DNA of 64,000 nucleotides from contig NZ_JAMBLR010000005.1 of the NCBI RefSeq assembly GCF_023336935.1, forward strand, positions 1 through 64,000. Reading direction: 5' to 3'. Both the position numbers and the translations under genes were made by a program. Shown here in pieces: positions 1-64,000 of this stretch. The DNA is from Phascolarctobacterium sp. ET69 (GTDB taxonomy: Bacteria; Bacillota; Negativicutes; Acidaminococcales; Acidaminococcaceae). The notes under the pieces are model-generated. The model searched no databases. It was not told where the DNA came from and saw only the letters and a list, made by a program, of their open reading frames with translations. Position 1 is the first letter of the stretch; every line of letters begins with the position of its first letter.

Positions 1-324
1 AAGCTGCTGGCTGTGGTCATCAAGCTGTTCTTGCTGTTCAACATTGGTTAAATGCTCTTGGCTAATTTCAGTTGCCAACTTATCATCAGCATCTCTTCTT
101 TCATCTGCTTCTTCCCAAAGTTCAGTCTGGCTTGCAATATTAGTTATAGTTACTTCAGACTCTTCTACATATCCAGTAGTTGTTTCAAAATGTTTATATC
201 CTATCGTCACTGATCCATCATTATTTACAGGTCTTACAGCAGCCAAAACCGGGTTTACATGAATCCCAGCCATTACTGCTGCGCAAAAAGCTATTGCTAA
301 TACTCTAGATTTTTTGCTTGCCAT
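1..324 (-). CDS. N-terminal part of a secreted or surface protein (runs off the window)
   Basis: The frame is open from an ATG at 324 down to base 1, 108 codons without a stop, so the gene is cut by the window edge. The first ~27 residues form a signal peptide: basic MASKKSR, a hydrophobic core, then a VLAA-type cleavage site. The mature part starts with a short strand-rich stretch and becomes a polar, Glu/Gln/Asp-rich segment that looks helical or coiled-coil. This would suit the N-terminus of a trimeric adhesin or another surface protein of a diderm Firmicute, but no family is recognisable from 108 residues. A ribosome site (AAAGGTGAT) lies just upstream. The gene is preceded by a long structured leader. 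Confidence 0.7.
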   Translation of the reverse strand, partial: MASKKSRVLAIAFCAAVMAGIHVNPVLAAVRPVNNDGSVTIGYKHFETTTGYVEESEVTITNIASQTELWEEADERRDADDKLATEISQEHLTNVEQQEQLDDHSQQL

Positions 325-380
325 CTTTATCACCTTTCCCGTTGTTATTTAAAAGCGCGCGCCTTTAAATACCTTTTCTC

Positions 381-449
381 TGTAAGCCGTCCGGGAATGT
401 TACCGCGGCGTTTCATTCCGCGGGCGGTTTGCAGGCTTTAAGTTACAAG
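381..449 (-). promoter_or_regulatory. Structured RNA leader of the first gene (class not recognised)
   Basis: On the minus strand the 5' region folds into nested stems: TTGTAA/TTACAG, then AAGCC/GGCTT, then a long arm CCGCCCGCGGAATG against CATTCCCGGACGG. It lies about 57 bases before the ATG at 324. Nested pairing of this kind suggests a cis-regulatory element. I could not match it to the conserved cores of the c-di-GMP, TPP, cobalamin or T-box classes. It may be just a stable mRNA leader. Confidence 0.4.
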
Positions 450-610
450 GCAGACCCTTCCACCTTTATACAGAAATTATACCACATTCTTCCCCCCCGG
501 CAAGACCTTACTTTAACTTTATGTCTTTCTTTTTCGTATCTTGCCAACTGGTAACTTGGTTTATGTTAATCCGCTCTTTTTTATTTTTTACAAATTTTTT
601 CAACAAACTC

Positions 611-640
611 TTTACAAACTGCCAAGCCTTCGGTTATAAT
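611..640 (+). promoter_or_regulatory. Promoter of the sigma-factor gene
   Basis: TTTACA (611-616) and a perfect TATAAT (635-640) are separated by 18 bases. Transcription would begin near 647, giving a leader of about 60 bases before the TTG at 707. Confidence 0.6.
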
Positions 641-706
641 CTTGCTTACGCCGATTTTTAGGTGCGCACCGCTAAACGGCTTATTATTTTAACAGGGGGT
701 TTATTT

Positions 707-1378
707 TTGAATAATTACCAAAACAGAAAAAACTTTTTATTTACTAATGCGGTGCCTAAAACGCCAAAGCCTAAATCTGCCGTGCCGGAAATGGATATTA
801 TTCCCAAAACCGTGCGCCACAAAACTTTTACCACATTGGCAACAGAAACCAAAAATTTAATTACTGCTGCCCAAAATGGTGACAAGCAGGCGTTGGAACA
901 GCTTTGCATATCTTTTGAGCCTTTGTTCCGCAGTGAAATGCGCCGTGATATGTTTTACAATGCCCTTGGTTTTGAGGAGGGGTTAAGCCTTGCAAGGTTA
1001 AAGTTTATTGAGCTGGTACTTACATATAACGGAGCTGATTATGAGCATTTTGCAGGTTATGTAAGGTGCCGTATTCACTTTGCGCTGTACGATGAAGTAA
1101 AAAAAGTGTGGGCGGATGAAAATAAAAAAGCGCCCCTGCCCGATAGTGAGGCAGAAGGCGCCGAGTTCAGCGACGATGTTATTGAACGTGAGGAATTAAG
1201 TATTTTATTGAATTTAGCGCTTAATAAGTTAACCACCAAACAGCGGCAGACTATTGAGGCGCTTTACATAAATGGTTACAGCGGCAGAGAAGCTGCCGAG
1301 CTGTTAAACTGTTCACCTGCCATGGTTACCAAGCACCATAAGCAGGCCTTAAAAAACTTACGCAGCAATATTGCGTAA
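707..1378 (+). CDS. Sigma-70 family RNA polymerase sigma factor
   Basis: A protein of ~223 residues with a reduced sigma region 2 in the middle (helices around GDKQALEQL and FAGYVRCRIHFALYDEV) and a clear C-terminal region 4 helix-turn-helix (LTTKQRQTIEALY...GREAAELLNCSPAMV) for -35 recognition. The N-terminal ~40 residues are basic and Pro/Lys-rich and belong to no domain I know. I place the start at TTG 707, because AACAGGGGG lies 8-13 bases upstream. A GTG at 662 is in frame but has no ribosome site. The architecture resembles small group 3/4 sigma factors of the Spo0H/ComX/YvrI type found in Firmicutes. It stands alone, with its own promoter and terminator and no adjacent anti-sigma gene. 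Sigma-H-type promoter motifs occur elsewhere in the window, but a link to this protein is only a guess. Confidence 0.8.
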   Translation: MNNYQNRKNFLFTNAVPKTPKPKSAVPEMDIIPKTVRHKTFTTLATETKNLITAAQNGDKQALEQLCISFEPLFRSEMRRDMFYNALGFEEGLSLARLKFIELVLTYNGADYEHFAGYVRCRIHFALYDEVKKVWADENKKAPLPDSEAEGAEFSDDVIEREELSILLNLALNKLTTKQRQTIEALYINGYSGREAAELLNCSPAMVTKHHKQALKNLRSNIA

Positions 1379-1416
1379 TTCAGGTTTTATTTTAACCGCT
1401 GAGTTGCTTTTTACAT

Positions 1417-1453
1417 AAAAAATCGCTGTACCAAAAAGTACAGCGATTTTTAT
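1417..1453. terminator. Bidirectional terminator between the sigma gene and thrS
   Basis: The stem AAAATCGCTGTA / TACAGCGATTTT has A-runs on the left and T-runs on the right. It lies between the two convergent stop codons and can serve both strands. Confidence 0.8.
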
Positions 1454-1464
1454 TTTATGCCTTA

Positions 1465-3369
1465 TTATTTTTTCTCTGCAATTTCTTTTTGCAGCATGGC
1501 GATAAATTCATCCTGATTCATAGCGCCAATGTCGCCTTCGCCGCGGCGGCGTACTGCAACGGTGCCGTTTTCAACTTCTTTTTCGCCAATTACAAGCATG
1601 TACGGAGTTTTCTGCATTTGTGCTTCACGGATTTTGTAACCGATTTTTTCGTTGCGGTCATCCACGTGTACGCGCAAACCAAGTTTAAACATTTTATCGT
1701 ACAGTTTTTGTGCGTAGTCGTGCTGTTTGTCGGTAATCGGCAGAATGCGGACCTGGCACGGAGCAAGCCATGCGGGGAAAGCACCGGCATAGTGTTCAAT
1801 TAAAATGCCGATAAAGCGTTCAATAGAACCGTAGGCAACGCGGTGAATCATTACCGGGCGGTGTTTTAAGCCGTCTTCGCCGGTGTAGGTTAAATCGAAT
1901 TTTTCCGGCAGCAGCATATCCAGCTGAATGGTGCCGCACTGCCAGGTACGTCCGATGGAGTCGGTAAGATGAAAGTCAATTTTCGGGCCGTAGAATGCGC
2001 CGTCACCTTCGTTAACAGTGTACGGCAGGCCAAAGTCTTCCATAGCGGCTTTAAGGCCGTTGGTTGCTTTTTCCCAGGTTTCGTCATCACCCATGCTGTC
2101 ATCCGGGCGGGTAGAAAGTTCTGCATGATATTTCAGGCCGAAGGTTGCATATACTTCGTCAAACAGGCGGATGGTTTCCTGAATAACATCTTTAATCTGT
2201 TCGGGCATCATAAAGATATGGGCATCATCCTGCGTAAAGCAGCGTACACGGAACAGGCCATGCAGAGCGCCGCTCAGTTCGTGGCGGTGTACAAGGCCAA
2301 GCTCGCCAACGCGCAGCGGCAGTTCGCGGTAGCTGTGCGGATGGGTGCGGTAAAACAGCATGCCGCCGGGGCAGTTCATCGGTTTTACGGCGTAATCGGC
2401 TTCATCAATTTTGGTGAAGTACATATTGTCGCGGTAATGGTCCCAGTGTCCGCTGCGTTCCCACAAAGTGCGGGAAAGAATCATCGGGGTCTGAATTTCG
2501 TAGTAACCGTAGCGGCGGTGTACTTCGCGCCAGTAATCAATAAGGGTGTTTTTGATAATCATGCCGTTGGGATGGAAGAACGGGAAGCCCGGGCCTTCAT
2601 CCTGAATGCTGAACAGATCGAGCTCTTTGCCGAGTTTGCGGTGGTCGCGCTTGGCGGCTTCTTCCAGCATGTGCAGGTAAGCGTCAAGTTCTTCTTTGCT
2701 GGGGAAAGCAGTGCCGTAAATGCGCTGGAGCATTTTGTTGTGCTCATCGCCGCGCCAGTAAGCGCCGGCAATGCTTTGCAGCTTAAAGGCTTTAACACGG
2801 CCGGTGGAAGGGCAGTGCGGGCCTGCGCACAAATCGGTAAAATCGCCCTGGGTATAGGTGCTGATGATTGCGTCTTCCGGCAAATCGTTAATAAGTTCTA
2901 CCTTATATTTTTCGTTTTTCTCCTCAAACATTTTCAGTGCTTCGGCACGGGGAATTTCTGCCCTTACCAAAGGAATGTTGGCTTTAATGATTTTTGCCAT
3001 TTCTTTTTCGATAGCGGCCAAATCTTCCGGAGTGAAAACGTGCTCGCTGTCAAGGTCGTAATAAAATCCGTTGGCAATGGCAGGGCCAATGGCAAATTTT
3101 ACATCCGGGAACAGGTGCTGAATTGCCTGTGCCATTACGTGCGCCGCAGTGTGGCGGATAGCGTGCAGGCCTTCTTCGCTTTCGGGCACAACAAATTCTA
3201 CGCTGGCGTCATGGGTCAGCTTATCGGACAGGTCTTTGTTCTGTCCATCTACAACAGCAAGCAAAGCCTGCTTGCCAAGTTTTTGAGAAAGGCTTTTGGC
3301 AACTTCAAGCAAGGTTACGTTATCTTCGTATTCCCTTACGCTGCCGTCTTTTAAAGTAACTTTAACCAT
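1465..3369 (-). CDS. thrS: Threonyl-tRNA synthetase
   Basis: A full-length class II synthetase of 634 residues. It charges tRNA-Thr with threonine in the cytosol. Order of domains: an N-terminal TGS domain (about 1-62); the editing/SAD region with HTAAHVMAQ and the DLCAGPHCP metal-site motif; a catalytic core with the zinc cysteine in MNCPGG, motif 2 near RVGELGLVHRHE and motif 3 in the GSIERFIG segment; and an anticodon-binding domain from about residue 530. The start ATG follows CAGGAGGTAAAATT. Expression is under a T-box leader and a near-perfect sigma-A promoter upstream. It is a single-gene unit. Confidence 0.98.
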   Translation of the reverse strand: MVKVTLKDGSVREYEDNVTLLEVAKSLSQKLGKQALLAVVDGQNKDLSDKLTHDASVEFVVPESEEGLHAIRHTAAHVMAQAIQHLFPDVKFAIGPAIANGFYYDLDSEHVFTPEDLAAIEKEMAKIIKANIPLVRAEIPRAEALKMFEEKNEKYKVELINDLPEDAIISTYTQGDFTDLCAGPHCPSTGRVKAFKLQSIAGAYWRGDEHNKMLQRIYGTAFPSKEELDAYLHMLEEAAKRDHRKLGKELDLFSIQDEGPGFPFFHPNGMIIKNTLIDYWREVHRRYGYYEIQTPMILSRTLWERSGHWDHYRDNMYFTKIDEADYAVKPMNCPGGMLFYRTHPHSYRELPLRVGELGLVHRHELSGALHGLFRVRCFTQDDAHIFMMPEQIKDVIQETIRLFDEVYATFGLKYHAELSTRPDDSMGDDETWEKATNGLKAAMEDFGLPYTVNEGDGAFYGPKIDFHLTDSIGRTWQCGTIQLDMLLPEKFDLTYTGEDGLKHRPVMIHRVAYGSIERFIGILIEHYAGAFPAWLAPCQVRILPITDKQHDYAQKLYDKMFKLGLRVHVDDRNEKIGYKIREAQMQKTPYMLVIGEKEVENGTVAVRRRGEGDIGAMNQDEFIAMLQKEIAEKK

Positions 3370-3385
3370 AATTTTACCTCCTGAA

Positions 3386-3636
3386 TAAAATAAAAAACTC
3401 CATCCCTTATGTAAGGGACGGAGTTATCCGCGGTTCCACCCTAATTGGCTGCCTGGGCAGCCCTCTTAGTTAACCGTTAACGCCGGTATACGATGCCGCC
3501 TACTGCTGTTTCGGGGCATAGTTTGAAGGTGGTTTGGCAATTACCGTTCCCAACTGCTCTCAGCCAAGGCAGTTTTTTCTGTAAGGCCGCTTTAAATGCC
3601 TTTTCCTTCGCATTACTGATGTAATATTGATTTACT
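3386..3636 (-). promoter_or_regulatory. T-box leader controlling thrS
   Basis: Just before thrS the minus strand carries the T-box core AGGGTGGAACCGCGG (3428-3442). It is followed by a terminator hairpin CTCCGTCCCTTA / TAAGGGATGGAG with a T-tract (3386-3426). The ~190 bases upstream can form Stem I. ACC (Thr) triplets at about 3528-3533 are candidate specifier codons. Uncharged tRNA-Thr would stabilise the antiterminator and switch on thrS (known mechanism of the class). Confidence 0.93.
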
Positions 3637-3641
3637 ACTAT

Positions 3642-3670
3642 ATTATAAGCATACGTGCCGCAGTTGTCAA
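3642..3670 (-). promoter_or_regulatory. Consensus sigma-A promoter of thrS
   Basis: On the minus strand TTGACA (3665-3670) is followed after 17 bases by TATAAT (3642-3647). Both hexamers are perfect. Transcription would start near 3635, at the first base of the T-box leader. Confidence 0.9.
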
Positions 3671-3764
3671 ACCTTTAGCAAATAAATTTTTTAACTGGAA
3701 AAAAAACGTAAATAAATTTATAATAATACAAGGCAATGTAAAAATGTTTGGTGGAGATGGTTAA

Positions 3765-5357
3765 ATGCGTTTTAAATTTTATAAAGCCATGCTTAAAATA
3801 TTATTTGCCGCGCTGTGTACCTTTTTAATGGTGCCGGGCGTACAAGCAAAAGAAAAATACAAGGGCACGTTTATTTATATTCCGCTTGATGACAGGCCTG
3901 TTACTTACAGCTACCCTGTAAAAAATTTACAGGCTGCCGGTTATGAAATACTGACGCCGCCGGAAAAATACCTTGCTTCGGCAGACCGCACCGGCGACCC
4001 GGACAAGCTTTGGCAGTGGCTGGTGGAAAACGCGCCTGACGCCGATGCGGCAGTAATATCTTCGGACGCGCTTATTTACGGCGGGCTGGTTGCCAGCCGC
4101 ACGCATTTTTTTGACGAAACAACCTTGCAGGCACGTGTTCAGCGTTTGGAAATGCTGCGCGAAAGGCTGCCCATGCCGCTTTATGTGTATTCCACATTAA
4201 TGCGCACGCCGCGTGCAAGCTTCGGCAATGTTGAGCCGCCGTATTACAGCAAAATCGGGCCTGCCATTTTCCGTTATTCAGAGCTTTTGGATAAAGAGGA
4301 CACCACCGGTTTAACGCTGCGCGAAAGCCTTGCAAAGCAGGCCATAAAAAACAACCTGCCGCAGGCTGATTTAAACGACTGGCTGCAAAGGCGTTTAAAA
4401 AACTACCATGTTAATAAATCGCTTACGGAGCTTACCGCAAAATACCGTTTTCATTATCTTGCCATAGGCAAGGATGACAATGCGCCGCTTTCGGCAACGC
4501 ATATGGAAGCGCGTTACATAAAACGCGATGCTTTTGCGCTTTCCGACCAGATTTTTCAGATTATACCGGGTGTTGACCAGCTTGGCATGCTGCTTTTAAC
4601 GCGTGCCGTTAACGAAAAGAACCGCGAGCACCCGCTTGTTTATACTTATTATGCCGAAGGCACCGGGCGTACTACAATACCGCAATATTCCGACAGTACG
4701 CTTGGCGAATCTGTGCCGGAACAAATACTTGTTGCCGATGCACGCCCCACCGTTAACGCCGCCGAAGCCGATTTTATTCTGGCAGTTAACACGCCCAAAG
4801 ACGGAGTAATGATGGATTCCACCGCGCCAAGCAACCAGTTTTTCGCCTCGCCGCGCGACAAAAAATATATTGCTGAGCTGGAAAAATTTTTAAACGGCGG
4901 CACAAGGGTTTCACTGGCAGACGTTACATATTCCAACGGCGCCGATAACGGTTTTATGAACGAATTTGCCAACCGCGGCAATTTGGAAAAACTTACCGCG
5001 TATAACGGCTGGAACACCGCCGACAACACCATTGGCTTTGCCATTGCCCAGGGCATTTTAGCCCCGCAGATAAGCGCAGAGGACAACGCACTGCTGATGC
5101 GGCTGCGCCTTGTTGACGACTGGTTTTACCAATCAAACGCGCGGCGTGATACTACGGACTTTTTGGAACGCAGCGGCAGCAGCGAAGAAGTCTATAAGCT
5201 CGGCGCTTCCAAAAAGCATGTTTCTGCGCTGGCGCAGGATGTCTGCAATGAACTTGCTCGCAAATATCCCTTTACCGAAGATTTTAAATTTAAAGTAGGT
5301 TTTCCGTGGGACAGGCTTTTTGAAATAAGCGTTACGCCCACAGGCAAAAAGAAATAG
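3765..5357 (+). CDS. DUF4127 family exported protein
   Basis: 530 residues. A signal peptide is evident (basic RFKFYKAMLK, hydrophobic stretch, cleavage near VQAKEK at ~28), so the protein acts outside the cytoplasmic membrane. The mature part opens with IPLDDRPVTYSYP and continues in the DUF4127 pattern (SSDALIYGGLVASR, DDNAPLSATHMEA, YSNGADNGFMNEFA). Conserved Asp/Asn/His clusters look enzyme-like, but the activity of the family is not established to my knowledge. The gene stands alone, with a ribosome site GGTGGAG upstream and a strong terminator downstream. A weak promoter (TGGAAA-17-TATAAT, 3696-3724) may drive it. Confidence 0.85.
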   Translation: MRFKFYKAMLKILFAALCTFLMVPGVQAKEKYKGTFIYIPLDDRPVTYSYPVKNLQAAGYEILTPPEKYLASADRTGDPDKLWQWLVENAPDADAAVISSDALIYGGLVASRTHFFDETTLQARVQRLEMLRERLPMPLYVYSTLMRTPRASFGNVEPPYYSKIGPAIFRYSELLDKEDTTGLTLRESLAKQAIKNNLPQADLNDWLQRRLKNYHVNKSLTELTAKYRFHYLAIGKDDNAPLSATHMEARYIKRDAFALSDQIFQIIPGVDQLGMLLLTRAVNEKNREHPLVYTYYAEGTGRTTIPQYSDSTLGESVPEQILVADARPTVNAAEADFILAVNTPKDGVMMDSTAPSNQFFASPRDKKYIAELEKFLNGGTRVSLADVTYSNGADNGFMNEFANRGNLEKLTAYNGWNTADNTIGFAIAQGILAPQISAEDNALLMRLRLVDDWFYQSNARRDTTDFLERSGSSEEVYKLGASKKHVSALAQDVCNELARKYPFTEDFKFKVGFPWDRLFEISVTPTGKKK

Positions 5358-5368
5358 GCATATACAGC

Positions 5369-5406
5369 AAAACTCCCGAAGCAGTAAACTTCGGGAGTTT
5401 TTATTT
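5369..5406. terminator. Bidirectional terminator between the DUF4127 gene and nth
   Basis: AAACTCCCGAA / TTCGGGAGTTT, followed by TTTATTTT on the plus strand. It lies between convergent genes. Confidence 0.85.
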
Positions 5407-5411
5407 TGGCG

Positions 5412-6050
5412 TTATTTTGCAAAATTCTTTTCTTTATAGGGGCACAGCTCTGTCAGCATACATTCGCTGCACAGTGGTTTGCGCGCTTTACAAATTTTGC
5501 GGCCGTGCCAGATAAGCCAGTGATGGGCATCGCTCCATTTTTCCATGGGTATTGCCTTTTGCAGTTCTTTTTCGGTTGCAAGCGGGTCTGCTCCCTTTGC
5601 AAGCCCCAGCCGGTGCGAAACGCGGAAAACATGCGTATCTACGGCAATGGCCGGCACATTGTAAATAATGCTTGCTATTACATTGGCCGTTTTTTTGCCG
5701 ACACCAGGCAGCGTCATCAGCTTTTCAATGGTATCGGGCACGGTGCTGTTGTATTCCTGCACCAGCATATGGCAGGTTGCCAGAAGGTTTTTGGCTTTGG
5801 CGCGGAAAAGGCCGCAGTCGCGGATTTCATTTTCCAGTTCTTCCTGCGTAAGCGCGCCCATTTTTTCGGGCGTGTTATATTTAGGAAAGATGCGTGCCGT
5901 AATTTTGTTGACACGTTCATCGGTACACTGGGCAGACATAATTACCGCAACCAAAAGTTCAAACGGCGAATTGTAATTAAGTGCTGTTTTGGTATCTTTA
6001 TATGTATCTTCAAGTACTTTTAATATTTCATCACGCTGCTGCTTGCGCAT
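5412..6050 (-). CDS. nth: Endonuclease III (DNA glycosylase/AP lyase)
   Basis: 212 residues, typical of Nth. It removes oxidised pyrimidines and nicks the abasic site in base-excision repair. Visible features: the helix-hairpin-helix LPGVGKKTANV with the catalytic Lys, the catalytic Asp in VDTHVFR, and a C-terminal [4Fe-4S] loop C-x6-C-x2-C-x5-C (CKARKPLC-SEC-MLTELC). Its start codon overlaps the stop of the upstream PFL gene by one base (TAATG), which suggests coupled translation. It is the last gene of the ACT-PFL-nth operon. Confidence 0.96.
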   Translation of the reverse strand: MRKQQRDEILKVLEDTYKDTKTALNYNSPFELLVAVIMSAQCTDERVNKITARIFPKYNTPEKMGALTQEELENEIRDCGLFRAKAKNLLATCHMLVQEYNSTVPDTIEKLMTLPGVGKKTANVIASIIYNVPAIAVDTHVFRVSHRLGLAKGADPLATEKELQKAIPMEKWSDAHHWLIWHGRKICKARKPLCSECMLTELCPYKEKNFAK

Positions 6051-7408
6051 TAGTTGGTCAGGCTCCTTACCGGTGCGGGTATTCTGCCGCCGCGGGCAAT
6101 AAAGGCATCGGGTTTGAATTTACTTACGGCAATAACCGGCGCATAGCCCAAAAGCCCGCCAAATTCTACCCTGTCGCCCACTTTTTTGCCCGGCACGGGC
6201 ACAAGGCGCACTGCTGTGGTTTTATTGTTAATCATGCCGATAGCGGCTTCATCGGCAATAATTGCCGAAATGGTTTCTGCCGTAATATCGCCGGGTACGG
6301 CAATCATATCAAGGCCTACGGAGCATACGCAGGTCATGGCTTCGAGTTTTTCCAGCGTCAGGCTGCCGCGTTCAACGGCGGCAATCATGCCGGCATCTTC
6401 GCTGACGGGAATAAAAGCGCCGCTTAAGCCGCCGACATAGCTTGACGCCATTAAGCCGCCTTTTTTAACCGCGTCGTTAAGCATTGCAAGCGCGGCTGTT
6501 GTACCGGGGCCGCCGGTGCTTTCAAGGCCGATTTCTTCAAGAATGTGGGCAACACTGTCGCCAATGGCAGGCGTCGGCGCAAGCGAAAGGTCGATAATGC
6601 CGAACTGCGTATTTAAGCGGCGTGCTGCTTCCTGCGCAACCAGCTGGCCTACGCGGGTAATTTTAAACGCCGTCTTTTTTATGGTTTCGGCAACGGTGCC
6701 AACATCGGCGCCGCGCACGGATTCCAGCGCGTGTTTTACAACGCCCGGGCCGCTGACGCCTACATTAATAACGCTTTCCGGTTCGGTAACGCCGTGGAAA
6801 GCACCTGCCATGAAGGGGTTATCCTGCACAGCATTGCAGAAAATTACAAGTTTGGCGCAGCCGATAGCGTCACGGTCGGCCGTTAAAGCAGCTGCTTCTT
6901 TAACAACGCGGCCCATTTCGGCAACGGCATCCATATTAATGCCGCATTTGGTAGACCCTACGCTGACGGAAGAACAAACAATCTGCGTTTCGGCAAGCGC
7001 TTCCGGAATGGACGCAATCAGTTTGCGGTCGCCGTTGGTGTAGCCCTTATCGACAAGCGCGGAAAAACCGCCGACAAAATCAACGCCGATGGTGCGGCCT
7101 GCATCGTCAAGAGCTTTGGCCAGCGGCACATAACTTGCTGCGTCGCAGCTTTCGCCAACAATGGCAACAGGCGTTACGGATACACGCTTGTTAATAATGG
7201 GCACGCCAAGTTCCGTTTCCAGTTCCTGCCCTACTTTAACAAGGTTTTCTGCTTTTTTGGTAACTTTATCGTAAATTTTCTGCGCCGTTACCTTAATATC
7301 CGGGTGTGCGCAGTCACGCAGGCTGATGCCCATGGTAATGGTGCGCACGTCAAGATTATTTTCGGTAATCATGCGCGTGGTTTCTAAAACGTCTTTAATT
7401 TCAAACAT
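6050..7408 (-). CDS. PFL family protein (UPF0210)
   Basis: 452 residues matching the UPF0210 (PFL) family over its length: [14 protein letters not shown] at the start, [11 protein letters not shown], a Gly-rich [10 protein letters not shown] segment and [13 protein letters not shown] near the end. The family has a glycyl-radical-enzyme-like fold, but no reaction is firmly known. It is almost always found behind a short ACT-domain gene, as here (gap 10 bases). The pair is probably a regulator-enzyme unit responding to a small metabolite (inference). Confidence 0.9.
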
Positions 7409-7418
7409 AGGCGGCCTC

Positions 7419-7688
7419 CTAAATACGGTGCATAGCCGTAAAAATTTCTTCGCTCTGCACGCGGATTTCCACGCCTATTTCATTGCCAAGCGCAGTAAAC
7501 ACATCTTTTAATTTATCAAGCTGCAAATCGGCTTTTTCCATATTGGCAATAAGTACCATGTTAAAAAAGCCGTCCATAATATTCTGGTTAATATTAAGGA
7601 TATTAATGTTATGCTCTGCCAGTACATTGCTGACACGTGCAATAATGCCTACTCTGTCTTTACCTACAATTGTTACAACTATGCGCAT
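7419..7688 (-). CDS. ACT domain protein (UPF0237)
   Basis: 89 residues forming a single ACT domain: an [18 protein letters not shown] strand-helix start, an [15 protein letters not shown] core and a final amphipathic helix. ACT domains bind amino acids or similar ligands. It sits directly before the PFL gene with a strong ribosome site (GAGGAGG) and its own promoter. It probably acts as sensor for the PFL protein, with which it is conserved as a pair. Confidence 0.92.
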
Positions 7689-7728
7689 TTTTGTTCCTCC
7701 TCTTAAGGGGCCTTAAAATTATAAATAT

Positions 7729-7757
7729 GTTATATTTTACCATAAAATGAGTTGTAA
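7729..7757 (-). promoter_or_regulatory. Promoter of the ACT-PFL-nth operon
   Basis: On the minus strand TTACAA (7752-7757), a 17-base spacer and TATAAC (7729-7734). The leader to the ATG at 7688 is about 35 bases. Confidence 0.5.
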
Positions 7758-7782
7758 GTGTTTAATTTTCCAAAAATATTAA

Positions 7783-9303
7783 TTATCTTTGTACACTCGT
7801 GCGCAGTTGTATAGCTTCGGCAATATGTGCCGCTTTTATAGCTGCGCTGCCTTCAAGGTCGGCAATGGTACGGGCAACTTTAACAATGCGGTCATGCGTA
7901 CGGGCGCTGAGCCCAAGCGCGGCAAAGTATTTGCCCAGCATGGCTTCGGCCTGCGGCTCCAGTTTGCAGTATTTATTAAGCTGCTTTTTGTTCATCTGCG
8001 CATTGCAGTGCACGCCGCTGCCTTCAAAACGTTTGCGCTGCACGCCGCGCGCTTTTACAACGCGGCTGCGTATAACGGCAGAACTTTCTCCTTCGGTTTT
8101 GTCTTTTAAGTCGTCATATTCAAGGCGCGGCACGGTTACCTGTATGTCAATGCGGTCTAAAAGCGGACCGGAAATTTTGCGCCGGTAACGCTCAATTTCG
8201 TGCGGGCGGCAGGTACAGCTGTGAACCTTATCGCCCAAAAATCCGCAGGGGCACGGGTTTTGAGCGGTTATTAAAATCAGCCGTGCGGGGAAAGACAAGC
8301 TTGCCTGCACGCGGCTGATTGTTACCACGCCGTCTTCCAACGGCTGGCGCAGAACCTCCAGCGCCTGGCGTGAAAACTCCGGCAGTTCATCCAAAAACAG
8401 TACGCCGTTATGGCTGAGCGTAACTTCGCCCGGCTTCGGCACGCTGCCGCCGCCAATTAACGCGCTTGCCGATACCGTATGGTGCGGGCTGCGGAAGGGT
8501 CGTTCCAGCACAAGCTGTTTTTTGCCGTTTAAAAGCCCGGCTATGCTGTAAATTTTGGTTATTTCCAAAATTTCATCTTCCGTCATCGGCGGCAATATAG
8601 TTGGCAAACGGCGTGCCAGCATAGTTTTGCCGCTGCCCGGCGCGCCAACCATCAATACGTTATGCCCGCCTGCCGCGGCAATTTCCAGTGCGCGCTTAAC
8701 AACCTGCTGACCGCGTACTTCGGCAAAGTCAACATCGCCGCAGCCTGCCGTTCCCGTGCCGAACTGTATTTTTGGCAGCGGCGTTAAACGCTCCCGCTTT
8801 TTCAAATGGCTTACAAGCTCGCTTAAACTGGCAGGCGTATATACATCTATGCCGTCCACCAGTTCGCCTTCCGCCGCGTTGCCCTGCGGTATGTAAATTT
8901 CACGCCAGCCATGTTCGCGGGCATATAAAATCATCGGCAAAACGCCTGCAACCTGGCGTATACTGCCGTCAAGAGCAAGTTCGCCCACAAAAATTTTTCC
9001 TTCTGCTTCTTCCTGCAATAAACTTCCGGCTGCCGTTAATATGCCAACGGCAATCGGCAAATCAAGGCTGCTGCCGTCTTTGCGCAAATCGGCCGGAGCA
9101 AGGTTTACGGTAATGCGCGTCATGGGAAACATCAGCCCGGAATTTTTCAGCGACGCCCTTACGCGCTCGCGCGATTCCTTTACCGCCGTATCAGGCAGCC
9201 CTACAATGTCAAATCCCGGCAGCCCGTTGGATATATCAACTTCAACAATTATTTCTTCACCATTAATACCACAAACAGTTTCCCCGAAGGTTTTTGCGTA
9301 CAT
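7783..9303 (-). CDS. comM: YifB/ComM family AAA+ ATPase (Mg-chelatase-like)
   Basis: 506 residues from the ATG at 9303, which has the ribosome site GGGGAGATATA. An in-frame start at 9366 would add 21 residues without a ribosome site. An N-terminal Lon-protease-like ChlI domain (MYAKTFGETVCGINGEEI...) is followed by a Mg-chelatase AAA+ module with Walker A GAPGSGKTML, Walker B VLFLDELPEF, a CPCGFLGD...C-x-C zinc-like insert and a C-terminal helical domain (LSARTHDRIVKVARTIADLEG). In other bacteria ComM is a hexameric helicase that extends branch migration during natural transformation. That role is inferred here. It is followed by about 95 bases before the ACT gene. Confidence 0.93.
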   Translation of the reverse strand: MYAKTFGETVCGINGEEIIVEVDISNGLPGFDIVGLPDTAVKESRERVRASLKNSGLMFPMTRITVNLAPADLRKDGSSLDLPIAVGILTAAGSLLQEEAEGKIFVGELALDGSIRQVAGVLPMILYAREHGWREIYIPQGNAAEGELVDGIDVYTPASLSELVSHLKKRERLTPLPKIQFGTGTAGCGDVDFAEVRGQQVVKRALEIAAAGGHNVLMVGAPGSGKTMLARRLPTILPPMTEDEILEITKIYSIAGLLNGKKQLVLERPFRSPHHTVSASALIGGGSVPKPGEVTLSHNGVLFLDELPEFSRQALEVLRQPLEDGVVTISRVQASLSFPARLILITAQNPCPCGFLGDKVHSCTCRPHEIERYRRKISGPLLDRIDIQVTVPRLEYDDLKDKTEGESSAVIRSRVVKARGVQRKRFEGSGVHCNAQMNKKQLNKYCKLEPQAEAMLGKYFAALGLSARTHDRIVKVARTIADLEGSAAIKAAHIAEAIQLRTSVQR

Positions 9304-9313
9304 TATATCTCCC

Positions 9314-9670
9314 CTAAAAACAATTTTGCAGATGGCGCAATTTTGCCTTGCCGTCATCTGCCACAATTTCTATTACATCAAAAGCTATTTTATTGTACCC
9401 TCCGCCGCACTGCTGCAAATAGTGCAGCGCCGCGGTGCGGATTTTCTGCTGCTTGGCATAAGTTACCGCCATGCCCGGCGTGCCAAACTTTAAGCTGCGG
9501 CGCGTTTTAACCTCAACAAACACCGCTCCGCCGTCTTTAGCCGCAATTATATCAATCTCTCCGCGGCGGCAGCGGTAATTACGCTCTACAATGCTGTAAC
9601 CGTGCCGCAGCAAATAAGCGCAGGCCGCATCTTCGCCGCGCCTGCCAAAATCACCGCGCCTGTCAGCCAT
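9314..9670 (-). CDS. YraN family protein (UPF0102), putative nuclease
   Basis: 118 residues with the small endonuclease-like fold of YraN: GRRGEDAACAYLLRHGY at the start, then RCRRGEIDIIA and VFVEVKTRR, the D-x(n)-E-x-K pattern of PD-(D/E)xK nucleases. The function is unknown; involvement in DNA processing is an inference from the motif. It overlaps the end of rnhB by 8 bases and lies 10 bases before comM, so the three are probably translated from one mRNA. Confidence 0.92.
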   Translation of the reverse strand: MADRRGDFGRRGEDAACAYLLRHGYSIVERNYRCRRGEIDIIAAKDGGAVFVEVKTRRSLKFGTPGMAVTYAKQQKIRTAALHYLQQCGGGYNKIAFDVIEIVADDGKAKLRHLQNCF

Positions 9671-10478
9671 CAGCTTCCTCCGGCAGGCGGATTATTTTAT
9701 TCGGAACAGGTTCGGCCGGAGGCAGGTGCATACTTTTTACCGGTTCATAGCTGCGGCGGTGCCAGCTTGTTGCGCCGTATTCCAGCACTGCCTGCATATG
9801 CTCCGCACTGCCGTAGCCTTTGTTATGCGCCCAGCCGTACTGCGGATACTCTGCCGCAAGCTGTTCCATCATTCTGTCACGGGTAACTTTTGCTATTACA
9901 GAAGCCGCCGCTATCGAAGCGCTGAGAGCATCGCCGTGAATAAGTGAATAGGTTTTAATATCCCCTGCCTGCACGGGCATGGCATCTATAAGCGCCGCCT
10001 GCGGGCGGATTTTTAAGCTTTCAAGCACTTGCGCCATACCTTCCTGCGTGGCACGGTAAATATTAAGCCTGTCGATATTATAAACGCTTACTATATTAAC
10101 CGAAACCGCCAGCACTTTTTCCAAAATTTCCCCATAAAGCTGCTCACGTTTGGCTGCCGTAAGTTTTTTGGAATCGTTCAGCCCTTTAATAAAAACATTC
10201 TGCGGCAAAATAACCGCGCCTATAACCATAGGCCCGGCCAGCGGCCCGCGCCCCGCTTCATCAACGCCTGCCACAAACTGCGCCCCGTCATTATAGCAGT
10301 TATTTTCGTACATCAGCATTTTGGCAAAACGTTCGCGCTCTGCCTGTTCTGCCTGCTGTTTTTTATAATAAGCCGCCACAAGTTTCTGCACGCCGCTGCG
10401 GCCGTCTTTGGCAAGTTCTGCCAAAAGTTCTTCATTCGGGTTATTGGCAAGCAGTTCTTTTATTTCTGCAATTTTCAT
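9663..10478 (-). CDS. rnhB: Ribonuclease HII
   Basis: 271 residues. It cleaves RNA in RNA-DNA hybrids and removes misincorporated ribonucleotides. The catalytic core begins with GVDEAGRGPLAGPM (first Asp-Glu), followed by the Asp in LIDAM and the DALSASIAAASVIAKVTRD block. About 65 residues precede the core as a helical N-terminal extension. Ribosome site AAGGGG lies 11 bases before the ATG. A hairpin terminator separates it from ylqF, so it may have its own weak promoter or depend on read-through. Confidence 0.95.
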   Translation of the reverse strand: MKIAEIKELLANNPNEELLAELAKDGRSGVQKLVAAYYKKQQAEQAERERFAKMLMYENNCYNDGAQFVAGVDEAGRGPLAGPMVIGAVILPQNVFIKGLNDSKKLTAAKREQLYGEILEKVLAVSVNIVSVYNIDRLNIYRATQEGMAQVLESLKIRPQAALIDAMPVQAGDIKTYSLIHGDALSASIAAASVIAKVTRDRMMEQLAAEYPQYGWAHNKGYGSAEHMQAVLEYGATSWHRRSYEPVKSMHLPPAEPVPNKIIRLPEEADG

Positions 10479-10495
10479 CTTTACAGCCCCTTAAA

Positions 10496-10520
10496 CAAAA
10501 AGCCGCTTACAGCGGCTTTA
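10496..10520 (-). terminator. Terminator between ylqF and rnhB
   Basis: On the minus strand AAAGCCGCT / AGCGGCTTT with a three-base loop, followed by TTTGTTT. It lies just after the ylqF stop codon. Confidence 0.7.
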
Positions 10521-10530
10521 ATTTCAGTTA

Positions 10531-11388
10531 TTATTTATCTGGTTCATCCAGTGTTACACGGCCGGTTTTGCCGCTGCGGAAATCACGAAGAACAAGCTGC
10601 ACCACTTTATCAAGGTCAAGCAGCCCGCCGCTTTTCAGGCAGCCGCGGCTTACGGCAATTTTTTCAAAAACGTCCTGCACCGGTGCTCCCGCTTCAAAAT
10701 CAACGGCATATTTGTCTTTTAACAATTGCGGATAAGAGGCAATTAATTTTTCCGTTAAAAGCCAAGCCGCCTGTTCACGGTCATACACGTCTTCTTTAAT
10801 GGCGCCGGTAAGGGCAAGGTTAAGCCCAATCTGCAGATCATCAAACTTTGGCCACAGCACGCCCGGTGTGTCTAACAGTTCCAGCCCTTTGGCAATGGTA
10901 ACCCACTGCTGCCCGCGCGTAACGCCCGGTTTATCGGCCGCCAGCACTTTGTTTTTGCCAACAAGCCTGTTGATAAGCGTCGATTTGCCTACATTAGGTA
11001 TGCCGACAATCATAACGCGTATGGAACGGTTTTTAACGCCGCGCTTCAGCCATTTGTCTATTACAGGCTGCGCCGCTTTCTGCACTGCGGCTACAAGCTG
11101 TTTTACGCCTTTGCCTGTATTGCAGTCGATAACGCATACCGGCAGACCGTTATTTTTAAAAATGTCTTTCCACGCTTCGGTTTTGGCAGGGTCTGCCATA
11201 TCAACCTTATTTAAAGCTATAATTTTAGGCTTCTGCCCCAAAAGCTGATTCAGCATGGGGTTGGTGCTGCTGCGCGGCACACGTGCGTCAAGCATTTCCA
11301 CAACCACGTCCACCAGTTTAAGCTGCTGCTCCATCATGCGTTTGGCTTTGGTCATATGGCCGGGAAACCACTGTATTTTAAAGTCCAT
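10531..11388 (-). CDS. ylqF: Ribosome biogenesis GTPase YlqF/RbgA
   Basis: 285 residues with circularly permuted GTPase motifs: G4 NKVD at about 60, then G1 GIPNVGKSTLINR near 128, then G3 DTPG. The N-terminal IQWFPGHMTKA is the signature of the RbgA family, which acts late in 50S subunit assembly. It lies 17 bases behind lepB with ribosome site GGGAGAG. The lepB-ylqF-rnhB order is common in Firmicutes. Confidence 0.96.
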   Translation of the reverse strand: MDFKIQWFPGHMTKAKRMMEQQLKLVDVVVEMLDARVPRSSTNPMLNQLLGQKPKIIALNKVDMADPAKTEAWKDIFKNNGLPVCVIDCNTGKGVKQLVAAVQKAAQPVIDKWLKRGVKNRSIRVMIVGIPNVGKSTLINRLVGKNKVLAADKPGVTRGQQWVTIAKGLELLDTPGVLWPKFDDLQIGLNLALTGAIKEDVYDREQAAWLLTEKLIASYPQLLKDKYAVDFEAGAPVQDVFEKIAVSRGCLKSGGLLDLDKVVQLVLRDFRSGKTGRVTLDEPDK

Positions 11389-11405
11389 TTATAACACTCT
11401 CCCTG

Positions 11406-11954
11406 TCAGGGCAGCATGCGCCATCTGTCAACCGGCCAGAACGCCAGGCTGGCTTTGCCTTTAACCAAATCCAGCGGCACAAAGCCTACATCGGCAAAAC
11501 GGCTGTCCTCAGAGTTGTTTCTGTTATCGCCCAGTACAAAAATATGCCCTTCCGGCACAACGGATTTTCTGTAATCAGAAAGGTTAGGCCCTTTGGGGTC
11601 TTCCTTCCATGTGTAAGGCTCGTCAATTTCCGTGCCGTTTACAAGCACTTTGCCGCTGCGCATTTCAACGGTATCGCCTGCCGTGGCAATAACGCGCTTA
11701 ATAAAATCGCGGCTTTCGTCTTTAGGGTAACGGAAAACAATAATTTCACCCTTCTGCGGGTCGCTTACAAAATAGGTAAACTTATTTACCAAAAGCCTTT
11801 CATGGTTTACCAGCGTGGGGTACATGGAAGAACCTTCTACCATATAAGGCTCTACAATAAAGGTTCTGATGCAGAAGGCAAGCGCCACCGCAACAATAAT
11901 GGAAACCAGCCAGTCGCTGACTGTATCCTGCCAGGAAGTTTTTTGTTTGCTCAT
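11406..11954 (-). CDS. lepB: Signal peptidase I
   Basis: 182 residues from the ATG at 11954 (ribosome site AAAGGAGCGG). An in-frame TTG at 11999 has no ribosome site. One N-terminal membrane anchor (VSIIVAVALAFCIRTFIV) is followed by the catalytic Ser in VEGSSMYPTL and the Lys in GDIIVFRYP-type context with KRVIATAGDTVE, and then GDNRNNSEDSR, all box signatures of S26A peptidases. It cleaves signal peptides of exported proteins at the outer face of the membrane. Confidence 0.96.
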   Translation of the reverse strand: MSKQKTSWQDTVSDWLVSIIVAVALAFCIRTFIVEPYMVEGSSMYPTLVNHERLLVNKFTYFVSDPQKGEIIVFRYPKDESRDFIKRVIATAGDTVEMRSGKVLVNGTEIDEPYTWKEDPKGPNLSDYRKSVVPEGHIFVLGDNRNNSEDSRFADVGFVPLDLVKGKASLAFWPVDRWRMLP

Positions 11955-12319
11955 TTTATTTTCCGCTCCTTTTTCTGCCGCAGCAACGCGGCCTGCCAAC
12001 GTTAATATTCCAACACAATGTGCGTGTTTCTACAACTTATACAGTATGCTTTCTTATACTAACAAACATTAGCCTATTTGTCCATACTGTTCACGCTTTT
12101 GACACATAAAAAAATATTATACTATTAACGATTTTACTTGCATTATAGCCCGCGTTTGTTGTAAAATTCTTTTGTTGTGCTGTACATTTTTTGTAGTAAA
12201 TTTTACATTCAGCCCTGCTTGCGGCAGGATTTTTAAATTGAATAGCCAATATAATAATATTGTACACTATTTCTTGTATGTAAATTTAACATTTTAAAGG
12301 TTAAAGGAGCATGAAGCAT
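11955..12319. promoter_or_regulatory. Divergent intergenic region between lepB and the ribose operon
   Basis: About 365 bases with no gene. On the plus strand TTGACA (12099-12104) with TATTAA 18 bases on is one candidate rbs promoter. A second -10-like TATAAT sits at 12250-12255. A small hairpin CCTGC/GCAGG followed by ATTTTT (about 12213-12235) could attenuate a long leader. On the minus strand TTGTTA-18-TATAAG around 12030-12060 may drive lepB. The region is AT-rich. No clear operator of the LacI/RbsR type was found. Confidence 0.4.
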
Positions 12320-13219
12320 ATGACACAAATCAGTATCGCCGTTATCGGCAGCTGCAATATCGACGTTGTTGTCGAAGCGCCGAAACGTCCGCTGGCAGGC
12401 GAAACCATTTTGGGCAGCCGCCTTATTATTGCCCAGGGCGGCAAGGGGGCAAACCAGGCAGTTGCCGCAGCAAGGCTCGGCGCCAAAGTTTATATGGTTG
12501 GCTGCGTCGGCGACGACGATTACGGCCGTTCCGTAATTAAAAATTTTGAAGCGAACGGCATTGATACAGGAAACGTAAAGGTTGTGCCCGGCGTAACTAC
12601 CGGCACCGCACACATTACGCTTGCCGAAGGCGATAACAGCATTATTGTTATTAAAGGCGCCAACGACCTTGTAACGCCTGAACTTATAGATGAAGCCTGG
12701 CCGCAGATTGCAGGCTGCGATATGGTAATGCTGCAGCACGAAATTCCTGCCGCAGCCATTGCCCACACCTTAAAAAAATGTGCGGAAGCCGGAGTAAAAG
12801 CATTGCTGAACCCGGCACCTGTTCTTGAAGGCGCACAGGACTGGGCCAAAGACGCCGCCTTTATAACACCTAACGAACATGAAGCGCAGGCTCTTTTTCC
12901 CGGCAAAAGCACCGAAGAAATACTTTTGGAAAACGAAGGCCGCCTTTTAATGACGCTCGGCAGCAAAGGCGTTGCTTATGCCGAAAACGGTGCAATTAAT
13001 ACCGTGCCCGCCTTTAAAGTGCAGGCAGTTGATACTACCGGTGCAGGCGACACTTTCAACAGTGCTTTCGCCGTTGCACGCGCTTGCGGCAAAACCATGT
13101 CCGAAAGCATTACTTTTGCCAATGCGGCAGCCGCCTTATCCGTACAAAAAATCGGCGCACAGGGCGGAATGCCTTATTTAGATGAAGTGGAAGGGATGTT
13201 GTCCGAATGCAGAAAATAG
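12320..13219 (+). CDS. rbsK: Ribokinase
   Basis: 299 residues from the ATG at 12320, which lies 10 bases behind AAAGGAG. The ATG at 12311 is too close to that site. It phosphorylates D-ribose to ribose-5-phosphate. PfkB-family signatures are clear: IGSCNIDVVV, the GGKGANQAVAAARLG block near residue 40 and the C-terminal DTTGAGDTFNSAFAVA with the catalytic Asp. It is the first gene of the rbsKDACB operon, and its last bases overlap rbsD by 13. Confidence 0.97.
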   Translation: MTQISIAVIGSCNIDVVVEAPKRPLAGETILGSRLIIAQGGKGANQAVAAARLGAKVYMVGCVGDDDYGRSVIKNFEANGIDTGNVKVVPGVTTGTAHITLAEGDNSIIVIKGANDLVTPELIDEAWPQIAGCDMVMLQHEIPAAAIAHTLKKCAEAGVKALLNPAPVLEGAQDWAKDAAFITPNEHEAQALFPGKSTEEILLENEGRLLMTLGSKGVAYAENGAINTVPAFKVQAVDTTGAGDTFNSAFAVARACGKTMSESITFANAAAALSVQKIGAQGGMPYLDEVEGMLSECRK

Positions 13220-13602
13220 GAATTTTAAACAGCGAAATTGCCAAAGTACTGGCAGATATGGGGCACACCGATACTATCGTTATCGGCGACTGCGGGCTGC
13301 CTGTACCGGACGGCGTAAAAAAGATTGACCTTGCCTTGAAGCTCGGCACGCCGCGTTTTTTGGAAGTTGTTGAAGAACTTGCCAAATATATGGAAATTGA
13401 AAAAATCCATGTTGCTGCCGAAATGCAGAGCAAAAACGAAGAATGCTGGCAGCAGATGCACAAACTGTTTGACGGCAAAGAATGGATTGTTACCGACCAC
13501 GAACATTTTAAGCAGGCCACCAAAACCGCTAAAGCAGTTATACGTACCGGTGAAACAACACCGTTTGCCAATGTAATTTTACATTCCGGCGTTATATTCT
13601 GA
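13207..13602 (+). CDS. rbsD: D-ribose pyranase
   Basis: 131 residues, full length for RbsD, which interconverts pyranose and furanose forms of ribose so that the furanose reaches the kinase. Conserved features: GILNSEIAKVLADMGHTDTIVIGDCGLPVP with the active-site His and Asp, and the C-terminal VIRTGETTPFANVILHSGVIF. It overlaps rbsK and precedes rbsA by about 20 bases. Confidence 0.97.
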   Translation: MQKIGILNSEIAKVLADMGHTDTIVIGDCGLPVPDGVKKIDLALKLGTPRFLEVVEELAKYMEIEKIHVAAEMQSKNEECWQQMHKLFDGKEWIVTDHEHFKQATKTAKAVIRTGETTPFANVILHSGVIF

Positions 13603-13623
13603 TTTAAAGGAGTACTGTCAGCT

Positions 13624-15105
13624 ATGGAAATTACCATGCAAGGTATTTCAAAGGCCTTCGGTTCCAACGAAGTTCTGCGCGGGGTTGATTTCACACTGCA
13701 TTCCGGGGAAATCCACGCGCTGATGGGCGAAAACGGGGCCGGCAAGTCAACTTTGATGAATATCCTCACCGGCATACACAAAGCCGATGCGGGCAAAATT
13801 TTCGTTGACGGCCAGGAAGTACATTTTAAAAACGCACGTGATGCCGAAAACCACGGCATTGCCTTCATTCACCAGGAGCTTAACATCTGGCCCAACCTTT
13901 CAATACTTGAAAACCTGTTTTTAATGAAGCAGATTACCAACTCCTTCGGCATACTCGATACTAAAAAAATGCGTAAGCTGGCCGAAGAAAAATGCGCGCA
14001 GATTGGCATTGAGCTTCCGCTTGACGCCGAAGCCGGCGAATGCAGCGTAGGCCAGCAGCAGATGACGGAAATCATCCGCAATTTAATGCTGGACGCCAAA
14101 GTTGTAATTATGGACGAACCTACCGCGGCGCTTACCGAACGTGAAACCGCCAAACTGTTTGAAGTTATGCACGCATTAAAGGACAAAGGCGTAGCCATTG
14201 TTTATATTTCGCACCGTATGGAAGAAGTATTTACCCACTGCGACACTATTACCGTTATGCGCGACGGCCACTCCATAAGCTGCCGCCCGACACGCAGCAC
14301 TACCATGGAAGCCGTAGTACAGGATATGGTTGGCCGTGCTATTACGGAATATTATCCAGGACGTACCACCGAACCCGGTGAAGTGGTTCTGGAAGTTAAA
14401 AACCTGTGCCAGCCGGGCGTGTTCGACCACGTTTCCTTTAATTTGCGCAAAGGCGAAATTTTGGGCGTTGCCGGGCTGATGGGCGCCGGACGCACAGAAA
14501 TTATGCGCGCGCTGTTTGGCATTGATGACTGCCGCCAGGGCGAAGTTTACCTGCACGGACAGAAAATAAACATTAAAAAACCGGAAGACGCCATTAAGGC
14601 AGGCATTGGTTTTATTACCGAAAACCGCAAAACCGAAGGCCTGATTCTGGACTTTTCCATTTTAAAAAATATTGCCCTGCCAAGCGTTGATACCTTCGCT
14701 TCAAAAAGCGTCATCAACGATAAAAAGGAATTTAATTTCTCCAACGAATTATCGCACAAGCTCGGCGTTAAAGCCAATTCCATCCAGCTTCCGGCCGGTG
14801 CGCTTTCCGGCGGCAACCAGCAGAAGGTTGTTATAGCAAAATGGATTGGCATGCACCCGTCCATTATCATTATGGACGAACCTACGCGCGGCATTGACGT
14901 AGGCGCCAAGCGCGATATTTACGATTTGATGAACGAACTTACCGCACAGGGTGTTGCCATTATCATGGTTTCTTCCGACCTGCCGGAAGTTATCGGCATG
15001 AGCGACCGCATCCTTGTTGTGCACGAAGGCAAAATTGCCGGGGAAATACCGCATGACCAAGCAACCCAGGAAAATATCATCACCCTTGCAACAGGAGGAA
15101 TATAA
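13624..15105 (+). CDS. rbsA: Ribose ABC transporter, ATP-binding protein
   Basis: 493 residues with two fused ABC ATPase domains, as usual for sugar importers. The first has Walker A GENGAGKSTLM, signature CSVGQQQM and Walker B VVIMDEPTAAL. The second has a degenerate Walker A (GLMGAGRTEIMR), signature LSGGNQQKV and Walker B IIIMDEPTRGID. It energises RbsC. Ribosome site AAAGGAG lies before the ATG. Confidence 0.97.
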   Translation: MEITMQGISKAFGSNEVLRGVDFTLHSGEIHALMGENGAGKSTLMNILTGIHKADAGKIFVDGQEVHFKNARDAENHGIAFIHQELNIWPNLSILENLFLMKQITNSFGILDTKKMRKLAEEKCAQIGIELPLDAEAGECSVGQQQMTEIIRNLMLDAKVVIMDEPTAALTERETAKLFEVMHALKDKGVAIVYISHRMEEVFTHCDTITVMRDGHSISCRPTRSTTMEAVVQDMVGRAITEYYPGRTTEPGEVVLEVKNLCQPGVFDHVSFNLRKGEILGVAGLMGAGRTEIMRALFGIDDCRQGEVYLHGQKINIKKPEDAIKAGIGFITENRKTEGLILDFSILKNIALPSVDTFASKSVINDKKEFNFSNELSHKLGVKANSIQLPAGALSGGNQQKVVIAKWIGMHPSIIIMDEPTRGIDVGAKRDIYDLMNELTAQGVAIIMVSSDLPEVIGMSDRILVVHEGKIAGEIPHDQATQENIITLATGGI

Positions 15106-15108
15106 CAG

Positions 15109-16038
15109 ATGAACGTTTCTGCCTTAGTTAGAAAAATGGGCCCGTTAATCGGGTTAATTGTACTTTTTGTTGTTATATCTGCTTTAAACAGCAGCTTTAT
15201 CGACCCGTCCAACTTAAAAAACCTGCTGCGCCAGGTTTCCATTAATGCACTGATTTCCTTCGGCATGACCTTTGTCATCCTTACAGGCGGTATCGACCTT
15301 TCCGTCGGCAGTACGCTGGCTCTTTCCAGTGCAATTATGGCAAGTTTAATTAAAGGCGGCATGGACCCGATTATGGGCATTGTTGTTGCTGCCATTATCG
15401 GCCTTATTCTCGGCACTATTAACGGCGTTGTAATTTCTTACGGCAAGGTTGCTCCCTTTATTGCCACTCTGGCAACCATGACTATTTTCCGCGGCTTGAC
15501 TTTGGTTTACACCGACGGCAACCCTATCAGCAGCTTAACAGATAACCAGCTGTTCCATATGTTCGGCCAGGGCTATTTTGCAGGCATTCCTGTACCGGCA
15601 GTTGTTATGCTTTTAATGTTTGCCCTCTGCTGGTTTATTCTTAACAAAACACCGCTGGGCCGCAAAACCTACGCTGTCGGCGGCAACGAAAAGGTTTCCT
15701 TTATTGCCGGCATTAAAATTGAACGCATTAAAATTTTTGCTTATGCAATTACAGGCCTGTTCTGCGCACTGGCAGGCGCTATTTTAACCTCGCGCCTTAA
15801 CTCCGCACAGCCTACCGCAGGCACCGGTTATGAACTTGACGCCATTGCGGCAGTAGTTCTCGGCGGCACAAGCCTTTCCGGCGGCAAAGGCCGCATTGTG
15901 GGCACGCTTATCGGCGTACTTATTATCGGTACCCTTAACAACGGCCTTAATATTCTTAACGTATCCAGCTTTTACCAGCAAGTTGTCAAAGGTATAGTTA
16001 TCTTACTTGCAGTTCTTATGGACCGCAAAAAATCGTAG
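15109..16038 (+). CDS. rbsC: Ribose ABC transporter, permease
   Basis: 309 residues with about eight to ten hydrophobic helices, and the BPD_transp_2 pattern GGIDLSVGSTLALSSAI and AAVVLGGTSLSGGKGRIVGTLIG. It forms the membrane channel that receives ribose from RbsB. The start follows rbsA after three bases (AGGAGGAATATAACAG before the ATG), so translation is probably coupled. Confidence 0.97.
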   Translation: MNVSALVRKMGPLIGLIVLFVVISALNSSFIDPSNLKNLLRQVSINALISFGMTFVILTGGIDLSVGSTLALSSAIMASLIKGGMDPIMGIVVAAIIGLILGTINGVVISYGKVAPFIATLATMTIFRGLTLVYTDGNPISSLTDNQLFHMFGQGYFAGIPVPAVVMLLMFALCWFILNKTPLGRKTYAVGGNEKVSFIAGIKIERIKIFAYAITGLFCALAGAILTSRLNSAQPTAGTGYELDAIAAVVLGGTSLSGGKGRIVGTLIGVLIIGTLNNGLNILNVSSFYQQVVKGIVILLAVLMDRKKS

Positions 16039-16053
16039 GAGGTTATGTTTTAA

Positions 16054-16974
16054 ATGAAAAAAACTTTATTAGCTGTTATGGCAGTACTTATGATGTCGGT
16101 AATGCTTATTGCTGGCTGCAGCTCTGGAGAAGAAGCTGCCCCGGCTACCGATAAAAAAAGCGGCACTACCACTATCGGTTTTTCCATCTCTACTTTAAAC
16201 AACCCGTTCTTTGTTTCCGTTAAAGACGGCGTTGAAGCAAAAGCCAAAGAGCTTGGCGTTAACGTAAAAATTGTTGATGCCCAAAACGACCCGGCAAAAC
16301 AGGCAAACGACGTTGCAGACCTGCTCCAGCAGGGCGTAAGCGTACTTTTGGTAAACCCGGTTGACTCTGCTGCCATTTCCACTTCTGTTGAAGCTGCCAA
16401 TAAAGCAAAGATTCCTGTAATTGCTCTGGACCGCAGCGCCGACAAAGGCACCATTGCTTCCCTTGTTGCTTCCGATAACGTAAAAGGCGGCGAAATGGCT
16501 GCTGAATACATTATTAAAAAACTTGGCGAAGGCGTAAAAGTTGCTGAACTCGAAGGTATCCCCGGTGCTTCCGCAACCCGTGAACGCGGCGAAGGCTTCC
16601 ATAAAGTTGCCGACCAGAAATTAAGCGTTGTAGCTAAACAGTCTGCTGATTTTGACCGTACCAAAGGCCTGACCGTTTCCGAAAACATGCTGCAGGCTAA
16701 CCCCGACATTCAGGCAATTTTTGCCCAGAATGACGAAATGGCTCTCGGTGCTATCGAAGCCTCCAAGAGCGCAGGCAAACAAATCTTTATCGTTGGTTTT
16801 GACGGTACTGACGACGGCCTGAAAGCTGTTGACGCAGGCACCATGGCCGCTACTATTGCCCAGCAGCCGGAACTGATGGGCCAGCAGGGCCTTGAAGCTG
16901 CCGTTAAACTGGCTAAAGGCGAAAAAATTGATGCCAAAATTTCCGTTCCTCTTAAACTTGTAGAGAAAAAATAA
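16054..16974 (+). CDS. rbsB: Ribose ABC transporter, substrate-binding lipoprotein
   Basis: 306 residues. A lipoprotein signal with lipobox LIAGC (Cys at about 22) is followed by a Ser/Glu/Ala linker and a type I periplasmic-binding fold (GFSISTLNNPFFVSVKDGVEAKA, DGTDDGLKAVDAG). It captures ribose outside the membrane. Its codon choice (many GCT, GTT, AAA) fits high expression. A strong terminator follows. Confidence 0.96.
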   Translation: MKKTLLAVMAVLMMSVMLIAGCSSGEEAAPATDKKSGTTTIGFSISTLNNPFFVSVKDGVEAKAKELGVNVKIVDAQNDPAKQANDVADLLQQGVSVLLVNPVDSAAISTSVEAANKAKIPVIALDRSADKGTIASLVASDNVKGGEMAAEYIIKKLGEGVKVAELEGIPGASATRERGEGFHKVADQKLSVVAKQSADFDRTKGLTVSENMLQANPDIQAIFAQNDEMALGAIEASKSAGKQIFIVGFDGTDDGLKAVDAGTMAATIAQQPELMGQQGLEAAVKLAKGEKIDAKISVPLKLVEKK

Positions 16975-17002
16975 TTTAACTTTCCTTTGACAAATTGCGT
17001 AC

Positions 17003-17036
17003 AAAAAAATCCCGCTCACCGAGCGGGATTTTTTAT
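17003..17036. terminator. Bidirectional terminator after rbsB
   Basis: AAATCCCGCTC / GAGCGGGATTT, flanked by A- and T-runs. It serves rbsB on the plus strand and the acetyltransferase on the minus strand. Confidence 0.9.
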
Positions 17037-17047
17037 TTTATTTACTT

Positions 17048-17533
17048 TTAAAACATAATGTCGCCGGGTTCGTAATCAACCGTGGTTTTTACAAAAGCAA
17101 TTTCGTTGCAGTACGGATACTGCGGGCAATAAACACATTCTTTCCATACCTTCTGCGGCAATTTTTCTTTGGCGGTTTCAATGTAATCGCACTTGGCAAA
17201 AAAGCCGGGCTGGTAAGTAAGCGTAAAAAACATTTTTACGCCGCGCTCTATGCCCTCTTTTTCCAGCAAATGCACAATATTGCGCCCTATGCCGCTTGTT
17301 TTGCGTTCCGGGTCAACGGCAAGCGAACGTATTTCCGCAAGCCTGTCCCACACAAAATGCAGCGCGCCGCAGCCAATCAGGCGGTTATTTTCAATCGCCA
17401 CAATATAATCGCGCAGGTTTTCGTAAATTGCGTTGCGTGCGCGCGGCAGCATCAAGCCTTCGTGCGCATAATCATTCAGCAGTTTATGAATATTTTCTAC
17501 ATCATCAAACGTAGCACGACGATACGTAATCAT
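17048..17533 (-). CDS. GNAT N-acetyltransferase, ArgA-like
   Basis: 161 residues. A GNAT fold with the acetyl-CoA loop EIRSLAVDPERKTSGIGRNIV (residues ~70-90). The C-terminal LPQKVWKECVYCPQYPYC motif is seen in the short ArgA-like acetyltransferases of Firmicutes that make N-acetylglutamate for arginine synthesis. The four-residue-spaced cysteines may bind a metal. The function is inferred from this similarity; no arginine genes are adjacent. Confidence 0.8.
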   Translation of the reverse strand: MITYRRATFDDVENIHKLLNDYAHEGLMLPRARNAIYENLRDYIVAIENNRLIGCGALHFVWDRLAEIRSLAVDPERKTSGIGRNIVHLLEKEGIERGVKMFFTLTYQPGFFAKCDYIETAKEKLPQKVWKECVYCPQYPYCNEIAFVKTTVDYEPGDIMF

Positions 17534-17619
17534 GCACCATGCCCCCTCAAATAACTGTTAAGCCATATCCTAACACTCATTTAATAAAAATGCAATATCT
17601 GAGCGCGCATTTTACAAAA

Positions 17620-17714
17620 ATTTTTCCGTCCCCTAAAGAGGCCAGTTGTTTTAAGAAATGATGATTGGGTTCGTTAATTTTAACGGCGTCCGTCCCTGTA
17701 TCAGGGTAAAAAAC
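17620..17714 (-). repeat. Two degenerate CRISPR-repeat-like sequences behind cas6
   Basis: On the minus strand two short units share a stem-loop followed by GGGACGGA: CCCTGATACAGGGACGGA (overlapping the cas6 stop codon) and CCTCTTTAGGGGACGGAAAA. Their CCGTCCC cores start at 17626 and 17690, a period of 64 bases. Many type III-A repeats end in a small stem plus GGGGACGGAAAC, which the second unit matches closely. This could be a worn two-repeat remnant of an array. Only the 3' ends are alike, so it is a weak call. Confidence 0.35.
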
Positions 17715-18456
17715 TTATTTTTACGCCGCCCATGCCCAGCGCTGTTTTAACGCCTATACCGGCATATTCGGCGTATGCGGCTAAAAGCGCCGCAATCCTG
17801 TTCTGGCTTTGCATGCCGCGGAAAAGCAGCCTGTAACGTCCTTTAAACGCGTCTATCGGCGCACCGCCGACAGAATACTGCTGCAAAGATAAATTATAGC
17901 CGGTAACCTTCACTGCCTGCGCCAAATGTTCTTCAAGATTATTTTCTTCAAGCACAAGCCCGCCGCAAAAAGCATTCCAGCGTTTTAAAAGGCTGCGGAA
18001 AATATAAACATTATCCGGGTAAATTTTATAACTGCCAAATGCCTTAAACGATGCGGAAGTTATAAAATTAAATTCTGCCTGGCGCGGAGGCTGCGGCATG
18101 GTAAAAAACTGCTCTGCCATGTCTTTATAGCTTCTTTGCTTTACAGGCTGCGGTTTACTTAATTGTACCACATATTCTTTTTGCTTTAAATATAAATTTT
18201 GCGGCAGCCTGCCTAACGCATATAAAATTTCTTCCGCAGCTTCTTTGTTAAGCGCCGCAAGCTGCCATACCGCGCTGCTGCGTGCCTTATCGTAATACAC
18301 AAACTGGCTGAACGGGCGCAGCGCAGAACGATGCATGGCTTCCGCAAAATCCGTATGGGCGTACTGCATCAGCGCGCCATGAAGCACGCTGCCAAACGAT
18401 TGATGCAGGCGCTGCCCTTCCGGCAGATGCAATAAAACTTCCCAAATTTGCAGCAT
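17701..18456 (-). CDS. cas6: CRISPR-associated endoribonuclease Cas6
   Basis: 251 residues with tandem ferredoxin-like folds and the Gly-rich C-terminal loop GIGVKTALGMGGV diagnostic of Cas6. His residues in the N-terminal helix region (LHQSFGSVLHGAL) are candidates for catalysis. Cas6 cuts pre-crRNA within repeats. It starts two bases after the csm5 stop and is the last gene of the III-A operon. Because no intact array is present in the window, its substrate must be encoded elsewhere. Confidence 0.9.
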   Translation of the reverse strand: MLQIWEVLLHLPEGQRLHQSFGSVLHGALMQYAHTDFAEAMHRSALRPFSQFVYYDKARSSAVWQLAALNKEAAEEILYALGRLPQNLYLKQKEYVVQLSKPQPVKQRSYKDMAEQFFTMPQPPRQAEFNFITSASFKAFGSYKIYPDNVYIFRSLLKRWNAFCGGLVLEENNLEEHLAQAVKVTGYNLSLQQYSVGGAPIDAFKGRYRLLFRGMQSQNRIAALLAAYAEYAGIGVKTALGMGGVKISFLP

Positions 18457-18458
18457 AA

Positions 18459-19649
18459 TTATTCCTCCGTAACTGCGCAGACGCCCATTAAAGTTATGCC
18501 CTTATGCGTTTTGGCCGTTTGCAGGCCGCGCGGCGCAGCAAACTTATCAAGCCGCAGGTGCGCGTGCTTATAAAAATTATTATGCAAAATTACCGCTGCC
18601 GCATCTGTAAACGATTTTTGGTCCGGCGCAAGTGCCAGCAGCAGGCTTTTGCTTAAAAAGCCACTGCCGCTGCCCAAAAACAAATTGGCATTTTCTGCAC
18701 GGGTAAATTCCTGCTTTAAGGCCTGCCCGAAAATAATTTTTTCACGCTGCAGCACAAAATCGGTAAAATCACGCTGTCGTTTAACAAGTTCTGCCGCCGA
18801 GGTAATGCCGATACCGCCAAACACCGCTTTATCAAGCGTTATGCTGAAATGCTGATGCGCGCCCGGCGGCAGGCATTCACGGAATAAAGTAAGGTTTTTG
18901 GTTTTTACCTGCCCTGTTTTAACAATATATACAGCCTCGCGCTTCTGCACAATTACAGGTATTGTTTTGCCGCTGCTGTATGAATCGCTTACCGACAAGC
19001 CCTTCATAATACTGCAGTTCATGCTGGCCTGCGCCATTAATTCCGCACTGTACTCGTTTTTAGGTATTTTTAAACGGTGCAGCAGCACAATTTCCAACTT
19101 CTGCGCAAGCCTGGCAAAGGCAGAATTTTTATCGCGCAGGCGGTTATCATTAATAATGCGGCTGACTTCGTCCCAGGCAGCATTACGCAGCTTGTCTTCC
19201 TGCAGCAGCAGGCTGAACAGCAGCCCTGTGCGCAGCGCGCCCTTAATGCTGCTGCCCGGTATGTACGGCTGGCCTTCAACATTGTGCACGGTGCGCACAA
19301 TTTCCGTAAGGCGCATTTTATTGGCAGCCAGTATTTCCGGCGCTACTTCAACATTGGCATAATCTGTTACAGCGTCTCCCAAATCTTCTATTTTAAAGCC
19401 TTTTTCCTGAACCCATTCGCATAAAGTTCCGGCGCGCAGCCTGGTTTTTATCAGTTCTTCAAACTCTGCCAGCAAATTATGTTTATACAAAAATTTTACC
19501 CACAGGCGTTCATTCAAAAAATATACCCGCCTGCTGCCGGCATCATACAAATACTGATAGCTGTATACCGTTCCCACTTCGTCGGTTATATGCACCGGCC
19601 CCATGCAGGTTACAGACATTTTTTTATATTCAAAATTACTGATACTCAT
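18459..19649 (-). CDS. csm5: Type III-A CRISPR protein Csm5
   Basis: 396 residues. A RAMP protein that caps the 3' end of the crRNA in the Csm complex. Visible RAMP features: the N-terminal strand with MGPVHITDEVGTVYSYQY, the Gly-rich loop YIPGSSIKGALRTGLLFSLL (about 130) and the late segment LFLGSGSGFLSKSL. Its start overlaps the csm4 stop by four bases (ATGA). Confidence 0.93.
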   Translation of the reverse strand: MSISNFEYKKMSVTCMGPVHITDEVGTVYSYQYLYDAGSRRVYFLNERLWVKFLYKHNLLAEFEELIKTRLRAGTLCEWVQEKGFKIEDLGDAVTDYANVEVAPEILAANKMRLTEIVRTVHNVEGQPYIPGSSIKGALRTGLLFSLLLQEDKLRNAAWDEVSRIINDNRLRDKNSAFARLAQKLEIVLLHRLKIPKNEYSAELMAQASMNCSIMKGLSVSDSYSSGKTIPVIVQKREAVYIVKTGQVKTKNLTLFRECLPPGAHQHFSITLDKAVFGGIGITSAAELVKRQRDFTDFVLQREKIIFGQALKQEFTRAENANLFLGSGSGFLSKSLLLALAPDQKSFTDAAAVILHNNFYKHAHLRLDKFAAPRGLQTAKTHKGITLMGVCAVTEE

Positions 19650-20644
19650 ACAGGCAACCCCATATATACGGCCTTGCCATAGCGGTACACGGCGTGCTGC
19701 GCCCCCAAAGCCGTAAATTCAAGCAGGCGCCCTTCCACCCTTTCGGGGAAGCATGAACCCGCCTTTAACATGTATACACTGCTGCGTTTTTCAAAATTCT
19801 GCGAGTTTTGGTTATAAACAAAACCGCTGCGTTTTAATAAACTGAACGCGCCTTTTTTTACGGTGGCAATCTGTTCCTGCACCGGGCACAATACGGAAAG
19901 CGACATTTGCAGGCTGCTTGTTTTGTTTTCGAGCAAAACCTTAAGCATACCGGCATCACCGCCGCAGTCTTCGCTTAAAAGCTGCGGAGCGCCTTTTAAC
20001 ACAAACTTACCAAAGCCGCTGCTGCGCCTGCCGCCAATGCCGCCCAGCCCCAGCAGTTCAACCGCTTTAACCAGTCCTTTAAGCAAAGCTTCGTCATCCA
20101 ACCCAACTATGCAGTATAACCCGGCGCCTTCTGCAAAAGTATAATTGCTTACATAATATGCCCGCCCGCCGTTTCTGAAATCAAGCCTGCGCTGTACGCC
20201 ACTCCAGCCAAAATCGTGCTTTTCCTGCTCTTTAGCCGTGCTTTCATACGGGTGCAGGTAATCATAAATGCCGCTTACGCGGATATAAGCCATATTTTCG
20301 TGGTCACGCAGCGCTTCATACTGCAAGCACAGTTCTTTAAAAGACAGCTGCAAATCAAGCGGATTTACTTTTTCCTTACAGTTATACGGCACCGGCACAT
20401 ACAGTTCTTCTTCCGCGCCGCTGTAATAAGGCAGAAAATCGCTGAAAAGCAGCCCGCCCTTTTGCACGGCTTCAATAAACCGGCTGCAAAGCTCTCCGTC
20501 AAGCGCAGCAGTTTCCGTTACAAGCGCGCTGAAAAAAGTATCGGCGCAGCAGTTAAAAGACTGCAAATTGCCGCTTTTTTTATTTTCGGCTGTGCCAAAA
20601 TGCACCGGAGTTAAAAACTTAAACTGCAAAATATAATACTTCAT
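19646..20644 (-). CDS. csm4: Type III-A CRISPR protein Csm4
   Basis: 332 residues. A RAMP protein that binds the 5' handle of the crRNA and contacts Cas10. Features: the first strand YYILQFKFLTPVHFGTAE, SADTFFSALVTE in the early helix, and the RAMP Gly-rich stretch GLGGIGGRRSSGFGKFVLKG at about 195-215. Overlaps csm3 by four bases and csm5 by four bases, so translation is tightly coupled. Confidence 0.93.
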   Translation of the reverse strand: MKYYILQFKFLTPVHFGTAENKKSGNLQSFNCCADTFFSALVTETAALDGELCSRFIEAVQKGGLLFSDFLPYYSGAEEELYVPVPYNCKEKVNPLDLQLSFKELCLQYEALRDHENMAYIRVSGIYDYLHPYESTAKEQEKHDFGWSGVQRRLDFRNGGRAYYVSNYTFAEGAGLYCIVGLDDEALLKGLVKAVELLGLGGIGGRRSSGFGKFVLKGAPQLLSEDCGGDAGMLKVLLENKTSSLQMSLSVLCPVQEQIATVKKGAFSLLKRSGFVYNQNSQNFEKRSSVYMLKAGSCFPERVEGRLLEFTALGAQHAVYRYGKAVYMGLPV

Positions 20645-21339
20645 TTTAAGCAGCTTCCTTCAAGAGCAGTTTTAAGCCTTCCGGCATACTCCTCAAGATT
20701 TTTGTTTAAACCGGCGTACCGCACCGAAAAATTACTGAAAGCCACCCTGCCGTAACCGCGCGAACCATGGCCGCCAAGGTAGTCCATCTGCAGCATCATA
20801 AGTGCTGCCGATAAGGTTGCAAAATCTTCTTCAATTTCCTTTTCGTTTTCGATGTTGTACACAAGTTTAAACGCAAAATCGGTACCTGCCGGCACCCTTT
20901 CAATCTGGCGCGGTATTGCCGTTGCCGTAAGCCTTGTAATGGAGTTTTCAAATTTTACTTCGCCCATGTAGGTATCGGTGTCCATACGGCTTATTTTTTC
21001 AATGCTTTCCGGCGTTACAAATACATCATAAAATTGCAGGCGTGCGCCTATAACACCGTTTTTGGAAGTAGAACCGAACAAACGGCAGATAACTTCGTCA
21101 TCATCTTCAATTTTATTTAAAACATAACCCGGCGAGCGCATTTTAGCCAGCAAAGTGCGCAGCTTGCCTTTAAGCGAACTGCCCGGAATAATGGGAACTT
21201 TGGTAAAATGGTCACGCACAAAGGGGCTTTCTACCGCGCCGATAGGAGTAAAATCGCTGGAGGTGCCAATGTGCAGCCCCGTTACCAGAGTAATAACAGC
21301 CTCTATTAAAAACTTTCCTTTTAAAACCGTCTGCTTCAT
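20641..21339 (-). CDS. csm3: Type III-A CRISPR backbone protein Csm3, Glu at the catalytic position
   Basis: 232 residues. Csm3 forms the helical backbone and cuts target RNA every six bases. Family features are intact: TGLHIGTSSDF, IPGSSLKGKLRTLLAKM, VKFENSITRLTATAIPRQIERV and YLGGHGSRGYGRV. The RNase residue is Asp in characterised Csm3 (D33 in the Streptococcus thermophilus protein, context GAIDSP). Here the aligned segment is GAVESP, with Glu37. That may weaken or change target cleavage (inference). Start overlaps the csm2 stop by one base. Confidence 0.95.
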   Translation of the reverse strand: MKQTVLKGKFLIEAVITLVTGLHIGTSSDFTPIGAVESPFVRDHFTKVPIIPGSSLKGKLRTLLAKMRSPGYVLNKIEDDDEVICRLFGSTSKNGVIGARLQFYDVFVTPESIEKISRMDTDTYMGEVKFENSITRLTATAIPRQIERVPAGTDFAFKLVYNIENEKEIEEDFATLSAALMMLQMDYLGGHGSRGYGRVAFSNFSVRYAGLNKNLEEYAGRLKTALEGSCLK

Positions 21340-21731
21340 TATTTATCCTTGCCTCCGTAAAATTTATGAAATGCCCCCAGCGCCTGTACGTATTTGGCAA
21401 AAGTGTCAAACCTTTCCGTACTGTCGCCAATGCTGTCAATCATTTCTATCAACCCGGATTTTTCTACAAACGCGCCAACAATATTTTTTTCGCGCCCGGC
21501 CAGATACATTAATTTAACCTTTAAAAATTTTACCTCCGCAACCAGCTCCGGTGGCAGCCTGTCCGGCTCCTGCCCGCGCATTTTATAAACCTCCACGCGG
21601 TCGCGCACAAGGTTGACCGAAGTTAAAAACTTACGGATATGGCCGGTTTTTAACAGCAGTATATTATTATTAAATTTGTCTTTAACCATAATGCCTTTAA
21701 TGGCATTTTCGGCCCTGGCTATAATATCCAT
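21339..21731 (-). CDS. csm2: Type III-A CRISPR small subunit Csm2
   Basis: 130 residues, almost all alpha-helical and basic, as expected for Csm2, which lines the inner filament of the complex. Recognisable stretch: ITTSVNLVRDRVEVYKM-like central helix with EVKFLKVKLMYLAGRE, and a C-terminal FDTFAKYVQALGAFHKFYGGKD. One-base overlap with both cas10 and csm3. Confidence 0.9.
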   Translation of the reverse strand: MDIIARAENAIKGIMVKDKFNNNILLLKTGHIRKFLTSVNLVRDRVEVYKMRGQEPDRLPPELVAEVKFLKVKLMYLAGREKNIVGAFVEKSGLIEMIDSIGDSTERFDTFAKYVQALGAFHKFYGGKDK

Positions 21732-24226
21732 TAAAAGTCCTCCTTAGGCGCATTGGGCAAACTGTAAATTAAAAGTTCCAGCGCCGTTAAAAGCTGCCTG
21801 CGCCCTTCCGCATCAAGCGCCCAGGCATACAGCCTGCTGCGCAGATTATTATATATTTCCGCCTGTGCGGCATTTTCCGATTTCGGTTCAAGCAGAGCAA
21901 CCGCATAAGCAAACTGAGCCAGATTAAACCTGCCTGCCGCTGCGGCAAGCACGCCGTGCAGCTTATACAAAGTGTTCCTGTCGGCTTTTATTTTGCCGGG
22001 TATTGCGGCAATGCCGAAACTTAAATTGTTTGTTAAAAAGTTAAGTTTTTCGCCGCAAACCTGTTTTTCAAAAACGTTCCAGTCATAAACATGGGCCAGC
22101 CCGCCTTCCGGGCCGCTTACATAATCCGCATTCTGCCCGAACAAAGCAATTTTGCCGGTACCCGGAACATTTTTAGCGGTTTTTTTCAGCAGCTGCGCCT
22201 GAATAAACATCTGGCTTACGGGGAAATCGGGCGTAAACATGCCTATTCCCGCCGAAAATGCCAGCTTGCCGTTGGTGTAGCTTTCAAACGCGCGGTGAAT
22301 ATCAACCGCCACTTCCACAACGTCATCCCATGCGCCAAGCAGAAAAATGTTATCGCCGCCGCTGTAAATTACGTGTATGTTGCGCCAAAGCTGCTTGGGC
22401 TTGTTAAACAGCCTGAACACAGGCGTTACTTTGCCGGAAGCGTTCTGCATATCGCCTTTAAAAATTTTATTTAAAATTACTTTAAAAAAGAATGACAGCC
22501 TGCCGGAAAACGCCGCCTGCCTCGATAATGTAAGATACCTCAGCGGATCGGGCAAATCGTTGCGGTAAAAACCTGCTTTTAAAGCTATGCCAATAGCATC
22601 GACGTCCGCCATTAAAACGCCCAGGCGCTTAACACCGGTGTAAGTTTCGCCCATACTTTTGGCCGCCAGCATCTTCATATCGGGCAGCCTGCCGCTTTTA
22701 GCGTCGCGCACGCAGTAATCGCAGCGGCGTATGCGGAAATACGGGCAGTTATCGGAAGCTCCGCCTTTAATACTGTAAAGATATGCCAGTTTATTATGCT
22801 GCTTAAATTTTTCCAAATCTTTGGCAGCTATTATTTTTAAATACAGCACCCTTTTATAGCCCGGCACCGCAATACATCCGCTGATGCGGTTTGAACATAC
22901 TGCCAGCACCTTGTCATCCATAAAAGAGGCTTTGCCGAGTTCAAGCAGCGCACGGCAGTTGCTGCACAGGCCGTCTTTGCGCCCTTCATCGGCAGCAGCA
23001 ACGTTTCTGTGGCATACGCAGCATTCCGATGCCGCTTCATTATGGTTAAAGCTGCTTTCCGGGTCAAACAGCCCTGCAAGAACCGTTTCCGAATAGCGGT
23101 TCTTTTTATTGTTTTCCACCTGCAAATCGGCACGCGCCATAACATCGCTGCCAAGCTGCCTGCCAACCAGCTCTACCGGCGTAAATTCCGCCGCGCCGAC
23201 AGATACATAAAGCTGAGTGCCAAAATTTTGCAGCAGCCACCCGTTAATGTACTCCGCAAAAGTTTTTACACCCTCTTTAAACTGCGGCGTATTAGGCGCC
23301 AGCAAATACAAACGCCCGCCGCCGGTATAAATAATGTTTGCACGTGAAAGTTTTAAATAATTTACAAGTTCGTCTGCTATAAGCTGCGAAAAATATTCCA
23401 GATACAGCGAGCGCCCGCGCATGGTAGCAAGCGGTGACTGCTCTGCCGGAGTTGTTAAAAAGCCGTAAATGCCGGCAATATCGGCAGAAACAATTAAAAA
23501 CAGCGGCTCGTTTTGTATTTGGGCAATTTTTTGCTTTTCACAAAGCGAAGCATACGAAGTAATTCCGTTAGCTTCAAAATAATGGGCTATACTTACCGCA
23601 AGCGCCGCCGTTATTTTTACATGCTCAAACATCGAAATATCGCGCGGCAAATCCTCGCGCACCGTAAGCGGCACATAATACAGAGCATCTTCAAGAACCT
23701 GCAAAAGCTCATAGGGGTACATCTGCGCCAAAGGCTTTTGCTTTAATTTGTTTTCAATTATTTTTAAAAGTTTTAAATAATCTTCCGGGCTTGCCTTAAT
23801 GTTATCACGCACTGCGTAATTAATTTCTTTGCCGGTATTTATCTCTTTAGGCAAAAAATAGCGCTTATAAGTATCGTGGTCCGAAAAATAATTAAATACC
23901 GATTCCAGGCACAGCGAAGCATCAAACTTATCATCCTGGCGGCGTTCGGTCTTTTCTGCGCCGAACGCAATCGTATCGGCAAAATAAACTAAATATGCCA
24001 AATCATCGTCTTTAAGTTTTACTGCTTCAAAATCGCGCCTGCGGTGATAGCTTATGCAGCGCAGAAGCTGCTGCATGGCTTCATCATCTTCGGGCAATAA
24101 ACGCGCCAGCCACCGGGCACCATATTCGGGATATGTTTCCGGCTCATTTGTAAGCCCTGCACGATAGCATAATTTGCCAATATCGTGCAGCAAAGCAGCT
24201 TTTGCAAGTAAAGTATAATCCACCAT
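21731..24226 (-). CDS. cas10: Type III-A CRISPR large subunit Cas10/Csm1, palm motif GGDN
   Basis: 831 residues from the ATG at 24226, which has GGAG six bases upstream. An in-frame GTG at 24247 lacks a site. Domain order: an N-terminal HD nuclease (LLHDIGK, His14-Asp15), a first degenerate palm (IYTGGGRLYLLAPN), a zinc finger at about 400-425 (C-x2-C ... C-x2-C), a second palm and an alpha-helical C-terminal domain. The second palm normally carries GGDD, which makes cyclic oligoadenylate from ATP. Here it reads YSGGDNIFLLG, residues 623-626 being G-G-D-N. Losing the second acidic residue should impair or abolish signalling (inference from mutants of the family), while the HD DNase looks intact. 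First gene of the operon, behind a sigma-H-type promoter. Confidence 0.95.
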   Translation of the reverse strand: MVDYTLLAKAALLHDIGKLCYRAGLTNEPETYPEYGARWLARLLPEDDEAMQQLLRCISYHRRRDFEAVKLKDDDLAYLVYFADTIAFGAEKTERRQDDKFDASLCLESVFNYFSDHDTYKRYFLPKEINTGKEINYAVRDNIKASPEDYLKLLKIIENKLKQKPLAQMYPYELLQVLEDALYYVPLTVREDLPRDISMFEHVKITAALAVSIAHYFEANGITSYASLCEKQKIAQIQNEPLFLIVSADIAGIYGFLTTPAEQSPLATMRGRSLYLEYFSQLIADELVNYLKLSRANIIYTGGGRLYLLAPNTPQFKEGVKTFAEYINGWLLQNFGTQLYVSVGAAEFTPVELVGRQLGSDVMARADLQVENNKKNRYSETVLAGLFDPESSFNHNEAASECCVCHRNVAAADEGRKDGLCSNCRALLELGKASFMDDKVLAVCSNRISGCIAVPGYKRVLYLKIIAAKDLEKFKQHNKLAYLYSIKGGASDNCPYFRIRRCDYCVRDAKSGRLPDMKMLAAKSMGETYTGVKRLGVLMADVDAIGIALKAGFYRNDLPDPLRYLTLSRQAAFSGRLSFFFKVILNKIFKGDMQNASGKVTPVFRLFNKPKQLWRNIHVIYSGGDNIFLLGAWDDVVEVAVDIHRAFESYTNGKLAFSAGIGMFTPDFPVSQMFIQAQLLKKTAKNVPGTGKIALFGQNADYVSGPEGGLAHVYDWNVFEKQVCGEKLNFLTNNLSFGIAAIPGKIKADRNTLYKLHGVLAAAAGRFNLAQFAYAVALLEPKSENAAQAEIYNNLRSRLYAWALDAEGRRQLLTALELLIYSLPNAPKEDF

Positions 24227-24265
24227 AACAGACTCCATAAAACACACTAAAATATATAATAATTA

Positions 24266-24290
24266 ATTCGACAAAAATATAAGAAATCCT
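24266..24290 (-). promoter_or_regulatory. Sigma-H-type promoter of the Csm operon
   Basis: On the minus strand AAAGGATTT, then 11 bases, then GTCGAAT. This fits the Bacillus sigma-H consensus RnAGGAwWW-N11-12-RnnGAAT. Start of transcription would be near 24259, about 33 bases before the cas10 ATG. The same AGGA-N14-GTCGAA arrangement occurs before scpC. Confidence 0.55.
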
Positions 24291-24335
24291 TTATATTTTA
24301 AATATCTGATATTAAACATCTATTAATTACCCATA

Positions 24336-24386
24336 ATAATAAATAAAAGCCGATAAATTACAACTAATTAAGCAAATTCATCGGCC
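24336..24386 (-). terminator. Terminator of the CoiA-like gene
   Basis: On the minus strand GCCGATGAATT / AATTTATCGGC with a long AT loop, followed by TTTTATTTATTATT. It separates the CoiA-like gene from the Csm promoter. Between the two nothing else is seen: the stretch 24227-24436 is strongly AT-rich and contains no repeat array. Confidence 0.6.
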
Positions 24387-24436
24387 AAAGATTGGTATTT
24401 TTATTACTAATATTTACATTATAATACTAAAAAACA

Positions 24437-25285
24437 TTAATCCATTATAATGTTTTTGTTGTTATTTTTTATATAATTTAAATAATCTTCTTTTGTGGCT
24501 ATCATTTTAGAGCCAGTACATAAAATTCCATTATCATAATCCCCAAAATAATATTCACAATAAATACAATCATCTCTAAAATTAGCATAGGGTTTTCCTC
24601 TATAAGTCCTCATTTTTATAGGGCAATAATCTATATGCTGTGCCATTCTTCGTACACTAATAGCTTTTTTATCTGCTATCATTTTAAATTTTTCTAACCA
24701 CAATTCTGTATTTACATTATATTTCCATGATTTTTCTTCACAATCATCTAATATAAAATGTTTTAACTCTTCATCTGTAATTTCTCTATCAATTTTACTC
24801 AGGTCAATTTCTATTGTTGAAATTTTAGATTTTTTAATTTTCTTTAACTTATCTTCATCAATTGCATGTGTTACAAATATCTCAACATAAAATTTTCTAC
24901 CAAGACTATACACAATTACATCAGGAATAATATTATCCTGTGTTTTTTCAACTTCAACGTTATCAATTTTTACCATTTGAGCATCAACAATTTTTATAGG
25001 ATAACGATTACTAAAAGGAATTTTTAAAAACAAAGCTGGTATAAATATTTCTTTAGCATTTAAAAGAATTTCCTTAGCCGCTAAGTGCAGAGATGTTTGA
25101 TATCCATACTCACACTCATCAGCATTATAATGTGCAAAATGATGTATAACTTTATTCCCTTTTTTTGCTATGAGTCTACCTTTGCAAGCAGGACATGTGC
25201 AATCGCATTTTATACCTTTTTCCACTTCTGAAATATGAACTAATTTATTATTTCTAATTCCATATAACAAATGCTGTTTTTTCAT
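24437..25285 (-). CDS. CoiA-like protein with zinc-type motif and nuclease-like core
   Basis: 282 residues from the ATG at 25285 (ribosome site GGAGGG). A GTG at 25297 overlaps that site and is unlikely. The N-terminal part has CDCTCPACKGRLIAKKG followed by HHFAH, the pattern of the competence protein CoiA family, with C-x2-C that may bind zinc. A predicted restriction-endonuclease-like core follows: IIPDVIVYS...KFYVEIFVTH gives Asp, then Glu-x-Phe. A second Cys cluster (CIYCEYYFG) lies near the end. CoiA helps process incoming DNA in Streptococcus; here the function is unknown. Low GC and many AAA/AAT codons contrast with neighbours, suggesting horizontal acquisition. It sits directly upstream of the Csm operon on the same strand but has its own terminator. 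Confidence 0.72.
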   Translation of the reverse strand: MKKQHLLYGIRNNKLVHISEVEKGIKCDCTCPACKGRLIAKKGNKVIHHFAHYNADECEYGYQTSLHLAAKEILLNAKEIFIPALFLKIPFSNRYPIKIVDAQMVKIDNVEVEKTQDNIIPDVIVYSLGRKFYVEIFVTHAIDEDKLKKIKKSKISTIEIDLSKIDREITDEELKHFILDDCEEKSWKYNVNTELWLEKFKMIADKKAISVRRMAQHIDYCPIKMRTYRGKPYANFRDDCIYCEYYFGDYDNGILCTGSKMIATKEDYLNYIKNNNKNIIMD

Positions 25286-25314
25286 AAAACCCTCCACAAA
25301 AAGTTTTAACTTTA

Positions 25315-25343
25315 TTGATCTTCTAAAAAATAAATGTTATATT
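25315..25343 (+). promoter_or_regulatory. Promoter of the small secreted protein gene
   Basis: TTGATC (25315-25320), a 17-base spacer and TATATT (25338-25343) preceded by an extended -10 TGT. Confidence 0.55.
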
Positions 25344-25378
25344 AAAATTGTATCATAATTTTAAGGAGTTGTATTATT

Positions 25379-25636
25379 ATGAAAAAAATTCTTGTAACAT
25401 CTCTTTTGCTTTTATCAATCGCAAGCACAGCTCTAGCTGCAAATTCTTTTATAGAAAGATTTTACGCCTTCTCTAACAGAGATACTGGGACTATTGAAGA
25501 AGTAAATTATTATCTTGAAAAAGGTGGCATTGTAAAAGACTTTAAATGCCTTCGCAGAGGCGATGACGGAACTTTTACAACTATGGTAATTCAAATTCCA
25601 ACAGAAGTATTTAATAACCAACGCTATACAAAATAA
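25379..25636 (+). CDS. Small secreted protein of unknown function
   Basis: 85 residues. A clean signal peptide (MKKILVTSLLLLSIASTALAA) predicts export, leaving a mature protein of about 64 residues with mixed charge and one Cys. No family is recognised. The ribosome site TAAGGAG and a promoter lie upstream and a strong terminator follows, so it is a self-contained gene. It is divergent from the CoiA-like gene and shares its AT-rich composition. The amino-acid pattern (FYAFSNRDTGTIEEVNYYL) suggests a folded small domain rather than a toxin peptide, but this is a guess. Confidence 0.7.
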   Translation: MKKILVTSLLLLSIASTALAANSFIERFYAFSNRDTGTIEEVNYYLEKGGIVKDFKCLRRGDDGTFTTMVIQIPTEVFNNQRYTK

Positions 25637-25640
25637 AAAT

Positions 25641-25685
25641 TATAACCCCTGCATTATGGTTAATCCACTTTGCAGGGGTTATATA
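25641..25685 (+). terminator. Terminator after the small secreted protein
   Basis: TATAACCCCTGCA / TGCAGGGGTTATA stem followed by TTTTA. Symmetric enough to work on both strands, toward the rubredoxin gene as well. Confidence 0.8.
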
Positions 25686-25719
25686 TTTTAAGATGTTGTT
25701 AAATTAGTTTTATTCTTCC

Positions 25720-26364
25720 CTACTCTACCTTTTTAAACCTGCTTTTGGGCTGCCGGCAGATGGGGCAGGTAAAGTCGTCCGGCTCTTTGGTTAAATCTCC
25801 TTCGTACACGTAGCCGCAAATAGTACATACCCATTTTTCGCCTGCGGTTTCCACAGTTTCTTCCTGATAGGTGGGCGCGTTTTTAGGTGCTTTGCCTTTA
25901 ATTACATCATGGTAATATTTATAGGTCATGGGCGTATAATCGCCAAGCACTTCCGCATCAATAACACGCGCCAAAATTACAAAATGGGTTTCCATTTCAT
26001 ACTTGCCTAGCACTTCTGCTGTAATATAACCGCTGGTTTTATCCGTTATAACAGGCAGGCCGTTTTTCATTTCCCAGCTAAAGCCGCAAGCCTCAAATTT
26101 ATCCGTATCGCAGCCGGAGCAGAAGCCTAATCTTGCAATAACATTCTGCGGTGTGGCTTCCGAAAGAATTGTTAAGGCAAATTTTCCGGATTTTTCGAGC
26201 GCGGTAAAGGTATAGTTATTTTTATTAACGCTGATAGCAATGGTCGGGTTATCGCTTGTTACCTGCACTGCGGTGTTTATAATGCAGCCTGTTGGCCTTT
26301 CGCCGTCCATTACCGTAAGCGCATACATGCCATACGAAATTTTCCACAAAACTGATTTATCCAT
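25720..26364 (-). CDS. hrb: Flavin reductase-rubredoxin fusion (high-molecular-weight rubredoxin type)
   Basis: 214 residues. The N-terminal ~160 residues are a flavin reductase-like FMN domain (SYGMYALTVMDGERPTGCIINTAVQVTSD...ISVNKNNYT). After a short linker a rubredoxin domain follows: CTICGYVYEGD...CPICRQPKSRF gives the four iron-binding cysteines. In Moorella the related Hrb passes electrons from NADH to flavodiiron proteins that remove NO or oxygen. An oxygen/NO defence role here is an inference. Monocistronic. A palindromic TTGTTAACAA lies in the leader at about 26411-26420. Confidence 0.93.
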   Translation of the reverse strand: MDKSVLWKISYGMYALTVMDGERPTGCIINTAVQVTSDNPTIAISVNKNNYTFTALEKSGKFALTILSEATPQNVIARLGFCSGCDTDKFEACGFSWEMKNGLPVITDKTSGYITAEVLGKYEMETHFVILARVIDAEVLGDYTPMTYKYYHDVIKGKAPKNAPTYQEETVETAGEKWVCTICGYVYEGDLTKEPDDFTCPICRQPKSRFKKVE

Positions 26365-26491
26365 TTCACTGCCTCCGTTTCTTGTTAAAAAGTTTTATGC
26401 TTTGCACTTTTTGTTAACAACACAATTATTACTGCTATAATTATTATAACTTTTACATATTGTAATAAGCAATAAATATTTAAAAATCTGC

Positions 26492-26520
26492 AAAAAAATA
26501 ACCCGGCTTGCAGCCGGGCT
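26492..26520 (-). terminator. Terminator of the radC-mre-rodA operon
   Basis: On the minus strand AGCCCGGCT / AGCCGGGT with loop GCA, followed by TATTTTTTT. It lies about 20 bases after the last gene. Confidence 0.88.
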
Positions 26521-26540
26521 GTTTTATATTGCCGTTATGC

Positions 26541-27248
26541 CTATCCAAGCACAACCATGTCTTTGCCGAGCATTGGCAGTTTGTTGCCAAAAGCATCGTA
26601 CTTATATAAATCAAGGCGTTCTATATCTGCTTTTTCGGCAGGCAGGTTTAAATTATACTGCTGGTTTAAGGTGTTTATTAAATCAACCGCTTTCATGCTG
26701 CCGTTTGGCGTTATGCGGCAGCTGAAAGTAAGCACCAGTTCTCCGCCGCTGTTTTGAGCCGTAATATGCGGTATAAAAAACTTAACGTCAATTTCTTTTA
26801 CTTTTGTTTTGGCTTTTGGCGCTGCTTTGGCATAAATTATGCTTTCAGCTTCGTTAAACGCCGCCACAGCTTCGTCAACCGGCTTGTCATACGGCAGGGT
26901 TACGCGGTAATCCGCGCCGCCTGCTTCCGCCATAAGCGCGGGAGCATTGGTTGCCGTTACATCTGCCGCCAAAATGCGGATTCCGCGCGGCAGTGCTTTT
27001 TGCATTTTTTCTGCGGCTTCTTCTGCCGTCATCGGTTCGGCCAGTTCAATTTCGCAAAATTCGGCATAACTAACCACGCCAACGCCCAGTGCCGATGCCA
27101 ACGAAAATTTTAAATGCGGGTTAAATCCTTCGCTGTATGCGGCAGGCAATTTTGCCCTGCGGATAGCGCGTTCGATAGTACGCACGTATTCAAGATGGGA
27201 TATAAACCTTATGCTTTTATCTTTGGTTATTTTTAATCTCAGTTTCAT
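26541..27248 (-). CDS. TIGR03936 family radical SAM-associated protein (DUF2344)
   Basis: 235 residues from the ATG at 27248 (ribosome site GGAAGG). A longer frame up to 27296 has no site. The family begins with KLRLKITKDKSIRFISHLEYVRTIERAIRRAKLP and AYSEGFNPH, as here. It has no Fe-S motif of its own. It is nearly always encoded beside a TIGR03960-type radical SAM protein, and in many bacteria the two are fused. The gap here is four bases, so they probably work as one enzyme on an unknown substrate. Confidence 0.92.
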   Translation of the reverse strand: MKLRLKITKDKSIRFISHLEYVRTIERAIRRAKLPAAYSEGFNPHLKFSLASALGVGVVSYAEFCEIELAEPMTAEEAAEKMQKALPRGIRILAADVTATNAPALMAEAGGADYRVTLPYDKPVDEAVAAFNEAESIIYAKAAPKAKTKVKEIDVKFFIPHITAQNSGGELVLTFSCRITPNGSMKAVDLINTLNQQYNLNLPAEKADIERLDLYKYDAFGNKLPMLGKDMVVLG

Positions 27249-27252
27249 TTTA

Positions 27253-29100
27253 TTAACCTTCCACTTTAACTTGTACGCCAAGTTTTTGGCAAACACCGCA
27301 GCCGGTGCAGCTGCCGCGGCGGCAGTCGTGCGTCAGTTCGCCGCGCTGTGCTTTTTTATATTCATTGCGTAAAAAGGCGCGCGATACCGCAGGCTGAATA
27401 TGTTCCCACGGAAACACTTCGTTTTCGCCGCGCTCGCGGGCAATGTAAAATTCTTTATCAAGCCCGCAGTCCTGCAAGGCCTGCAGCCAGCGTTCATAAT
27501 CAAACTGTTCGCTCCAGCCGTCAAATTTGGCTCCGCGCTGCCATGCAAGATATAACGCTTTGCCAAGGCGTCTGTCGCCACGCGCAAAAACGGCTTCCAT
27601 AATGCTGGTTTCCGGGTCGTGATACTGGAAAGTAATATTTTTTACCTTTAAGGCGTCTTTTAACAAATACTGTTTGCGGCGCAGTTCGTCCATGCTGTTC
27701 TGCGCGCTCCACTGAAACGGCGTATACGGTTTTGGCACGAAGCTGCTGGCGCTTACGGTAACCTTGCAGCCGCCTTTGCCTGTAATTTCGCGGTATTTAT
27801 ACTGCACCTTCTTCGCCAAATCGGCAATAGCAAGTACGTCCTCATCGGTTTCACCGGGCAGGCCAATCATAAAATACAGTTTTACGCTGCTCCAGCCCGA
27901 TTTAAATGCCGCGCTGACGGCGTTCATCAAATCTTCTTCGGTTACGCCTTTATTAATAACGTCGCGCATACGCTGGCTGCCTGCTTCCGGCGCAAAGGTA
28001 AGGCCGCTTTTGCGCACTGCCTGCACTTCTTTGGCCAGGTCTACCGAAAAGCTGTCAATACGCAGCGACGGCAGCGAAACACTTACGCGTTCATCTTTAA
28101 ATTCGGCAATCATGTCGTGAATCATCGGCGCAAGGCAGGTATAATCAGCCGTGCTTAACGATACCAGCGAAATTTCGTTATAACCTGTGTTATCTACCAG
28201 TTTGCGCGCCAAAGCCTTTAAAACTTCCGGATGGCGTTCACGCACGGGGCGGTATACCATACCGGCATGGCAAAAACGGCAGCCGCGTGTACAGCCGCGG
28301 AATACTTCAAGCATAATGCGGTCGTGTACAATTTCGCCAAAAGGCACTACCGGCGCTGTCGGGAAATCAACATCGTTCAAATCTTTTATAACGCGTTTTT
28401 CAATAACGGCAGGCGCACCTTCATAAATAGGCACCACTGCTTTTACGGTGTTATCTTCGTTGTATTCGGTTTTATAAAAACCTGGTACATAAATGCCTTT
28501 AATTTTTACGGCACGCTCTAAAAAGCCTCTGCGTCCGCCAGAGCGGCCTTGTTTCTTCCATTCGCGGTAAGCGTTTAAAAGCTCTACCAAAACTTCTTCA
28601 CCTTCGCCGATAACGGCCATGTCAAACACATCCGCCAAAGGCTCCGGGTTATATACGCACGGCCCGCCAACAACAACAAACGGGTCGGCTTCGCTGCGTT
28701 CTGCCGCTAAAACAGGCACCTGCCCCAAATCGAGCATGTTTAAAATATTGCTGTACGAAAGTTCATACTGCAGGGTAAAACCAACAAAGTCAAAATCCTT
28801 CAGCACTTTATTGGTTTCCAGGCTGCGCAAAGGTATGCCGTGTTCACGCATTTTTGCTTCCATATCGGTCCACGGCGCGCATACGCGTTCTGCCGCCAGC
28901 CCGCTTTCTTTATTTACAATATGGTACAAAATTTTAAAGCCCAAATAGCTCATGCCAATTTCGTACACATCCGGAAACGCCAGGGCAATGCTTACTTCGG
29001 TTTCTTCCGGCGTTTTTACAATGCTGCCGAACTCATCGCCGGTATAGCGTGCAGGTTTGGCAACACTGCTTAAAATATCTATCGTCAGTTCTTTGTTCAC
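27253..29100 (-). CDS. TIGR03960 family B12-binding radical SAM protein
   Basis: 615 residues from a GTG at 29100, which has GAGGAGG just upstream. A TTG at 29115 would lie inside that site. An N-terminal cobalamin-binding-like Rossmann domain (about 1-200, VVVGGPCVYNPEPLADVFDMAVIGEGEE) precedes a radical SAM barrel with the cluster motif GCTRGCRFCHAG at about 290. A C-terminal domain ends in a Cys-rich tail (CRRGSCTGCGVC), which could hold a second cluster. Methylthiolation or similar chemistry is typical of this architecture, but the substrate is unknown. Confidence 0.92.
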   Translation of the reverse strand: MNKELTIDILSSVAKPARYTGDEFGSIVKTPEETEVSIALAFPDVYEIGMSYLGFKILYHIVNKESGLAAERVCAPWTDMEAKMREHGIPLRSLETNKVLKDFDFVGFTLQYELSYSNILNMLDLGQVPVLAAERSEADPFVVVGGPCVYNPEPLADVFDMAVIGEGEEVLVELLNAYREWKKQGRSGGRRGFLERAVKIKGIYVPGFYKTEYNEDNTVKAVVPIYEGAPAVIEKRVIKDLNDVDFPTAPVVPFGEIVHDRIMLEVFRGCTRGCRFCHAGMVYRPVRERHPEVLKALARKLVDNTGYNEISLVSLSTADYTCLAPMIHDMIAEFKDERVSVSLPSLRIDSFSVDLAKEVQAVRKSGLTFAPEAGSQRMRDVINKGVTEEDLMNAVSAAFKSGWSSVKLYFMIGLPGETDEDVLAIADLAKKVQYKYREITGKGGCKVTVSASSFVPKPYTPFQWSAQNSMDELRRKQYLLKDALKVKNITFQYHDPETSIMEAVFARGDRRLGKALYLAWQRGAKFDGWSEQFDYERWLQALQDCGLDKEFYIARERGENEVFPWEHIQPAVSRAFLRNEYKKAQRGELTHDCRRGSCTGCGVCQKLGVQVKVEG

Positions 29101-29111
29101 GTTCTTCCTCC

Positions 29112-30212
29112 TCAAAATTGCAGCTGCTGCTTGCGCAGGCGTATGTTAAGCAAAAGCCCCACCAAAAACATATTGGTGGTAAGCGAGCTTACGCCGTAGC
29201 TTAAAAACGGCAGCGGTATGCCGGTTACAGGCATTATGCCGGCCGTCATGCCAATGTTTACAAACATATGGAAAGTAAACATAAAAGTTATGCCCACTGC
29301 CAGCAATGTTCCGAAGTCATCTTCGGCATTAAGGGCAATGGTAAGCCCGCGCCAGATAATAATGCCGTATAAAAATAATATTACGCACACGCCGATAAAC
29401 CCGAATTCTTCGCCGGCAACGGCAAATACAAAGTCCGTATGGTTTTCCGGCAAAAAGTTCAGCTGGCTCTGCGTGCCCGAAAACCAGCCTTTGCCGGTTA
29501 ACAGCCCGCTGCCAATGGCGATTTTCGATTGTATTACATGGTAGCCTGCACCGAAAGGGTCAAGCTCCGGGTCTAAAAACACGCGGATACGGTTTTTCTG
29601 ATATTCCTTTAAAATCATCCAGAAGGCAGGCAAAAGCACCACGAAAGCGCCGCTTAACATTGCCAGCCAGCGCATTTTAAACCCGCTTATAATTAGCATG
29701 CCCAGTGTTATAACGGCAAAAACAAGTGAAGTACCTAAATCCGGCTGGCGCATTACCAGCACAAACGGCACAAACACATAGGCAACGGCAGGCAGATAAT
29801 CTGTAAAATCAGTATAAAGCTCTGCCCTTTTTGCCAAAAACGCCGCCAGGCAGATGATAATTATCGCCTTGGCAAATTCCGAAGGCTGTATTGTAACCGG
29901 TCCTATCTGAATCCACCTTTGTGCGCCCAACGCCGAATGCCCCACAAACATTACCGCCAAAAGCAGCACCAGGTTAAAAATATACAAAGGCTTTGCTATC
30001 TGCTGCAAAAGACGGTAATCAAAGCGCAGGCAAAAAATCACCAGCAGCACGTTAATGCCAAAAAATATGCCCTGGCGTTCTACAAACCACGCTTCCCCCC
30101 TGGCAACGGCATACGAATGCGTAGCGCTGGCAATCAGCATCAGCCCAATGCCAACAAGCGCGCACACCGCACCTACCAGCCACCAGTCTATGTTACGCAA
30201 ATATCTCTGCAT
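29112..30212 (-). CDS. rodA: Rod-shape peptidoglycan polymerase RodA
   Basis: 366 residues with about ten membrane helices. A SEDS-family glycosyltransferase that polymerises lipid II during side-wall growth together with PBP2. Typical motifs: FAKAIIIICLAAF, QPDLGTSLVFA, the extracellular loop with the catalytic Asp region (RVFLDPELDPFGAGYHVIQSKIAIGSG is the SEDS signature stretch, split here by context) and GIPLPFLSYGVSSL. It follows its partner PBP2 gene after 12 bases. Confidence 0.97.
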   Translation of the reverse strand: MQRYLRNIDWWLVGAVCALVGIGLMLIASATHSYAVARGEAWFVERQGIFFGINVLLVIFCLRFDYRLLQQIAKPLYIFNLVLLLAVMFVGHSALGAQRWIQIGPVTIQPSEFAKAIIIICLAAFLAKRAELYTDFTDYLPAVAYVFVPFVLVMRQPDLGTSLVFAVITLGMLIISGFKMRWLAMLSGAFVVLLPAFWMILKEYQKNRIRVFLDPELDPFGAGYHVIQSKIAIGSGLLTGKGWFSGTQSQLNFLPENHTDFVFAVAGEEFGFIGVCVILFLYGIIIWRGLTIALNAEDDFGTLLAVGITFMFTFHMFVNIGMTAGIMPVTGIPLPFLSYGVSSLTTNMFLVGLLLNIRLRKQQLQF

Positions 30213-30224
30213 TTACTGCCTCCG

Positions 30225-32039
30225 TTATTTAGCGGCAGGGGTATCGGTTATAAAACCCTCCTGCCTGAACCATTCTTCAAAAACTTTATATACAATAGGG
30301 CCTGCGGCCGAAGTACCGAAACCGCCCTGCTCTACAATGCAGGCTACAACAAGTTCCGGGTTTTCTGCCGGTCCGTAGGCAACAAAAAGGCCGTGGTCGC
30401 GCCCGTGCGGGTTTTCTGCCGTGCCTGTTTTAGCTGCAATTTGCTTTGGCAGGCTGGCAAAATACGATGCCGTACCGCCTTCTTCAGCTACGCCCTCCAA
30501 TGCGTTCTGGATAAGCCTCAGCGTATGCATGGATATGCCGATATTTCTTGCCGGAGCGTGTTCTGCCATCTGGTATACGCTGCCGTCATTATTCAGCAGG
30601 CTTTCTACCAGATACGGCGGATGGTAAACGCCGTCTGCCGCCACGCAGCTCATCAGCATAGCCAGCTGTATCGGCGTTGCCAAATCTATGCCCTGCCCGA
30701 TAGAAGCATTAAAGGTATCGCCAAGCATCCAGCTTTCGCCGGGGAAGATTTTCTTCTTGTTTTCCGGTGTCGGCAAAAGCCCGGAAAGTTCTCCTTCAAG
30801 CTCTATGCCTGTCGGAGAACCGAGCCCGAACTTTTTGGCAAATTCCACAATATTGTTTATGCCAAGGCGGTTGCCCATTTCATAAAAGTAAACGTTATCA
30901 GATTTACGCAGAGCTTCATGAAAGTCAATCCACCCCAGTGCCTCGCCGCCGGCGTTGCCCATCGGCACAAGCCAGTGCTTGCCGCTGTCAAAAATCTTTT
31001 CTTCGGGCGTTACCTTGCCAAGCTCCAGCGCTGCAGAGCCGGTAACAATTTTAAACGGCGAACCCGGCGGATATTCACCGCCGATAACTTTATTGCCCAT
31101 AGGATAGTTAGGGTCATTATTAATGATATTCCAGTCTTTTTCACTGATACCGTGCACAAAAAGGTTCGGGTTGAAAGCAGGGCGGCTTACCATGGCACGC
31201 ACAGCGCCTGTTTTAGGGTCGATAGCAATAATTGCCGCCGCCCTTGCCCCCGGTGCCACCCCGGAAGAACGCAGATAAGCCAGATGCTCATCCACGGCTT
31301 TTTCCATGCACAGCTGCAAATCTTTATCTATTGTAAGTTTAAGGCTTTTGCCGGGCACAGGGTCTATCTGCCCAAGCTGCTTAACTACATTGCCTCCAAC
31401 GTCAACTTCTTCGTCATAACTGCCGTCCTGGCCGCGCACATAACGGTCGTAAGTTTTTTCCAGCCCAAACTTGCCAACCACGCTGCCAACCGGCATATTT
31501 TTGTAAGAGCCTTCTGTAATATCGTAATTGCTTACTTCGCCAACATAGCCAATGGCATGTACCGCAAGCTCTTTATATAAATAGTTGCGCACCGGCTGAA
31601 TTTCAATCATTACACCCGGCAGCTCGTTCTTTTTTTCTTCCAGTTTGGTAAGCATTTCCGGAGTAATATTTGTTTTTAAACGCGTCGGTTCATAACTGTC
31701 GCTGTTGGCTTCTATTTTCTTCTGCATTTCTGCCACAGGCATTTCAATTATTTCTGAAAGCAGGTTCAGAATTTCCGCATCATAAGGGCTGTTCTGCCTG
31801 CGCAGGGCAACTACATAGCCAGGCAGGTTATTAACCAGTTCTTCGCCGTCACGGTCATAAAAAATTCCGCGCGGAGCCACAACTTTTGTTCTGCGCAAAC
31901 GGTTGCCGTCAGCCTGGTCGCCGTAAAAATCGCCGCGCCACAGCTGCATATACGCCATACGCCCCAGCAATACCAGCAATATGCAGATAGCGGCAACAAG
32001 CATCGCCTGTAATCTGTTAGCATATCTTTTGTTCAGCAT
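30225..32039 (-). CDS. mrdA: Penicillin-binding protein 2 (elongation transpeptidase)
   Basis: 604 residues. One N-terminal membrane anchor (~11-31), a PBP dimerisation/pedestal domain (about 50-230) and a transpeptidase domain. The active-site Ser lies in PPGSPFK near residue 326, the SxN motif is SDN, and KTGTAENP is at about 536. It cross-links peptidoglycan in the lateral wall with RodA and the MreBCD complex encoded upstream. Ribosome site AAAGGAG precedes the ATG. Confidence 0.96.
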   Translation of the reverse strand: MLNKRYANRLQAMLVAAICILLVLLGRMAYMQLWRGDFYGDQADGNRLRRTKVVAPRGIFYDRDGEELVNNLPGYVVALRRQNSPYDAEILNLLSEIIEMPVAEMQKKIEANSDSYEPTRLKTNITPEMLTKLEEKKNELPGVMIEIQPVRNYLYKELAVHAIGYVGEVSNYDITEGSYKNMPVGSVVGKFGLEKTYDRYVRGQDGSYDEEVDVGGNVVKQLGQIDPVPGKSLKLTIDKDLQLCMEKAVDEHLAYLRSSGVAPGARAAAIIAIDPKTGAVRAMVSRPAFNPNLFVHGISEKDWNIINNDPNYPMGNKVIGGEYPPGSPFKIVTGSAALELGKVTPEEKIFDSGKHWLVPMGNAGGEALGWIDFHEALRKSDNVYFYEMGNRLGINNIVEFAKKFGLGSPTGIELEGELSGLLPTPENKKKIFPGESWMLGDTFNASIGQGIDLATPIQLAMLMSCVAADGVYHPPYLVESLLNNDGSVYQMAEHAPARNIGISMHTLRLIQNALEGVAEEGGTASYFASLPKQIAAKTGTAENPHGRDHGLFVAYGPAENPELVVACIVEQGGFGTSAAGPIVYKVFEEWFRQEGFITDTPAAK

Positions 32040-32063
32040 TGCCTAAACTCCTTTAAAACAAAC

Positions 32064-32549
32064 CTACTCATCTTTATGCCAATGGCTGATAAAATAACAT
32101 AATTTATAAACGGGAACTATAAATAAAATATTTCCCAGGCAATATGCAAGCGACTGCTGCAAATACCCGCCCACAAAGGTTAAATCTGCCGCAGGCGTTA
32201 AAAACAGCGCCACAAAGAAAAACAGCATGCGTATGCCTGCTGTTATTACCAATGCTGCCACAATATGGTAAGCAAAATGTTCCTTAAACACCTGCCCTTT
32301 AATAAACCCGGCAACAAAGCCTACCATACAGCGCGTTATTGTATGAAAGCCAAACACCGCTCCGCTCAGAAAATCATACATTAACCCGGCTGCGGCACCT
32401 GTAAGCGCCCCTGTTTGCGGGCCATACAGCATTGCCATTGCGTAAACAAACAGCAGCACCAGGTCAAATTTCAGCCATGCAGGCTGCGGCACTGTTACCT
32501 GAATGCCAAAAAATATCAAATAAACAACAAAGAACAGCAGTTTTCTCAT
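32064..32549 (-). CDS. mreD: Rod shape-determining protein MreD
   Basis: 161 residues, nearly all hydrophobic, forming five to six membrane helices (VYLIFFGIQVTVPQPAW..., ILFIVPVYKLCYFI). The short length and the place between mreC and pbp2 identify it more than sequence motifs do. Its ATG overlaps the mreC stop by four bases. Confidence 0.93.
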   Translation of the reverse strand: MRKLLFFVVYLIFFGIQVTVPQPAWLKFDLVLLFVYAMAMLYGPQTGALTGAAAGLMYDFLSGAVFGFHTITRCMVGFVAGFIKGQVFKEHFAYHIVAALVITAGIRMLFFFVALFLTPAADLTFVGGYLQQSLAYCLGNILFIVPVYKLCYFISHWHKDE

Positions 32550-33379
32550 TTTACATTACCGTCCTGCTGATGCCATACTACTACAAAAACTTCTTCCAGC
32601 CCTTCTCTTACTGCCGCAGGCTCAACGGTTGCGTTGCGCAAAAGGCCTGCCGCATCAAGGCTGCTTTCTTTTACCGTGCCTATTACAATACCGGCAGGAT
32701 GGTTCTGGCTGTAACCGCTTGTTACAACAACGTCGCCGGGCAATACATCAGCCTCACGCTGCAAATGCTCCATTAAAAGCGGCACATTATTGCCGCCGCG
32801 GCCTGTAACAATACCTACCGCACGCGAATTGGCACGCAGAATGCGCGCACCTACATTACAGCGAGTGCTTGTAACCAGGGTTACACGTGCCGACGAAGGA
32901 TATGCTTCATCCACCAGCCCTACCAGACCGTTAACGGTTGCTACCGCCATGTCCTGCTGCACGCCGTCATCCGTGCCTTTGTCAATATACAGGCTGTCGC
33001 TTAACTCGCCGGGCGTACGCCCCAAAACCTTAGAAACTACAAGCCTTTGTTCCGGATGCGCATTTTTATAATTCAGCATTTCACGCAGGCGCTGATTTTC
33101 TGCATAAATTTCTGCCATGGCAAGGTTGGCGTAACGCAGTTCGTTAATTTCGCTTTGTAAACTTTCGTTCTGCTGCTGCAAGGTTTTAACAGTCGTCATA
33201 GCCTCGCCGGTATCATCAACCCAGCCGCCAACGGCAGAACTTGCCGCCGCAAAAGGCGTAATAACGGCAGTTACCACCCTGTTTATTACAGGAAACCTCA
33301 GCGGGTCGTGCAGCGCCATGGCAAACAAAGCCACAAGCACCGCTGCTGCCAGCCCAAGGCTTAAATACTTCTTATTCAC
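32546..33379 (-). CDS. mreC: Rod shape-determining protein MreC
   Basis: 277 residues starting at a GTG with AAGGA seven bases upstream. An N-terminal membrane helix (YLSLGLAAAVLVALFAMAL) is followed by a coiled coil (TVKTLQQQNESLQSEINELRYANLAMAEIYAENQRLREML, residues ~60-100, given in parts) and the beta-barrel domains typical of MreC (DGVQQDMAVATVNGLVG). It links the cytoplasmic MreB to PBP2/RodA at the outer face of the membrane. Confidence 0.95.
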   Translation of the reverse strand: MNKKYLSLGLAAAVLVALFAMALHDPLRFPVINRVVTAVITPFAAASSAVGGWVDDTGEAMTTVKTLQQQNESLQSEINELRYANLAMAEIYAENQRLREMLNYKNAHPEQRLVVSKVLGRTPGELSDSLYIDKGTDDGVQQDMAVATVNGLVGLVDEAYPSSARVTLVTSTRCNVGARILRANSRAVGIVTGRGGNNVPLLMEHLQREADVLPGDVVVTSGYSQNHPAGIVIGTVKESSLDAAGLLRNATVEPAAVREGLEEVFVVVWHQQDGNVK

Positions 33380-33390
33380 GCTTCATTCCT

Positions 33391-34425
33391 TCAGTTCGTA
33401 CTATTGGAGGCCATAAAGCCTTTCTTGTAAACGTCAACATTTTCTACTGCAAGGCCGGTACCCAAAGCAACACAGCTCAGAGCGTCATCCGAAACATATA
33501 CCGGCATGCCGGTATCCCTGCTCATAATGCGGTCAAGGTTGCGCAAAAGCGAAGAACCGCCCGTCATAACAACGCCTCTGTCCATAATATCTGCCGCAAG
33601 TTCAGGCGGAGTACGTTCCAGAGTGTTTCTTACAGCATCAAGAATATTGGTAACAGGTTCGTTAAGTGCTTCACAAACCTGATTGGAATTAATGGTAATG
33701 TTTTTCGGTAGGCCGCTTACAAGGTCGCGTCCGCGGATATCCATTTCTTCAGGATTTTCCAGCGGCATAGCCGTGCCGATATTAATTTTTACTTCTTCAG
33801 CCGTACGCTCGCCAATAAGCAGGCTGAAAGTTTTGCGGATATAACGCACAATAGCGTCATCCATAGCATCGCCGCCAGTGCGGATGGATTTACTTACAAC
33901 AATGCCGCCGAGGGAAATAACGGCAACTTCGCAAGTACCGCCGCCGATATCGACAACCATGCTGCCGGTAGCTTCCTGCACGGGCAGCCCTGCACCGATA
34001 GCCGCAGCCATAGGTTCTTCAATCAGATATGCTTCGCGCGCACCGGCCTGCACCGTAGCGTCAATTACCGCACGTTTTTCAACTTCGGTAACGCCGGAAG
34101 GCACGCCTACAACGATACGCGGGCGCACAAGCGAATTTTTGCCGATTGCCTTTTTGATAAAAAATTTCAGCATCGACTGTGTAATGTCAAAATCAGCAAT
34201 AACGCCGTCTTTCATCGGACGGATGGCAATAATATGCCCCGGGGTACGGCCAATCATCTGCTTTGCTTCAGCGCCTATGGCCAGTACTTCGTTGTTGGCT
34301 TTGTCAACCGCAACTACCGAAGGCTCACGGATAATAATGCCCTTGCCCTTTACATGCACCAGCGTATTGGCTGTGCCAAGGTCAATGCCCATATCATGCG
34401 AAAATTTATTAAAAAAACCAAACAT
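33391..34425 (-). CDS. mreB: Rod shape-determining protein MreB
   Basis: 344 residues. Bacterial actin with all ATP-binding motifs: phosphate 1 [11 protein letters not shown], connecting 1 region, phosphate 2 [18 protein letters not shown] and the adenosine motif [13 protein letters not shown]. The N-terminal [10 protein letters not shown] is an amphipathic membrane anchor. It organises wall synthesis during elongation. Its ribosome site GAGGTG overlaps the end of radC. Confidence 0.98.
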
Positions 34426-34435
34426 TACTTACACC

Positions 34436-35125
34436 TCATTCATCAAGATAACCATTTTCTCTAAAACTGAAATACCTGCCGTCGCCAATAATAATATGGT
34501 CTAAAAGCGGTATGCCCATCACAATACCTGTTTCCTTCAATGCAGAAGTCAAACGCCTGTCCTCACGGCTTGGCGCCGGGTCGCCGGAAGGATGGTTATG
34601 TGCCGCCAGAACGCACGCAGCCCTGTGCAGAACAGCCGGGGCAAATACCTCGCGCGGATGCACCACCGAAGCATTAAGCGAACCTTCGGAAACCTGCTGC
34701 ATTTTTATCAGCTGGTTTTTGCTGTCCAGCAGCATTACCACAAATTTTTCATTTCCTTCATAGCGCAGGCGCGGCATTAAAAAATTAACGCACGCCTCAG
34801 GCGAAGAAAACCTTATTTTCTTCTGCGGCTGTGCCCCGGCCACGCGCCTGCCTAACTCTACTGCGGCCAGTATCGTGGCGGCTTTTGCCGGGCCAAGCCC
34901 TTTTATTTTTGATAAATCAGCCACACTGCGCGCTTTGGCGATATTGCTGTAAAAACCGTCATCGTCAGTCAGTTCCCTTGCTATATCCAGTGCCGAACGC
35001 TGCGGCGTGCCTGTTCTGATTAAAATTGCCAATAATTCCGAATTACTCAATATATCCGGGCCATGTTCTATCAGCTTTTCTCTGGGCCTGTCATCCGCCG
35101 GTAAAAGCTTCATCTGCTGGCTCAA
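34436..35125 (-). CDS. radC: RadC family protein (JAB/MPN domain)
   Basis: 229 residues starting at a TTG with AAAGGGTGAT upstream. An N-terminal helix-hairpin-helix region (LSKIKGLGPAKAATILAAVELG) precedes the JAMM metalloprotease-like motif HNHPSGDPAPSRED. The original link to DNA repair is no longer accepted, and the function is open. It is the first gene of the radC-mreBCD-mrdA-rodA operon, an arrangement common in Firmicutes (there often with maf). Confidence 0.95.
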   Translation of the reverse strand: MSQQMKLLPADDRPREKLIEHGPDILSNSELLAILIRTGTPQRSALDIARELTDDDGFYSNIAKARSVADLSKIKGLGPAKAATILAAVELGRRVAGAQPQKKIRFSSPEACVNFLMPRLRYEGNEKFVVMLLDSKNQLIKMQQVSEGSLNASVVHPREVFAPAVLHRAACVLAAHNHPSGDPAPSREDRRLTSALKETGIVMGIPLLDHIIIGDGRYFSFRENGYLDE

Positions 35126-35202
35126 AAATTAATCACCCTTTCAAAACATCTTACAAGTAACAGTAAACGCCAACAGGCCCGTACTTATAAACATTCCAAT
35201 TA

Positions 35203-35231
35203 ATTATATCAAATTTTTCCGTATATGTGTA
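35203..35231 (-). promoter_or_regulatory. Promoter of the radC-mreBCD operon
   Basis: On the minus strand TACACA (35226-35231), a 17-base spacer and TATAAT (35203-35208), the latter preceded by an extended -10 TGA. The leader is about 70 bases. Confidence 0.6.
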
Positions 35232-35264
35232 TAGACAAAAAAATATCTGTAAAAAAATTCACAA

Positions 35265-35301
35265 ATAAAATAAAAAACTGCCTGCTGATTAAACAGGCAG
35301 T
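35265..35301 (-). terminator. Terminator of the zinc-ribbon gene unit
   Basis: On the minus strand ACTGCCTG / CAGGCAGT followed by TTTTTATTTTATTT, about 25 bases after the stop codon. Confidence 0.85.
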
Positions 35302-35326
35302 ATAATTCATTAAAGCATATTTAATT

Positions 35327-35746
35327 TTAATCTTTTATTTTTCTTTCAAAATCAAGCTCAAACCATCTGCGGCGGCAGCCGGGCAATTTTTTCCAGCCAT
35401 CTACGGCAAGGGTTAAAACAGCTTTTTCAACAAGGTCACGGTATTTTTTGCTTACTTCTTCCGGCCCGTCATAGCTAAAGCCGCTTACTTTAAACTTTTC
35501 GGACTGATAAATTACCTGTCCGTCATCGGTAACAGCCTGAAATTTGTTGCGGGTGTTGCCGAAAAGCGACCAGGGGCTGTCTATTTCAACAAGTTCGAGG
35601 CGGCAATGTTCAACCTTTTCAGCCGGCGGTGCAGCCTGTTTTACAGGTTCGGCAGCTATGTTGCCATCATGCTGCACTTTTTTGCCGCACTTGCTGCAAA
35701 ATGCAGAATCGTCCGGCAGCTGCTGTCCACAATATCTGCAATACAT
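35327..35746 (-). CDS. Zinc-ribbon domain protein of unknown function
   Basis: 139 residues. The first 25 residues form a double-Cys zinc ribbon (MYCRYCGQQLPDDSAFCSKCGKK). A Pro/Ala-rich linker leads to a ~85-residue domain rich in Trp and charged residues (IDSPWSLFGNTRNKFQAVTDDGQ...) that I cannot assign. No membrane segment is present. It follows the 234-residue membrane protein after 14 bases, so the two probably share a message and perhaps a job. Confidence 0.75.
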   Translation of the reverse strand: MYCRYCGQQLPDDSAFCSKCGKKVQHDGNIAAEPVKQAAPPAEKVEHCRLELVEIDSPWSLFGNTRNKFQAVTDDGQVIYQSEKFKVSGFSYDGPEEVSKKYRDLVEKAVLTLAVDGWKKLPGCRRRWFELDFERKIKD

Positions 35747-35760
35747 AATCCTACACCTCT

Positions 35761-36465
35761 TTATTTCTTATCCTGCTTTTTAGATTTAGCTGCGTCTTCT
35801 TTAGCTTCCTGTTCGGCAACCATTTCCTTGGCAATTTTTTCTTCGGCATCAAGCTGTTCTACGCTTTTATCCAAAATTTCAGCTTCAGCTTCTCTCAGTT
35901 TTCTTTCGTTATTTACAATTACGCCCTCTTTAACAAGCATGTTAAAATCTGCCAGTTCTTCAGGTACGTTAACACGGTTCGGCATTTTCTCAGCCAGTGC
36001 ATCCATAACCTGCTTGGACGCTTTAAAATAAATACGTACGTTGGCTTCGCTGCCGTCATCAAATCTTCTGCGCCATGCCAAAGTCCATAAAGTACGCGCA
36101 TCCAGTGCGGAATTTAATCTGTAAGAATAACGGAATTTTACGGTGCGCATCAGCTTGGGCTGATAGCTGAAAATAGCAGCAATTTCACGGTACGGGATTT
36201 CGTAAACCTTGGTTTTACCCCAGATAGTGTGCTTAACGATTCTTAAATATTTGCGTTCCACGCTGATATCGTAAGTAGGTTTGCAGCGCAGGAGCAAAAT
36301 CCATACCAGCATTGCATAAAAGAAAATTGGCACTGGTTCCAGCACATTAAGGTATACATAACGTAAAATAGATACAATAAACATAACAAAGCATGCTATG
36401 CCTACTACAGTGTAAGTAATAACATATTTTTTACTGCGTTTGGTTGTATCAACAGCTAAACTCAT
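35761..36465 (-). CDS. Membrane protein of unknown function with charged C-terminal coiled coil
   Basis: 234 residues. Two hydrophobic helices (about 14-36 and 45-60) are followed by a beta-rich stretch that resembles a bacterial PH-like domain (YDISVERKYLRIVKHTIWGKTKVYEIPYREI, quoted in part). A C-terminal ~70-residue helix very rich in Glu, Lys and Ala follows (AEAEILDKSVEQLDAEEKIA). No enzyme motif is seen. It has a good promoter and leads the unit with the zinc-ribbon gene. A house-keeping envelope role is possible but not shown. Confidence 0.7.
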   Translation of the reverse strand: MSLAVDTTKRSKKYVITYTVVGIACFVMFIVSILRYVYLNVLEPVPIFFYAMLVWILLLRCKPTYDISVERKYLRIVKHTIWGKTKVYEIPYREIAAIFSYQPKLMRTVKFRYSYRLNSALDARTLWTLAWRRRFDDGSEANVRIYFKASKQVMDALAEKMPNRVNVPEELADFNMLVKEGVIVNNERKLREAEAEILDKSVEQLDAEEKIAKEMVAEQEAKEDAAKSKKQDKK

Positions 36466-36503
36466 TAAACAGCCTCCTAAATTTAATTATAATTAACGTT
36501 ATT

Positions 36504-36532
36504 ATTATATAACAAAAAAGCATAACGGTAAA
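36504..36532 (-). promoter_or_regulatory. Promoter of the membrane/zinc-ribbon gene pair
   Basis: On the minus strand TTTACC (36527-36532), 17 bases, then a perfect TATAAT (36504-36509). Confidence 0.65.
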
Positions 36533-36562
36533 GGAAAAGATAGACAGCATATTAAAATTCGC

Positions 36563-36595
36563 AGTAAAAAAGGATGGGCACAAGTACCCATCCTG
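36563..36595 (-). terminator. Terminator of the CoA-transferase gene
   Basis: On the minus strand GGATGGG / CCCATCC with an 8-base loop, followed by TTTTTTAC. Confidence 0.88.
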
Positions 36596-36641
36596 ATATC
36601 AATTAAAATTTTAAGTTGGATTAGATTGAGAAATATAAGAA

Positions 36642-37823
36642 TTAAACTGCTGCTACTTCATGCAGTTTTGCAATTTCAGCATCGTCAAAGCCAAATTCTT
36701 TCAGAACTTCGTCAGTATGCTGGCCAAGTACCGGAGCTGCTTTTTCTACGCCGCAAGGAGTTTCGGAGAATTTAATAGGTACACCGGGGATTTTCATCTT
36801 GCCGGCAGTCGGATGTTCAACTTCTACAATCATCTCACGGAAGTTAACCTGCGGGTCGTTTACAACCTTATCAATGGTATTGATAGGTGCGCACGGAATA
36901 GCTGCTGCTTCCAGTTTTTCCAGCCAATGTTCAATGGTATCGGTTACAAATACTGCATCCAGAATTTCTTTCAGTGCAGGTTCGTTGTTAGTTCTGTCAG
37001 CATTGGTAATAAAGCGCGGATCTTCAATGAGTTCCGGTTTATTGATCAAATCACAGAGCTTCTTCCAAAGTCTGTCGTTGCCTGCGCCAACAATCAACAG
37101 GCCGTCGCTTGCCGTAAAGGATTCGAACGGAGTGATGGAAGGATGGCGGTTTCCAAGCGGAGTCGGGTTTACGCCATTTACAAAGTAACGGCTTACTGCG
37201 TTTTCCAGAATTGCAACCTGGCAGTCAAGCATAGATACGTCAATTTCCTGGCCAATGCCGCTTACTTCGCGTTTATAAAGAGCAGTGGTGATACCGGTTG
37301 CAAGGAAGATACCTGCAATAATATCGCCTACGGAAGCGCCAACACGGCAGAAAGTATCTTTATCCGGGCCGGTGATGCTCATGATGCCGCCCATTGCCTG
37401 TACAACAACGTCATAGGCAGGTTTCATGGTGTAAGGTCCGGTCTGGCCGAAGCCGGAGCAGGATGCGTAAATAATTTTCGGGTTGATTTCTTTCAATACG
37501 GAATAGTCCAGGCCGAATTTTTTCATGGTGCCCGGTTTAAAGTTCTCAACAACAACGTCAGCTTTTTTAACCATTTCTTTGAAAACGGCTTTAGCTTCTT
37601 CAGACTTGAAGTTCATAGTCATGGAACGTTTGTTGCGGTTCAAGCTCATGAAATACGCGCTTTCTTTCCCGATAAAAGGTCCGTAAGCACGGCTGTCGTC
37701 GCCAATTTTCGGCTGCTCGATGTGGATTACATTTGCACCCATATCAGCAAGCATCATAGCAGCATAAGGGCCGGACAATACACGAGTGAGGTCCAGTACA
37801 ACTACATTTTCCAACGGTTTCAT
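36642..37823 (-). CDS. Family III (CaiB/BaiF) CoA-transferase
   Basis: 393 residues from the ATG at 37823, nine bases behind AGGAGG. The ATG at 37829 is only three bases from that site. Family III signatures: the N-terminal PLENVVVLDLTRVLSGPYAAMMLADMGA (quoted in part), the catalytic Asp in the SMLDCQVAILEN segment (~170), and GNRHPSITPFESF. These enzymes swap CoA between organic acids. Because it follows the dicarboxylate carriers and the succinate pathway, a dicarboxylate acceptor such as succinate is likely, but the true pair of acids cannot be read from sequence. It is separated from the carriers by a terminator and has its own probable operator. Confidence 0.92.
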   Translation of the reverse strand: MKPLENVVVLDLTRVLSGPYAAMMLADMGANVIHIEQPKIGDDSRAYGPFIGKESAYFMSLNRNKRSMTMNFKSEEAKAVFKEMVKKADVVVENFKPGTMKKFGLDYSVLKEINPKIIYASCSGFGQTGPYTMKPAYDVVVQAMGGIMSITGPDKDTFCRVGASVGDIIAGIFLATGITTALYKREVSGIGQEIDVSMLDCQVAILENAVSRYFVNGVNPTPLGNRHPSITPFESFTASDGLLIVGAGNDRLWKKLCDLINKPELIEDPRFITNADRTNNEPALKEILDAVFVTDTIEHWLEKLEAAAIPCAPINTIDKVVNDPQVNFREMIVEVEHPTAGKMKIPGVPIKFSETPCGVEKAAPVLGQHTDEVLKEFGFDDAEIAKLHEVAAV

Positions 37824-37957
37824 TATCATTTTCCTCCTGTTTGTAAAAAACTCTCTGATTCAAGCAATACATCCGGATTTCTCCTTATTTATTGCCCATC
37901 AGCCAAACAATATTTATTCTGTGAGAGCCGCACAGATCAAATATTAACAACCTTATC

Positions 37958-37975
37958 TTAACAAATTATTGTTAA
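37958..37975. promoter_or_regulatory. Palindromic operator-like site before the CoA-transferase
   Basis: TTAACAAATTATTGTTAA is an 18-base near-perfect palindrome. On the minus strand it lies in the spacer of a possible promoter (TTGCAA-17-TAAGAT). The position is typical of a repressor site. The regulator is unknown. Confidence 0.45.
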
Positions 37976-38011
37976 AATTGCAAATCTTTTTAGTTAAATT
38001 TACTGATAAGA

Positions 38012-38050
38012 ATAAAATATTATGCAGGTACGGATGAACCGTACCTGCAT
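38012..38050 (-). terminator. Terminator after the first dicarboxylate carrier
   Basis: On the minus strand ATGCAGGTACGG / CCGTACCTGCAT with a five-base loop, followed by AATATTTTATT. It closes the carrier cluster. Confidence 0.85.
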
Positions 38051-38075
38051 AAGTCCGAATCTTAACTCTAATTAA

Positions 38076-39422
38076 TTAGAAGCCAAGGATACCAAAGAAT
38101 ACGTAGCAAACGATACCGGAAACGATGGACATGGAAAGACCCCAAATCAAAAGTTTACGGAACAGTACGCCTTTGTCTTCTTCTTCACCGGCAGATGCAA
38201 TGCACAGTGCGCCCAAAGTGGAAAGCGGAGAGGTATCTACCAGATGGGAACCTACGTCGATAGCGGAAATGATGGAAACAGGATCGCCGCCAGTCAATTC
38301 TACCAGACCAGGAGTCATCGGCAGGAACATCGGCATTACTACACCAGAGGAGCTGGAGTATGCAGAGATTACAGCCGGTACAAATGCTGTCCAGAAGCAG
38401 ATAGTGGTCGGGCCGGCAACGGACGCCATTACTTCTACGAGGAAGTTCAGGCCGCCAGCCTTATCCATAACGTCAATCAATACGGATACGCCGCAAACCA
38501 TCATGATTACGGACCAAGGCATTACTTTAACAGCAGCTTTGGAATCGCCATAACCGGTAAGCATGAGTACGATTGAAAGTACGAAGGAAATAGAACCTAC
38601 GTTGGAGAGCATGTTGGTAATAGCTTTCGGGAATACGCCTTTCATACCAGGCAGGCCAGGAACAACTACTAAGATAATCAGGATTGCTACCATGAGCAAA
38701 GTGGTTTTCTGTGCAGCGTTGAACGGTTCCGGTTTCGGAGCCAGTTCATCAATATCAAGAGCAGCGCCTTTCTGTTCTCTTAACCATTTCAAACCGCCCA
38801 TTACAAAGAAGCCGCCGATATTAACGAAGCCTTGTGCAAGTTCGGAGTTGAAATGAATTTTCCATGCTAAAGTATTCAGATAGTCCGGAGAAAGTCCGAG
38901 TTCACCAGCCATTTTTGCGATAAGGCCGTTGGAAATGATGCCGGTAGGAGCAAACGGAGAGAATGCTGCACCGTTGCAGGCACCAACAACAAGCAATGTC
39001 ATCAAAAATGCAGGCATTTTAACTTTAGAAGCAATAGCCATGGATACAGGAGCCATAAGTGCGCAGCCTGCGATATTGCCAGGGCCGATAGTGGTTACGA
39101 AAGTACAGAGAATATAAATGATTAACGGTACAAGGGCAGTGTTGCCTTTGCAGGCACGTACGGAATAAGCCGTAAGTTTTTCCATAGTGCCGTTGGTCTG
39201 AGCCATACCAAAGAGGAAGGTTACACCAACCAGAATCATGAAAAGGCTAAGCGGGAATGCGTTCATGATTTTCGCTGCAGTGATATTGGAGAATATACCG
39301 CCTACGATAATACCGAACGCAATACCCAGGAAGCCTACGTTTAAATCTTCGTTTACGCAGCTGATGCCTACGAGGATTACCAGTGCGAGAATGGACACTA
39401 ATGCAGGAAGTGAAATATCCAT
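38076..39422 (-). CDS. Dicarboxylate carrier, MatC/SLC13-type, copy 1
   Basis: 448 residues, about twelve membrane helices, matching the MatC N-terminal domain family and the SLC13/ion-transporter superfamily: MDISLPALVSILALVILVG, NGTMEKLT, GPGNIAGCALMAPV, NGAAFSPFAPTG (a re-entrant-loop-like stretch) and the repeated half YSSSSGVVMPMFLPM. Given the adjoining pathway, succinate uptake, probably with Na+, is the likely job (inference). 53 of the first 60 residues are identical to copy 2. It differs most around residues 43-52 (IFSNITAAKI). Confidence 0.88.
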   Translation of the reverse strand: MDISLPALVSILALVILVGISCVNEDLNVGFLGIAFGIIVGGIFSNITAAKIMNAFPLSLFMILVGVTFLFGMAQTNGTMEKLTAYSVRACKGNTALVPLIIYILCTFVTTIGPGNIAGCALMAPVSMAIASKVKMPAFLMTLLVVGACNGAAFSPFAPTGIISNGLIAKMAGELGLSPDYLNTLAWKIHFNSELAQGFVNIGGFFVMGGLKWLREQKGAALDIDELAPKPEPFNAAQKTTLLMVAILIILVVVPGLPGMKGVFPKAITNMLSNVGSISFVLSIVLMLTGYGDSKAAVKVMPWSVIMMVCGVSVLIDVMDKAGGLNFLVEVMASVAGPTTICFWTAFVPAVISAYSSSSGVVMPMFLPMTPGLVELTGGDPVSIISAIDVGSHLVDTSPLSTLGALCIASAGEEEDKGVLFRKLLIWGLSMSIVSGIVCYVFFGILGF

Positions 39423-39483
39423 AATTGTTTCCTCCTATTTACGCAAAGTAAGACGGAATGCAGAAACCGGATATTAGCACAAC

Positions 39484-39529
39484 GCAAAATACCATTCTAA
39501 AAATAGTAAACTATTTTAGATTGCGTTAG
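39484..39529 (-). repeat. Intergenic repeat unit between carrier copies 1 and 2
   Basis: GCAAAATACCATTCTAAAAATAG... ...TTTTAGATTGCGTTAG recurs at 40961-41007. On the minus strand it contains the hairpin CTAAAATAG / CTATTTTTAG. It marks the boundary of the tandem duplication and may act as attenuator between copies. Confidence 0.7.
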
Positions 39530-39553
39530 TAACTTAGCCTAACTATTCTTTGC

Positions 39554-40900
39554 TTAGAAACCAAGCAGACCAAAGAATACGTAGCAAACGATACCGGAAA
39601 CGATGGACATGGAGAGGCCCCAAATCAAAAGTTTACGGAACAGTACGCCTTTGTCTTCTTCTTCACCGGCAGAAGCAATGCACAGTGCGCCCAAAGTGGA
39701 GAGCGGAGAAGTATCTACAAGGTGAGAGCCAACGTCGATTGCGGAAATAATAGCAATCGGGTCGCCGCCAGTCAATTCTACCAGACCAGGAGTCATCGGC
39801 AGGAACATCGGCATTACTACACCAGAGCTGGAGGAGTAAGCAGAAATTACAGCCGGTACAAATGCTGTCCAGAAGCAGATAGTGGTCGGACCAGCTACGG
39901 AAGCCATTACTTCAACGAGGAAGTTCAAGCCGCCAGCTTTATCCATAACGTCGATCAATACGGATACGCCGCAAACCATCATGATAACGGACCAAGGCAT
40001 TACTTTAACAGCAGCTTTAGAATCGCCATAACCGGTAAGCATGAGTACGATTGAAAGTACGAAGGAGATAGAGCCTACGTTGGAAAGCATATTGGTGATA
40101 GTTTTCGGAAGGGTACCTTTAACGCCAGGCAGACCAGGAACAACTACCAGGATAATGAGGATAGCAACGAGCAGCAGAGTGGTTGTCTGTGCAGCGTTGA
40201 ACGGTTCCGGTTTCGGAGCCAGTTCATCAATATCAAGAGCAGCGCCTTTCTGTTCGCGGATCCATTTCAAACCGCCCATTACAAAGAAGCCGCCGATGTT
40301 AACGAAGCCTTGTGCAATGGTGGAGTTGAAGTGAATTTTCCAAGCCAAAGTGTTGAGGTAATCAGCAGGAATGCCGAGTTCCGGAGCACATTTAGCGATG
40401 ATGCCGTTAGAAATAATACCGGTAGGAGCAAACGGAGAGAATGCTGCACCGTTGCAGGCACCAACTACGAGCAGGGTCATCAGGAAAGCAGGCATTTTAA
40501 CTTTGGAAGCAATAGCCATTGCAACCGGAGCCATCAATGCGCAGCCAGCGATGTTGCCAGGTCCGATGGTGGTGATAAAAGTAGCAAGGATGTAAATAAT
40601 GATAGGTACAAGGGCAGTGTTGCCTTTGCAAGCACGAATAGAATAAGCAGTAAGTTTTTCCATAGTGCCGTTGGTCTGAGCCATACCAAAGAGGAAGGTT
40701 ACGCCGACCAGAATCATGAACAGGCTTAACGGGAAAGCGTTCATAACTTTAGATGCAGGAGTACCTGCGAAAACGCCGCCTACGATAATACCGAATGCGA
40801 TACCGAGGAAGCCTACGTTCAAATCTTCATTAACGCAGCTGATGCCTACGAGGATTACCAGTGCGAGAATGGACACTAATGCAGGAAGCGAAATATCCAT
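39554..40900 (-). CDS. Dicarboxylate carrier, MatC/SLC13-type, copy 2
   Basis: 448 residues, collinear with copy 1. The last ~120 residues differ from copy 1 at only a few positions (GGDPIAIISAIDVG against GGDPVSIISAIDVG; LLGF against ILGF at the end). Residues 43-52 read VFAGTPASKV, nearer to copy 3. Membrane topology and motifs are as in copy 1. The ribosome site GGAGGAAC is well placed. Near-identity with its neighbours implies a recent duplication or ongoing gene conversion. Different copies may differ in affinity or in expression. Confidence 0.88.
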   Translation of the reverse strand: MDISLPALVSILALVILVGISCVNEDLNVGFLGIAFGIIVGGVFAGTPASKVMNAFPLSLFMILVGVTFLFGMAQTNGTMEKLTAYSIRACKGNTALVPIIIYILATFITTIGPGNIAGCALMAPVAMAIASKVKMPAFLMTLLVVGACNGAAFSPFAPTGIISNGIIAKCAPELGIPADYLNTLAWKIHFNSTIAQGFVNIGGFFVMGGLKWIREQKGAALDIDELAPKPEPFNAAQTTTLLLVAILIILVVVPGLPGVKGTLPKTITNMLSNVGSISFVLSIVLMLTGYGDSKAAVKVMPWSVIMMVCGVSVLIDVMDKAGGLNFLVEVMASVAGPTTICFWTAFVPAVISAYSSSSGVVMPMFLPMTPGLVELTGGDPIAIISAIDVGSHLVDTSPLSTLGALCIASAGEEEDKGVLFRKLLIWGLSMSIVSGIVCYVFFGLLGF

Positions 40901-40960
40901 AATTTAGTTCCTCCTATTTGTTAGATTAAGATGGAACTGGAAATCAGATATTCGCACTTT

Positions 40961-41007
40961 GCAAAATACCATTCTAAAAATAGCGAACTAATTTTAGATT
41001 GCGTTAG
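40961..41007 (-). repeat. Intergenic repeat unit between carrier copies 2 and 3
   Basis: Second copy of the element at 39484-39529. On the minus strand its hairpin CTAAAATTAG / CTATTTTTAG is closed by a TTCG loop, a very stable tetraloop in RNA. Confidence 0.7.
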
Positions 41008-41037
41008 CAAACGTTCGCTTGATTACTCTTGTTCTTC

Positions 41038-42384
41038 TTACAGACCAAGTACACCGAAGAATACGAAGCAAACAATACCGGAAACAATGGACATGGAGAG
41101 GCCCCAAATCAAAAGTTTACGGAACAGTACGCCTTTATCTTCGTACTCAGGAGCAGCTGCAATGCAGAGTGCGCCCAGAGTGGAAAGCGGAGAAGTATCT
41201 ACAAGGTGGGAACCTACGTTGATAGCGGAAATGATGGAAATAGCATCGCCACCAGTTAATTCTACCAAACCAGGAGTCATCGGCAGGAACATCGGCATAA
41301 TTACACCAGAGGAGCTGGAGTATGCAGACAGAACAGCCGGTACGAAGGATGCCCAGAAGCAGATAGTGGTCGGGCCAGCTACGGAGGACATAATCTGAAC
41401 AAGGAAGTTCAGGCCACCGGATTTATCCATAACGTCGATCAATACGGATACGCCGCAAACCATCATGATTACGGACCAAGGCATTACTTTAACAGCAGCT
41501 TTGGAATCGCCGTAACCAGTGAGCATGAGTACAATAGAAAGTACGAAGGAAATAGAACCTACGTTAGAAAGCATATTGGTGAGCATTTTCGGCAGAGTGC
41601 CTTTAATACCAGGCAGCCCAGGAACTACTACCAAAAGAACGAGGAGTGCAACCATCAGCAAAGTGGTGGTCTGTGCAGCGTTGAACGGTTCCGGTTTCGG
41701 AGCCAGTTCATCGATATCCAGAGAAGCACCGCGCTGTTCTTTCAGCCATTTAGCGCCGCCCATTACCATAAAGCCTACTACAGTTACGAAGCCTTGTGCA
41801 AGAGTGGATTTGAAGTATACCATCCATGCAATAGCATCGAGTTGATCAGCAGGGATTCCGAGATCAGGAGCAACTTTAGCGATGATGCCGTTGGAGATGA
41901 TGCCGGTCGGTGCAAACGGAGAGAATGCAGCGGCGTTGCAGGCACCTACTACGAGCAGGGTCATCAGGAATGCAGGCATTTTAACACGGCCGGCGATAGC
42001 CATAGCTACCGGAGCCATAAGTGCGCAGCCTGCGATGTTGCCAGGGCCGATAGTGGTCAAGAAGTCGGAAAGTAAGAAAATAATGATAGGAATTAAAGCA
42101 GTGTTGCCTTTGCAGACACGAATGGAATAAGCAGTGAGTTTTTCCATGGTGCCGTTGGTTTGTGCCATACCGAAAAGGAATGTAACACCAACCAGAATCA
42201 TAAACAGGCTAAGCGGGAAAGCATTCATAATCTTACTTGCAGGGGTGCCGCCAAAGACGCCGCCTACGATAATACCGAACGCAATACCGAGGAAGCCTAC
42301 GTTTAAATCCTCATTAACGCAGGAAATACCTACAAGAATAACCAACGCGAGGATGGACATTAAAGCAGGAAGTGAAATATCCAA
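41038..42384 (-). CDS. Dicarboxylate carrier, MatC/SLC13-type, copy 3
   Basis: 448 residues if started at the TTG at 42384, which has TTGGAGTG eight bases upstream and aligns exactly with the start of the other copies (DISLPAL). An ATG at 42405 would add seven residues and has no site. It is the most divergent of the three: ADQLDAIAWMVYFKSTLAQGFVTVVGFMV and PEYEDKGVLF differ from copies 1 and 2. It lies nearest to the decarboxylase genes and may be the ancestral copy (inference). Confidence 0.88.
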   Translation of the reverse strand: MDISLPALMSILALVILVGISCVNEDLNVGFLGIAFGIIVGGVFGGTPASKIMNAFPLSLFMILVGVTFLFGMAQTNGTMEKLTAYSIRVCKGNTALIPIIIFLLSDFLTTIGPGNIAGCALMAPVAMAIAGRVKMPAFLMTLLVVGACNAAAFSPFAPTGIISNGIIAKVAPDLGIPADQLDAIAWMVYFKSTLAQGFVTVVGFMVMGGAKWLKEQRGASLDIDELAPKPEPFNAAQTTTLLMVALLVLLVVVPGLPGIKGTLPKMLTNMLSNVGSISFVLSIVLMLTGYGDSKAAVKVMPWSVIMMVCGVSVLIDVMDKSGGLNFLVQIMSSVAGPTTICFWASFVPAVLSAYSSSSGVIMPMFLPMTPGLVELTGGDAISIISAINVGSHLVDTSPLSTLGALCIAAAPEYEDKGVLFRKLLIWGLSMSIVSGIVCFVFFGVLGL

Positions 42385-42465
42385 TTTCGTCACTCCAATC
42401 TTCATAAATTAGCTCAGATGAGCTAAACATAATAATGCCGTTAAGTTTCTGGCTTGACGGCTTAT

Positions 42466-42502
42466 GCGGTACGCGGGCGGCATAACCGCCCGTTTAAACC
42501 GC
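42466..42502 (-). terminator. Strong hairpin between the decarboxylase operon and carrier copy 3
   Basis: On the minus strand GCGGT...CGGGCGG / CCGCCCG...ACCGC. No T-run follows, so it may stabilise or process mRNA rather than end transcription. Confidence 0.45.
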
Positions 42503-42544
42503 AAGTAAACATTTTGTTAGCTATTTATTCAGCTAAGTTTAAAA

Positions 42545-42670
42545 TTAATCTTCTTCTGCCGGGAAAGATTTATGGAGCAATTTCGTTAAACCAACGAAAA
42601 GTCCAATAACGATAAACATGGTCGGCAGAGCTACAGCCATCATAATAACAGCTTTTTCAGTTGCTCCCAT
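42545..42670 (-). CDS. 41-residue membrane subunit of the Na+ decarboxylase (OadG-related small subunit)
   Basis: An ATG at 42670 preceded by GGAGGTGTAAAA opens a 42-codon frame ending in TAA at 42545. The peptide begins MGATEKAVIMMAVALPTM, has one membrane helix (about 8-30) and ends with a short charged tail (LLHKSFPAEED). It resembles the small OadG-related subunits found beside Na+-translocating decarboxylases, where OadG/MmdD normally carries the membrane anchor. It follows the beta subunit after 62 bases, on the same strand. I infer that it anchors the soluble delta-like protein encoded at 44496-44801 to the beta channel. Confidence 0.8.
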   Translation of the reverse strand: MGATEKAVIMMAVALPTMFIVIGLFVGLTKLLHKSFPAEED

Positions 42671-42732
42671 TTTTACACCTCCAAAAATATTCCAGTGGAA
42701 AGCACGCTATAAGGAAAGTTACAAATTACAGA

Positions 42733-43893
42733 TTACATTTTTTCCAGAGCAGGAATCATAGCAAGAACCAGACCACCTGCTACTACGGATGCAACCTGAC
42801 CAGCAACGTTTACGCCGATAGCATGTTGGATGATGAAGTTAGTCGGGTCTTCTTTCAAAGCCATTTTAGCGATTACACGGCCGGACATCGGGAATGCGGA
42901 AATGCCGCAAGCACCGATCATCGGGTTGATTTTCTTAGCGCTGAACATGTTGAGAAGTTTAGCGAAGATAACGCCGCCAACGGTATCGAATACGAATGCA
43001 ACAGCGCCGAGGCACATGATGAGAAGTACCTGAACATTCAGGAAACGTTCAGCAGTCATGGTACCGCCGATGGTAATACCAAGTACGAGGGTTACCAGGT
43101 TGGACAGTTCGTTCTGAGCGCAGTTGGACAGGTTATCAACAACACCGGATTCTTTAAGAACGTTACCGAACATAAGAGCACCGATAAGAGCAACAGACAG
43201 AGGAGATACAACGCCTGCTACGATAACGATCATGATCGGGAACAAGAATTTAGTGGTGTCAGATACAGGTTCTTCGTTTTCAAAGCCCATACGGATTTTG
43301 CGTTCGTTCTGAGTGGTAACAGCTTTGATAACAGGCGGTTGGATAACCGGAACCAAAGACATGTAGCAGTAAGCAGCTACGGACAGAGGTCCAAGCAGTT
43401 CTACTGCATAACGGCTTGCTACATAAATGGTGGTCGGGCCGTCAGCTGCACCGATGATACCGATAGAAGAAGCATGCGGGAAGGAGAAGCCCAGGAAAGT
43501 AGCGCCGATAGCGGTAGCGAAGATACCGAACTGAGCAGCTGCTGCGAACAGCATTACGGACGGACGGCGAATCAACGGAGCGAAGTCGCACATTGCGCCG
43601 ATAGCAACGAAGATAAGTACAGGGAACAGTTCGTTTGCGATACCTGCATTGTACAGGGTAATCAAGAAGCCTTCAGCACCAGGTTCGGTGGATACTGCAG
43701 AAGAATGAGGAATGTTAGCCAGGATAGCACCGAAGCCAATCGGAAGCAGCAGAGCAGGTTCGTAGTCATATTTAACAGCGAGCCAAATCAGGATGCCGCC
43801 GATAATCCACATAATAATATGAGTATAGCTAAGACCAATAATACCCTTCAGGAGTTCTTCAAGGTAAGGGTATTGTACGAGTAAAGAATCCAT
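42733..43893 (-). CDS. mmdB: Methylmalonyl-CoA decarboxylase beta subunit (Na+ channel)
   Basis: 386 residues from the ATG at 43893 (ribosome site GGAGG). A longer frame to 43914 overlaps the site. The membrane subunit of sodium-translocating decarboxylases, about ten helices, which uses carboxybiotin decarboxylation to expel Na+. Conserved parts: GFGAILANIPHSSA, DFAPLIRRPSVMLFAAAAQFGIF, GAADGPTTIYVA, and GACGISAFPMSGRV near the end. These are the OadB/GcdB/MmdB motifs with the ion-binding Asp and Ser/Asn residues. Confidence 0.95.
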   Translation of the reverse strand: MDSLLVQYPYLEELLKGIIGLSYTHIIMWIIGGILIWLAVKYDYEPALLLPIGFGAILANIPHSSAVSTEPGAEGFLITLYNAGIANELFPVLIFVAIGAMCDFAPLIRRPSVMLFAAAAQFGIFATAIGATFLGFSFPHASSIGIIGAADGPTTIYVASRYAVELLGPLSVAAYCYMSLVPVIQPPVIKAVTTQNERKIRMGFENEEPVSDTTKFLFPIMIVIVAGVVSPLSVALIGALMFGNVLKESGVVDNLSNCAQNELSNLVTLVLGITIGGTMTAERFLNVQVLLIMCLGAVAFVFDTVGGVIFAKLLNMFSAKKINPMIGACGISAFPMSGRVIAKMALKEDPTNFIIQHAIGVNVAGQVASVVAGGLVLAMIPALEKM

Positions 43894-43937
43894 TCTTAAA
43901 CCTCCAATATTCAATTGCTTTCCTATAAATTCATCTG

Positions 43938-43972
43938 ATAGCAGTGCCGGTAGCTAACTGCCGGCACGCTAT
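43938..43972 (-). other. Intercistronic hairpin mmdC-mmdB
   Basis: ATAGC.GTGCCGG / CCGGCAC.GCTAT, a 12-pair stem in the 102-base gap between mmdC and mmdB. It lacks a T-tract. A role in mRNA processing or stability is likely. Confidence 0.5.
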
Positions 43973-43995
43973 TATGTTTGAAGAATTGAAGGAAA

Positions 43996-44412
43996 TTAGC
44001 CGATAACTGCCATGATCTGGCCAGGTTTTACGTTTTCGTTAACGTCTACGTTGATGGATTTAACGGTGCCGTCAACAGGTGCAGCAATTTCGTTCTGCAT
44101 TTTCATAGCTTCGAGCATAAGAACTACGTCGCCTTTTTTAACAGCGTCGCCAGCTTTAGCTACGATTTTGCTTACTTTACCAGGCATCGGAGCGGTAAGC
44201 GGGGTGTCGCCAGCTGCTACTGCTGCCGGAGCCGGAGCTGCTGCCGGAGCCGGAGCGGGAGCCGGAGCTGCTGCCGGAGCAGGAGCTGCTACCGGAGCCG
44301 GAGCGGGAGCTGCAACCGGAGCTGCTGCTACCGGAGCTGCTGCTACAACGCCTTCTTCTGCAACTTCAACGGTGTAAGCTACACCATTAACGTTAACTTT
44401 GAATTTTCTCAT
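43996..44412 (-). CDS. mmdC: Methylmalonyl-CoA decarboxylase biotin carrier (gamma) subunit
   Basis: 138 residues from the ATG at 44412 (GGAGG at -13). A GTG/ATG-type extension to 44427 is unsupported. An N-terminal beta-rich ~30 residues, a long flexible Ala/Pro linker (about 30-70) and a C-terminal biotinyl domain with the biotinylated Lys in LEAMKMQNE near residue 104. It shuttles the carboxyl group from MmdA to MmdB. Repetitive GCT/CCG codons of the linker give the gene an apparent DNA repeat (44220-44345). Confidence 0.95.
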   Translation of the reverse strand: MRKFKVNVNGVAYTVEVAEEGVVAAAPVAAAPVAAPAPAPVAAPAPAAAPAPAPAPAAAPAPAAVAAGDTPLTAPMPGKVSKIVAKAGDAVKKGDVVLMLEAMKMQNEIAAPVDGTVKSINVDVNENVKPGQIMAVIG

Positions 44413-44454
44413 TTGAAATTCCTCCATTTCACTTTTTAAAAAATTTTATTTTCG

Positions 44455-44481
44455 TGCAGCAGATAACTGGTATCTGCTGCA
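44455..44481 (-). other. Intercistronic hairpin mmdD-mmdC
   Basis: TGCAGCAGAT / ATCTGCTGCA with a short loop, in the 83-base gap. No T-run of terminator quality follows at once. Confidence 0.5.
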
Positions 44482-44495
44482 GTCAAAACTAAAAA

Positions 44496-44801
44496 TTAGT
44501 AGCACTCTTGTCTTTTGTTCATCAAAGACAAGCGGCCAGTCTGAGCCCAAAGCGTACTCGGTTTTTTAATACGTACTACAGCTACGCCGCCGCCAGCATG
44601 CTGGATAGCTGCTGCCATTGCTGCAATCATTTCATCGTCATTCATAACCATGCTGATTGCACCGCTGATAGCTGCAATTACTTCGGGGGGAGTGCCGGCG
44701 GGAACCGCAGGAGCCGGAGCTGCTGCTACCGGAGCCGGGGCTGCAGCTTTAGGAGCTTCTTTTTTCTTTTTGCTGCCGCCAAATAATCCAAAAAATCCCA
44801 T
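44496..44801 (-). CDS. mmdD: Methylmalonyl-CoA decarboxylase delta-like subunit without membrane helix
   Basis: 101 residues. An N-terminal GFFGLFGGSKKKK, an Ala/Pro linker (18-40), a helical segment PPEVIAAISGAISMVM, and the OadG-type C-terminus VVRIKKPSTLWAQTGRLSLMNKRQ. In Veillonella MmdD has an N-terminal membrane helix and is accompanied by the small MmdE; the delta chain is essential for assembly. Here the helix is missing, and a separate 41-residue membrane peptide is encoded downstream. The OadG function seems to be split in two. Confidence 0.85.
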   Translation of the reverse strand: MGFFGLFGGSKKKKEAPKAAAPAPVAAAPAPAVPAGTPPEVIAAISGAISMVMNDDEMIAAMAAAIQHAGGGVAVVRIKKPSTLWAQTGRLSLMNKRQECY

Positions 44802-44823
44802 TACGATTTCCCCTTTCTATGCA

Positions 44824-46350
44824 TTAAAGCGGAATGTTACCGTGTTTCTTAGCCGGACGGCTTTCACGTTTGGAATCCAGCATTTGCAATGCATTGATAA
44901 TGGTCGGGCGGGAATCTTTCGGTTGAATTACGATATCAACCATGCCACGTTTTGCAGCCTGATACGGGGTTGCAAAGTTGTCAATGTATTCAGCAGTTTT
45001 AGCTTCAACATCAGGATCTTTACGGAAGATGATGTTAGCTGCACCAGCAGGGCCCATAACTGCGATTTCAGCAGTCGGCCAAGCGATAACCTGGTCAGCA
45101 CCAAGTTCCTGAGAGCACATTGCGAGGTAAGAACCGCCGTATGCTTTACGGGTAATCAAAGTAATTTTAGGTACGGTTGCTTCAGAGTATGCATAGAGCA
45201 TCTTAGCGCCATGACGGATAATGCCGCCATATTCTTGGTTGGTGCCAGGCAGGAAGCCCGGAACGTCTACCAGGTTCAACAGAGGAATGTTGAAAGCGTC
45301 GCAGAAGCGAATGAAGCGGGAAGATTTGTCAGATGCATTGATATCAAGGCAACCTGCCATAACTTTCGGCTGGTTAGCAATAATACCTACGGTCTGGCCA
45401 TCCATACGTGCGAAGCAGGTAATGATGTTCTGAGCGTAGTATTGCTGAGATTCATAGAATTCACCGTTATCAACAATGCTCTTGATAATGTCTTTCATAT
45501 CATAAGGATGATTGGAATTATCAGGAATAATGCTGTTCAGTGCTTCGTCGGTTCTGGTCGGGGAGTCACCGGTTTCGATAATCGGTGCGCCTTCCATGTT
45601 GTTGGACGGAAGGAAGCTGAGCAGATAACGGATTTGTTTAATGCAGTCTTCGTCATTTTCAGCTGCAAAGTGAGCTACACCGGAAGTCTGGTTGTGGGTC
45701 ATAGCGCCGCCCAGTTCTTCTTGGGTAACTTCTTCGCCGGTAACGGATTTAACAACTGCAGGGCCGGTAATGAACATTTTGGAAGTGTTCTTTACCATGT
45801 AGATGAAGTCGGTCAGAGCCGGGCTGTATACAGCGCCGCCTGCGGAAGGACCCATGATAGCAGAGATCTGAGGAATAACACCGGATGCGCTGGTGTTTTC
45901 GAAGAAGATCTTGCCATAGCCGCCCAGAGCGTCAACAGCTTCTTGGATACGAGCACCGCCGGAATCGTTCAGGCCAACGCACGGAGCACCCATTTTGAGA
46001 GCAAGGCGCTGTACTTTAACGATTTTGTTAGCATGCATTTCGCCGAGGGAGCCGCCTTCAACGGTGAAGTCCTGAGCGAATACATAAACCAGACGGCCGT
46101 CAACAGTGCCGTAACCGGTGGTTACACCTTCGCCCGGGAGTTCTTTTTTGTCCTGGCCGAAGTTGGTGCAACGATGGCTTACGAAACGATCCAATTCAAC
46201 GAAGCTACCTTCGTCAAGTAATAATGCGATTCTCTCACGAGCAGTCAGTTTACCGCTAGCATGTTGTTTAGCAACTTTCTTTTCGCCGCCAGCTGCGATA
46301 ATGTGTTCGGAGAGTTTGAGCATTTTCTCAATTCTTTCTTGAGTAGACAA
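44824..46350 (-). CDS. mmdA: Methylmalonyl-CoA decarboxylase alpha subunit (carboxyltransferase)
   Basis: 508 residues starting at a TTG with GGAGGTG ten bases upstream. Two crotonase-type halves, as in the propionyl-CoA carboxylase beta chain. Oxyanion-hole glycines occur in [17 protein letters not shown] (first half) and in [11 protein letters not shown] and AYGGSYLAM (second half). It transfers the carboxyl of (S)-methylmalonyl-CoA to the biotin on MmdC, yielding propionyl-CoA. The 22-base gap to mmdD implies co-transcription. A biotin carboxylase subunit gene is absent here, which supports decarboxylase rather than carboxylase use. Confidence 0.96.
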
Positions 46351-46393
46351 ATCTTACACCTCCATATAATTGGGGAGAACTTATTTATACATG

Positions 46394-46423
46394 CAGGCGG
46401 GCGTAGTATCAGGCGCCCGTCTG
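46394..46423 (-). other. Hairpin upstream of mmdA
   Basis: CAGACGGGCG / CGCCCGCCTG in the 130-base gap between mce and mmdA. A second small stem (AATTTCTG/CAGAAATT) lies nearer the mce stop. Nothing else is seen in the gap. Confidence 0.45.
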
Positions 46424-46480
46424 TTATGTATCTGATTTTTGATTGCTGCACAAGCAGCTTAATTTCTGTTCAGGCAGAAA

Positions 46481-46897
46481 TTATTTTTTTGCAGGAGCGC
46501 AGAGTTCGAGCAAAATGCCAACAGATTTCGGATGAACGAAAGCAATGTCCATTCCGCCTGCACCACCGCGAGGTGCTTTGTCAATCATGATGCCGCCTTT
46601 TTCCTGTACGCCGGCGATAGCAGCTTCGATGTCGTCAACACGGAGAGCAATGTGCTGGATGCCCTGGCCGTTTTTAGCAATGTATTTGCCGATCGGGCCA
46701 TCATTGTTTTCGGTAATATCAACAAGAAGCTCAAGCAGAGTTTCGCCGCAAGGAATGAATACGGTTTTTACGCCCTGTTCGGGAACCGGTTCTTCACCAG
46801 TGCATTCCAGACCGAGAACTTCGGTGTAGAATTTTTTGGATACATCCAAATCTTTGCAGGCAATACCTACATGGTCAACACAAATTACTTTGAACAT
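46481..46897 (-). CDS. mce: Methylmalonyl-CoA epimerase
   Basis: 138 residues of the vicinal-oxygen-chelate fold: CVDHVGIACKDLDVSKKFYTEVLGL with the first metal His, GIQHIALRVDDIEAAI with the second, and DIAFVHPKSVGILLELC with the third metal ligand/Glu. It converts (R)- to (S)-methylmalonyl-CoA, linking the mutase to the decarboxylase. It lies between meaB and mmdA, with a ribosome site AAGGAGG. Confidence 0.96.
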   Translation of the reverse strand: MFKVICVDHVGIACKDLDVSKKFYTEVLGLECTGEEPVPEQGVKTVFIPCGETLLELLVDITENNDGPIGKYIAKNGQGIQHIALRVDDIEAAIAGVQEKGGIMIDKAPRGGAGGMDIAFVHPKSVGILLELCAPAKK

Positions 46898-46932
46898 TTT
46901 TAATTCCTCCTTAAAGAATTAATTTGGTGGTT

Positions 46933-47871
46933 TTATTTCAAAACTTTACCAACAATGTCATCAACTACAGAGTACGGTTCAATTTCGCGGCCCTGCAGTT
47001 TTTCTACCAAGGAATCAAATTCATCGGTAGCTACTACATTTTTATCAATGTAACGGTTTACTTTATCGTTAAGCATCGCAGTAACCTCGTTTTTAATGCG
47101 GGCTTTGCGGATTTTAACGATTTCACCGCTATCATTCAGATATTTCTGGTGCTCCTCAATGGAGTCTACAACTGCTTCTATGCCTTCACCCTTGCTGGCA
47201 ATGGTCCGGTTGATCGGCGGACGCCAGCCAACATGTTCGGGATTTAATTCCAACATCATTTCAATCTCTATGTTGAGCTTGTCTGTGCCTTCACGATCAG
47301 CTTTGTTAATCGTGAACAAATCACCGATCTCAAGTATACCTGCTTTAATAGCCTGAATATCATCACCCATGCCCGGGATTACAACAACCATGGTGGTATC
47401 GGCAGTTTTTACGATATCAACTTCAGATTGCCCTACGCCTACGGTTTCAATGATAATGATGTCAAAGCCAAAAGCATCCATCAATTTGACTGCATCGCCT
47501 GCTTTTTGCGATAAGCCGCCCAAGCTGCCTCTGGTAGCCATAGAACGGACAAAAATGCCTTCATCCGAAGACAAATCCAACATTCTGATACGGTCGCCCA
47601 AGATAGCGCCGCCGGAGAACGGACTGGTGGGGTCTACTGCAATAATGCCAACAGTTTTACCGCGTTTACGGAATTCTTTGGCAAGTTTATCGGTCAAAGT
47701 ACTTTTGCCAGCACCCGGAGGTCCGGTTATACCAATGACATAAGCATTGCCGGTGTGGGGATATAAAGCTGTCATAATTTCAACAGCATTGTCATACTCG
47801 TTTTCAACGGCCGTAATTGCTTTGGCCAGTGCCAAACGGTTGTGGTTTAATACGCCTTCAACAATGTTCAA
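46933..47871 (-). CDS. meaB: MeaB/ArgK-type G-protein chaperone of methylmalonyl-CoA mutase
   Basis: 312 residues, starting at a TTG. P-loop GITGPPGAGKSTLTDKL at about 50, a switch region with DPTSPFSGGAILGDR, ETVGVGQSE and NKADREGTD for guanine. MeaB protects and reactivates the B12-dependent mutase by gating cofactor loading. The place directly behind the two mutase genes fits this role and argues against the old name arginine kinase (ArgK). Confidence 0.95.
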   Translation of the reverse strand: MNIVEGVLNHNRLALAKAITAVENEYDNAVEIMTALYPHTGNAYVIGITGPPGAGKSTLTDKLAKEFRKRGKTVGIIAVDPTSPFSGGAILGDRIRMLDLSSDEGIFVRSMATRGSLGGLSQKAGDAVKLMDAFGFDIIIIETVGVGQSEVDIVKTADTTMVVVIPGMGDDIQAIKAGILEIGDLFTINKADREGTDKLNIEIEMMLELNPEHVGWRPPINRTIASKGEGIEAVVDSIEEHQKYLNDSGEIVKIRKARIKNEVTAMLNDKVNRYIDKNVVATDEFDSLVEKLQGREIEPYSVVDDIVGKVLK

Positions 47872-47890
47872 ATTTCACACCGCCTTGTTG

Positions 47891-47951
47891 AGGTCTGATA
47901 AAAATTTTAGGTTGCAAGGCGGACAAACCGCCTTGCAAATTTTTAAGACCT
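47891..47951 (-). other. Long hairpin between mutase small subunit and meaB
   Basis: TTGCAAGGCGG / CCGCCTTGCAA (47912-47938), extended outward by AGGTCT / AGACCT and AAAATTTT/AAATTTTT. It fills nearly the whole gap. Confidence 0.55.
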
Positions 47952-47953
47952 AA

Positions 47954-48343
47954 TTATTTTACGTTTGCGTTGATGAAGTCAACGATAGCGCTGGTCGGGG
48001 TGCCAGGAGTGAATACTTCGGCAATGCCAGCAGCTTTCAGGCCCGGGATGTCAGCGTCAGGAATAACGCCGCCGCCGATAACCAGAACATCGTTCAGACC
48101 TTTTTCTTTCAAAAGTTCTACAACTTTCGGGAAAAGGGTGTTATGAGCGCCGGAGAGCAGGCTCAGAGCAACAACTTTAACGTCGTCCTGCAGAGCAGCT
48201 TCAGCGATTTGTTCCGGGGTCAGACGGATACCGGTATAAATTACTTCAAAACCAGCGTCGCGCAATGCACGAGCTACAACTTTAGCACCGCGGTCGTGTC
48301 CATCAAGACCCGGTTTTGCTACTAAAACTCTGATATTAGACAT
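47954..48343 (-). CDS. Methylmalonyl-CoA mutase, B12-binding subunit
   Basis: 129 residues, equal to the C-terminal cobalamin-binding domain of one-chain mutases. It begins [27 protein letters not shown] (quoted in part). The D-x-H-x-x-G motif places His16 as lower axial ligand. [27 protein letters not shown] completes the Rossmann fold. It pairs with the catalytic chain encoded 37 bases upstream. A two-chain mutase of this kind is usual in archaea and some anaerobes. Confidence 0.95.
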
Positions 48344-48380
48344 TATCTACTTACCTCCCTATTATTGTTGGCTAAGTTAA

Positions 48381-50027
48381 TTACAGCTGGGTATGAGCCT
48401 GGTATTCGCCGAATACTTCTCTCATTACGCCGCAGATTTCGCCTTCGGTTGCATAAGCTTTAACAGCTTCGAGGATCAAAGGCATCAGGTTAACGCTTTC
48501 ATCAGCGCAGCCTGCTTTAAGAGCAGCAAGGGTTTCTTCAACTTTAGCGTTGTCACGGCGAGCTTTCAATGCAGCAATTTTTTCAGCCTGCAGTTTGCCA
48601 ACAGAGCCGTCTACGCGCAGCAGGTTTTTCGGGGGTTCTTCTTCCTGCTGGAATTTGTTAACGCCAACGATAATACGGTTGCCTTTTTCAACGTCCATCT
48701 GCCATTTGTAAGCGGAATCCTGAATTTCTTTCTGGATGTAGCCTTTAGCGATAGCTTCCGGAGCGCCGCCGAGTTCATCAATTTTCTTAATGTAATCCCA
48801 GCATTCAGCTTCGATCTTATTGGTCAAAGCTTCTACATAGTAGGAACCGCCCAACGGGTCAATGGTGTCAGCCAGGCCGGATTCGTAAGCAACGATTTGC
48901 TGAGTACGCAGAGCGATGGTTACGGATTCAGTGGTCGGCAGAGCCAAAGCTTCGTCTTTGGAGTTGGTGTGCAGGGACTGGGTACCACCCATTACTGCAG
49001 CTGCGGTTTGCAGAGCAACACGAACGATGTTGTTGTTCGGCTGCTGAGCGGTCAGCATGGAACCAGCGGTTTGGGTATGTACGCGGAGCATCATGGATTT
49101 AGCTTTCTTAGCGCCGAATCTTTCTTTCATAACTTTAGCCCATACACGACGGGAAGCGCGGAATTTAGCAACTTCTTCGAGTACGTTGTTGTGAGCATTC
49201 CAGAAGAAGGACAGACGGCCAGCGAAAGCATCAACGTCCATGCCAGCTTTGATAGCAGCTTCTACATAAGCAATGCCGTCAGCGATGGTGAATGCGATTT
49301 CCTGAGCAGCGGTGGAACCAGCTTCACGGATATGGTAACCGGAAATGGAGATGGTGTTCCACAGCGGAACATTTTTGGAGCAATATTCAAAAATGTTGGT
49401 GATCAAACGCATGGAGGGTTTAGGCGGGAAGATATAAGTGCCGCGAGCAGCATATTCTTTCAGGATATCGTTCTGAATGGTGCCGCGGAGTTTATCAGCG
49501 GAAACGCCTTGTTTTTCAGCAACTGCGATGTACATGCAGAGCAGTACGGATGCAGGAGCGTTGATGGTCATAGAAGTGGAAACTTTGTCCAGAGGAATAC
49601 CGTCGAACAGGATTTCCATATCTGCCAGGGAGTCGATAGCTACGCCTACTTTACCAACTTCGCCTTCGGACATCGGGTCGGTGGAATCATAACCGATCTG
49701 GGTCGGGAGGTCGAATGCGCAAGACAGGCCGCTGCCGCCGTTAGCCAGCAGGTATTTATAACGTTTGTTGGATTCTTCAGCAGTGGAGAAACCAGCATAC
49801 ATACGCATGGTCCAGAAACGGCCGCGGTACATGGTAGGTTGTACACCACGGGTGAAAGGATATTCACCAGGGAAACCGAGGTCTCTTTCATAATCGAAAC
49901 CTTCGATGTCAAGCGGGGTGTAGAGTCTGTTAGGCTCCAGGTTTGCGCGTTCAGGGAATTTAACCAGTTTAGCTTCTACTTCTTCATGGTATTTAGCTAA
50001 GCCAGCTTTCAGAGTTTCATTTGACAT
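48381..50027 (-). CDS. Methylmalonyl-CoA mutase, catalytic large subunit
   Basis: 548 residues from the ATG at 50027 (AAGGAGG eight bases upstream). A TTG at 50033 lies too near the site. The TIM-barrel substrate domain rearranges succinyl-CoA and (R)-methylmalonyl-CoA. Motifs: [24 protein letters not shown] (quoted in part), the substrate-binding Tyr/Arg region, [21 protein letters not shown] and [16 protein letters not shown] with the active-site His. The B12 domain is absent and is supplied by the next gene. Confidence 0.96.
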
Positions 50028-50145
50028 TCTCAAATCCTCCTTAAAATTTTTGTTTTCATACTCGGGTTGGACTTCCCGGGTACGGTGAGAGTGTCCGTCA
50101 AAGACGGTCTATGGCAAAGCCTTTCGGCTTCGTCAACATATTTAT

Positions 50146-50188
50146 TTAAGCTGTGCCGGAGGACTCGCTACCGCCGGCACAGGCTTAA
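50146..50188 (-). other. Hairpins between scpC and the mutase gene
   Basis: TTAAGC-TGTGCCGG / CCGGCACA-GGCTTAA is the main stem. Smaller ones follow on the minus strand: AAGCC/GGCTT near 50113-50126 and GACCGTC/GACGGAC near 50092-50108. The 180-base gap holds no gene. Confidence 0.5.
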
Positions 50189-50206
50189 GCCCCAATTAAA
50201 CTGGGA

Positions 50207-51727
50207 TTATTTTTCCATGGTGCCGGTTTTGTTGAAGCGGTTATGGAAATCGAAAGCTTCTTCAAGCAGATGCGGAGTCTGGCTGTTGCCGCAAGCTTCG
50301 CAAGCTCTGTGGAAGTAATCCAGCAGCATCGGCTGATATTTCGGGTTAGCAATCTGATCAATGATGATCGGAGCTTTTTCTTTCGGAGTCAGGCCACGGA
50401 GGTCAGCAACGCCGCGTTCGGAAACGATAACGTCAACGTCGAGGGTTGCATGGTCGATATGGCTGCAGAACGGAACAACGGAGCTGATTTTGCCGCCTTT
50501 TGCCAGGGAGTTGGCGAAGAATACGGTGAGGTAACCGTTACGGGCAAAGTCGCCGGAACCGCCAACGCCGTTCATCAATTTGGTGCCGCAGATATGAGTG
50601 GAGTTTACGTTGCCGTAAATATCAACTTCAATAGCGGTGTTCATTGCGATAACGCCAATGCGGCGTGCAACTTCAGGGCTGTTGGAGATTTCCTGCGGAC
50701 GGAGAATCAGGTAAGGTTTGTAATGGTCAAGGTTTTCATAGAATTTTTTCTGGCATTCCGGAGACGGAGTCAGAGCGGTACCGGAAGCAACACGGAGTTT
50801 GCCGGCATCGATGAGGTCGAACATACCGTCTTGGATAACTTCGGTGTAAACGGTGAGGTCTTCGAAGTCGGAGTTAACAAGGCCGTTGATAACAGCGTTA
50901 GCAACGGAGCCTACGCCGGACTGCAGCGGAAGCAGGTTTTTCGGCAGGCGGCCTTCAGCAACTTCTTTTTTGAAGAATGCTACGAGGTTTTCGCCCATGT
51001 GTTTAGCGTCTTCGTCGATTTCGCCGAGCGGACGAACTTTATCGGTGATGTCGCAAGGAACAACAGCAACGATTTTGTCGAGTTCGCAAGGAATGTACGG
51101 AGTACCAATGCGGTCTTCCGGTCTTTCGATAGGAATCGGTTTACGGTACGGAGGATCAAGAGGTACATAGGAGTCATGCATGCCTTCCAAACCTACCGGT
51201 TGGCTGGTGTTAACTTCTACGATAACTTTTTTAGCGCCTGCTACATAAGAGGAGCTGTTGCCCATGGAAGTGGTCGGGATAAGGCCTACTTTGCCGTCGC
51301 CGAGGTCGTTGATTTTGCATACTTCAACGATTGCTACGTCTACGCCTTTGCGGTTAGCCATGAAGCCATAGCGAACCATCTGTGCCATGTGGCTGAGGTG
51401 AATGTCAGCATATTTTACTTTACCTTCGTTGATAGCTTTGCGGAGGGTGCCGTTGGTCTGATAAGGCAGGCGGCGGTCCATAATGCCAGCTTCTACCATT
51501 GCCTGGTCAATTTCAGGGCCTACAGAAGCGCCGGTCCAAACGTTAACTTTGAAATCGGTGCCTTTGTATCTTTCAGACAGGGCAAGAGGTACAGCTTTCG
51601 GATAGCCAGACGGAGTAAAGCCGCTGACACCCAAGTTGTCACCATTGTGAATAAAGTCGGTTGCGGCTTCTGCGCTCATTACTTTGCCAGCAACCGCATC
51701 GCAAATACGATCTTTAATATCGATCAT
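50207..51727 (-). CDS. scpC: Succinate CoA-transferase (propionyl-CoA:succinate type)
   Basis: 506 residues, the length of AarC/ScpC-type family I CoA-transferases. The catalytic Glu lies in VYTEVIQDG (Glu296; Glu294 in the acetate enzyme AarC). Other marks are GVSGFTPSGYPKAVP and the late NGVGGSGDFARNG loop. It moves CoA from propionyl-CoA (or acetyl-CoA) to succinate, closing the cycle so that no ATP is spent. Very strong ribosome site AAGGAGGAAGG, codon use of a highly expressed gene, and a long leader with two possible promoters. First gene of the pathway cluster. Confidence 0.95.
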   Translation of the reverse strand: MIDIKDRICDAVAGKVMSAEAATDFIHNGDNLGVSGFTPSGYPKAVPLALSERYKGTDFKVNVWTGASVGPEIDQAMVEAGIMDRRLPYQTNGTLRKAINEGKVKYADIHLSHMAQMVRYGFMANRKGVDVAIVEVCKINDLGDGKVGLIPTTSMGNSSSYVAGAKKVIVEVNTSQPVGLEGMHDSYVPLDPPYRKPIPIERPEDRIGTPYIPCELDKIVAVVPCDITDKVRPLGEIDEDAKHMGENLVAFFKKEVAEGRLPKNLLPLQSGVGSVANAVINGLVNSDFEDLTVYTEVIQDGMFDLIDAGKLRVASGTALTPSPECQKKFYENLDHYKPYLILRPQEISNSPEVARRIGVIAMNTAIEVDIYGNVNSTHICGTKLMNGVGGSGDFARNGYLTVFFANSLAKGGKISSVVPFCSHIDHATLDVDVIVSERGVADLRGLTPKEKAPIIIDQIANPKYQPMLLDYFHRACEACGNSQTPHLLEEAFDFHNRFNKTGTMEK

Positions 51728-52040
51728 GTTCCTTCCTCCTTGAAATTAAATATATATGGTTTCTGCCTTTCGGCACTTAACTTATCCGGCGAAAAATACT
51801 CTGCAAACGCCAGGCGTTTGTCTATACCGTCCGCCAAATAAGGCAAACCCATAACATAAAAAAGGAGCACTTTAGTGTTATCCCGAAATTTAATAATTAA
51901 ACTCAATAACGCCAAGTGCCAGCTCACGCATTTTCCGGAGCGGGCACGCCCGGACTGCAAGCCGCCGGCGTAAGGCTTCCGTAAGGGTTCCGCTACCCTG
52001 TTGTCTGCCAACGCCTGAACATACCTTCTTTTGGTTTCTT
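51728..52040 (-). promoter_or_regulatory. Long structured leader of scpC
   Basis: About 310 bases without a credible gene. It has several GC-rich stems on the minus strand: GGGTagcggaaCCC, a stretch around GCCGGCGGC, CCGGGCGTGCCCG, AAACGCCtgGGCGTTT (51806-51820) and GTGCCgaaaGGCA close to the ribosome site. A 95-codon open frame (51724-52011) overlaps it but lacks a ribosome site and any likeness to proteins. The leader may be a regulatory RNA, but no known riboswitch core was recognised. Confidence 0.45.
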
Positions 52041-52046
52041 TATATA

Positions 52047-52071
52047 CTTCGACACCACCTGCAAAATTCCT
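52047..52071 (-). promoter_or_regulatory. Sigma-H-type promoter upstream of scpC
   Basis: On the minus strand GAAGGAATT, then 11 bases, then GTCGAAG. Same spacing as the site before cas10 (AGGA-N14-GTCGAA). One mismatch to RnnGAAT. Confidence 0.5.
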
Positions 52072-52152
52072 TCTGCCGAAGCTCTATTTGTGATATTTTT
52101 TTGAAATTTTTTATGAAATTGCCGTTAAATATTCAGATTTTCATCTAACGAT

Positions 52153-52161
52153 ATTATAGCA
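52153..52161 (-). promoter_or_regulatory. Extended -10 promoter upstream of scpC
   Basis: TGCTATAAT on the minus strand gives a perfect extended -10. There is no good -35 at 17 bases. Transcription would start near 52146, making a leader of more than 400 bases. Confidence 0.5.
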
Positions 52162-52275
52162 CATAACTTGTCAGGATATTTTCTGAATTTTTAACAAGCT
52201 CAGGCCCTTTTCTGACCCTTACAATATAATAGCAGTAAAATTGTAACATGGCAAGCCTTTTGTTTACATTTTTTA

Positions 52276-52314
52276 AAGAAATACCCTTCAGACTCAAAAG
52301 TCCGAAGGGTATTT
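52276..52314 (-). terminator. Terminator of the hydrogenase operon
   Basis: On the minus strand ATACCCTTCGGACT / AGTCTGAAGGGTAT followed by TTCTTTAAAA. It lies about 20 bases behind the hydA stop. Confidence 0.88.
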
Positions 52315-52335
52315 TATAGCATTTTATTAGTATAT

Positions 52336-54060
52336 TTAACGTATTTGCCGGTGATAGTGCGTGTGCAGGAGATTGTGTGCTTTTTCTCCAAGCGGTTTGC
52401 CCAGCCAAGTATCATAAAGTTCAATTATTTCAGGATTTTCGTGCGATTTTCGTAACTCATTGGCTCTGTCACAATCAAAGAGTCCCTTTCTGCGCAGTTT
52501 CCTGATTTCGGCATTAACCGGAACAGGCTGCCCGCCGCCGCCGATACATCCGCCCGGGCATGCCATTACTTCAATGAACTGATAATCGGCAGTGCCGTTT
52601 TTAACTCTTTCCAGCATTTCCATTGCCGATTTAAGAGTATGTACAACGGCAATTTTTATTTTTTTGCCGGCAATTTCAAGCTCCGCCTCGCGGGTATGTT
52701 CCATGCCGCGCACTTCTTCATAATCAACGTGCGGCAGGTTTTCACCGGCAAGCACATCGGCAACTGTTCTCAGCGCCGCTTCCATAACGCCGCCGGTTGT
52801 GCCGAAAATTACGCCCGCGCCGCTGCCCGTGCCAAGCGGAGAATCAAAGTTTTCTTCCGGCAGGTTTTTAAAATCAATGCCTGCTTCGCGTATCATGCGC
52901 CCAAGTTCGCGCGTGGTAATTACTATATCAACGTCGCGGTAACCGGAATCGCACATTTCAGGCCTTGCGGCTTCCGCCTTTTTGGCCGTGCACGGCATAA
53001 CAGATACACTGACTATTTTGGCAGGGTCAATGCCGGCTTTTTCCGGATAATAGGTTTTGGCGATTGCACCGAACATCTGCTGCGGCGATTTGGCCGTGGA
53101 AAGATGGTCCAAGAGCTCAGGATATTTCAGTTCAATCATATTAACCCAGCCCGGGCTGCACGAAGTAATCATTGGCAGCAGCCCGCCGTTTTGCAGGCGG
53201 TCTAAAAATTCATAACCTTCTTCCATAATGGTAAGGTCGGCAGAAAAATCAGTATCAAAAACTTTATCAAAACCCAGATGGCGCAGTGCTGCAACCATTT
53301 TGCCTGTTACAATGCTGCCGGGTTCCATGCCCAGTTCTTCGCCAATGGCAACGCGCACGGAAGGAGCAGTCTGCACAATAACGATTTTATCGGGGTCGTT
53401 AATGGCGTCCCAAACTTTCTCGGTGTCGTCGCGTTCAACAATGGCGCCGGTCGGGCAAACGCTGGCGCACTGGCCGCAGTAGCTGCACGCCACATTGCCG
53501 AGGTCCTGTTCAAACGCAGTTGAAACGATGGTATCAAACCCGCGGTTGGCAAAGCTGTAAACATTCATGCCCTGCACATCGCGGCAAACGCGTATACAGC
53601 GCCCGCAGAGAATACATTTTTCCTGGTCGCGCACAAGGCAGGGGTTGCTGCCGTCAATGGTATGGGCTTTGCGTGCGCCGCCTTCAAAGCGGATTTTGCG
53701 CAGGCCAAGGTCTGCGGCAATTTTTTGCAGTTCGCAGTCCCCGCTTTTCTGGCAGGACAGGCAGTCTTTGGGGTGGTTCGCCAAAAGCAGTTCAACAACC
53801 ATTTTGCGCGCTGCCCTTACTTTAGGCGTGTTGGTTTTAACTACCATGCCTTCCGCTACCGGATATACGCAGGAAGCGACAAGGCTTCTTGCCCCGCTTG
53901 CTTCCACCACGCACAGGCGGCAGGCGCCTTCCGGCGCAAGCTCCGGATGGTAGCACAGAGTTGGTATATAAATTCCGGCACTGCGTGCCGCTTCCAAAAT
54001 TGTTGCATTTTTAGGGGCCTGTACAGTTTGCCCATTAATTGTTAAGGTAACCATTTCCAT
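52336..54060 (-). CDS. hydA: [FeFe]-hydrogenase catalytic subunit (NADH-linked, HydA-type)
   Basis: 574 residues. From the N-terminus: a [2Fe-2S] domain (Cys near 36-65), a His/Cys3 cluster domain (HPKDCLSCQKSGDC near 95), two [4Fe-4S] motifs (CILCGRCIRVC, CSYCGQCASVC, about 145-200), and the H-cluster domain with L1 TSCSPGW (~298), L2 MPCTAKK (~355) and L3 CPGGCIGGG (~498). It makes or uses H2. With the NuoF- and NuoE-like partners upstream it should form an electron-bifurcating HydABC complex using NADH and ferredoxin. The maturases HydE, HydF and HydG are not in this window. Confidence 0.96.
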   Translation of the reverse strand: MEMVTLTINGQTVQAPKNATILEAARSAGIYIPTLCYHPELAPEGACRLCVVEASGARSLVASCVYPVAEGMVVKTNTPKVRAARKMVVELLLANHPKDCLSCQKSGDCELQKIAADLGLRKIRFEGGARKAHTIDGSNPCLVRDQEKCILCGRCIRVCRDVQGMNVYSFANRGFDTIVSTAFEQDLGNVACSYCGQCASVCPTGAIVERDDTEKVWDAINDPDKIVIVQTAPSVRVAIGEELGMEPGSIVTGKMVAALRHLGFDKVFDTDFSADLTIMEEGYEFLDRLQNGGLLPMITSCSPGWVNMIELKYPELLDHLSTAKSPQQMFGAIAKTYYPEKAGIDPAKIVSVSVMPCTAKKAEAARPEMCDSGYRDVDIVITTRELGRMIREAGIDFKNLPEENFDSPLGTGSGAGVIFGTTGGVMEAALRTVADVLAGENLPHVDYEEVRGMEHTREAELEIAGKKIKIAVVHTLKSAMEMLERVKNGTADYQFIEVMACPGGCIGGGGQPVPVNAEIRKLRRKGLFDCDRANELRKSHENPEIIELYDTWLGKPLGEKAHNLLHTHYHRQIR

Positions 54061-54072
54061 TGTTCTGCCCCC

Positions 54073-55863
54073 TTATCCCTTAACTATTGCCTTAAACGGG
54101 CAGGCTGCCATGCAGGCGCCGCATTTAATGCATTTAGTGGTATCAATAACGTGCTGGCTGCGCGGCTGGCCGCTGATGGCCTGAACCGGGCATTGGCGCG
54201 CGCAGAGGCCGCAGCCTTTGCATTTATCCGTAATCTGATAGTTGGCAAGTTTTTCACATACTCCTGCCGGACAGCGTTTTTCTTTAATATGTGCTTCGTA
54301 TTCGTCGCGGAAATATTTAAGCGTACTGAGTACGGGGTTAGGCGCTGTCTGCCCAAGGCCGCAGAGTGCAGTTTCTTTAATATTGCCGGCCAGTTCCTCC
54401 AAAAGTTCAATATCGCCTTCGCGCCCCTGCCCTTCCGTAATGCGGGTTAAAATTTCCAGCATACGTTTGGTGCCTTCGCGGCAGGGTGTGCATTTGCCGC
54501 AGGATTCGGACTGCGTAAAGTTAAGGAAGAATTTGGCAACATCAACCATGCAGGTATCTTCGTCCATAACTACAAGGCCGCCGCTGCCCATCATTGCGCC
54601 GACGGAAATCAGCGAATCGTAATCAACGGAAAGGTCGAGCATGGATTCCGGCAGGCAGCCGCCGGACGGGCCGCCAATCTGTACGGCTTTGAATTTTTTG
54701 CCATTGGTAATGCCGCCGCCGATATCAAAAATAATCTCGCGCATGGTAATGCCCATCGGCACTTCGGCAAGGCCTGTGTTGTTGATTTTGCCGGTAAGGG
54801 CAAATACTTTGGTGCCTTTGGATTTTTCCGTGCCGAAGCCGCAGTACCAATCTGCGCCGTTGGTAATAATGGAAGCTACGTTTGCGAAAGTTTCTACGTT
54901 GTTAATATTGGTAGGCTTGCCCCACAGGCCCGATACTGCCGGGAACGGCGGGCGCGGGCGCGGCATGCCGCGGCGTCCTTCGATAGATGCCATAAGCGCG
55001 GTTTCTTCGCCGCATACAAAGGCACCGGCGCCTTCTTTTATATGAATTTTAAAACTGAATTTGCTGCCGAAAATACTCTTGCCCAAAAGGCCCATTTGTT
55101 CGGCCTGGTCAATAGCTATGCGCAGGCGCTTGATAGCCAGCGGATATTCCGCACGCACATAAATATAGCCTTCGTCGGCACCGATGGCATAACCGCAGAT
55201 TGCCATACCTTCAAGCACTTTATGCGGGTCGCCTTCAAGCACGCTGCGGTCCATAAAAGCACCGGGGTCGCCCTCGTCGGCGTTACAGATAACATATTTT
55301 TTATCGTTTACGGAATTAGCGGCAAACTGCCATTTCATACCGGTGGGGAAACCGCCGCCGCCGCGTCCGCGCAGGCCGGATTTTTTAACTTCGTCAATAA
55401 CCTCCTGCGGAGTCATGGTGGTAACGGCTTTGGCAAGCGCCTCATAGCCGCCTACCGCAATATATTCTTCTATCTGTTCCGGGTTAATGGCGCCGCAGTG
55501 TTCAAGCACCAGGCGTTTTTGCTTTTTATAAAAATTAATTTCCGAATAGAAAGGAATCTGTTCATGCGTAAGCGGTTCGTGGTATAAAAGACGCTCAACA
55601 ATGCGCCCTTTAAACAAATGGCTTTCTACAATTTCTTCCACATCTTCCGGTTTTACGCGGCAGTAAAAAGTACCTTCCGGGTAAATAATTACCAGCGGGC
55701 CATGCTCGCAAAAGCCGTGGCAGCCGGTTTCTACAATCATAACCTCGTCGCTCAGCCCTTTTTGTTCAAGCTGTTTGGCAAACTCCAGCTGCACTTCTTT
55801 GCTGCCCGCAGATTTACAGCCGGTACCGCCGCAGACAAGGACATGTGCTCTTATATGCTGCAT
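54073..55863 (-). CDS. hydB: NuoF-like subunit of the bifurcating hydrogenase
   Basis: 596 residues. An N-terminal thioredoxin-like [2Fe-2S] domain (VLVCGGTGCKSAGS) is followed by the NADH/FMN domain (SGLRGRGGGGFPTGMKW, ICNADEGDPGAFMDR), a SLBB region, the [4Fe-4S] motif ESCGKCTPCREG and two C-terminal ferredoxin-type clusters (CKGCGLCARQCP, CIKCGACMAACP). This layout is that of HydB in Thermotoga and Moorella. It takes electrons from NADH and passes them to HydA. Gap of 12 bases to hydA. Confidence 0.95.
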   Translation of the reverse strand: MQHIRAHVLVCGGTGCKSAGSKEVQLEFAKQLEQKGLSDEVMIVETGCHGFCEHGPLVIIYPEGTFYCRVKPEDVEEIVESHLFKGRIVERLLYHEPLTHEQIPFYSEINFYKKQKRLVLEHCGAINPEQIEEYIAVGGYEALAKAVTTMTPQEVIDEVKKSGLRGRGGGGFPTGMKWQFAANSVNDKKYVICNADEGDPGAFMDRSVLEGDPHKVLEGMAICGYAIGADEGYIYVRAEYPLAIKRLRIAIDQAEQMGLLGKSIFGSKFSFKIHIKEGAGAFVCGEETALMASIEGRRGMPRPRPPFPAVSGLWGKPTNINNVETFANVASIITNGADWYCGFGTEKSKGTKVFALTGKINNTGLAEVPMGITMREIIFDIGGGITNGKKFKAVQIGGPSGGCLPESMLDLSVDYDSLISVGAMMGSGGLVVMDEDTCMVDVAKFFLNFTQSESCGKCTPCREGTKRMLEILTRITEGQGREGDIELLEELAGNIKETALCGLGQTAPNPVLSTLKYFRDEYEAHIKEKRCPAGVCEKLANYQITDKCKGCGLCARQCPVQAISGQPRSQHVIDTTKCIKCGACMAACPFKAIVKG

Positions 55864-55881
55864 AAAAAACCCTCCCCGATT

Positions 55882-56250
55882 TTATTCCTGTTCTATCTTG
55901 CCTACAACAAGCTCCTGCACTACTCTGCCGTTAACTACGTGTTCGGCAATAATTTTTTTTACATCTGCCGGTTTTACTTTGCCGTAGGTAATGCGCGGTT
56001 CTCCGGGCCGCACAACATCCACCAGCACTTCTTTTTCGCACATGCCGATGCAGCCGGTCTGCTGCACCTGCACATCCGTCAGATGGCGTACAGCCAGTTC
56101 GTCAAGCACGGCTTTCATTACTTCGCGCGCACCGGCAGCAATGCCGCAGGTGCCCATGCCGATAATAATTTTGGTAGTGCTGTTCTGACGGACTTTAATA
56201 TCGTTTTTCAGCTTTTCCCTTAAAGCCTTCAAATCCTCCAAAGTTTTCAT
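55882..56250 (-). CDS. Thioredoxin-like [2Fe-2S] ferredoxin
   Basis: 122 residues from the ATG at 56250 (AGGAGGAATAAA). A longer frame to 56283 is unsupported. Cysteines occur as GMGTCGIAAGA and TGCIGMCEKE, giving the C-x(n)-C-x3-C arrangement of thioredoxin-like ferredoxins. The N-terminal ~30 residues are helical. Genes of this kind sit between nuoE- and nuoF-like genes in many clostridial hydrogenase operons. It probably relays electrons within the complex. Confidence 0.9.
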   Translation of the reverse strand: MKTLEDLKALREKLKNDIKVRQNSTTKIIIGMGTCGIAAGAREVMKAVLDELAVRHLTDVQVQQTGCIGMCEKEVLVDVVRPGEPRITYGKVKPADVKKIIAEHVVNGRVVQELVVGKIEQE

Positions 56251-56251
56251 T

Positions 56252-56806
56252 TTATTCCTCCTGCCCGGCATGCAGCGCGCCAAGCTGCTGCCTCAGATAT
56301 TCTTCAGTCCAGCGGTAAATTTCCGGATGCGCAAAATCGGTGTCTTGCCCCAAAACCTCACGCACTTGGCGAGTGTCAAAGCAAAAAGCGCCGTTTGCCG
56401 CTTTATAGTTAAAAACAAGGTTAAGCTCAGGCGCGCCTGCCAGCAAAACGGCAATGCTGCCTGCAATATCGCCCAAGGGCGGACGGTCAATGTTATCTGC
56501 CTTAAAAGCGGCTTTAACAACTGTGCCCTCTCCCGGCTGCGATTTAATATCAAAATAACCGCCGCACTGGCTTGTTACCATATCCATAAAAGGTATGCCC
56601 ATGCCTACTTTGCGTGTAAGGCGTGTAGTAACAAACGGGTCGCGCACTTTTTTAACCATTTCTTCCGTCATGCCGCGCCCGTCGTCACTGATGGAAAAAG
56701 TAAAATATCCGTTTTCGTTTTCATCAATGTCAATTTGCAGATTACGGGCACCGGCCTCAACCGAGTTTTGCGCCAAATCAAGTATATGCAGTGAAAGTTC
56801 TCTCAT
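56252..56806 (-). CDS. GHKL-type ATPase in the hydrogenase operon
   Basis: 184 residues. The histidine-kinase-like ATP-binding fold is complete: N box LDLAQNSVEAGA, G1 SDDGRGM, a lid with DPFVTT and G2 GMGIPFM. There is no dimerisation/His domain and no membrane segment, so it is not a classical sensor kinase. A ~60-residue C-terminal part is unassigned. It is conserved in the same position in other [FeFe]-hydrogenase operons. Regulation or assembly of the enzyme is possible. Confidence 0.88.
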   Translation of the reverse strand: MRELSLHILDLAQNSVEAGARNLQIDIDENENGYFTFSISDDGRGMTEEMVKKVRDPFVTTRLTRKVGMGIPFMDMVTSQCGGYFDIKSQPGEGTVVKAAFKADNIDRPPLGDIAGSIAVLLAGAPELNLVFNYKAANGAFCFDTRQVREVLGQDTDFAHPEIYRWTEEYLRQQLGALHAGQEE

Positions 56807-56808
56807 AA

Positions 56809-57306
56809 TTACTGGTATTTTGCCAAAATAGCCTTTAATTTATCCGGCGTCAGCCTGCCGTGGGTATCTTCGTTAACCTGCATAACAGGGGCCAGGCCGC
56901 ATGCGCCGATGCAGGCAACCGTTTCCAGCGTAAAGCGCAGGTCGTCAGTTGTATGGCCAGCTTTAATGTCAAGTTCTTTTTCCAGCGCCTGCAGAATAGT
57001 TTTACCGCCGCGTACGTGGCAGGCAGTGCCCTGGCATACGCGGATAATATTGCGCCCGCGCGGATTAAGATGGAACTGCGAATAAAAAGTTACAACGCCG
57101 TAAATCTGCGCAATGGGGGTGCCGGTTTGTGCGGCAACATATTCCAGCGCGTCTTTAGGCAGATAATTATACAAGGATTGTACTTCCTGTAAAATCGGAA
57201 TCAGTGCGCCCTTAACGCCTTCATATTTGGCAAGGATTGCGTCAATGCGGGTCTTTTCCGGATTTTCGCCGCCGCAGCAGCTGCATGTTCTCTCCACAAA
57301 GCTCAT
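56809..57306 (-). CDS. hydC: NuoE-like [2Fe-2S] subunit of the bifurcating hydrogenase
   Basis: 165 residues from the ATG at 57306 (AGGAG ten bases upstream). A start at 57381 lies inside the inverted repeat and is unlikely. Four cluster cysteines appear in CQGTACHVRGG and VACIGACGLAP. The N-terminal CSCCGGEN adds three more Cys, which is unusual for NuoE and may bind an extra cluster. It is the first gene of the hydCBA unit, behind its own promoter. Confidence 0.93.
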   Translation of the reverse strand: MSFVERTCSCCGGENPEKTRIDAILAKYEGVKGALIPILQEVQSLYNYLPKDALEYVAAQTGTPIAQIYGVVTFYSQFHLNPRGRNIIRVCQGTACHVRGGKTILQALEKELDIKAGHTTDDLRFTLETVACIGACGLAPVMQVNEDTHGRLTPDKLKAILAKYQ

Positions 57307-57349
57307 AGTACATTCTCTCCTTACTGTTAAATTTAAATGTACATATATT

Positions 57350-57378
57350 ACTATAACAAAACACCGGCTTATATGCAA
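57350..57378 (-). promoter_or_regulatory. Promoter of the hydrogenase operon
   Basis: On the minus strand TTGCAT (57373-57378), 17 bases, TATAGT (57350-57355) with an extended -10 TGT. Confidence 0.55.
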
Positions 57379-57409
57379 CACTAATTAACATGTATACTTT
57401 AATTAGTGT
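57378..57409. promoter_or_regulatory. 11-base inverted repeat at the hydrogenase promoter
   Basis: ACACTAATTAA and TTAATTAGTGT are perfect complements, ten bases apart, abutting the -35 element. It has the look of a dimeric regulator site. It has no T-tract and is too AT-rich for a good terminator. Confidence 0.55.
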
Positions 57410-57423
57410 ACACTATATCATTT

Positions 57424-58194
57424 TTAATAATCACGGTTCTCCAAAAAACAGCCCGGCTGCCAGCTGCGTCCGTCCTCTGCCGCAAGCGCAAGTTTCAGCT
57501 CTGCCACCGTTAAACTTTTAACCGTAATTAAATTTTTAGGGCCGTTAATAAAGCTGTCCATCATGTGTGCGTCGCTGTCGGTAACATAGTTTAAGCCGCC
57601 AAGCGCCAGTTTCAGCTTCTGTTCTTTTAATTCTCTAATGCCGGCAGGGCTTATTTCAGCCGCTGCCAGCCCCATATCCGAAGGCAGAAAGCCAAGCTGC
57701 ATCAAAAGGCTGTACGAGGGCCTGTCAACATGCGCAGCTATTGCCATGCCGCCCATGGCGTTTACTTTTTGTATAACTTCCGCAGCAGGCAGTTTTAAAG
57801 GCCCAAGCAGCATGCGTTCTTCTTCGGCTATAAAGTTATCGTCATCATCAACAATAAACTGCGCGCCAAAACGCTCTGCGTTGTTTTTAAGCCCGCTCAT
57901 ATTGGCATCAACTATTTTCTGCCACGCAGCCAGCTGCTCCAGCGTATCAAACAGCACAACTATGTGCGCTTCTTCGCGGCATTCAACTTCCATGCCCGGA
58001 AAAACCTTAACACCGTAGTTTTTGGCTGCTTCAACCGCCGCCGCGGCATTGGCAGAAGCATTATGGTCCGTAATGGCAACCGCATCTACGCCGTACTGCG
58101 CCGCCCGCATAACAATATGGTGCGGCGTCATTTCTATTTCCGCGCAGGGCGAAAGCAGGGTATGGATATGGAAATCAGCCAGTAAGGTTTTCAT
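57424..58194 (-). CDS. PHP domain phosphoesterase-like protein
   Basis: 256 residues. PHP metal-binding motifs: DFHIHTLLSPCAEIEMTP at the start, ITDHNA near 40, GMEVECREEAH, a central AAHVDRPS and YVTDSDAHMM near 220. The family hydrolyses phosphoesters with two or three metal ions. Its substrate here is unknown. It overlaps the DRTGG gene by four bases. PHP, DRTGG and hydrogenase-like genes travel together in several anaerobes. Confidence 0.9.
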   Translation of the reverse strand: MKTLLADFHIHTLLSPCAEIEMTPHHIVMRAAQYGVDAVAITDHNASANAAAAVEAAKNYGVKVFPGMEVECREEAHIVVLFDTLEQLAAWQKIVDANMSGLKNNAERFGAQFIVDDDDNFIAEEERMLLGPLKLPAAEVIQKVNAMGGMAIAAHVDRPSYSLLMQLGFLPSDMGLAAAEISPAGIRELKEQKLKLALGGLNYVTDSDAHMMDSFINGPKNLITVKSLTVAELKLALAAEDGRSWQPGCFLENRDY

Positions 58195-58535
58195 TTTCCG
58201 TTGGTAATGCCAAGGGCATAAAGCTGCCCGGCTACAACATAAGCAGGCAAATCAGTAACGGCAATGTTTATATTGTTGGCATCGGCTTTTTTCAGCGTTT
58301 CTTCTTCTACCGGAGCGCCGCCTGCCACAACCACAGCCGCAAGGCCTATTAAAGATGCCACTGCAGCCACGTTCTGATGCCCCTGCATTGTTATCCATAC
58401 CATGCCGGGTTCGGCCTGACCCATAACATTGCTTAAAAGGTCAGAAGCATAGCCGCCCGTAACCTCGCCCTGCATGTCACCGGTATGCGTTAAAAGCTGC
58501 AAATTCAAACTGTTAATTACTTCCTTTATCTGCAT
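58191..58535 (-). CDS. DRTGG domain protein, copy A
   Basis: 114 residues from the ATG at 58535 (GGAG 12 bases upstream). The DRTGG pattern is GEVTGGYASDLLSNVMGQAEPGMVWIT with VAVASLIGLAAVVVAGG. In other proteins this domain sits beside CBS or phosphotransacetylase domains and is thought to bind ligands or regulate. Its start lies 22 bases inside the end of the preceding gene. Confidence 0.88.
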   Translation of the reverse strand: MQIKEVINSLNLQLLTHTGDMQGEVTGGYASDLLSNVMGQAEPGMVWITMQGHQNVAAVASLIGLAAVVVAGGAPVEEETLKKADANNINIAVTDLPAYVVAGQLYALGITNGK

Positions 58536-59892
58536 TGTTTTCTTCTCCGTTATCGTTAAAATCGTTATTGTCAATAGGTATCTGCCGTGCAAGTTCCAGC
58601 ATGCCGTGCGCAAGCTTTTTAACGCTGGCACGCAGTTTAAAAATGCAGTCTATTTCCGTTGCCTTACCCTGAACAATATCTTCCGCAAGGCACTGGCAGT
58701 TTGGCGCGCCGCACGCGCCGCAGTCCAGCCCCGGCAGGGAATTGAGCACTTCTTCCATTTGTTCAAACTTCTTCATAGCTTCCAAAATATCGTCGTCAAG
58801 CTGCATCATCGGGCGCGGCACCAGTTTTTTTACATAAGCGCCGGATTTTGGGAAACCCTCGCAGACCATGCTCTGCTTCATTGCCTCCACCCTGTCTGCC
58901 GGTTCGTGTTCACGCATCCGCGCAAGGCGCAGCTTAAGGTTCTTTTCCGCCACAAATTTATTTTCAGCCGTCAGCGGGCCGCCGATACAGCCGCCACTGC
59001 ATGCGCTGCATTCAACATAATCAACGTCCGGCATTTTATTCATGGAAATCTGCTCCAGCACGTCATACACGTTTTCTATGCCATGCACCGCCAGACCTTT
59101 TTCCACGCCTACGGCCGCAAGTTCGCCGCCGTAACAGCCCCAGCCCATGCCGTAGGAAGAAGCCGCGGTTATTTTTTTGCTTTCTTTAACGCTGCCGATA
59201 GAGCGCATCAGCCTGCCGTAAATTTCCGAAATGGCAATGCTGCCGCTGAGCTGTGTATGCACTACGTCTACCGACTGGCGGATATTGGCGTCTTTCGAAG
59301 GGCAGGGCGCCAGAAACCATACGCCAACCTGTGATTCTTCAAGCCCCAGCCGTTCCATAGCCTCTTTTTTTACATAAATTGCGGCAGCCTCCACAGGCGG
59401 AAGCACCGGCACTACCTGTTTGATAAGTTCCGGGAACTTAACCTGAATAAGGCGCAGCACCGCCGGGCAGGTGCAGGAAATTAAAGGCTTGCGCCCACCA
59501 TTGTAGTTTTTAATGTAGTCTGCAATTTCCAGGGAAATATATTCCGAAGCCACAGCAACGTCAAAAATTTCATCAAAGCCAAGGTTGCTTAAGCCCCCAC
59601 GTATTGTTTCCTCCGAAATATCGGCCGGAAACTGCGCGTACAGCGAAGGAGGAGGCAAAACGATATTATATTGGTATTTTTTTATTTCTTCCAGTTTGTC
59701 CGAATATGCTTCCACCGCGTGATACGCACAGCGGCGCATACATTCGCCGCAGTCTATGCAGCGCGCCGCTATAAGTTCGGCCTTGCCGTTGCGCACCCTG
59801 ATAGCATCGGTAGGGCACGCCTTAACGCAGGTTACGCAGCCTTTGCATTTGGAAGGCACAAAGCGGACGGAATGAATATAGCCTTCTGCCAA
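58513..59892 (-). CDS. [FeFe]-hydrogenase-like Fe-S protein with altered H-cluster motif
   Basis: 459 residues from a TTG at 59892, with AGAGGTG upstream. A GTG at 59901 would lie inside that site. Two N-terminal [4Fe-4S] motifs (CKGCVTCVKACP, CIDCGECMRRCA) are followed by a hydrogenase large-subunit domain. The first H-cluster motif reads ISCTCPAVL instead of TSCCPGW-like, the second LAPCPSKDA and the third CSACSGGCIGG. A C-terminal Fe4S domain (LDCGACGAPNCQC...C) completes it. It lacks a PAS domain. It may be a sensory or electron-transfer relative rather than a standard H2 producer. Confidence 0.85.
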   Translation of the reverse strand: MAEGYIHSVRFVPSKCKGCVTCVKACPTDAIRVRNGKAELIAARCIDCGECMRRCAYHAVEAYSDKLEEIKKYQYNIVLPPPSLYAQFPADISEETIRGGLSNLGFDEIFDVAVASEYISLEIADYIKNYNGGRKPLISCTCPAVLRLIQVKFPELIKQVVPVLPPVEAAAIYVKKEAMERLGLEESQVGVWFLAPCPSKDANIRQSVDVVHTQLSGSIAISEIYGRLMRSIGSVKESKKITAASSYGMGWGCYGGELAAVGVEKGLAVHGIENVYDVLEQISMNKMPDVDYVECSACSGGCIGGPLTAENKFVAEKNLKLRLARMREHEPADRVEAMKQSMVCEGFPKSGAYVKKLVPRPMMQLDDDILEAMKKFEQMEEVLNSLPGLDCGACGAPNCQCLAEDIVQGKATEIDCIFKLRASVKKLAHGMLELARQIPIDNNDFNDNGEENNADKGSN

Positions 59893-59906
59893 TGGGCTCA
59901 CCTCTT

Positions 59907-60350
59907 TTACAAGTCTTCGCTGATATGCTTAAACTCCATTGTGATGGAGGTTCCTTCTCCTATTTTAGATTGTATGTCAAATTTATCACTGCATTTCATC
60001 ATGTTGGGCAGGCCCATACCGGCGCCAAACCCCATCTGGCGGATATAATCCGGCGCTGTCGACCAGCCCTCCTGCATGGCAAGCTTAATATCCGGTATGC
60101 CGGGGCCGTGGTCGGTAATGTTTATTACGGTATGGTCCTGAAAAATTTCCGCAGCAACCTTGCCGCCGCCGGCGTGAATAAGCACGTTCATTTCCGCCTC
60201 ATAAGTACCGATGGCTATGCGGCGCACAATATCTGCCGGTATGCCTATTTTTTGCAGCATGCGCTTAATGCCGCTCGAGGCTTCCCCGGCACGGTCAAAA
60301 TCGCCGCCAGCTACGTCATAGCTTATTTTTACAGATTTAGCCTCCGTCAT
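59907..60350 (-). CDS. Anti-sigma-factor-like ATP-binding protein (SpoIIAB/RsbW type)
   Basis: 147 residues from the ATG at 60350, which overlaps the previous stop (ATGA). GHKL ATPase fold: a GTYEAEMNVLIHAGGG N-box equivalent, ITDHGPGIPD G1 and GFGAGMGLPNM G2. Such proteins often inhibit sigma factors or act as serine kinases. In this cluster it lies between a DRTGG gene and the hydrogenase-like gene. An H2- or redox-responsive switch is conceivable. Confidence 0.88.
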   Translation of the reverse strand: MTEAKSVKISYDVAGGDFDRAGEASSGIKRMLQKIGIPADIVRRIAIGTYEAEMNVLIHAGGGKVAAEIFQDHTVINITDHGPGIPDIKLAMQEGWSTAPDYIRQMGFGAGMGLPNMMKCSDKFDIQSKIGEGTSITMEFKHISEDL

Positions 60351-60715
60351 AACCCGCAGCCCCCTTTTTCCTGCGAACATCCGCGCAGCCCGGCCACATA
60401 TAACAGCCCGCAGGCTTCAAACAGAGTGCAGTTTGTTGAAAGCACCGGCATCTGCGCTTCACGCGCAAAGTCCAGAAAATCCGGCCCGGGCAGCTTGCCG
60501 CGTACTATAATAATGCCGCACAAATCGGTAATACCCGCCGTACGGATAACCTGCATATTTGTAAGGCCTGTACACAAAAGGGTATTGCATTTGGTAAAAG
60601 CCAGCACATCACTCATAAGGTCGCTGCCGCAGCAGGTTTCAACGTGGCGTTCCATCAATTCTTCTCCCACAAGGATTTTTGCTTTTAAAACCCTCTGTAC
60701 ATCCTTTAAATTCAT
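60347..60715 (-). CDS. DRTGG domain protein, copy B
   Basis: 122 residues from the ATG at 60715 with GGAGGG upstream. The start of a longer frame (60784) lies within the ligase gene. It has the DRTGG fold (ETCCGSDLMSDVLAFTK, TLLCTGLTNMQVIRTAGITDLCGIIIVRG, quoted in part). Cys-rich ends (CGSD..., CSQEKGGCGL) could bind a metal or cluster. First gene of the regulatory/hydrogenase-like set. Confidence 0.87.
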   Translation of the reverse strand: MNLKDVQRVLKAKILVGEELMERHVETCCGSDLMSDVLAFTKCNTLLCTGLTNMQVIRTAGITDLCGIIIVRGKLPGPDFLDFAREAQMPVLSTNCTLFEACGLLYVAGLRGCSQEKGGCGL

Positions 60716-60749
60716 TTTTCCCTCCATAAAAATTAAAAATTTTCTGATT

Positions 60750-62060
60750 TTATTGTAGCGTGTCTGTCCCGGTATGTAAAGCAATTTTCTGCCGCCCGCT
60801 GCGGCTCAGTCTGTTTAAAAGGCTGCACTGCATCATTACCATCGACACGCACCAGAACAAAAGTCCCATATCCATATTAAAGTATACATGGTCGGTAAGG
60901 CCGCCTGCCAAAATGCCAACCAACGCCGCCAGATACCCCTGCCCTACGGCGCGCAGCCACGGGCGCACGCCTTTTGCTGCCAGTTTAAAGGCATGCCAGG
61001 CAAAAACTGCAAGCACCAGCACAAAAACAATCAGCCCGTGCCAGCCAAGTTCTGCCAGAATATTAAGCATCAGGTTATGGCAGTGGTACATAATTACATT
61101 GGGGTTGTTCAAATAAAAATCGTATTCCGGGTAAATATACTGAAACCCGTACCAGCCTACGCCGTATGGGTGTTCTTCTATAATAAAAAGCGTGCTTTTA
61201 AGGTAGGCAAAGCGCAGCGCCACGGAGGTATCCTGCGTGCCGAAAATAGACATCAGCCTGTGCCATACCGCACCGTGCATAAAATATACGCCGCCTGCCG
61301 CGCAAACTGCCAGCGGAATGAGCCATTTGCGCCAGAAAAACAAAAAGTAAAAAATCATGGCGCAGGCGCAGGCCACCCAGTTGCCGCGCGAAAAAGTATA
61401 AACAAGGCTTATGCCAAGCACTGCTGCCAGCACCAGTAAAAAGCCGCGTATTTTACCTGTTGTTATTTTTATAAACGGCACGGCTGTGCTTAAAAGCAGC
61501 ACCAGATAACCGGCAAAAATGTTGGGGTTAATTAAAGTGCCGACAACGCGTGTTTTAAGTTCTGGAAACTGCGAAGGGTCTACCCACGGGTCGGTAGGCA
61601 CAACGCCGGTAAAATGCTGGTAAACGCCAAGCATGCCGTTGACAAAGCCTGCCAGCAAAAGCACGGCCAAAAGCAGCAAAGGGCGCGGCCATTCGCGGGG
61701 TTTCTGCCAGTCAAAATCAAGTTTGCCGTCGCCGCCATAGTGCAGCACAAGCCATACCAAAAGCACGTACTGCCCCACAACATAGCCAAAATTATAGGCC
61801 GAAACGGCACTATCTGCCGAAAAGCGCAGCGAATACCAGGTAATTGCCAAAAGCAGGTATAAAAGCCCCTGCTGCACACGCGGCAGCACAGGCACGCGCT
61901 TTAATTTGCGGTACTTAACGGCCACCGCCAGGCCCGCAAAAAAAGTTACCGCCACCATCAGCAGCGTAAACACCTGGTTTACCGGAATTACTGCCGCCGT
62001 AAAAAGCAGCAGCAAAAATACATATTTTTCTGCACTGTGGTATTTGGCAACGCCGCCCAT
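60750..62060 (-). CDS. O-antigen ligase family membrane protein
   Basis: 436 residues from the ATG at 62060, which overlaps the folC stop (TAATG). About eleven membrane helices. The Wzy_C/WaaL region is recognisable from FSRGNWVACACAMIFYFLF and the long outer loop with GVGWYGFQYIYPEYDFYLNNPNVIMYHCHNLMLN (quoted in part), including the conserved His in HCHNLML. It would attach or polymerise surface polysaccharide at the outer face of the inner membrane. This supports an LPS-bearing diderm. Confidence 0.88.
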   Translation of the reverse strand: MGGVAKYHSAEKYVFLLLLFTAAVIPVNQVFTLLMVAVTFFAGLAVAVKYRKLKRVPVLPRVQQGLLYLLLAITWYSLRFSADSAVSAYNFGYVVGQYVLLVWLVLHYGGDGKLDFDWQKPREWPRPLLLLAVLLLAGFVNGMLGVYQHFTGVVPTDPWVDPSQFPELKTRVVGTLINPNIFAGYLVLLLSTAVPFIKITTGKIRGFLLVLAAVLGISLVYTFSRGNWVACACAMIFYFLFFWRKWLIPLAVCAAGGVYFMHGAVWHRLMSIFGTQDTSVALRFAYLKSTLFIIEEHPYGVGWYGFQYIYPEYDFYLNNPNVIMYHCHNLMLNILAELGWHGLIVFVLVLAVFAWHAFKLAAKGVRPWLRAVGQGYLAALVGILAGGLTDHVYFNMDMGLLFWCVSMVMMQCSLLNRLSRSGRQKIALHTGTDTLQ

Positions 62061-63364
62061 TAATTGCACCTTGCCTTTTCTTCCATTAATCTTGTTTTAA
62101 ACGTGCCTACCAAATATAACGAACCGCAAATAACTACAACGCCGCCGCTGCCGGCTTCGTTAACCGCCTCAAGGTACGCCTCATAAACGTCACTGCGCGG
62201 CGCGGCGTTAGCGCCGATAATATTTGCCAGCTCCTGCGGCTTTGCAGCCCGTTCGCCGCCGTCTGCCGGTACGGTGTAAACCAAATCCATCGGGCGCACA
62301 ATGGTATGCAGAACTTGCTGCATATCCTTATCCCCCATCATACCGATAACAAAAATGCGTTTCTGATTCGGATAAAATTTATCAAGCGCCTTGCGCAGCG
62401 CTTCCGCACCGTTGGGGTTATGCGCGCCGTCTAAAATAACATCCGGCTTTTCGCCAATGCGCTCCAGCCTTCCGGGCCAGAAGGTATTGGCAACGCCGAT
62501 ATGCAGCGCAAGTTCGTTAATGCGGTCATCCTGCTTGGAAACAAGTTTTGCCGCCACAATCGCCACAGAAGCATTGGCAATCTGATGTTCACCGGCCAGT
62601 TTAATGGTGTAGTCGCTGCTGTAAACATCGCCTGCATGCAGGGTAAAGGTCTGCCCGTCCATCGTGCTTTCTTTTTCTTCGCCCCAAAAAGCGCGCCCGT
62701 AAATATACACCGGTGCCTGCTTAAACATGCTTACGGCGCGGATAGGCCCAATGGCGTCGTCACCCGCAGCTGCTGTAACAACAGGCACTTTTTCTTTTAT
62801 AATGCCTGCCTTCTGCATGGCAATGCGCTCTATGGTAGTGCCGAGCTTGTCGCAGTGGTCAAGCGCCACATTGGTAATAACGCTTACCACCGGCGTAATT
62901 ACGTTAGTGCTGTCCCACAGGCCGCCAAGCCCTACTTCTATAACGGCATAATCAACTTTTTCCAAAGCAAAATGCAAAAAAGCCGCCGCCGTTAAAACTT
63001 CAAACTGAGTGGGCTGTTCGCACACGCCCTTGGCAACAATGCTGTCTGCCGCCCGCTTAACGGCGCTTATAACCAGTGCAAAAGCCTCGTCCGTAATATC
63101 GTTATTGTTAATGCTGATACGTTCATTGTATTTTACAAGATGCGGCGAAATAAACTTGCCGGTTTTTAAATTACCTGCCAAAAGAATATTGGCAATCATG
63201 CTGCTAACGGAACCTTTGCCGTTGGTTCCCGTTACATGCACGCTTTTAAATTTATCCTGCGGATTGTCAAGTTCTTTTAAAAGCGCTTCAATGCGCTCCA
63301 TGCCAAGTTTAATGCCAAATTTTCCAAGGCTGTCCAAATAAGCCAAACTTTCATTATAATTCAT
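62060..63364 (-). CDS. folC: Folylpolyglutamate synthase / dihydrofolate synthase
   Basis: 434 residues. Mur-ligase-type fold with the P-loop VTGTNGKGSVSSMIANIL at about 45 and the second signature GGLWDSTNVI and VALDHCDKLG. The C-terminal part has LDGAHNPNGAEALRKAL. It adds glutamates to folates. Ribosome site CAGGAG lies before the ATG. It follows valS, as in many Firmicutes, but a terminator lies between them. Confidence 0.96.
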   Translation of the reverse strand: MNYNESLAYLDSLGKFGIKLGMERIEALLKELDNPQDKFKSVHVTGTNGKGSVSSMIANILLAGNLKTGKFISPHLVKYNERISINNNDITDEAFALVISAVKRAADSIVAKGVCEQPTQFEVLTAAAFLHFALEKVDYAVIEVGLGGLWDSTNVITPVVSVITNVALDHCDKLGTTIERIAMQKAGIIKEKVPVVTAAAGDDAIGPIRAVSMFKQAPVYIYGRAFWGEEKESTMDGQTFTLHAGDVYSSDYTIKLAGEHQIANASVAIVAAKLVSKQDDRINELALHIGVANTFWPGRLERIGEKPDVILDGAHNPNGAEALRKALDKFYPNQKRIFVIGMMGDKDMQQVLHTIVRPMDLVYTVPADGGERAAKPQELANIIGANAAPRSDVYEAYLEAVNEAGSGGVVVICGSLYLVGTFKTRLMEEKARCN

Positions 63365-63394
63365 TGCTATTCTCCTGGTTATGTTAATATATGC

Positions 63395-63426
63395 AAAACG
63401 GCACGGCCAAAACTGCCGTGCCGTTT
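63395..63426 (-). terminator. Terminator between valS and folC
   Basis: On the minus strand AAACGGCACGGC / GCCGTGCCGTTTT with a seven-base loop, then GC and AT. Confidence 0.8.
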
Positions 63427-63443
63427 CAACCCTTTATTTAATT

Positions 63444-64000
63444 TTACTTTAATTCTGCCAAATATGCCATACGTTTTTTCACGGCTTCAATTTTACCGCT
63501 TAATTCTTCATATTTAGCACGCTCTTTGGCAATAACGTCTTCCGGCGCTTTAGCCAAAAATCCTGCATTGTTCAGTTTTCCGCCAGCGCGCTGCAAATCT
63601 TTTTCCATTGCGGCAAGTTCTTTGCTCAGGCGCTGGGTTTCTTTTTCAACATCAATCAAACCGGCTAAAGGCAGGTATACTTCAATGCCGGTTACAACGG
63701 CTGCCATGGCGTTTTCCGGTTTTTCGCCGTTAAGCGGGCGCAGCTCAAGGTTATCAATGCCGCCCAGCAGTTTAATGTAGCTGTCGTTATGGGCAACAAC
63801 CTCGCGCAAATCTTCGCTTACAAGCATAATTGCCGGAATTTTTTTGCCCGGGTTGGCATTAACTTCGGCGCGCATATTGCGGATAGCCTTAATGCTGTCC
63901 ATAATGGCGTTCATGCCGCGTTCTGCTTCGGGGTCAACCAGGCTTTCGTCAGCCACAGGCCATTTGGAAATCATAATGCTTTCCGCTTCGTGCGGCAGGC
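63444..64000 (-). CDS. valS: Valyl-tRNA synthetase, C-terminal part (runs off the window)
   Basis: The frame is open to the window end; the last ~185 residues are present. LPHEAESIMISKWP is the conserved stretch at the end of the anticodon-binding domain. It is followed by GMNAIMDSIKAIRNMRAEVNANPGK and a C-terminal coiled coil (VEKETQRLSKELAAMEKDLQRAGGKL), the tRNA-binding arm of ValRS, each quoted in part. The stop at 63444 is followed by the terminator at 63395. Confidence 0.95.
   Translation of the reverse strand, partial: LPHEAESIMISKWPVADESLVDPEAERGMNAIMDSIKAIRNMRAEVNANPGKKIPAIMLVSEDLREVVAHNDSYIKLLGGIDNLELRPLNGEKPENAMAAVVTGIEVYLPLAGLIDVEKETQRLSKELAAMEKDLQRAGGKLNNAGFLAKAPEDVIAKERAKYEELSGKIEAVKKRMAYLAELK

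What the first reader, a model, noticed from the sequence alone, without database searches (positions are those of the whole stretch)
57307..60715. Regulatory-looking hydrogenase module feeding into an operon with an inverted repeat
Two DRTGG proteins, an anti-sigma-like ATPase, a hydrogenase relative with changed H-cluster motif (ISCTCPAVL) and a PHP protein form one overlapping gene chain. Next comes the bifurcating hydrogenase, whose promoter abuts an 11-base inverted repeat. The chain resembles a sensing cascade for H2 or redox state.
Basis: partly seen in the sequence, partly recalled or inferred. Interest (0 to 1): 0.55.

Follow-up and report, generated by a model that had tools for sequence, protein, structure and literature searches.

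The report
Sensory-type hydrogenase module beside working hydrogenase
A bacterium close to Phascolarctobacterium carries, next to its hydrogen enzyme, five small genes built around a hydrogenase relative that looks like a gas or redox sensor, and the company these genes keep in other bacteria suggests which proteins might carry its signal, a step that is still unknown.

Summary
On the - strand, DRTGG1 - SpoIIAB-like ATPase - H-domain protein (HydS) - DRTGG2 - PHP precede an NADH-dependent hydrogenase operon (HydC - ATPase - Trx-like - HydB - HydA). HydS fits the published description of the putative sensory group D (M2e) [FeFe]-hydrogenases, so the core is a known kind. "ISCTCPAVL" is a genus-level spelling of the usual SSACPAV: the H-cluster cysteines remain, the proton-relay cysteine is gone. 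All five genes recur together in 67 of 80 related loci. In 61 genomes of the class the ATPase occurs in exactly the 36 that have HydS. In two Clostridia, DRTGG1 and the ATPase are one fused protein whose gene overlaps a Rex repressor gene; in seven of seven class genomes with both HydS and Rex, rex lies beside hydA. I read the module as an H2/redox-responsive switch; kinase, adaptor and phosphoesterase steps are inferred, not shown. I found no paper on the DRTGG/PHP parts or this Rex linkage, in an open-licence library and partly capped listings.

The parts
60347..60715 (-). DRTGG1 (122 aa); D32 98%, S35 and T49 100% in 101 sequences
   Evidence: PF07085 over cut-off; alignment; fused to the ATPase in L103 and L111
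59907..60350 (-). ATPase1: SpoIIAB-like ATPase (147 aa), E51/N55 and the G boxes intact
   Evidence: PF02518, PF13581; nearest solved structures anti-sigma F factors; 107-sequence alignment; same 36 of 61 genomes as HydS
58513..59892 (-). HydS: group D (M2e)-type [FeFe]-hydrogenase-like protein, two N-terminal [4Fe-4S] motifs, H-domain, C-terminal Cx2Cx4Cx16C
   Evidence: PF02906, PF04060, Fer4 families; cysteine counts over 108 sequences; model pLDDT 91.2, Z 25.7-31.6 to [FeFe]-hydrogenases; clade with T. wiegelii HydS
58191..58535 (-). DRTGG2 (114 aa), D32, S35, T49 at 100% of 101 sequences, no Pfam DNA-binding domain
   Evidence: PF07085 21.2 bits, under cut-off; model pLDDT 96.4, Foldseek best hits AF1212 and the CBS-DRTGG pyrophosphatase
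57424..58194 (-). PHP phosphoesterase-like protein (256 aa), putative metal-site residues intact
   Evidence: PF02811; 94-sequence alignment; PDB neighbours include a putative metal-dependent phosphoesterase and a 5'-3' exoribonuclease
57404..57415 (.). distal palindrome TAGTGTACACTA of the composite hydC element
57376..57383 (-). proximal half-site TAGTGTTG overlapping the hydC -35
57350..57378 (-). hydC promoter read by eye: TTGCAT-17-TATAGT
   Evidence: sequence; not listed by the consensus scan
56809..57306 (-). HydC (NuoE-like, 165 aa)
   Evidence: PF01257 191.8 bits
56252..56806 (-). ATPase2, second histidine-kinase-like ATPase (184 aa)
   Evidence: PF02518 54 bits
55882..56283 (-). Trx2: thioredoxin-like [2Fe-2S] protein (133 aa)
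   Evidence: NF041612 43.8 bits, under its cut-off of 150
54073..55863 (-). HydB (NuoF-like, 596 aa)
   Evidence: PF01512, PF10589
52336..54060 (-). HydA, NADH-dependent [FeFe]-hydrogenase group A6 (574 aa)
   Evidence: NF040763 911.5 bits, cut-off 765

Best explanation
The locus is a group D sensory-hydrogenase module placed to control the neighbouring NADH-dependent hydrogenase HydABC (bifurcating type by gene content; bifurcation not tested). HydS carries an H-cluster in a pocket that lacks the usual proton-relay cysteine, so it should turn over slowly and settle at the ambient H2/H+ or ferredoxin potential. The resulting change in HydS is read by the DRTGG1-ATPase1 pair, which acts as one unit; ATPase1 has an intact SpoIIAB-type active site and most likely phosphorylates, or holds and releases in an ATP-dependent way, the DRTGG adaptor(s), whose invariant S35 is the best candidate site. 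The PHP protein reverses the state. The output adjusts HydABC synthesis or activity. In several relatives the transcriptional arm is probably Rex, encoded in or beside the operon; in the window's family Rex is gone, and another, unidentified protein, most likely an activator, acts at the composite hydC element. Shown: gene content, order, conservation, co-occurrence, one fusion in two loci, Rex adjacency, Rex-type operators in relatives, composite element. Inferred: sensing, signal direction, phosphorylation, the phosphosite, and the link from module to promoter.
For: HydS: 108 of 108 aligned full-length proteins keep the four H-cluster cysteines and the C-terminal Cx2Cx4Cx16C, and 0 of 108 have Cys at the proton-relay position 299 (A 83, T 15, S 6, other 4) (76 of the 108 come, whose search patterns include the C-terminal and L2 motifs, so those two are partly selected). 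The own genome has HydE, HydF and HydG over cut-off. All five module genes in 67 of 80 loci; counting only loci with enough flank: ATPase1 75 of 78, DRTGG1 69 of 76, DRTGG2 72 of 79, PHP 67 of 75, HydB/HydA downstream on the same strand 34 of 49. ATPase1 in 36 of 36 HydS-positive and 0 of 25 HydS-negative genomes, although 9 of those 25 have an A6 HydA. DRTGG1-ATPase1 fusion in L103 and L111 (2 of 80 loci), its gene overlapping rex by 4 nt. The rex and hydA matches lie 53-462 nt apart in 7 of 7 class genomes with HydS, A6 HydA and Rex; in the 7 with A6 HydA and Rex but no HydS they lie far apart (3) or on different contigs (4). Rex-type operator (recalled consensus) with 0-1 mismatch: 18 in 1.2 Mb, 14 of them in module or hydC upstream windows (3% of the sequence; 13 of 74 loci); six scrambled controls gave 0-1 there. 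ATPase1-HydS directly after a histidine kinase and response regulator in L105, and the same kinds of gene with others between in L110; BTAD activator 35 nt upstream of the core in L065.
Against: No activity, H2 response or protein contact was tested. None of the five products has a Pfam DNA-binding domain. [quoted passage not shown] Of 36 HydS-positive genomes 6 lack an over-cut-off A6 HydA; two of these (G007, G060) have partial matches that look cut by contig ends and four (G016, G027, G031, G032) have a full-length match of 727-749 bits elsewhere, just under the cut-off of 765, so the tie to HydABC is loose. HydS did not track HydF (33 of 36 against 21 of 25), and two genomes of one genus keep HydS while HydE, F and G were not found. 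S35 may be structural. Rex-type sites within one mismatch occur in only 13 of 74 loci, and rex was found near the module in 7 of the 77 loci clustered. In G046 rex is cut by a contig start, so its distance from hydA is unknown. Window HydS has Ala, not Ser/Thr, at position 353.
Confidence: 0.6

Rival explanations
1. The module is regulatory but acts on the HydABC protein, not on its promoter: ATPase1/DRTGG/PHP adjust assembly, activity or bifurcation by binding or modifying HydABC, and promoter control is separate.
For: No Pfam DNA-binding domain in the five products; ATPase2 or Trx2 lies downstream on the same strand in 38 of 58 loci with enough flank, so the hydABC operon has such small partners too; in the window a 117-nt gap with its own promoter (read by eye) separates the two units.
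Against: DRTGG1-ATPase1-HydS persists without the HydABC operon beside it in L060, L061 and L065, although these genomes hold a HydA match just under the A6 cut-off elsewhere; rex overlaps the fused DRTGG1-ATPase1 gene.
Confidence: 0.25
2. HydS is an ordinary low-activity ferredoxin-linked hydrogenase, and the small proteins are accessory factors for it; there is no signalling.
For: Group D TamHydS is catalytic and reversible (PMC8163306, passages); PMC3608648 Table 5 (passage) lists the Thermoanaerobacter group D-like gene as Fd-linked; all H-cluster ligands are kept.
Against: The proton-relay cysteine is absent in 108 of 108; constant pairing with a kinase-like ATPase; two-component, BTAD and Rex neighbours in some lineages.
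Confidence: 0.1
3. The 57378-57409 repeat is incidental: the -10-like TATACT and AT-rich promoter sequence explain the palindromes, and there is no operator.
For: At several of the other genome copies of TAGTRTAYACTA, TATACT sits where a -10 hexamer would (by eye); the 11-nt arms are not conserved at full length; 21 of 31 upstream regions lack the two-part element at 2 mismatches or fewer.
Against: The two-part element with fixed 20-21 nt spacing is found with at most 2 mismatches in the window and 9 relatives (four genera in all; 10 of 31 upstream regions), against 7 of 6200 simple shuffles at up to 3 mismatches (the pattern was drawn from these same sequences and relatives are not independent, so this is not a significance test); TAGTRTAYACTA has 6 exact copies in the genome, and 21 against 6 for the reversed control with up to 1 mismatch.
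Confidence: 0.2

Closest known systems
Group D (M2e) putative sensory [FeFe]-hydrogenase TamHydS, Thermoanaerobacter mathranii (PMC8163306, PMC13104023: abstracts and passages seen)
   Same: Two N-terminal [4Fe-4S] motifs, H-domain without Cys299, C-terminal Cx2Cx4Cx16C, no PAS domain, HK-like ATPase beside it, upstream of a trimeric bifurcating hydrogenase.
   Different: Ala instead of Ser/Thr at position 353. Land et al. name an AraC-family regulator as the other flanking gene; in T. wiegelii (L132) the genes on either side of the ATPase-HydS pair are DRTGG proteins without a Pfam DNA-binding domain (one has a sub-cut-off PucR match). T. mathranii itself was not examined.
Thermoanaerobacter loci Tmath_0862/0865-0869 and Thewi_00017850/00017870-00017920 (PMC3608648, passages seen)
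   Same: Group-D-like hydrogenase and a histidine kinase protein upstream of the bifurcating operon; L132 is the T. wiegelii Rt8.B1 genome.
   Different: The passages seen name neither DRTGG nor PHP genes; the T. wiegelii hydC upstream region has a Rex-type site (1 mismatch), the window has none.
Group C (M2f) HydS with PAS domain; Hfs operon of Thermoanaerobacterium and R. albus HydS (PMC11837493, passages seen; the original R. albus paper is not held)
   Same: Sensory-type [FeFe]-hydrogenase proteins; Hfs has a serine-phosphatase homologue, HfsC.
   Different: No PAS domain here; a kinase-like ATPase with DRTGG and PHP proteins instead of HfsC.
SpoIIAB/RsbW partner-switching kinases (mechanism recalled)
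   Same: ATPase fold with N-box Glu and Asn; anti-sigma F factors are the nearest solved structures of ATPase1.
   Different: Small DRTGG proteins instead of STAS-domain antagonists; no sigma factor among the products annotated; PHP instead of PP2C phosphatase.
Rex redox-sensing repressor (function recalled)
   Same: Gene and operator-like sites next to the same module in relatives.
   Different: Not over cut-off in the window's genome or in any of the 37 genomes of its family searched (one weak match, G018, 24.8 bits).

Membership tests
Group D (M2e) [FeFe]-hydrogenases | H-domain with the four H-cluster cysteines | tested here: met
   C142, C197, C298, C302; 108 of 108; Z 25.7-31.6 to [FeFe]-hydrogenases in the 50 rows shown
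Group D (M2e) [FeFe]-hydrogenases | Two N-terminal [4Fe-4S] motifs | tested here: met
   Fer4_10 over cut-off; eight cysteines at 100% of 108
Group D (M2e) [FeFe]-hydrogenases | C-terminal Cx2Cx4Cx16C | tested here: met
   C391, C394, C399, C416; 108 of 108 (partly selected by the patterns); PF04060 over cut-off
Group D (M2e) [FeFe]-hydrogenases | Cys299 not conserved | tested here: met
   T141 in the window; 0 of 108 Cys
Group D (M2e) [FeFe]-hydrogenases | No PAS domain (separates it from group C) | tested here: met
   No PAS family at E 0.001 in Pfam
Group D (M2e) [FeFe]-hydrogenases | Met353 replaced, by Ser/Thr as a rule (reported as well conserved, not as defining) | tested here: inconclusive
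   Met is lost, but the window has Ala195; 99 of 108 have Ser/Thr and 9 Ala
Group D (M2e) [FeFe]-hydrogenases | Clade with a named group D-like protein, apart from group A | tested here: met
   24-row tree: 16 HydS rows incl. T. wiegelii, support 98/96; HydA rows apart. No labelled group B or C reference; one MCP-fused row and one own-genome row have long branches whose places are unsure
Group D (M2e) [FeFe]-hydrogenases | H2-responsive H-cluster | not testable with these tools
   needs spectroscopy; maturases HydE, F, G are present in the genome
SpoIIAB/RsbW anti-sigma kinases | N-box Glu and Asn, G boxes (motif names recalled) | tested here: met
   E51, N55, D80, G82, G84 at 100% of 107
SpoIIAB/RsbW anti-sigma kinases | Passes the family model for anti-sigma F (TIGR01925) | tested here: not met
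   49.5 bits against a cut-off of 135; so SpoIIAB-like, not filed as a member
Rex regulon | rex gene in the genome | tested here: not met
   PF06971: 0 matches in G000; 7 of 14 control genomes ring
Rex regulon | Rex-type operator (recalled consensus) upstream of hydC | tested here: not met
   No site with 3 or fewer mismatches in window 56801-61200; the three found have 4

The most novel reading that the evidence does not exclude
A signalling system of a new type: a hydrogenase-derived H2/redox sensor drives a SpoIIAB-like serine kinase that phosphorylates DRTGG adaptor proteins (DRTGG1, held by or fused to the kinase, and DRTGG2), a PHP phosphoesterase resets them, and interchangeable transcription factors (Rex, two-component systems, a BTAD activator, an unknown factor in the window's family) serve as output.
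Probability: 0.3. Interest if true: 0.8.

Novelty: new variant of a known kind. Interest (0 to 1): 0.55.

Why it matters
How group D hydrogenases would pass on an H2 signal is left open in the 2020 and 2026 papers (PMC8163306, PMC13104023, passages seen). The comparison names concrete partners: an ATPase present exactly where HydS is in the 61 genomes searched, joined to a DRTGG protein in two loci, and Rex in the same gene chain there. It suggests that the AraC regulator cited beside TamHydS may be a DRTGG protein, and it offers a family without Rex in which a different promoter element can be tested. If the switch works as read, it would add a sensor-kinase arrangement that I do not know from any described system.

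Tried and rejected
Rex as regulator of the window promoter: rejected (no rex in the genome; no operator-like site). The inverted repeat as a terminator: no T-run follows it and the scan did not list it. A TAGTRTAYACTA regulon (malic enzyme, a PFOR-like oxidoreductase, acetate kinase, PPDK-like; names from reading translations): attractive, but TATACT sits at a -10-like place in several and one exact site lies before a tRNA-like gene, so not claimed. HydS as a 4Fe-4S-only protein without an H-cluster: HydS did not track HydF and the few maturase-less genomes leave it open. Rex control of hydrogenase genes in other bacteria I recall as known; searches list papers (12 of 126 and 10 of 360 shown), none opened for this. 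DRTGG with hydrogenase found one paper, whose DRTGG gene matters for growth on L-lactate; (0, 4 and 1 papers) had nothing on the DRTGG/PHP parts in the listing, and one search showed 20 of 7,824. (Phascolarctobacterium and hydrogenase): listing only, nothing used. VIA-align rows mostly test HydS residues 4-363, so the C-terminal domain is barely tested there.

In one search the misses L107 and L151 for ATPase1, and L151 for DRTGG1, are ORF-boundary artefacts (one search shows the genes); L103 and L111 count as missing DRTGG1 but carry it fused. Only full-length, stop-free proteins entered (32 own or unnamed-genome HydS and 76); interrupted or partial copies such as those of L037, L042 and L050 were left out. 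L091, L093 and L094 were dropped there as repeats of unnamed contigs, L072 and L073 (HydA picked as HydS) and L071 (DRTGG1) before counting. HydS-positive means my reading (E 5e-65 or better; G060 and G002 in pieces). The reversed control gave 0, although base frequencies alone would predict several.

Full report
What is there. The window belongs to a 1.88-Mb genome near Phascolarctobacterium: L091, an uncultured Phascolarctobacterium, encodes a HydS 90% identical, and L092 of the same genus name is placed in Acidaminococcaceae. On the - strand five genes run DRTGG1, ATPase1, HydS, DRTGG2, PHP (60715 to 57424), followed after 117 nt by HydC, ATPase2, Trx2, HydB and HydA. Three of four junctions in the five-gene chain overlap. 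HydA passes the NCBIfam model for NADH-dependent group A6 hydrogenases (911.5 bits, cut-off 765); that the complex bifurcates is inferred from gene content. The genome holds four H-domain proteins and HydE, HydF and HydG over their cut-offs.

The hydrogenase relative. HydS has two N-terminal [4Fe-4S] motifs, an H-domain and a C-terminal Cx2Cx4Cx16C, and no PAS domain. These are the features given for group D (M2e) in PMC8163306 (abstract and passages seen). Across 108 full-length HydS proteins all four H-cluster cysteines are kept in 108, Cys299 is replaced in 108 (A 83, T 15, S 6, other 4), and the Met353 place is T 56, S 43, A 9. ISCTCPAVL in the window genus is a local spelling of SSACPAV. 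The predicted model (pLDDT 91.2) aligns with [FeFe]-hydrogenases at Z 25.7-31.6, rmsd 2.6-3.3, 282-364 residues, in the 50 rows shown. In a 24-row tree HydS groups with T. wiegelii HydS and 14 others (98/96), apart from HydA (some long branches); PMC3608648 (passages) says that the gene upstream of the bifurcating operon in Thermoanaerobacter has group D-like architecture.

The module is conserved. In 80 loci fetched with HydS alone as query, 67 have all five genes. With enough flank, the neighbours were: ATPase1 75 of 78 loci, DRTGG1 69 of 76, DRTGG2 72 of 79, PHP 67 of 75, HydB/HydA downstream on the same strand 34 of 49 (artefacts among the misses are listed under Tried and rejected). The hydABC operon is divergent from the module in L125, L158, L166 and L169. 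Loci labelled Deltaproteobacteria, Syntrophorhabdales, Spirochaetes and Armatimonadetes are included; the two spirochaete loci lack DRTGG2 and PHP, and these labels come from metagenome bins. In 61 genomes of the class (Negativicutes by recall; own included), HydS occurs in 36 (counting G002 and G060, where it is in pieces) and ATPase1 in exactly the same 36. A6 HydA over cut-off occurs in 30 of the 36 and in 9 of the other 25. So the ATPase is tied to HydS, and the tie to HydABC is looser. In three genomes of one genus only DRTGG1-ATPase1-HydS remains beside each other (L060, L061, L065); these genomes have a HydA match just under the A6 cut-off elsewhere (727-736 bits).

Active sites. ATPase1 keeps E51, N55 and the G-box residues at 100% of 107; its nearest solved structures are anti-sigma F factors, though it fails the anti-sigma F model. 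PHP keeps H9, H11, D43, H44, E69, H77, H155, D208 and H210 at 100% of 94. DRTGG1 and DRTGG2 share D32 (98% and 100%), S35 and T49 (100% in both, 101 sequences each). In the DRTGG2 model S35 lies at the start of helix 34-40. The placing of S35 as phosphosite is inference.

Fusion and regulators. In L103 (Tepidanaerobacter) and L111 (a Thermosediminibacteraceae bin) DRTGG1 and ATPase1 form one 269-aa protein whose gene overlaps the end of a rex gene by 4 nt; Pfam finds the domains of both. In L095, L098, L099 and L101 rex follows hydA. In the 61-genome set Rex over cut-off occurs in 20. In 7 of 7 genomes with HydS, A6 HydA and Rex, the two matches lie 53-462 nt apart. In the 7 with A6 HydA and Rex but no HydS they are 0.45-2.7 Mb apart (3) or on different contigs (4; in G046 rex is cut by a contig start, so adjacency there cannot be excluded) (Fisher p 0.0006 if all four are taken as apart, relatedness not corrected). 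Rex-type operators (consensus recalled) with 0-1 mismatch: 18 in 1.2 Mb, 14 in upstream windows making up 3% of it; six scrambled palindromes gave 0-1 there. L105 has histidine kinase, OmpR-type regulator, ATPase1, HydS and an MCP-fused H-domain protein in a row; L110 has a kinase-regulator pair, other genes, CheW, ATPase1, HydS; L065 has a BTAD activator 35 nt before DRTGG1.

The window promoter. Rex is absent from the genome and not over cut-off in the other 36 genomes of its family (one weak match in G018), and no Rex-type site lies there. The hydC promoter, read by eye, has a good -10 and a poor -35 (TTGCAT). Overlapping it is TAGTRTTG, and 20-21 nt upstream TAGTRTAYACTA. This pair, with at most 2 mismatches in all, is found in 10 of 31 upstream regions, all in the window's family (genera g1, g2, g3, g7), against 7 of 6200 simple shuffles at up to 3 mismatches; the pattern came from these sequences, so the shuffle figure is a yardstick, not a test. 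A poor -35 with a fixed upstream element fits an activator; that is inference. TAGTRTAYACTA has six exact copies in the genome, some at -10-like positions, so no regulon is claimed.

Reading. The best account is a group D sensor module that adjusts HydABC, with the DRTGG1-ATPase1 unit as first receiver. Its sensing, kinase and reset steps are inferred. Against a simple version stand the unresponsive C-terminal cluster of TamHydS (PMC13104023), genomes with the core but no HydABC operon beside it, and a genus that keeps HydS and HydABC in which HydE, F and G were not found. The core is known in kind; the DRTGG/PHP parts, the constant ATPase, the fusion and the Rex linkage I did not find in print (open-licence PMC library only, several listings capped).

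Noticed in passing
G037 and G040 (L056, L055): Two genomes of one genus (95% and 75% complete) keep HydS and HydABC with intact cysteine motifs, yet no HydF over cut-off and no HydE or HydG at E 1e-40 is found in either. Either assembly gaps in both or hydrogenases without known maturases.
   Followed up: partly
window 52336-54060 (HydA): All 65 HydA proteins compared have TSCSP at loop L1, that is Ser at the place aligned with Cys142 of HydS, the H-cluster ligand Cys300. Probably known for this group; not looked up.
   Followed up: no
G000 C2:364318, C3:180521, C3:342048, C4:58127, C5:57404: Exact TAGTRTAYACTA copies lie before malic enzyme-, PFOR-, acetate kinase- and PPDK-like genes (named by reading) and hydC, a coherent pyruvate/H2 set, but some at -10-like positions.
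   Followed up: partly
G002:C25:12443-13820 (L050), G005:C19 (L037): HydS is split over two frames in G002 and has one stop inside in G005, in the window's own genus; sequencing error or decay, not resolved.
   Followed up: no
L068 (G017), L069 (G028): Genomes of genus g13 give only short matches to the first 77 residues of HydS; remnants or unrelated ferredoxin domains.
   Followed up: no
L105:10407-12320: A 637-aa protein joining Fer4, H-domain, FeS and MCP signalling domains sits just after HydS, a putative chemotaxis-type hydrogenase sensor.
   Followed up: no
window 60750-63364: A folC-like and an O-antigen-ligase-like gene (named by reading) precede the module in the same order in many of the class loci, although no functional link is evident.
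   Followed up: no
L060:10268-13320: The BTAD-type activator upstream of the core is split into two open frames in L060 but whole in L065.
   Followed up: no
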